Source: a virus. From it: DNA of 21,870 bases. The stretch covers positions 1 through 21,870 of IMG/VR virus record IMGVR_UViG_3300017756_000137; one strand, 5' to 3'. Below are positions 1 to 21,870 of this stretch, piece after piece. The translations under genes were made by a program, and so were the position numbers. Below the pieces are notes generated by a model, which did no database searches, was not told where the DNA came from, and saw only the letters and a list, made by a program, of their open reading frames with translations. Numbering within the stretch: position 1 is the stretch's first letter; the number at the start of each line of letters is the position of its first letter.

Positions 1-2
1 CA

Positions 3-419
3 CCCATCAATCCTTTTGACTTCTGGCAAGGTGCAAACTTTAAACTGAAGATCAAGAAGGTTGCTGGTTATTGGAACTATGATTCTTCTGAATTTGATAA
101 GACATCACAACTCTTTGAGGATGATGATGCAATGGAGGGAGTATGGAAGAAACAGCACTCTCTGGAACAGATTGTTGCTCCTGATCAGTTCAAGACCTAT
201 GATCAACTTGAAACTCGTCTGAAGTTGGTGCTTGGACAGAAGAAGTCTGCTCCTTCTTATGATGAAAGTTATGAGGATGAGGATGATTCTCGTGGATCAT
301 TCAAACCAAATTTCAACAAAGAATCTGTTGAAAGTGTTGCGAACACGAGTCCAATCGAGTCTAAAGACTCTGATGAAGATGATGCTCTGAGTTACTTTCA
401 GAAACTCGCTGAAGAGTGA
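3..419 (+). CDS. gp32: Single-stranded DNA binding protein gp32, C-terminal part (5' end outside window)
   Basis: This is the 3' part of a gene open from the left edge in the frame of position 3; the methionine at 132 is internal. gp32 coats single-stranded DNA during replication, recombination and repair and contacts polymerase, helicase loader and recombination proteins. The visible part starts in the end of the OB-fold core (PINPFDFWQGANFKLKIKKV, then GYWNYDSSEF), which matches the T4 gp32 pattern in which a hydrophobic strand precedes a GxxNYDxS segment. A helical section (DQFKTYDQLETRLKLVLGQ) follows. The last 50 or so residues are a disordered Asp/Glu/Ser-rich tail ending in DSDEDDALSYFQKLAEE, the type of acidic tail that binds partner proteins in T4. 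The stop codon lies one base from the end of the convergent gp53 gene. Family assignment rests on motif recognition; the N-terminal zinc-binding region is not in view. Confidence 0.88.
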   Translation, partial: PINPFDFWQGANFKLKIKKVAGYWNYDSSEFDKTSQLFEDDDAMEGVWKKQHSLEQIVAPDQFKTYDQLETRLKLVLGQKKSAPSYDESYEDEDDSRGSFKPNFNKESVESVANTSPIESKDSDEDDALSYFQKLAEE

Positions 420-420
420 T

Positions 421-1086
421 CTATTGATATAATCGAATATTGTCTGCAGACTTCAGGGTTTCACTTACATACTGAGTGGAACCTTTTTTATATGTCATCA
501 TTTCTTCTAGATCATCTTTCGCTATATTGATATACCCTGGTTTGAGAAGATATATACTTCTCTTTTCGTCTTCAATTTTTGCTTCATAGTCATAGTTTGA
601 AACAGACTTGACTGGATACTTAATTGTATATCTTTCGGCAGGAGAATCATAAAATTGAATAGAATAGTCCGATTCAACCTGCATACCTTCTGGGACAATT
701 ACAACTCCATTGCTATTAACAACCTCTGTTGTTTCATAATGATGAATTTCCCCATAAATTCTATCTAGATTATCGTACTTATTCATTAGATATTCGTCAA
801 ATTGCCTTTGTGTTAATGGCCATTCTGAGTGTATATTGACAATATTATTTGATGCTAGAACTATCCAGTCAAGATTTTTGTCACCATAGATTTTATGAGC
901 TACATTATCCGGCCTATCATCACCTAGGATTTGATACTTTGTGAAATACATAAGATCTTGAAAGATATCTTCTCTCAAGAATCCTCTTTTAAATAAATTT
1001 TTTACAGTAATATAATCGGAGATCTTTGCATCTGGTAGACGACTGACGTAGTTGAGATCTGGAAGTTTAGAGAAATAGTTTGACAT
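421..1086 (-). CDS. gp53: Baseplate wedge protein gp53
   Basis: A 221-residue protein, slightly longer than T4 gp53 (about 196 aa). gp53 joins neighbouring wedges around the hub and carries a LysM-like fold. The recognisable core is AHKIYGDKNLDWIVLASNNI followed by NIHSEWPLTQRQFDEYL, the LysM-like stretch (roughly residues 63-102). The N-terminus (MSNYFSKLPDLNYVSRLPDA) is also typical of this family in T4-like phages. The C-terminal half is mixed beta and charged and ends DNIRLYQ. It is the last gene of the minus-strand operon: its ATG follows the gp48 stop after one base (TAAGATG), so translation is probably coupled. In T4, genes 4 and 53 are also close neighbours, so this is partly conserved synteny. 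Confidence 0.85.
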   Translation of the reverse strand: MSNYFSKLPDLNYVSRLPDAKISDYITVKNLFKRGFLREDIFQDLMYFTKYQILGDDRPDNVAHKIYGDKNLDWIVLASNNIVNIHSEWPLTQRQFDEYLMNKYDNLDRIYGEIHHYETTEVVNSNGVVIVPEGMQVESDYSIQFYDSPAERYTIKYPVKSVSNYDYEAKIEDEKRSIYLLKPGYINIAKDDLEEMMTYKKGSTQYVSETLKSADNIRLYQ

Positions 1087-1087
1087 C

Positions 1088-2383
1088 TTAGTAACCTATT
1101 GATCCTTCGTATTCTGAATAATCATCATTAAATATTGGTTCAAGTTCTTGGAAACTGAGTGTAAGCTGATATGCAACCATGCCACCATCCGGGAATGTTG
1201 CATAATTTGAATTTGGAGTATAGTTTACTGTTGTATTTAATAACGCACACTCTTTAAATTTAGACAGATACTTATGATCAGAGTCTTTTCCATCTCCTCT
1301 GTAAATATATCTAAGTCTAAATGTATTTGGTGTTCTTAAAAATAGAGCACTTTGACTTCTAATCGGAGACATTCCTTGTTTAAAAAATCTTATTATATTT
1401 ACTACTTCAGTTGTTTCTTTTTCGCTTCTTGGTGCAAGAAGAAAACTGAATGAAAATTGACGAATGGATGGGCCCATAAACAGAAGTTCCATGTTGGGAT
1501 TTGTTACGACTCCCATGCCTCTCTGTAGAACCTGTTCGCCAACTCCAGCAGCTTGACCAGCAAAATATCCTGCCAGAGCTTTTTTTGCATCTGCTCCCCC
1601 ATCACTTAGTGCTTTTTTAATTTCTTTCTCAACAGAATCTGTAAAACCTTCACCTCCTCTGTTGATAGCATCTAGTGCTACATTCGCAGCTGCTCTTTCA
1701 AGAGGATTCATTTTGGCTGAATCCCACCCAGCACTGCTTTGATCTTGAAGTCCTCCGGGAATTGGCAATATTACTGATCCACCTATAATGTCTCCACCAC
1801 TAACGTCTGGTCTTCCGTTTGCCTCAAGTTTACTTGGCCTATATTGGATCATATCAAACTTGATTATATCTTGCTTTGTTTTTGCAATATCTTCTGGATA
1901 TGTTCCCCCAACCACTCCTACATTTGTTCCTTCTACAGCTTCGTTACTTTGTGCTGCTGCTGGTTGAGATCCTTCTTCACCATTACCAGTAGCATCATTA
2001 CCAGAACCACCAGCTGCTTTATCTAGGTCACTTACGTTTGCATCCTCTAATTGTTTTTCTGTATCTTTAACTTGATTTTTTATTGATCGATTTAATCTAG
2101 AATCCGGATCTGATAAAGCACGCTTTTCCGCTGCAGAAGCAGTGCTCAAAGTTTCTTGTTTTGTTACCTTGCCATTTGCATCCACTTCTGACTCTGAAAT
2201 TTTTACAGCATTATTTCCTTGAGCATCAGTTCTATATGTTTCTCTTTTCGTTCCACCACCAACTAGAGTAGTAGTTTGCGTTTTATAAAATCCTTTTTCC
2301 CTTGAACCAGTACCTTTCCTACGTTGCTGTTTATTTCCCGTATATGTAGTTACTGGAGCTACTTTACTAGTTGCGGATGCCAT
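1088..2383 (-). CDS. gp48: Baseplate tail-tube cap protein gp48, with long hydrophilic N-terminal region
   Basis: A 431-residue protein (T4 gp48 is 364 aa). gp48 sits on top of the gp27/gp5 hub and, with gp54, starts tube polymerisation. The C-terminal domain (roughly residues 155-431) carries the tube-like fold: a YPEDIAKTKQDIIKFDMIQY entry strand, MGPSIRQFSFSFLLAPRSEK, and a final FKECALLNTTVNYTPNSNY ... MVAYQLTLSFQELEPIF. This last part parallels the end of T4 gp48, where a TPNG-type turn and an LxxxxxE strand close the protein. The first 150 or so residues are unlike a folded domain: basic at first (QQRRKGTGSREKG), then Thr/Ser/Gln-rich, then Gly/Asn/Glu-rich. This is longer than expected from T4 and is probably flexible. 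No good Shine-Dalgarno precedes the ATG. Confidence 0.82.
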   Translation of the reverse strand: MASATSKVAPVTTYTGNKQQRRKGTGSREKGFYKTQTTTLVGGGTKRETYRTDAQGNNAVKISESEVDANGKVTKQETLSTASAAEKRALSDPDSRLNRSIKNQVKDTEKQLEDANVSDLDKAAGGSGNDATGNGEEGSQPAAAQSNEAVEGTNVGVVGGTYPEDIAKTKQDIIKFDMIQYRPSKLEANGRPDVSGGDIIGGSVILPIPGGLQDQSSAGWDSAKMNPLERAAANVALDAINRGGEGFTDSVEKEIKKALSDGGADAKKALAGYFAGQAAGVGEQVLQRGMGVVTNPNMELLFMGPSIRQFSFSFLLAPRSEKETTEVVNIIRFFKQGMSPIRSQSALFLRTPNTFRLRYIYRGDGKDSDHKYLSKFKECALLNTTVNYTPNSNYATFPDGGMVAYQLTLSFQELEPIFNDDYSEYEGSIGY

Positions 2384-2400
2384 TAGTTATGGTTTTTTAT

Positions 2401-2745
2401 TTATTTAGTAACCATTTTTGCATATGGAATGGCAAGTAGATCATCAAGTTCTTCATTTTGTATAATGTATACTTGACCAGCAAGTTCATTCCAAGTGTAC
2501 TGTCGAGATTTTCTTAGATGAAAGTTGATGCCTTTGAATCCCCATTTTAATACTTCTGTTACGGCTACTAGTGGGTGTTGATCGTATGATATTCCAGGAG
2601 TCTTTGCATTATAAACGAATGTACACAACATCCCAACATCAGGAATTGGAGTTACAGTATCACTAAGTAACTCCATAATTTCCAGCATTATTTCTTCCTG
2701 ATCATTTGTTCTTAGATTGATATCGTTTCCTTCGAGTCGGTTCAT
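2401..2745 (-). CDS. Conserved small protein of the gp4-gp48 operon, function unknown
   Basis: A 114-residue acidic protein that I do not assign to a named T4 gene. What can be seen is an N-terminal helical segment with acidic residues (QEEIMLEIMELLSDTVTPIP), then a compact beta region containing YNAKTPGISYDQHPLVAVTE, WGFKGINFHLRKSRQYTW and a final IIQNEELDDLLAIPYAK. The aromatic/glycine pattern looks like a small SH3-like or OB-like barrel, but that is a guess. The start overlaps the gp4 stop by ATGA (2742-2745), so the two are translationally coupled. Its place between a head-completion gene and the tube-cap gene suggests a late virion or assembly role. Gene 2 lies beside gene 4 in T4, but this protein is far shorter than gp2 and shows no likeness I can point to. 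Confidence 0.75.
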   Translation of the reverse strand: MNRLEGNDINLRTNDQEEIMLEIMELLSDTVTPIPDVGMLCTFVYNAKTPGISYDQHPLVAVTEVLKWGFKGINFHLRKSRQYTWNELAGQVYIIQNEELDDLLAIPYAKMVTK

Positions 2746-3185
2746 TTGATACCTAATTCGTCTTCTGTGATAATTTTAAATTCTATTTTGCGATCATCAC
2801 ACCAGTCTTTTGCAGCTTTCCACTTCGCTTGATTGACTGCATATGTTGTACACTCATAGATGTAGGATTTTGTGGGTTTTGTTTTGTGGATGGGAGGTCT
2901 TGTTTGTTTCTTTGGTTTAACTTCAATTACATATCTCTTAATCTGACCATTACTTTCTTTTACTTTGATGATAAAGTCTGGAAAGTATCGATGAACTCGA
3001 TTGTCTGTTGGAGATAGATATGGAATGAAGAATTCTTCAGATCCCCACTCTAAAATATTTGGATTAGAGTCACACCATTTGCAGAATTTTCTTTCCCAAT
3101 TACTACGACAAATAATATTATTCGCATTTCCCTTATATTTGTTGGGAAAAGATGGATGATATCTACTTTTACGACTTTCTGCCAT
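2742..3185 (-). CDS. gp4: Head completion protein gp4, PD-(D/E)XK nuclease-like
   Basis: A 147-residue protein, close to the T4 gp4 length (about 150). gp4 acts late in head maturation, before the tail joins. The N-terminal part reads YKGNANNIICRSNWERKFCK, which matches the Y-G ... RSxWE pattern of the family. A nuclease-like core follows: Glu31 in the SNWER helix, Pro69-Asp70 in HRYFPDFIIKV, and Glu88-Val-Lys90 in RYVIEVKPKKQ. Together these give a complete PD-(D/E)XK signature (E ... PD ... ExK). The remainder (AVNQAKWKAAKDWCDDRKIEFKIITEDELG) resembles the C-terminus of TnsA-like endonuclease domains. It is the first gene of the minus-strand operon, a short leader downstream of a perfect TATAAATA box on that strand. 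Whether it cuts DNA here cannot be told from sequence. Confidence 0.83.
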   Translation of the reverse strand: MAESRKSRYHPSFPNKYKGNANNIICRSNWERKFCKWCDSNPNILEWGSEEFFIPYLSPTDNRVHRYFPDFIIKVKESNGQIKRYVIEVKPKKQTRPPIHKTKPTKSYIYECTTYAVNQAKWKAAKDWCDDRKIEFKIITEDELGIK

Positions 3186-3207
3186 ACATAGTATATAAGA
3201 TAAAAAC

Positions 3208-3215
3208 TATTTATA
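3208..3215 (-). promoter_or_regulatory. T4-type late promoter for the gp4-orphan-gp48-gp53 operon
   Basis: The plus strand reads TATTTATA, so the minus strand has a perfect TATAAATA late box. If transcription starts about six bases after the box, near 3202, the leader to the gp4 ATG at 3185 is about 17 bases. Late transcription in T4 relatives needs the gp55/gp33/gp45 system, which is not in this window. Confidence 0.65.
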
Positions 3216-3216
3216 G

Positions 3217-3993
3217 ATGGCTGCGCCTCAACCTAAACCTAGAAAAGTTTCCCATATCACTTCTATTCTTTTAAGACCAGCACTCACATCTCATTTCCTG
3301 GTTCATTTTGCTCTTCCTGATTTTGTTCCAAAATCAAATGCAGTAGCGCAGGATCAAGTCTATCTTGAGTGTTGTGATGCATCTCTACCAGGATCAAGTC
3401 TTGCTACGTTTGATATTAATAATGATTTTCACGGTGTAACAGAAAGACGTGCATATCGTCGTATGTTTGATGATCGTATAGATTTAACATTCTATGTTGA
3501 TGCAAAAAATTATTCGCCTATTAGATTATTTGAAGATTGGATTGGTGGCATCATGAATGGAAATAATGATGAAGATTTACTAGAGAAATCAAATCATTAT
3601 TACACAGCAAAATATCCAACAGAATATAGGAGACCATTATCGATTGTAAAATTTGAGAGAGATTATAACTCGCAACTAATATACAATTTTGTTGATGCTT
3701 ATCCAATCAATATTGGATCTATGCCAGTTTCATATGAGGGATCTAGTTTATTGAAATGCACTGTAGGATTTACTTATCTTCGATATTATATTGAAAAAGC
3801 AAAAGCGGAAGAATCACAAGAACAACCTACAGTTAATCCTGAAGTAAATTCTTTACTTGATAATCTCCCACCACCACCACCGCCACCATTACCACCACTA
3901 CCACCTCCACCACCACCTCCAAAACCGTTTGATATTCGGGATAGAGACATTCGTGCTCGAGCTAATTTTGATGGGCGATTCGATCCGATTTGA
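3217..3993 (+). CDS. gp54: Baseplate tail-tube initiator (gp54-like, tail-tube fold), proline-rich C-terminus
   Basis: A 258-residue protein with the gp19/gp54 tube fold. A first beta strand (SHFLVHFALPDFV) leads to YLECCDASLPGSSLATFDIN, the loop-strand that marks tube proteins. It continues with RMFDDRIDLTFYVDAKNYSP, then LFEDWIGGIMNG, and finally a YEGSSLLKCTVGFTYLRYYI strand. T4 gp54 has equivalent elements, including a DWxxxV-type helix and a YDGDNQ...FDVTFAYR strand. I prefer gp54 over the major tube protein gp19 because gp48 is close by and the gene lies in the hub cluster. Residues 218-237 form two runs of seven prolines separated by LPPL, followed by a basic/acidic tail (DIRDRDIRARANFDGRFDPI); T4 gp54 has no such tail. 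The start lies right after the divergent promoter region with no clear ribosome binding site. Confidence 0.7.
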   Translation: MAAPQPKPRKVSHITSILLRPALTSHFLVHFALPDFVPKSNAVAQDQVYLECCDASLPGSSLATFDINNDFHGVTERRAYRRMFDDRIDLTFYVDAKNYSPIRLFEDWIGGIMNGNNDEDLLEKSNHYYTAKYPTEYRRPLSIVKFERDYNSQLIYNFVDAYPINIGSMPVSYEGSSLLKCTVGFTYLRYYIEKAKAEESQEQPTVNPEVNSLLDNLPPPPPPPLPPLPPPPPPPKPFDIRDRDIRARANFDGRFDPI

Positions 3994-3995
3994 CC

Positions 3996-4003
3996 TATAA
4001 ATA
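3996..4003 (+). promoter_or_regulatory. T4-type late promoter for gp26 and downstream hub genes
   Basis: A perfect TATAAATA box (context tgacc-TATAAATA-agtat) lies 29 bases before the gp26 ATG and directly after the gp54 stop codon. The expected start point near 4010 leaves a leader of about 23 bases. It is the best plus-strand late box in the window and probably drives gp26, the frameshift ORF and the tape-measure-like genes. Confidence 0.7.
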
Positions 4004-4032
4004 AGTATATCTGATTTTTTTATGTTAATAAA

Positions 4033-4752
4033 ATGCCATTACCAAAGATTGCTGCGCCAACATATGAACTTGAGTTGCCATCAACTGGAGAATTAATTCA
4101 ATTCAGACCTTTTTTAGTTAAGGAAGAGAAACTCCTTGTGATTGCAATGGAGAGTGAAGATACTAAACAGATCACCAATGCTCTCAAATCTGTGATCAAG
4201 AATTGTATTTTGACGAAGGGAATTAAAATCGAAACTCTTCCAACATTTGATATTGAGTATTTGTTTTTAAATATTCGAGGCAAGTCTGTAGGAGAAGAAC
4301 TGGATGTCAATATTATTTGTCCAGATGATGGAAAGACTGAGGTTTCTGTATTGATTAATTTGGAAGATATTGAAGTTCAAAAGAACGATGAACATGAGAA
4401 AAAAATTAAGATCGATGATTCTATCATGATTGAAATGAAGTATCCTTCTTTGGATCAGTTTATTAAGAATAACTTTGATTTTAATAAGAGAAATGCAATG
4501 GATCAATCATTTGAACTGATTGCATCCTGCATCGGTACAATTTTTACCGAAGAAGAAGCTTGGTCAACCGCAGATTGTAGTAAGAAGGAAGTTACTGAGT
4601 TTTTAGAGTCGATGAATTCCTCTCAGTTTAAAGGTATTGAGAAGTTCTTTGAGACTATGCCAAAACTTTCACATAAAGTTAGTGTAAAAAACCCAAAGAC
4701 AAAGGTTGAGAGTGAGGTCGTACTTGAGGGTTTGGCGTCTTTTTTCGCCTAG
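4033..4752 (+). CDS. gp26: Baseplate hub assembly protein gp26 (T4_baseplate family)
   Basis: A 239-residue acidic protein, somewhat longer than T4 gp26 (about 208). gp26 is needed for hub assembly and is thought to act as an assembly factor. The N-terminus MPLPKIAAPTYELELPSTGE, then IQFRPFLVKEEKLLVIAMES, is the family hallmark (a strand pair leading to a PFxVKEEKxLLxA helix). Further along are YLFLNIRGKSVGEELDVNIICPDDG, an IxLEDIEVQ strand, and MKYPSLDQFIKNNF. The C-terminal half is helical, with FLESMNSSQFKGIEKFFETMP, and the protein ends LEGLASFFA. The last codons hold a T TTT TTC heptamer (4740-4746) that could shift ribosomes into the -1 frame, which stays open into the next ORF. An unshifted ribosome stops at TAG 4750-4752. 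Confidence 0.82.
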   Translation: MPLPKIAAPTYELELPSTGELIQFRPFLVKEEKLLVIAMESEDTKQITNALKSVIKNCILTKGIKIETLPTFDIEYLFLNIRGKSVGEELDVNIICPDDGKTEVSVLINLEDIEVQKNDEHEKKIKIDDSIMIEMKYPSLDQFIKNNFDFNKRNAMDQSFELIASCIGTIFTEEEAWSTADCSKKEVTEFLESMNSSQFKGIEKFFETMPKLSHKVSVKNPKTKVESEVVLEGLASFFA

Positions 4753-4770
4753 GCATGATCCATATGGATC
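4740..4770 (+). promoter_or_regulatory. Candidate programmed -1 ribosomal frameshift site with downstream hairpin
   Basis: In the gp26 frame the codons are tct-ttt-ttc-gcc-TAG, so 4740-4746 is T TTT TTC, a perfect X XXY YYZ heptamer. Shifting -1 gives ttt-ttt-cgc-cta-ggc-atg and enters the ORF at 4755 with no stop. Ten bases after the heptamer, GATCCATATGGATC (4757-4770) is a perfect palindrome. As RNA it can form a 5-bp GAUCC/GGAUC stem with an AUAU loop, a plausible stimulator. The predicted fusion is 300 residues. Confidence 0.6.
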
Positions 4771-4934
4771 TGGAGAGTTATTATAAACTTAATTTTGCGT
4801 TGATGCAGTACCATAAATACTCACTAACTGAGATTGAGAATTTAATTCCTTGGGAACGTGATGTTTATGTTGCATTATTACAAAATCACCTTGAAGAAGA
4901 GAAACTAAAACAACAGCAAGCTAATGGATCTTGA
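4755..4934 (+). CDS. Small ORF read alone or as -1 frameshift extension of gp26 (tail assembly chaperone GT-like)
   Basis: This gene encodes 59 residues beginning MIHMDLESYYKLNFALMQYH and continuing HKYSLTEIENLIPWERDVYV, then ALLQNHLEEEKLKQQQANGS. A short helix pair, a PWERDVYVALL motif and a charged Glu/Lys/Gln-rich end are visible; the PWER-Y pattern recurs, as I remember it, in small proteins encoded between gp26 and the large tail genes of T4-like cyanophages. The ATG lies two bases after the gp26 stop, and another methionine is at 4764. Neither has a Shine-Dalgarno, so expression by coupling or by -1 frameshifting from gp26 is likely. The ORF overlaps the next gene by 11 bases. It may play the part of T4 gp51, but it is much shorter than T4 gp51, so I give no symbol. 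Confidence 0.7.
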   Translation: MIHMDLESYYKLNFALMQYHKYSLTEIENLIPWERDVYVALLQNHLEEEKLKQQQANGS

Positions 4935-7209
4935 TTCACTCCTGAAATCGATAAGAGAAGAGAATAAAGGAGGTGCTATAGTTCCTGCTAAGTTTTTTGG
5001 TGAGGATCGACACTCAAAGTATCTTGATGAGTTCTTGAAAGACACCACTATTGGGGGTGAGTATCTGACAAACGAAGAGAAGAAAGAAGGATATAAAAAA
5101 AGAAATAATAAGATTGATTTTGAGGCTTTTGTAAATAAGGTTTTAAAGACTCGTGATGAAATAAAGGAACAGGGACAAGAGCAAGACACTTCCGATTCAA
5201 GTTCATCATCCTTGCCTGAATCTAAAGGAAGTGCAATAGTAAAAAGAGATTCTGTAAATATTGAAAAGTTTAAACCAACTGAACAAACACAAGAAAATTT
5301 TGACGATATTCAGAGGGGCATCGATTCAATCTTGGAATCATTGAGAGAAGAAAATGCTCTCGCTAAGGATAAATCTGATGCAGATAGATTAAAAGAGGAG
5401 GAGAGGAAAAGAAAGGCTCAGGAAACTAATCTAGAAAAACCTTTCGAAAAACTTGGTGGGATTGTAGGTGCGGTATTAAAACCTGTCAAGAGTCTGTGGG
5501 AAAAGATTTGGAATTTTATTTGGAATATTTTCTTGGGTCGAACTGTGGTCAAATTATTCGAGTGGTTTAGTAAAGAGGAAAATAAGAAATCATTAGAAGC
5601 GATTGGAGTATTTCTAAAGAATACTTGGCCTGCTATTCTTGCTGCGTTCTTAGTTTTTGGTACAGGATTGGGTGGATTTATAAAAGGAATAGTTGGATTG
5701 ACAACAAGATTTATACCAAAAATAGTTAAGATGATAGCTAAGTTAGCTAAATCTGCTGTAAAGTTTGCAATATCAAATCCACTGGCAGCCCTAGCTATAG
5801 CCGGAGGTGTAGCTACTGTCGCAGGTCTCGCTCAACAGGCAACTTCAAAATCAAATGACGAAGAAAGAGCAAAAGAAGGAAAAACTCAACTAGATGATAC
5901 GCAAGAATTTGGTGGAATTTCTGGAGATCCAATGGGTGGTTTGTTCTCTGGTGGTGGCGGAGTTCCAGGAACAGGAGATAAAGATACTGTACCTGCAATG
6001 TTGACTCCTGGTGAATTTGTTATGAGTAAAGGTGCTGTACAGAAGTATGGTATGGACACTTTGGAGTCTATGAATGCTATGGGTGGTGGAACAAACCTTC
6101 CTGAAAGAATGGATGGCATAACATATGCTGCTGGTGGTGGAATGATTGGTGGTGGAATGGCTGATGGTGGAATGACTGGTGGTGGAGATGAGGAGAAAAA
6201 AGAAAAAATGCCACCAGGTCATGATTCCTTAATGAAACAGAGGGATGATGAAGAAGAACCTAATTTTAATTCAGATACTGCTGAGAGTAGGTTATCTGAT
6301 TTGATGAAGACAACAGATCCTAAGAAAATTTCTGATTATGACAGCAAACATGGGGAGGGTGCATATCAAGCAGAATTAAAACAAAAATTAGAAAGAATTT
6401 ACAACGATGATAGTACATTTGGACTTCCTCCAGGTGCTCCTGGTCTGCCTGGTGGTGGCGGCGGCACAAACGCTCTAACTGAACAGGCAAAAGTAAGATC
6501 ACCTCTTCAAATGCTCCTTGATCCAACTGGTATTAAATCTGAAAGAAAACATTTTAATGATCCGCAAAGTTATCTCACTGATGAAGAATTTGAGAATAGG
6601 GGAGAATTTCCCCGCGATATAAAAACCACGGGTCCACTTTTGGGTAGATTGGTAATGGGCATGGGGGATGGATCATGGGGACTTCCTCCAGGTGTTCCTG
6701 GTCTGGGTGGCGGTGGCGGCGGCACAAATGTTCTGACGGAACAGGCAAAAGTTAGATCTATTCCTGGTATGCTTGGTGATTTATTCAGCATCTTTAGGAA
6801 AAAGGAGATTGATCCGCAGACTATTCTTGGGGATGTAGAATCTAGGGCAAAGAATATGGCAACATCCATGGGTGGAACTGTTGTTGATAGTAACAGTCAT
6901 GAAGAAAATATGAAAAGGGTTATGTCTTTACCTCCTGAAATGAGAGAGGCTGTTCTTGCGGACATGAAGAGAACAGAATCCAATCAAATAAACATTAAAA
7001 ATACTCCAATAGCATCGTCTCAAACAAAGTTAAAAACTCCACCTCCTCCACAAAGATCTAGACCATCAGTGACTTCTATTCCTTCTATGGGATCTAATAA
7101 TAGTTCTGGTGGAGGTGAATCGGAACCTTCTGGTATTGATAATAGTAGACCCTCCCACACTGTTCCTAGGGGTCGGGATAAAGCCAAAACACTTGGTGTT
7201 TTAATTTAG
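4924..7209 (+). CDS. Putative tail tape-measure-like protein 1 (Gly-rich, hydrophobic core)
   Basis: A 761-residue protein with tape-measure features. Residues 1-170 are polar and partly coiled-coil (IDSILESLREENALAKDKSD, then DRLKEEERKRKAQE). Residues about 177-306 are strongly hydrophobic and amphipathic (WEKIWNFIWNIFLG, TWPAILAAFLVFGTGLGGFI, NPLAALAIAGGVATVAGLAQ), as in tape-measure proteins that later form a membrane channel. At 359-376, MLTPGEFVMSKGAVQKYG followed by MNAMGGG is a motif common in large phage tail proteins. The rest is Gly/Met/Pro-rich with two copies of a GLPPGxPGL-G-rich block (from residues 500 and 586). Position supports the call: it follows the gp26 frameshift pair as lambda H follows G/GT. 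T4 gp29 (590 aa) would be the counterpart, but I see no clear sequence likeness. It could instead be an internal hub or fiber-associated protein. Confidence 0.6.
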   Translation: MDLDSLLKSIREENKGGAIVPAKFFGEDRHSKYLDEFLKDTTIGGEYLTNEEKKEGYKKRNNKIDFEAFVNKVLKTRDEIKEQGQEQDTSDSSSSSLPESKGSAIVKRDSVNIEKFKPTEQTQENFDDIQRGIDSILESLREENALAKDKSDADRLKEEERKRKAQETNLEKPFEKLGGIVGAVLKPVKSLWEKIWNFIWNIFLGRTVVKLFEWFSKEENKKSLEAIGVFLKNTWPAILAAFLVFGTGLGGFIKGIVGLTTRFIPKIVKMIAKLAKSAVKFAISNPLAALAIAGGVATVAGLAQQATSKSNDEERAKEGKTQLDDTQEFGGISGDPMGGLFSGGGGVPGTGDKDTVPAMLTPGEFVMSKGAVQKYGMDTLESMNAMGGGTNLPERMDGITYAAGGGMIGGGMADGGMTGGGDEEKKEKMPPGHDSLMKQRDDEEEPNFNSDTAESRLSDLMKTTDPKKISDYDSKHGEGAYQAELKQKLERIYNDDSTFGLPPGAPGLPGGGGGTNALTEQAKVRSPLQMLLDPTGIKSERKHFNDPQSYLTDEEFENRGEFPRDIKTTGPLLGRLVMGMGDGSWGLPPGVPGLGGGGGGTNVLTEQAKVRSIPGMLGDLFSIFRKKEIDPQTILGDVESRAKNMATSMGGTVVDSNSHEENMKRVMSLPPEMREAVLADMKRTESNQINIKNTPIASSQTKLKTPPPPQRSRPSVTSIPSMGSNNSSGGGESEPSGIDNSRPSHTVPRGRDKAKTLGVLI
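6421..6760 (+). repeat. Internal direct repeat, Gly/Pro-rich block in tape-measure-like protein 1
   Basis: Two units, 6421-6502 and 6679-6760, encode GLPPGAPGLPGGGGGTNALT and GLPPGVPGLGGGGGGTNVLT, each followed by EQAKVRS. The DNA copies are nearly identical (ggacttcctccaggtg-t/c-tcctggtctg shared), so the duplication is fairly recent or kept alike by recombination. The spacer between them differs. Confidence 0.85.
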
Positions 7210-7221
7210 AGAGAATAAAAA

Positions 7222-9606
7222 ATGCCAATACCGATAGTAGGACTTTTAGCAGGAGCATCAAAAATTGCAGGATCGTCAAGGAAACCAGGATCTGGCGGTC
7301 AATTGGCTAGCAGTATTGTAAAGAGAGAACCAAAAAAATCTGAAACTACTAGTTCCTCTGAATCAAATAGTAGTAGTGCCTTAGCTTTAAGACCAAAGCA
7401 GTCAATGGTTCCGTACAAAAACATAGAACCAACTCCAGAAACTGACGGAATGGGAATCGATGACAAATTAATTGTTATTAACACAAAAGTAATTGAGATT
7501 GATAAACTTTTGAAGGGAACTCTTGCTGCAGAGAAAACTGAAATAGATGAAGAAGACAGACTAAAAGAAATAGAGGATCAAAAGAAACAGGAAGATGAGT
7601 TAGAAAAAGGTCCCAATAAAAAAGATAGCAAGGATAAAAGAAAATTTAAATTGCCTGGAGCAGGTCTTTTAGATCCAATAAAAAATTTCTTTCTTAATAT
7701 TGGTTTAGGGTTTATTTTAACTAGACTTGTAGGCGAGGCACCAAAACTTCAGGGAATTGTAGGATTTATTGGTGGAACTATAGAGTTTGTTGCAAATCTA
7801 GTTGTTGGAATCATTGATGGATTGGGGTCTTTCCTTGCGGTTGGTCTTAAAGCATATCGCTGGGCTGAAAATTTCATAAGAGAAAGATCTGGAGAAGAAG
7901 GTATTGAAAGATTTCATGAGTTGACGAAGCAACTTACAAATTTATTCAATGCAGCAATTATTGTTGGAAGTTTAATGGTTGCTGCCAAACAACCAAAACC
8001 AAAACCCTTAGATAAAGTTAAAGACAACTTAAAGCGTAACACAAGTAAAAAAGCAATAGAAAGATATACAAGAAGATTTGGAGGAGATGCTGCTAAGAAC
8101 AAATTTGGGCGAGCAGGTCAATCCGCAGCTAATCGTCTTGGAGTTGGTAAAAGTCAAATAATAAAAGGGGGTCTTGGTAAAACAACCACTAGACTTGGAT
8201 TAAAACTGATTGGAAAGAAAGGAGTACAATTAGTCTCAAAAACATTTGGTAGAATACCTATTGTGGGTTCTTTAATTGTTGCGGTCTCATCTCTACTTGC
8301 AGGAGAACCTTTAGGTCAAGCAGTATTTAAAGGTCTTGGAGCTGCTATTGGCGGACTCGTTGGAAGTTTTATACCCATTCCTGTTATTGGAACCATAATT
8401 GGATCTTCTATCGGTACATTTATGGGTGATGTATTATACACTCTGATTCTTCAGAAAGATCCCAAAGCTGCTGGTCAGAAATTTATGAAAGGTATCACCG
8501 ATGCTTTCAAATTATTATTTGATCTTGGTGGTCTTGCCGGCCAATTTATTAAAGAAGGATTTAAGAGATTTGTTGACAACTTCCCAACGATTGATATCCC
8601 ATCTGGATTTGGATTGCAGACTGCATTGGGGAAGGCTGCTGAATTATTTGGCGTAAAGGATAGTAGTGAGTTTATGGAAGATGGAAGAATTGTAAAACTT
8701 CCAAACTTAGCATTACTTTCTCCTGTGGGACTACCATTCTTGATACCTCATATTGGAGCTTCTTTTTTACCGGATATTTTTGGTCAGGGTGGAGTTGTTA
8801 ATAAAATATTTGGATCAAATGGCACTGCATGGGGTGGATCTGGACAACCATCTGAATCTGGACAATCTTCTGGACAATCCTCTGGACAAAAAACAGTTGA
8901 TGTTCCTGCTGTAAATATGGAGACTGCACAGGACACTGGAAATCAAAGTGAAGGATCAAAAATTGCAGGAAGACTGGGAAGATTTCTGAATGAAAGGGGG
9001 TTGCGTTGGGGTTCTGGTGTTACAGAACACCCCGAACATGGTGGAGTTACCTCTCCACATGCTACCAATTCTTATCATTATGTTGGTCGTGCTATTGATA
9101 TTGGTGGTTGGGGTCCGAATAGATATGCTAGAGAAGGAATGACTGGTGTTGATGATCAGACAAAGATTATTCAGGGAATACGAGAATTTAATGAGATGGA
9201 GGGAGTAAAACCTGTCGAGTTTTTGCATGAAGGTAATGAACCTTATGGGCACAATGATCATGTTCATATTGCATATCGGCGTGGAGGATTCACTAAAAGC
9301 ATGGCTCATAAAGCAGTTCTTGGAGAGGAGGGGAGAGAGTTTGTCTTTGATGCAGACACTACTGCTGCTATCGAAGATAAAGTTCCTGGATTATTGGGGA
9401 CATTAAATAAAGCAGATGGTTCAGCTGCTCTCAAAGTTTTAGAAAACTATGCATCTTATGATGACCCGCAAGCACAGATAGTTGTTATGGAGTCCCCTTC
9501 AAATCAAATTCCTACTCCACCACAAAAACAACCACAAAGCAAAATGATGATTTTTGGTGGAGGTTCTGATGATGATTTTGCAGAGTTCCTTGCTGCACAG
9601 GGTTAA
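7222..9606 (+). CDS. Putative tape-measure-like protein 2 with M15-type peptidase motif
   Basis: A 794-residue protein with the same layout as its upstream neighbour: a Ser/Lys-rich start, a charged helix with EEDRLKEIEDQKKQEDELEK, a hydrophobic block, then Gly-rich sequence. A second hydrophobic region (about residues 348-410) is a glycine-zipper stretch (GLGAAIGGLVGSFIPIPVIG). Residues 611-684 carry a zinc peptidase signature of the D-Ala-D-Ala carboxypeptidase/VanY (M15) type: Ser617-Tyr-His619 in HYVGRAID (HxxGxAxD, His619 and Asp626 as ligands) and His680-Val-His682 in HNDHVHIAY. These residues would bind zinc for cleavage of peptidoglycan peptides during DNA entry. The C-terminus has LGEEGREFVFDADTTAAIED, a motif seen at the ends of tape-measure proteins. 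The start lies 12 bases after the previous stop, behind a weak GAGAGA. Tape-measure status is inferred. Confidence 0.62.
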   Translation: MPIPIVGLLAGASKIAGSSRKPGSGGQLASSIVKREPKKSETTSSSESNSSSALALRPKQSMVPYKNIEPTPETDGMGIDDKLIVINTKVIEIDKLLKGTLAAEKTEIDEEDRLKEIEDQKKQEDELEKGPNKKDSKDKRKFKLPGAGLLDPIKNFFLNIGLGFILTRLVGEAPKLQGIVGFIGGTIEFVANLVVGIIDGLGSFLAVGLKAYRWAENFIRERSGEEGIERFHELTKQLTNLFNAAIIVGSLMVAAKQPKPKPLDKVKDNLKRNTSKKAIERYTRRFGGDAAKNKFGRAGQSAANRLGVGKSQIIKGGLGKTTTRLGLKLIGKKGVQLVSKTFGRIPIVGSLIVAVSSLLAGEPLGQAVFKGLGAAIGGLVGSFIPIPVIGTIIGSSIGTFMGDVLYTLILQKDPKAAGQKFMKGITDAFKLLFDLGGLAGQFIKEGFKRFVDNFPTIDIPSGFGLQTALGKAAELFGVKDSSEFMEDGRIVKLPNLALLSPVGLPFLIPHIGASFLPDIFGQGGVVNKIFGSNGTAWGGSGQPSESGQSSGQSSGQKTVDVPAVNMETAQDTGNQSEGSKIAGRLGRFLNERGLRWGSGVTEHPEHGGVTSPHATNSYHYVGRAIDIGGWGPNRYAREGMTGVDDQTKIIQGIREFNEMEGVKPVEFLHEGNEPYGHNDHVHIAYRRGGFTKSMAHKAVLGEEGREFVFDADTTAAIEDKVPGLLGTLNKADGSAALKVLENYASYDDPQAQIVVMESPSNQIPTPPQKQPQSKMMIFGGGSDDDFAEFLAAQG

Positions 9607-9609
9607 ATA
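9602..9609 (+). promoter_or_regulatory. Possible variant late promoter before gp27
   Basis: GTTAAATA differs from NATAAATA at one position and lies 20 bases before the gp27 ATG, overlapping the upstream stop codon. The wider sequence GGTTAAATAGTAATAA recurs almost unchanged at 20654-20670, before another virion gene. Those two occurrences are the only support. An AAGAGG Shine-Dalgarno follows at 9615-9620. Confidence 0.3.
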
Positions 9610-9629
9610 GTAATAAGAGGTACTCATAC

Positions 9630-10958
9630 ATGGCACAAATAAGCGCAAGAAGTTCTGCAGAATCCGCACTTAAATCTGCGGTAATAAAATCAAATGATGG
9701 TAAGTATAATATTGATCTTGTCAGTTCCATAACAGAGTTGTGTTATTATGAAAGCATAATGATGGATTCTGTTTCTGTGGATGTTAAGTTTGTTGATACT
9801 GGATCATCGAAAGATCTTGATGGAAAAACTATAAAGGAGGCTTTTCCTCTCACCGGAACAGAATCTGTTAATCTAAAACTATCTCAGAAAATTGGAGACA
9901 AAGAAGTGTCTCTTGGTGGGGACAAAGAAATGATTCTCTACGTCAACGATTTTTCCCCTATAGTTGAAGATACTCGTAAAAGTTTAATAGATCTAGATTT
10001 AAGGTCAAAGGAGTATATAAGGGGTCAGCACATGTCTGTTAGCGGAACCTTTTATGGATTAATTTCCGACAATGTTGAAAAGATATTAAAAGATGATTTA
10101 AAAACCGAAAAAGAATTAGATATTGAACCGACAATTAACACTAGAAATTTCACAGCATATCATAAAAAACCTTTCTATCTTTTGAATTGGTTATCTAAAC
10201 AATCAGTATCTTCAGAAAATCAGAAGAAGGGAGAGAGTGCAGGATATTTTTTGTATGAAACTTCTGAGGGATATAAGTATAAGTCTATTGATGGTTTATT
10301 TGGCCAAGATGATCAGAAACAGAAGAAATCTTACATCTATAATAACACTCCAGACACGAAAGCTCCCTCTGGATATGATGCCAACATCATAAATTTTTCT
10401 GAGTCTAATCTGATAAATGTTCAGAAGAAAGCAAAGATGGGAACATATTCTAACCGTATTGTGACTTTCGATCCCTTCACTACTTTTTATCAGGTAAAGT
10501 CGAACAAGGCCAATGACGAGAATATAAAAACATCTGGGAAAAAGTTACCGGAGTTTAATCCAGAATTTGACATGGATCACACCAGAACATCTTATTTTGT
10601 TTTAGATACTGGATCTTTTCCTGAGGGCAATATAGAACAGCAGTTAAAAAAGTCAGGGGATGAAAACTTTGAGTATGGTGAAATAGTTAATCAAGCATTT
10701 ATGAGGTATAATCAGTTCTTTAGTTCCCAAATTTCTATTACTATACCTGGTGACTTTGAACTTCATGCTGGCGAACTTATCTTCGTTGATGCTCCTCAGT
10801 TGAATATTGAAAAATCTGATGAAGTAGATCGACAATCTGGAGGACTATATATTATATCAGATTTATGTCACTATATTACACCAAAAGAGTTCCGTACTGA
10901 ATTGACCTTAGTCAGAGATTCTTTTGGAAGAAAGGGAAATCACACTACCTCTATCTAA
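9630..10958 (+). CDS. gp27: Baseplate central hub protein gp27
   Basis: A 442-residue protein; T4 gp27 has 391. gp27 forms the trimeric ring to which gp5 attaches and which matches the sixfold tube to the threefold spike. The N-terminus has an SSITELCYYESIMMDSVSVD strand-helix, then SVDVKFVDTG, with KEAFPLTGTESVNLKLSQK and LYVNDFSPIVEDTRKSLIDL, all typical of gp27 in T4-like phages. The middle includes KPFYLLNWLSKQ and YLYETS-type segments, and the end (ITIPGDFELHAGELIFVDAP, then GGLYIISDLCHYIT, FRTELTLVRDSFG) closes the tube-like domains. The start is supported by AAGAGG nine bases upstream. The gene is followed after 12 bases by the CP12-like gene and then gp5, which in other T4-like phages interacts directly with gp27. 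Confidence 0.87.
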   Translation: MAQISARSSAESALKSAVIKSNDGKYNIDLVSSITELCYYESIMMDSVSVDVKFVDTGSSKDLDGKTIKEAFPLTGTESVNLKLSQKIGDKEVSLGGDKEMILYVNDFSPIVEDTRKSLIDLDLRSKEYIRGQHMSVSGTFYGLISDNVEKILKDDLKTEKELDIEPTINTRNFTAYHKKPFYLLNWLSKQSVSSENQKKGESAGYFLYETSEGYKYKSIDGLFGQDDQKQKKSYIYNNTPDTKAPSGYDANIINFSESNLINVQKKAKMGTYSNRIVTFDPFTTFYQVKSNKANDENIKTSGKKLPEFNPEFDMDHTRTSYFVLDTGSFPEGNIEQQLKKSGDENFEYGEIVNQAFMRYNQFFSSQISITIPGDFELHAGELIFVDAPQLNIEKSDEVDRQSGGLYIISDLCHYITPKEFRTELTLVRDSFGRKGNHTTSI

Positions 10959-10970
10959 CGGTAAACCACA

Positions 10971-11207
10971 ATGGCAGAAAAAAGAACAATTGAGCAACAC
11001 ATTAGTGAAGATCATAAAATTTTAGAAGATCCAAATATCTCACCTCAGCGTCGTCGTCATATTGAAGATGAACTCTCTCATCTTGAGAGATATGCTAAGG
11101 AACATGAGAAAGATATTGAAGCTGGCGACCATCATGACCCAACAGATTTTGAAATGTTTTGTGACGAAGAACCTTGGGCAGTCGAGTGTAAGTTATATGA
11201 GGATTAA
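10971..11207 (+). CDS. cp12: CP12-like Calvin-cycle regulator (auxiliary metabolic gene)
   Basis: A 78-residue acidic protein that looks like the short CP12 of marine cyanobacteria and their phages. CP12 is a disordered protein whose C-terminal cysteine pair forms a disulfide and locks GAPDH and phosphoribulokinase into an inactive complex, which slows the Calvin cycle. The C-terminus reads HHDPTDFEMFCDEEPWAVEC followed by KLYED, matching the CP12 pattern HDPxxLExFCxxNPxAxECxxYDD. Cys64 and Cys73 have the exact eight-residue spacing. The N-terminal part is one long polar helix (ISPQRRRHIEDELSHLERYA). The N-terminal Cys pair and AWDxVEEL motif of full-length CP12 are absent, as in short forms. 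It sits between gp27 and gp5 with spacings of 12 and 6 bases, so it should be transcribed with late tail genes. Function is inferred from the C-terminal motif. Confidence 0.75.
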   Translation: MAEKRTIEQHISEDHKILEDPNISPQRRRHIEDELSHLERYAKEHEKDIEAGDHHDPTDFEMFCDEEPWAVECKLYED

Positions 11208-11213
11208 TAGTTA

Positions 11214-13226
11214 ATGGAAGGTGGAAGTTTATTTAATCCTGGTTTTCTAGGCGGTAGTTTTCTCTGGTGGGTAGGTCAAATCGCCGATGATTCTACTTGG
11301 AGAAGTAACAAAAGTCCTGGAAAGTTTTCTGGTGCTAAATCTATTCCTGGATGGGGGGAGAGATATAAAGTACGTATTATTGGACTTCATGATCAGGGAG
11401 AATCTGAAATTCCATCTGAAGAACTTCCTTGGGCCCAGATAATGTATCCAGTTACTGCTGGTGGTGGTCAAGCAAGATCAAGCCAAACATCAAATCTTCG
11501 TCAAGGGATGATGGTGTTTGGTTTTTTCATGGATGGTCAAGACCAGCAGATTCCTGTTATCATGGGAGTCTTGGGTAACAATCTTTCTACTCCACTATCA
11601 AAGGAAAGTAAAAATGATAGGGTTACGAATGAAAAACCAGGACCTCTCGGAACAAGTGGTCACTCAAAACCTAAGAATGATACATCAAAAGCAGAAGAAA
11701 ATGCAGAAGATGGACCTCCAAACTCCGGACTTTTAACAGAACCAAACGTTAATCCCCCTGGGGAATATAAACCGGATAATCCAGATCCACCTAAAAATTT
11801 TACAAATGAAAGTGCAGGAGATTCTGTTCATGTACAAACTATTGCAGATGTAAGAAGATCGAATAAATATCGAGAGTGTATTCCTTTAATGAAGCCAGAC
11901 GATCCTGATGAAACTATTTCATCTGCTATGAAGGCGGTTCAAACTCTTCTTGATACCCTGGTTGGCAAACTAGATGGATATCTAAGCACTGCTAAAAGTT
12001 TTGTTGACGACGCATCTGGTGCTATTAATAATTCTGGTGATATGGAAGAATATATGAAAAAACTTGGTTGTCAGATGGCAAAGTATATGAAAGTCGTAAC
12101 CGATAAGATGATGGAATATACTAATAAAGTAATGAATGAAGCCATGACAGATGTTGTTTCTGCAATGCCTTCTCACTTGAGATTTCAGTTTGCAGATGTA
12201 AAGGAACAGTCTTTGTCTGCGGTATCTTGCGTGTATTCCAAACTATCTGACAATCTTTGTGATATGCTGGGAGATATTTTAGCTAATACTTTTAATCTTG
12301 ATGACCTTGAAGCCGCTGCTGCTTCTCTACCCCCTGGAGAAAGAACAAGTCCAAAGGTTCCTCCATGCCATGCAGAGTTTGTAGTTGCTGAGGTTATCAA
12401 GAAAAATAAAGAAGAAATTGGAAGAGTAAATGATGGCATTTTGGATGATATTAATAATTTTTTGGGAGATATGCAAAATGAACTTGCTGGTGTTGATGAT
12501 GCTATAGAAGATCTTATCTCAGGAATTGGCGGAATCGGTGGCGATCTAACCTCTGCATTGCAATTTGGAAATTTCGAACTCGATATTCTTGGGTGTAGTT
12601 CTAAACCACAATCGTCACTATCTGATTGTTATCAATTTGCTTCGGGAAGTGTTGGTCAGTTTAAATCTGATATAGAGAGTATTGAATCGGTTGCTGATGC
12701 TGTTGATGAACCTCCTGAGGAGAATGAGGAGGGTGAAGAAATTGGTTATCTGGAACCAGGACCAACTCAACCAGATGTTTCGTATGCTGCTGACGACAAA
12801 TCTCTTGAAGCAACTTTAGCTAGAGAAGAAGCTGGTCTGCAGGAAGCACTTAAGAATGAATCTGCTGCAGCGATCGAATCAACTTCTGCACCCGTTCCAA
12901 GTTCTGATAGAACTACTATTGGAATTCCCGCTGAAGAACTGGAGTTCTCAGGATCTGATGGGATAGTTCATGGTGGTTCAGCAACCTCATCTGGATCATC
13001 TGGACAGCAAATGTCAAATCAACGGATTATTCAAGATGCAAAAAGGAGAATAGAAAGCTCGCGTGAAATAGCTAATGATCCTAACGCTGATCCGGCAGCG
13101 CGGGATATTGCAAGGAGGAGACAAAAACATAATGAGATCCTATTAAGAGAAGCAGAAGAGAGTGAGAAAGCAAGAAAACTGCTTGACGGCGATACAGTTG
13201 ATGGAACTTCTTTTGAAATGTCTTGA
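11214..13226 (+). CDS. gp5: Baseplate hub subunit gp5 with OB-fold, no visible lysozyme domain
   Basis: A 670-residue protein (T4 gp5 is 575). The N-terminal domain (about residues 14-125) is the gp5 OB-fold: GSFLWWVGQIADDS, GWGERYKVRIIGLHDQGESE, PWAQIMYPVTAGGGQARSSQ, then LRQGMMVFGFFMDGQDQQIP and VIMGVLGNN. This is where gp5 sits on gp27. A Pro/Lys/Asn-rich linker follows. Residues about 210-490 are largely helical with six or more cysteines (KLGCQMAKYMKVVTDKMMEY, LDDINNFLGDMQNELAGVDD). The last 70 residues are a charged helix (RDIARRRQKHNEILLREAEE). I find no T4-lysozyme-type catalytic domain and no long beta-helix, so this hub protein seems to have lost or moved both. A separate beta-helix protein lies at 20685-21311. 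A GAGG six to nine bases upstream supports the start. Confidence 0.82.
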   Translation: MEGGSLFNPGFLGGSFLWWVGQIADDSTWRSNKSPGKFSGAKSIPGWGERYKVRIIGLHDQGESEIPSEELPWAQIMYPVTAGGGQARSSQTSNLRQGMMVFGFFMDGQDQQIPVIMGVLGNNLSTPLSKESKNDRVTNEKPGPLGTSGHSKPKNDTSKAEENAEDGPPNSGLLTEPNVNPPGEYKPDNPDPPKNFTNESAGDSVHVQTIADVRRSNKYRECIPLMKPDDPDETISSAMKAVQTLLDTLVGKLDGYLSTAKSFVDDASGAINNSGDMEEYMKKLGCQMAKYMKVVTDKMMEYTNKVMNEAMTDVVSAMPSHLRFQFADVKEQSLSAVSCVYSKLSDNLCDMLGDILANTFNLDDLEAAAASLPPGERTSPKVPPCHAEFVVAEVIKKNKEEIGRVNDGILDDINNFLGDMQNELAGVDDAIEDLISGIGGIGGDLTSALQFGNFELDILGCSSKPQSSLSDCYQFASGSVGQFKSDIESIESVADAVDEPPEENEEGEEIGYLEPGPTQPDVSYAADDKSLEATLAREEAGLQEALKNESAAAIESTSAPVPSSDRTTIGIPAEELEFSGSDGIVHGGSATSSGSSGQQMSNQRIIQDAKRRIESSREIANDPNADPAARDIARRRQKHNEILLREAEESEKARKLLDGDTVDGTSFEMS

Positions 13227-13232
13227 TAAATA
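13225..13232 (+). promoter_or_regulatory. Possible late promoter (NATAAATA type) for the giant virion gene
   Basis: GATAAATA fits the relaxed cyanophage late consensus NATAAATA and overlaps the end of gp5 (context tctt-GATAAATA-taaac). It lies 35 bases before the ATG at 13268, a spacing similar to that before gp26. An overlapping TATAAACA (13231-13238) is one base from the T4 box. Confidence 0.45.
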
Positions 13233-13267
13233 TAAACATATAGATGGGATGATAATTTTCTGACAAC

Positions 13268-16200
13268 ATGAAAGATAAAAAAAATAAAGCAAAATTTAAT
13301 ATCTTTCAGAAGTCTAGTGATATTGATTCTGAAACCAAGAAGTCAAATATCCGCGTTGGATATATTGACAAGAAGTTGGGGTACGTAAAGAATGTATCAA
13401 TAAAAGAAGCGAAACAAGTTGCCAAGGATGATCCTGGTAAAACTTTTATTCTTGAGAATCGAGATGGTGTAAGATATTTAAATATAAATGAGGTAATTGA
13501 TCTTAAATTTAAAGATGTATTGCCAAAGAAATCTGCAAAATCAAAAGATTGTAATCCTGTAGAGGGTCTAAAGGAAGAAAATAAAGATTACTCTAAAAAG
13601 AGTCCCAGACTAGAATTTTTTGGTGGTGGTGGAGTTGGGATTCAAGCTAATCCTGTCATGAGCGAGGATGGAAGACAATTACTTTCCGTTGATCTTGTTG
13701 AGGGTGGATTTGGATTTCAGTACCCACCTTTTGCAAAGTTTGTTGATGATAGAGGATTTTCTACTCAAGGAGTGTTGGAAACGAATCTCTGTGGCGTACA
13801 AGAGACTGAAATAACATATAGAGAGAAGGATCAATTTGAAGATTATGATATTGTAGAGGAAGAGGGTAGTGATGCTATTGGATTTGGTAGGAGGTATGAT
13901 GCTGATGGGAGAGATATTGGTGAATGGGATCCAACAACATATAAAAATCTAGGTGAGGATCCTATTCAGAGGCAAATTGACCAATATCTGGATGCTCTCA
14001 ATAGGGTCCAATATCCTTGGTGGAATAGTAGAGGTTACAGTCCCCTAGAAGTTATTGGACAAGACGAGACAACTCGAATAAAATATGATGTTCAGCACCC
14101 TACATGGGGAGCAAAAAAAGATGATGGGTATGTTGATATTGAATTTGAAGTCTATGGTCAAGGATCTGATAAAAATAGAGATATAAGATTTAGATTTGTT
14201 GAAGTTGATGATAATGATGAAGTGGTTGTTGACGGTCATACATTTACCATTAAGGGAATAACGCACCAAGACAGGAGTGACAAAACAAGAAAATCTATTA
14301 AGAGAATAAAGCGTAAAACAACTTATAAGGTTATATCGGAATCTAGAGGAAATTCTCAATACAAAAAAGATCTTATATTAGAACAAGGATTGTTAAAAAA
14401 AAGTTCATTTGGCCAAACTGGAGAAGAAAAAAAACTTTTAAGGATTCAAGAAGGTGATAATTATGCGCAGGGATCTACTATTTTTGCAGACGTAATGGGA
14501 TCGACCAATGATAATGATGATGTGCAATTGACTTGTCCTAGAGGAAAGTTTACTGCCAAGAATAAAAGTAGAATTGAAGCAAAAGTTAATAAGAAAATAC
14601 CTAATCCAAATATAGAACAATCCACACAATCTATATACGAAATTTCATATACTCCTCCGGGTACAAATGGAAGGGGTCCAAATGCGTCAAACTACTTACA
14701 AAATTCTAAAAAAATTGTTTTCTTAGATTCTAGTGGAGATGATAAAGACGATAATAGCATTGAGATTAAGAATATTGCTGGAGATATTAAAGTAAAGTTT
14801 TCTGATGATATGTCACATATCATCGCAACTGGTCATGGTAAGGGATCTTTTGATGTCGTTGCAAAATGGGATGACAATCCAAGTCCATCTAGCAATGGGG
14901 AAGCTATGAGTCTTGTTGTTATTGACGGAATACAATTTGATCAGAACAGTAGAGAAGGTAGAAAAACTAAAACATTTAAAGTAAGTCTTCGCGATAAAAA
15001 TACTTTACCTAAAAAGGTAAAGTCGGATCAACTTAAAGATGTTGGTAGGGGTACTTTTGATCTCTTCTATCGGTTAAGTGAGAGAGTTCCGGATCCTACA
15101 AAGATTAGAGATTCTTTTATGAATCGGTATGCTATTTCTCCAGTTCCGGATTCGGGTGAGGATGGAACTGATTTTGCTGGAATTCCGTACAATTTTATAT
15201 GGGAAGAAAATTTTCCGTTTAGTGGGGATTATATCTTCAGGGGATCTTCTGATGGAGAATCTTATTTAGCTATAGACGGGGAACAATTGTTTGAAATGTC
15301 TGAACCTAACGATTCCCCCAAAAAATATAAGAAGTATATTGAATCCGGAGTTCATCAAATTCATGTAAGTTTGGAGAATGGACTTAAATATGAAAAAGAA
15401 GTTACGAAGGTTATTAGAAAAGATATAGAACAGGATGCAAATACTGGTTCTGATTACAAGGTAATTTATAATGATCTTAATAAAAAGATCATGATCAAGG
15501 TCTCCTCTAATGCACAAAAGGTTATGCTCTTGGATCCGGATGGTATTGAGGTTGCAAGACTTGATATTGACTCGACAAAAAATGGTCGAATGAAATTTTC
15601 TGAAGATGGAAAGAAACTAATCTTGGTCGGAAAGTCTAACAAACAAGTGGATGGAACAATTACATTTACTTGGGATGATAGTCGATCAATTAATAAATCT
15701 AAATCTCTTAGTAGTATTAAGATTAAAGATACTTTATGGGACAAATCTTTTTCGGAGAAGGTAATTCCAAAATTTATTTCTGAAAATTTTGATCTTTATA
15801 TGCATGGTTATAAAGACAAAAAGTTAGAGGGACGAAATGTTGCATTTAAATTTGAGGAAGTAAATGGAAATCACAAATTTGTAATTGATGCTGAGGATTA
15901 TTTTGATGTTGGTGATTCGGATGATGGACTGTACAATAGAAATAACTCTATAGAAGTAAAACCAAATACAAATTATATTGTCACAATATTTGGTCCCGGT
16001 GATCATGAAACTGGTTTAGTTCAATCCTTTGGTAGAGAGCCTGATGAACTTAATCCTGAAAAGAAAAATGGGTCTAAAGTTACTGGAAATATTATTTTTA
16101 GGGATAGAAAAAATAGTGATAACGATAATGACGATTTTCAAGTTAGATTTCGGAATGGAGTAGTTACTTCAACTAGAATTTCAGGAACTGGAAGCAGAAA

Positions 16201-19200
16201 TAGTTTTAGCATGGTTTATCGATATAATCTTTCTAAAGATAATGATAATATAACAGGGACAAATGTAAAAACAATTTCTCTGATTGATAAAAACTATGCA
16301 CAAAAAAGAGAATCTCAATATGAAATTGTTAAGGTTGAGAAAGGAACTAAAGTTGAGGGCCAGGTTAGAAATATTTTTGATACAGTAAAGTATATTGACA
16401 AAGCAAATAGAAAATTGTGGAGAATTCCTCCAAGATCTGGAAAGAAGGATGCATTTTTAAATAGCCATGGAATAGTTCCATTTAAACCAAAACTAGAATT
16501 AAAATCAAAATCTGCAGATGTTAAATTTACTGAGGAAATTCCCGATATTAAAGCTTTCTTCGATAGAGATGGTGATAACCTTTATCTTAAGGTAACCGGT
16601 GATGGCACCGCTACTATTAATTTTTTACTGGATGTTGACGACAATCAATTTGATGATGATGGTCTCTTCGCAAAAGAAATTACTATTAAGACTGATGATA
16701 CTGATTTAAAATTAACAAGATCATCAATCCAGAGATATACTGGTCTCCCTCCTGATGGTCGTTACGGGAGAACAAGACGGTCAGTTTCTAGAATACAGGA
16801 AAAAGAAAAAATAAGAGGTTCGGGCACTTTCACTGGCGGAAAGACTTATAGTATTAAAGTGATTGGTGGTAATCCAAAAACTGGTTTCAAACCAATTGAC
16901 AAAACTACAGTTGGTTTCGATGATGACATTACAAACGGATATAATGAAAATGGATTGCTTAATATTACCAGTATTAATCCAAAACCAATAAAGGTTCCTG
17001 TCGAAGTAAAAATCAAAGAATCTACTATTAATGATGCCGAAATTGATTCTTCATCTGCAGAAGAAATTATTGCTTGGAAACATGTAGAGTTTCCTGTTAC
17101 TGGAGATTATCAGATTGATGTCGCAGCTGCCGATGCTGTTAACTTGTATATTGGTAATAGTATAACTGATGGAGATAGGAGATCTAGAAATGGATTGTCT
17201 GATGTTCGTGATGGTGGAGACGAGGTCATAATCAATAAAGATGGTTTTAATTCCTCAGGAAACTCTGCGGGAATGACTCCTTACGTAAGAAGATTTGAAA
17301 AGGGATTTTATCGTATTCGAGCTGAGTTAATTCAATCTTCAAATAAATCCAATTCTAAAAAAAATCCAATGGGATTGGCAGTAAAAATAAAAATTATAAA
17401 TCCTCAGGAGAGAGTTATTTCCGATGCCTCTTGGCAAGAGAATCCAATGGGATTCGCGGTAACTATTGATGCTCCAGATCCACCAATTCCATCAGAAACC
17501 AAACCAGTACAAAAAGGCAGGTGTCAGGATAATCCACTTTGGACAACTAGATTTCCTGGTGCTGAAGAACAGTGGTATCCGGTATACGATTTCAAGAACC
17601 CTAGTCGGTGGTCTAAATTTATGAATAGATTTGCTTTATCACCATTCCCTCCTTTATCGGATAAGAACACTGATAATGGTGGAGATCTTAGATCCAATAC
17701 TTGGATGTTCGAAGCATCTGAAACTGGATACTATGGTCTCAAAGGTTCTGCCGATAATATTGGTAGAATTGTAATTACTGATAATGAGACCAACAAATTA
17801 AAATCTATAGCAGAAACTCCAAATTACGAGCGGCAAGCCGGAGATCCTTTTTATATGGATTTACCGGAAGAAGGTGTTGGTGTATTGTATAGTCATAAGG
17901 ATAAAAATCCAAAAACTCACATATTCAAACTAGAAAAAGGAAAATATAAAATTCATGTTGATGTTGAGAACTACGTTGGGACCATTAAAGAAAAAATTGA
18001 AAAAGTAATTTTTAATACTGCTGATTGGGTATCTGAACCAAAGAAAATTGATTTTGCAAATGTCAACTTTGAGAAATTTGGTCAAGGATCCAATAAAAAT
18101 ATGGAAATTAAATTCATTTTCCAGGAATTAGGTGTCAAGAATGGTCATACATTTACGATTAAAAATGTTGAAAAGAGTGGTGATATTGAAAAATTTAATA
18201 AGAAGGTTAAGATCAATACAGACTATAAGGTTACTGCCGTTGCTACGAGAAAAGTTAATCAACAACCAAAAATAAAACAATCAAAACCAAAAACTTCTTT
18301 TGAGATTCCTATTACATATAATCTTGACAATCCCAGAAACTTTGGATTTAAGGTACTTAACGGTGGGAAAGCAATTGGTTTTGATGATAATGCAACTCGC
18401 CTTACAAATTTTGGTAGAAATACTACTCTAAGAGAAATAGAAGATTTTGATGTAAATGCAACTTTAAAAATTGAATCGACATCGCCTGGTGTAAAAGCAA
18501 AGTTTTCTGATGACGGTAAAAAAATTATTGTAAGTGGATCTTCTGGTGGAGACTTGTCTGTCAAATTTGAATGGGACGATAATCCGAATACTTCAGGTAA
18601 AGTATTTAAAACCATTGACATTGGTGGAACTATCTTCAGACAGAACGGTGAACGTGGAAAAGAAACCAAAAAAATAAAATTTGGGTCTGATAAAGGATCT
18701 TCTAGTGCAACAGAACAAAATCAATCCACATACTCAATTTCATATACTCCCCCAGGTACAAAGGGAAGGGGTCCAAATGCATCAAACTACTTAGAAAATC
18801 CTACAAAAATTGTCTTCTTGGATTCCCCTAGGGATGATAATGATGATAATAGTATTGAGATTAAGAATGTTAAGGGAGACATTGGTGCAACGTTTTCTGA
18901 TGATATGTCTCATATTATTGTAACTGGTCATGGTAAGGGATCTTTTGATGTCGTTGCAGAATGGGATGATAATCCAAGTTCATCTAGCAATGGGGAGGCT
19001 ATGAGTCTCGTTGTTATTAATGGAGTAGAATTTGATCAGAATAGTAGAGAAGGTAGAAAAACTGAAACATTTAAGGTAAATCTTCCCGATAAATTTGACC
19101 CGATAAAGTATAATGCTTTGGAACAAGGCGTTCTCAGAAAAGGTTTCGGAAAAACTGGAGGTAAAAGATCTAAAGATGGTGCGAAAGAAGGTGGATCATC

Positions 19201-20650
19201 ACCAGGGAAGGTTATATTTGCTGATTATGTCAGTTCATCAAATGATGATAACGATATGCAAATACGAGCAGAGAAGGGTCGGTTTACTCCATCTAACCGT
19301 CGAGGATCAATTCAAACTTCTCCCGGACAATTTACTGGAAGAGGAACCTGGGATCTAACATACAGATTAGAAGTTTCAAAAAGTGAAGTGGTGGATAAGA
19401 TCACTGAACTTGAGGGATATGAGGGTGTGATTTATGATGGACCCAAACTAGCGACATATCAAACTGGAAAACTTGGACCTTTCTTATCTCCATACTTTAA
19501 GGATGGTGTTGATACTATTACTGGTGCCAATACTTGGACCATGATTTGGAAAGATGTTGACTTCCCCATAGACGGTAGGTATACGTTGAAAGCGGAGGCA
19601 GATCATATACTCATGGTCAAGATTGGAGGAAAAGAAATTGAAAAAATTAAATCAGATCAGAATGTTGTTACAGTAAAGTTTACCGCACCAAAGGGGAAGA
19701 ATGATATCGAACTTAAGTTAAAGAATAAAAGTAAAACAGGGGTACCATTTAAGGAAAATCCTGTATTAGCCGCTGTACAAATATCAGGAAAAATTCCCAC
19801 TGATACTGGATCTACTATGTCTTGGAGACAGAATCCTGTAGGAATTTCTGCAATTCTTATTCCTCCACCATGCAAAAAAGTTATGAAAGGCACTGGGGTT
19901 GTATGTAATGTAAAAATTATGGATCCTCCGATAATTAGCATTGGCAATACGTTAACTCAACCACCACGAGAAATACCAGAAGAATCAGGAACTCCTCCAC
20001 CAGAAGCACCAATACTTACATCAACATCAACAGGAATATCAACAGTACCAATAGGACCACCGCCGATAGAAATTCCAGAAATACCCATTTATCCTGTAAT
20101 ACTTGAACTGGATAGGGTCGAAATTGGAACCCCCGGAATTGGATACACTCCCGGAGATCCTATGATTTTGATTCCGGGAGACGGAACTCCAAATATTCCT
20201 TTAGATGTAGAACTCACAACTTCAACTAGTGGAGGCGTAACTAGTATTAAACTCAACCAAAAACCATTTGGTATGACTTCTTACCCCAAAATTACAATTG
20301 CATCTCCTGAAGGTCTCAATTTCCAAGGAACTCCTATTCTTAGAGTAGTTAGAGATCCTATTGTTCAGGATACAAGTAAGTTAATTCAGGTTACTGATCT
20401 GGTTGGTCTCAAGAAAACTGGATACTATGCTGGCAGACCATATTATGGTTCTGTATTCTATAAAGATGGAGTCAAATATGCTGGTTGGTATGAAACTCCT
20501 GGGGATCTTGTTCAAATTTATGATACATTGCAAGAAAGTATTGATGCACAAGTTACAACTAGACCTTCTGCTATCATACGTCAGGGTAGCGATATTCGTA
20601 GCAATGATTCCAGACTTAATATACCGGGAACTCCGGACAATCTGATCTAA
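13268..20650 (+). CDS. Giant modular virion protein, 2460 aa (repeated beta-sandwich and PA14-like modules)
   Basis: This gene is a third of the window. The N-terminal part has LEFFGGGGVGIQANPVMSED and VEGGFGFQYPPFAKF, seen at the start of large structural proteins of cyanophages (some annotated VrlC-like). The middle is built from repeated modules. Type A (WDDNP ... GEAMSLVV) occurs strongly at residues 452-577 and 1820-1942 and weakly at about 727-835, 1075-1155 and 1678-1804. Type C (GQGSxKNxxIxF ... GHTFTIK) is at about 288-360, 838-907 and 1598-1662. Type B (IFADxxxSxNDxxDxQ) is at about 369-440, 934-990 and 1947-2037. PA14-like sandwiches (FPxxGxYxxxxxxD ... IxG) are at about 613-712, 1264-1378, 1446-1572 and 2068-2165. 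Paired NPxGxAV motifs follow two of these. A Pro/Thr-rich linker (about 2221-2278) leads to a C-terminal domain with KTGYYAGRPYYGSVFYKDGV. PA14-like folds bind carbohydrate, so a host-surface role is possible but inferred. No signal peptide or transmembrane segment is seen. Confidence 0.75.
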   Translation: MKDKKNKAKFNIFQKSSDIDSETKKSNIRVGYIDKKLGYVKNVSIKEAKQVAKDDPGKTFILENRDGVRYLNINEVIDLKFKDVLPKKSAKSKDCNPVEGLKEENKDYSKKSPRLEFFGGGGVGIQANPVMSEDGRQLLSVDLVEGGFGFQYPPFAKFVDDRGFSTQGVLETNLCGVQETEITYREKDQFEDYDIVEEEGSDAIGFGRRYDADGRDIGEWDPTTYKNLGEDPIQRQIDQYLDALNRVQYPWWNSRGYSPLEVIGQDETTRIKYDVQHPTWGAKKDDGYVDIEFEVYGQGSDKNRDIRFRFVEVDDNDEVVVDGHTFTIKGITHQDRSDKTRKSIKRIKRKTTYKVISESRGNSQYKKDLILEQGLLKKSSFGQTGEEKKLLRIQEGDNYAQGSTIFADVMGSTNDNDDVQLTCPRGKFTAKNKSRIEAKVNKKIPNPNIEQSTQSIYEISYTPPGTNGRGPNASNYLQNSKKIVFLDSSGDDKDDNSIEIKNIAGDIKVKFSDDMSHIIATGHGKGSFDVVAKWDDNPSPSSNGEAMSLVVIDGIQFDQNSREGRKTKTFKVSLRDKNTLPKKVKSDQLKDVGRGTFDLFYRLSERVPDPTKIRDSFMNRYAISPVPDSGEDGTDFAGIPYNFIWEENFPFSGDYIFRGSSDGESYLAIDGEQLFEMSEPNDSPKKYKKYIESGVHQIHVSLENGLKYEKEVTKVIRKDIEQDANTGSDYKVIYNDLNKKIMIKVSSNAQKVMLLDPDGIEVARLDIDSTKNGRMKFSEDGKKLILVGKSNKQVDGTITFTWDDSRSINKSKSLSSIKIKDTLWDKSFSEKVIPKFISENFDLYMHGYKDKKLEGRNVAFKFEEVNGNHKFVIDAEDYFDVGDSDDGLYNRNNSIEVKPNTNYIVTIFGPGDHETGLVQSFGREPDELNPEKKNGSKVTGNIIFRDRKNSDNDNDDFQVRFRNGVVTSTRISGTGSRNSFSMVYRYNLSKDNDNITGTNVKTISLIDKNYAQKRESQYEIVKVEKGTKVEGQVRNIFDTVKYIDKANRKLWRIPPRSGKKDAFLNSHGIVPFKPKLELKSKSADVKFTEEIPDIKAFFDRDGDNLYLKVTGDGTATINFLLDVDDNQFDDDGLFAKEITIKTDDTDLKLTRSSIQRYTGLPPDGRYGRTRRSVSRIQEKEKIRGSGTFTGGKTYSIKVIGGNPKTGFKPIDKTTVGFDDDITNGYNENGLLNITSINPKPIKVPVEVKIKESTINDAEIDSSSAEEIIAWKHVEFPVTGDYQIDVAAADAVNLYIGNSITDGDRRSRNGLSDVRDGGDEVIINKDGFNSSGNSAGMTPYVRRFEKGFYRIRAELIQSSNKSNSKKNPMGLAVKIKIINPQERVISDASWQENPMGFAVTIDAPDPPIPSETKPVQKGRCQDNPLWTTRFPGAEEQWYPVYDFKNPSRWSKFMNRFALSPFPPLSDKNTDNGGDLRSNTWMFEASETGYYGLKGSADNIGRIVITDNETNKLKSIAETPNYERQAGDPFYMDLPEEGVGVLYSHKDKNPKTHIFKLEKGKYKIHVDVENYVGTIKEKIEKVIFNTADWVSEPKKIDFANVNFEKFGQGSNKNMEIKFIFQELGVKNGHTFTIKNVEKSGDIEKFNKKVKINTDYKVTAVATRKVNQQPKIKQSKPKTSFEIPITYNLDNPRNFGFKVLNGGKAIGFDDNATRLTNFGRNTTLREIEDFDVNATLKIESTSPGVKAKFSDDGKKIIVSGSSGGDLSVKFEWDDNPNTSGKVFKTIDIGGTIFRQNGERGKETKKIKFGSDKGSSSATEQNQSTYSISYTPPGTKGRGPNASNYLENPTKIVFLDSPRDDNDDNSIEIKNVKGDIGATFSDDMSHIIVTGHGKGSFDVVAEWDDNPSSSSNGEAMSLVVINGVEFDQNSREGRKTETFKVNLPDKFDPIKYNALEQGVLRKGFGKTGGKRSKDGAKEGGSSPGKVIFADYVSSSNDDNDMQIRAEKGRFTPSNRRGSIQTSPGQFTGRGTWDLTYRLEVSKSEVVDKITELEGYEGVIYDGPKLATYQTGKLGPFLSPYFKDGVDTITGANTWTMIWKDVDFPIDGRYTLKAEADHILMVKIGGKEIEKIKSDQNVVTVKFTAPKGKNDIELKLKNKSKTGVPFKENPVLAAVQISGKIPTDTGSTMSWRQNPVGISAILIPPPCKKVMKGTGVVCNVKIMDPPIISIGNTLTQPPREIPEESGTPPPEAPILTSTSTGISTVPIGPPPIEIPEIPIYPVILELDRVEIGTPGIGYTPGDPMILIPGDGTPNIPLDVELTTSTSGGVTSIKLNQKPFGMTSYPKITIASPEGLNFQGTPILRVVRDPIVQDTSKLIQVTDLVGLKKTGYYAGRPYYGSVFYKDGVKYAGWYETPGDLVQIYDTLQESIDAQVTTRPSAIIRQGSDIRSNDSRLNIPGTPDNLI
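14621..15000 (+). repeat. Repeat module A, copy 1 (near-identical to 18725-19093)
   Basis: Encodes ISYTPPGTNGRGPNASNYLQ ... VKFSDDMSHIIATGHGKGSF ... VVAKWDDNPSPSSNGEAMSL and ends FDQNSREGRKTKTFKVSLRD. By hand alignment it is about four fifths identical to the second copy in protein. The 3' half is closer still in DNA, for example ggtcatggtaagggatcttt is shared exactly. Confidence 0.9.
18725..19093 (+). repeat. Repeat module A, copy 2
   Basis: Encodes ISYTPPGTKGRGPNASNYLE ... TFSDDMSHIIVTGHGKGSFD ... VVAEWDDNPSSSSNGEAMSL. It pairs with the copy at 14621-15000, about 4.1 kb upstream in the same gene. A more divergent relative (FSDDGKKIIVSGSSGGDLSV ... FEWDDNP) lies directly before it at about 18298-18680. 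Confidence 0.9.
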
Positions 20651-20654
20651 CATG

Positions 20655-20662
20655 GTTAAATA
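20655..20662 (+). promoter_or_regulatory. Possible variant late promoter before the beta-helix gene
   Basis: GTTAAATA within GGTTAAATAGTTAATAA lies 22 bases before the ATG at 20685, in a 34-base spacer. It nearly repeats the sequence before gp27. No other promoter or terminator is visible in this spacer. Confidence 0.3.
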
Positions 20663-20684
20663 GTTAATAACTTTATTTTTTCAC

Positions 20685-21311
20685 ATGTCTGCAACCGCTA
20701 GAAATAGTACAGGATCATTAAATTCCAATACAAATGAATTAGCAAAGAAAAATTATGATGCCATTGAATATGGAAATCGTCATGGGAGAATCAAGTACGG
20801 TCACATTCATAAAGAAGGTGATGTAACTTCTGCCGTTCTGATTGAGGCAGCAGATGCAGAGCACTCTTTTTGTATGGATGCTGATGGATCTAGAAAAGGA
20901 TGGACTAGCTCTATACAACCAGGACATTTTCAACTAGAATGTGGCAGTGCTTCTACTCAAGCTGAAGACAGTTTGGTCTTGAATGCAAAAAATGGTAATA
21001 TAATTATAAATGCTACCAATGGTAACCTTAGATTTGAGGCTGACAATATTGAGTTTGTTTCAAGAGGTTCAGGAACTAATAGTGGAAACTTTAAAGTAAC
21101 TGCCACAGAAAAAGTTCTCTTCCACTCAAAAGAATTTAGTGTAAATGCTACAAATTCTTTTAAAATTTTGAGTCCAAATAAAGGAGAGATTATAGCAAAT
21201 ACTGTACTAAAAATCTATTCATCTATCATTCGTGGAGTGACTGATGCTTCTAAAAATAAGGACTCAAAAGTTGGAACTAAAAGATATTGTTCACAACAAA
21301 ATCAAGTATAA
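20685..21311 (+). CDS. Beta-helix/needle-like virion protein (gp5 C-terminal or VgrG-tip type)
   Basis: A 208-residue protein. After a polar N-terminal segment, the HGRIKYGHIHKEGDVTSAVL strand pattern leads to short alternating beta repeats: SLVLNAKNGNIIINATNGNL, RFEADNIEFVSRGSGTNSGN, then FKVTATEKVLFHSKEFSVNA and FKILSPNKGEIIANTVLKIY. The NGNI-I-ATNGNL-FEA rhythm is what trimeric beta-helix needles show (the T4 gp5 C-terminus, VgrG tips). Since gp5 here lacks such an end, this protein may be the separate needle or a stalk of a fiber; that is inference. The start has no Shine-Dalgarno. The next gene begins 12 bases after its stop and has a strong one, so the two are probably an operon. Confidence 0.65.
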   Translation: MSATARNSTGSLNSNTNELAKKNYDAIEYGNRHGRIKYGHIHKEGDVTSAVLIEAADAEHSFCMDADGSRKGWTSSIQPGHFQLECGSASTQAEDSLVLNAKNGNIIINATNGNLRFEADNIEFVSRGSGTNSGNFKVTATEKVLFHSKEFSVNATNSFKILSPNKGEIIANTVLKIYSSIIRGVTDASKNKDSKVGTKRYCSQQNQV

Positions 21312-21323
21312 GGAGAATATTAA

Positions 21324-21870
21324 ATGTCTTTAAATTTGGATGACGTAGTCATTGGTGGTCAGTTAAAGGTTGGTGTTGGAATATGTCCACCAATCAATGA
21401 GGGGGACAAAAGAATCAATGGGTCAATGCTTTGTGAAGGACCTATTGTTTTTGGTGGATCTACCGAGTTCTCTGAAAATGTAGCAACACTAATGGTTGGT
21501 AGAACAAAGAATGATGATTATCCAGATTGCAAACCCGCAGATAGATCATTACATGTAAGAGGAAACTCATATCTTGAAGGTGATGATGGAACTGATCAGA
21601 CCCTTCTTATTGATTCTGGAACCCCCAATGCTATACAAATTAAAAGTGGTGGTGGAAAAGCAATCGATATTAATAGTGGCACGGCTTGGATAGATGACTC
21701 GGGAGAAGCATTCTTTAAAATAGGATCTTCAAACATGACTCTTTCGAGTAGATTTTCTATTGCAGATGCTCTTGGAAAGGCATTTGACATGCCACACCCA
21801 ACCAAAGGAAAGGGTCATCCCACTGGTTCCTATAGCAAATACTGCATCACCTTTATTGTCTATTTTTGTA
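21324..21870 (+). CDS. Tail-fiber-like virion protein, N-terminal part (runs off window; 3' end suspect)
   Basis: Open from ATG 21324 to the window end (182 codons plus one base). A strong AAGGAG (21310-21315), eight bases before the ATG, sets the start. The protein starts MSLNLDDVVIGGQLKVGVGI, then NGSMLCEGPIVFGGSTEFSE, RSLHVRGNSYLEGDDGTDQT and IDDSGEAFFKIGSSNMTLSS, the short beta repeats of fiber-shaft or stalk proteins. Near the end, KAFDMPHPTKGKGH matches a junction motif that in other cyanophage structural proteins leads into RLRY ... EGPE. Here the sequence instead becomes HPTGSYSKYCITFIVYFC, which does not look like that domain in any forward frame, while its reverse complement does look like fiber protein. 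The last 20 or so codons should therefore not be trusted as this gene's true end. Confidence 0.65.
   Translation, partial: MSLNLDDVVIGGQLKVGVGICPPINEGDKRINGSMLCEGPIVFGGSTEFSENVATLMVGRTKNDDYPDCKPADRSLHVRGNSYLEGDDGTDQTLLIDSGTPNAIQIKSGGGKAIDINSGTAWIDDSGEAFFKIGSSNMTLSSRFSIADALGKAFDMPHPTKGKGHPTGSYSKYCITFIVYFC
21811..21870 (-). other. Inverted fiber-like coding segment at the window end
   Basis: Read on the minus strand from 21869, this segment encodes TKIDNKGDAVFAIGTSGMTL. That aligns with IDDSGEAFFKIGSSNMTLSS of the forward gene (from about 21690): I-D, G, A, F, I-G, S, M-T-L-S are shared, about 11 of 19 positions. The DNA is only about 60 percent alike, so it is a paralogous segment rather than a hairpin copy of the same bases. 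The switch of orientation falls around GGAAAGGGTCATCC (21807-21820). It may be an invertible fiber segment, the end of an opposing gene, or an assembly chimera. Confidence 0.6.

Follow-up and report, generated by a model that had tools for sequence, protein, structure and literature searches.

The tail assembly chaperones gpG and gpGT of phage lambda were reportedly described by Xu, Hendrix and Duda in 2004, and the slippery heptamer of lambda is GGGAAAG. In the review of Atkins et al. 2016 (PMC5009743) the G-T frameshift is given as widely conserved "except T4", and T4 gp26 and gp51 are listed elsewhere as hub assembly chaperones (PMC3004832). In the 2010 literature gp51 was reported as missing in Aeh1, and Sullivan et al. 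2010 (PMC3037559) described cyanophage gp51 as reaching only ~ 20% of its normal length. The first-pass annotation of the DNA studied here knew of no report of frameshifting at T4 genes 26 and 51, but later papers point to Vladimirov, Gautam and Davidson 2022 (Virology 566:9-15). According to these citing papers, that study identified tail assembly chaperone genes of T4-like phages (PMC10885494, PMC12846349), some T4-like phages have a short gene plus a long, fused one in place of frameshifting (PRFect, PMC10885494) and poly-T slippery sequences occur in TAC-N genes of T4-like phages (PMC12846349). Given these two citations, the core finding is taken here as very probably published already; as far as the citing papers convey it, this covers the T4-like chaperones, the poly-T slippery sites and the separate-gene solution of T4.

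We analysed a stretch of viral DNA of 21,870 nucleotides, referred to as the window, in which the features of the locus are as follows.

4033..4752, + strand: gp26 homologue, short form (TAC-N, lambda G-like), 239 aa (PF12322, phrog_150, AlphaFold2 model)
4726..4730, + strand: SD-like GAGGG, likely upstream stimulator, the GAGG ending 10 nt before the heptamer (codon bias and anti-SD pairing)
4740..4746, + strand: slippery heptamer T_TTT_TTC (phased T6 in 259/262 gp26 loci; 0/97 control Phe-Phe pairs)
4750..4752, + strand: zero-frame stop TAG, end of the short form (sequence; stop spacing in relatives)
4753..4934, + strand: putative -1 extension (T-like; "gp51 hub assembly catalyst" in relatives) (phrog_634, phrog_150, open frame)
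4757..4770, + strand: palindrome GATCCATATGGATC, 5-bp stem and AUAU loop, likely downstream stimulator, 10 nt after the heptamer (covariation in the window's clade)
4924..7209, + strand: next gene, 761 aa, tape-measure candidate (mainly position; phrog_35029; weak tape-measure PHROG matches)

Compared with lambda gpG/gpGT and the other chaperones of long-tailed phages reviewed in PMC5009743, the heptamer of the window is poly-T and the short form is larger, at 239 aa; no sequence relation of the window gp26 to lambda gpG/gpGT was found here. The T4-like gp26/gp51 chaperones, as later papers cite them from Vladimirov et al. 2022, belong to the same protein family as those of the window, but T4 has two separate genes on opposite strands with no slippery site whereas the window has one gene with putative frameshifting. 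In the TAC frameshift of Vandenendeviridae and Andersonviridae (PMC12846349), a poly-T slippery sequence and an open -1 frame are found at the TAC-N end as in the window, but the motif is GTTTTT and the phage families differ from that of the window.

The last codons of gp26 in the window are TCT TTT TTC GCC TAG, with T_TTT_TTC in phase with the gene as the first-pass annotation had seen. The -1 reading, FFRLGMIHMDLESYY..., is stop-free through 4931 and ends at the TGA of 4932-4934, hence the open frame noticed earlier into the ORF at 4755 is real and gives a fusion of 236+64 = 300 residues, with the sequence ...SFFRLGMIHMDLESYYKLNF... around the slip. The small ORF itself covers 4755-4934 (59 codons) and makes up, slip codons included, the C-terminal 64 residues of this fusion. 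Both parts belong by sequence to the T4 gp26/gp51 family (PF12322, phrog_150, phrog_634). Indeed, the window gp26 matches PF12322 T4_baseplate with E=7e-75 and phrog_150 with E=7e-79, while the extension matches phrog_634 with E=4.5e-28 and also covers positions 241-281 of phrog_150. No second gp26-family gene was found in the window's record, a 21,870-base fragment.

As a single site the heptamer is unremarkable. TTTTTTC occurs 13 times in the window for 17 expected by chance, showing no enrichment, and the genes of the window hold 42 in-phase A/T heptamers, so a significance drawn from the window alone was rejected; it is the conservation of the heptamer across relatives that makes the observation significant. 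Relatives of gp26 were drawn from IMG/VR and from annotated phage records, and their phages include cyanophages and Vibrio, Aeromonas, rhizobial, Caulobacter, Stenotrophomonas, Delftia and Desulfovibrio phages. Of the 262 readable loci, 259 carry the phased T6 heptamer at the gp26 3' end, whereas T4 and the Vibrio phages K369 and TDDLMA do not; the phased heptamer is retained down to ~ 27% protein identity. Where it lies near the stop (213 unique loci), the heptamer is TTTTTTC in 200, TTTTTTT in 12 and TTTTTTG in one, and the zero-frame stop lies 3 nt downstream of it in 193. Six of the 259 (L188, L214, L233, L234, L236 and L248) have the heptamer and the open -1 frame with a zero-frame stop farther downstream; their zero-frame gp26 extends ~ 8 codons past the heptamer, and both frames are therefore coding over a longer overlap.

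As a control, Phe-Phe pairs elsewhere were counted in 91 representative gp26 genes, any two of which share <80% nucleotide identity. Of these 97 pairs, none is written T TTT TTC and two are written T TTT TTT, hence the heptamer is explained neither by codon usage nor by constraint on the amino acids. Together, the anatomy of the site and its conservation confirm the frameshift signal that had been noticed at the end of gp26, and its retention by relatives, proposed as a check at that time, is borne out.

The T4 exception was compared with the window in sequence and in predicted structure. In T4, genes 26 and 51 are encoded on opposite strands; T4-type phages have no heptamer, although most retain the Phe-Phe pair (...GLKEFF...), coded GAG TTC TTT GAG. 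The first 201 residues of T4 gp51 match PF12322, phrog_150 is matched over 13-280 of 282, and the C-terminal part matches phrog_634; moreover, a profile of the -1 peptides matches the C-terminus of T4-type gp51. In predicted models (pLDDT 88.8 for the window gp26, by AlphaFold2, and 84.8 for a T4-type gp51) the two proteins have the same predicted order of elements, with C-terminal helices added in gp51. Gp51 is therefore the long form as one gene: in T4, gp26 is the short form and gp51 the long form, encoded separately without frameshift. Since gp51 consists of a gp26-like domain and a small-ORF domain, as a G/GT pair predicts, its composition supports the G/GT reading of the window. The earlier description of 26 and 51 as separate genes thus stands, with the correction that the pair is a frameshift-free version of the chaperones.

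In TDDLMA (L096, VB_VaC_TDDLMA, 1281-2623) a short gene (1281-1931) is followed in tandem by a long one of gp26 plus extension (1934-2623), with no slippery site. In the tree, T4 gp26 groups with gp51 (83/85) and the TDDLMA short form with the long (99/95), the latter with a long-branch warning. These groupings suggest, with moderate support, two independent duplications, one in the T4 lineage and one in TDDLMA.

The -1 frame is stop-free in all 213 unique slip loci, with 58-75 codons wherever the locus is untruncated, hence no stop separates the two parts, a finding that would have spoken against the fusion had it been otherwise. We considered whether the small ORF could instead be a gene of its own, gp51, which ribosomes would reach through stop-restart coupling at the TAG/ATG, with the heptamer incidental. 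Databases do annotate it as a separate gene, its ATG at 4755 sits 2 nt past the gp26 stop with a second ATG at 4764, and in many loci, among them the window, reinitiation could occur at an in-frame ATG. However, before the conserved core (located by motif, or by a substituted fixed position for 27 loci) the -1 frame lacks ATG in 79 of the 213 unique loci, and ATG, GTG and TTG are all absent in 56, where the small ORF is therefore hardly translatable except as an extension of gp26. An example of the latter is L051, on a 258-kb contig. For the ATG at 4755 no usable Shine-Dalgarno was found, the sole purine run, TAGG, ending 1 nt before it; the absence of a ribosome site noted in the first reading is thus upheld in the window, and elsewhere the question of a strong site often falls away for want of a start codon. 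Furthermore, coupling would leave unexplained a heptamer kept in nearly all loci while other Phe-Phe pairs are coded otherwise, and T4 makes the fused form as one protein. That the small ORF is such a separate gene is, in our view, very improbable. Vibrio phage K369 (L085, 2345 to about 3260) may nevertheless use stop-restart, as it has kept the small ORF and lost the heptamer: its gp26 ends CTT TTC AAG TAATG, with no T6 heptamer, and an unannotated gp51-type small ORF overlaps the gp26 stop by TAATG. In the Aeromonas phages L099 (3206-3372) and L090 (3218-3383), the -1 extension carries no annotation and falls in the gap that separates gp26 from the gene after it.

Both sides of the heptamer were examined for elements that could stimulate a -1 slip. 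Upstream, GAGG or AAGG is found 10 nt before the heptamer in most representatives, a spacing that resembles that of the dnaX stimulator. The Glu codon at this place is GAG:GAA 51:25, against 702:1455 for the rest of these genes (p=1.7e-9), the next Gly codon is enriched in GGA/GGG (p=1e-5), and synonymous shuffles pair less strongly with the anti-SD than the real sequences do (-5.7 against -6.8 kcal/mol, p=2e-5), all three p-values being uncorrected for shared ancestry. The codon choice thus makes the SD-like GAGGG a likely upstream stimulator.

Downstream, the 14-base palindrome GATCCATATGGATC is present 10 bases after the heptamer as first described. In the window's clade 86% of cells are paired and all 5 pairs have double-sided changes; the doubly changed cells number 21 versus 5.7 in shuffles, none of 500 shuffles reaching 21 (shared ancestry again uncorrected), and slid controls are far below 21. 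At the same columns the hairpin was not detected in other clades, and no consensus structure was predicted by RNAalifold for either of the two clades. A general hairpin across all clades was rejected on these grounds, and the hairpin is therefore weak and clade-specific at best; within the window's clade the palindrome is a likely downstream stimulator. These elements also bear on the idea that the fusion arises from slippage of the polymerase on the T6/T7 run, rather than of the ribosome, to yield a fusion mRNA. The site is indeed a homopolymer of 6-7 T on which one added base would lead to the same frame, but the run is short, the codon phase (T_TTT_TTY) is strict, and an SD-like element with a covarying hairpin fits a ribosomal mechanism. 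Transcriptional slippage thus appears extremely unlikely.

The predicted fold of gp26 was compared with solved structures. In a Foldseek search of the PDB the gp26 model matches HK97 gp13 with probabilities of 0.75 and 0.63, YqbN with 0.57 and Rbstp2171 with 0.28, all of which are called tail assembly chaperones (PMC9603447), and the other probabilities among the matches listed are <=0.16. Given that the E-values of the chaperone matches are about 1 or above, the match is suggestive only: the predicted fold appears to single out solved tail assembly chaperones, though weakly. For the T4-type gp51 model, the listed PDB fold matches include no chaperone, and the gp26 profile found no relevant match among PDB sequences.

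The heptamer kept by relatives, the -1 frame free of stops, the loci without start codons and the composition of T4 gp51 all bear out the earlier proposal that gp26 and the small ORF are a T4-like G/GT. We consider it very likely that the locus is one transcription unit from which a short and a long version of a tail assembly chaperone are made via a -1 frameshift. Frameshifting in vivo, its efficiency, the roles of the stimulators and the chaperone function are what we infer in the following scheme. Most ribosomes would read gp26 to the TAG at 4750, giving the short form of 239 residues. The remaining minority, delayed by the upstream SD-like GAGGG and, in the window's clade, by the small downstream hairpin, would slip at 4740-4746 as the P- and A-site tRNAs re-pair from TTT TTC to TTT TTT in the -1 frame, and would then read 62 more codons to give the long form of 300 residues. 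If lambda G/GT is a guide, the tape measure protein would be coated by many short and few long forms, with the extension recruiting tail tube subunits.

The gene that follows starts at 4924 and overlaps the small ORF by 11 nt. It matches phrog_35029 (unknown function); its matches to tape-measure PHROGs are weak and confined to short Gly-rich stretches, and no match came from BLAST when the large genes downstream were compared with T4 gp29, with the tape measure of Cr30 and with the Vibrio V05 counterpart. A large gene does adjoin as was claimed at first; as a tape measure it is a weakly supported candidate, proposed mainly for its position. Elsewhere in the window, a 2460-residue ORF at 13268-20650 with long near-identical internal repeats (YxISYTPPGTxGRGPNASNYL...) is probably a tail or adhesin protein, and a poly-proline tract (PPPPPPPLPPLPPPPPPPK, 3868-3930) lies near the C-terminus of a tail-tube-like protein at 3217-3993.

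With regard to the history of the family, the chances seem to us evenly divided that the frameshift is ancestral in T4-like phages and was lost at least twice by duplication. The ancestral signal would have been composite, with an SD-like GAGGR 10 nt upstream, T_TTT_TTY and a clade-specific hairpin, and the losses would each have left a short gene and a long fused gene, divergent in the T4 lineage and tandem in TDDLMA; the stop-start overlap in K369-like phages may be a third. Such phages are natural experiments in which gene duplication stands in place of frameshifting. The findings also correct a standing annotation, in that hundreds of cyanophage "gp51 hub assembly catalysts", along with many unannotated copies, are read here as frameshifted gp26 tails; contrary to the 2010 reading (PMC3037559), cyanophage gp51 are not short genes minus 200 residues. 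T4 gp26 and gp51 are thereby tied to the general chaperone scheme of long-tailed phages.
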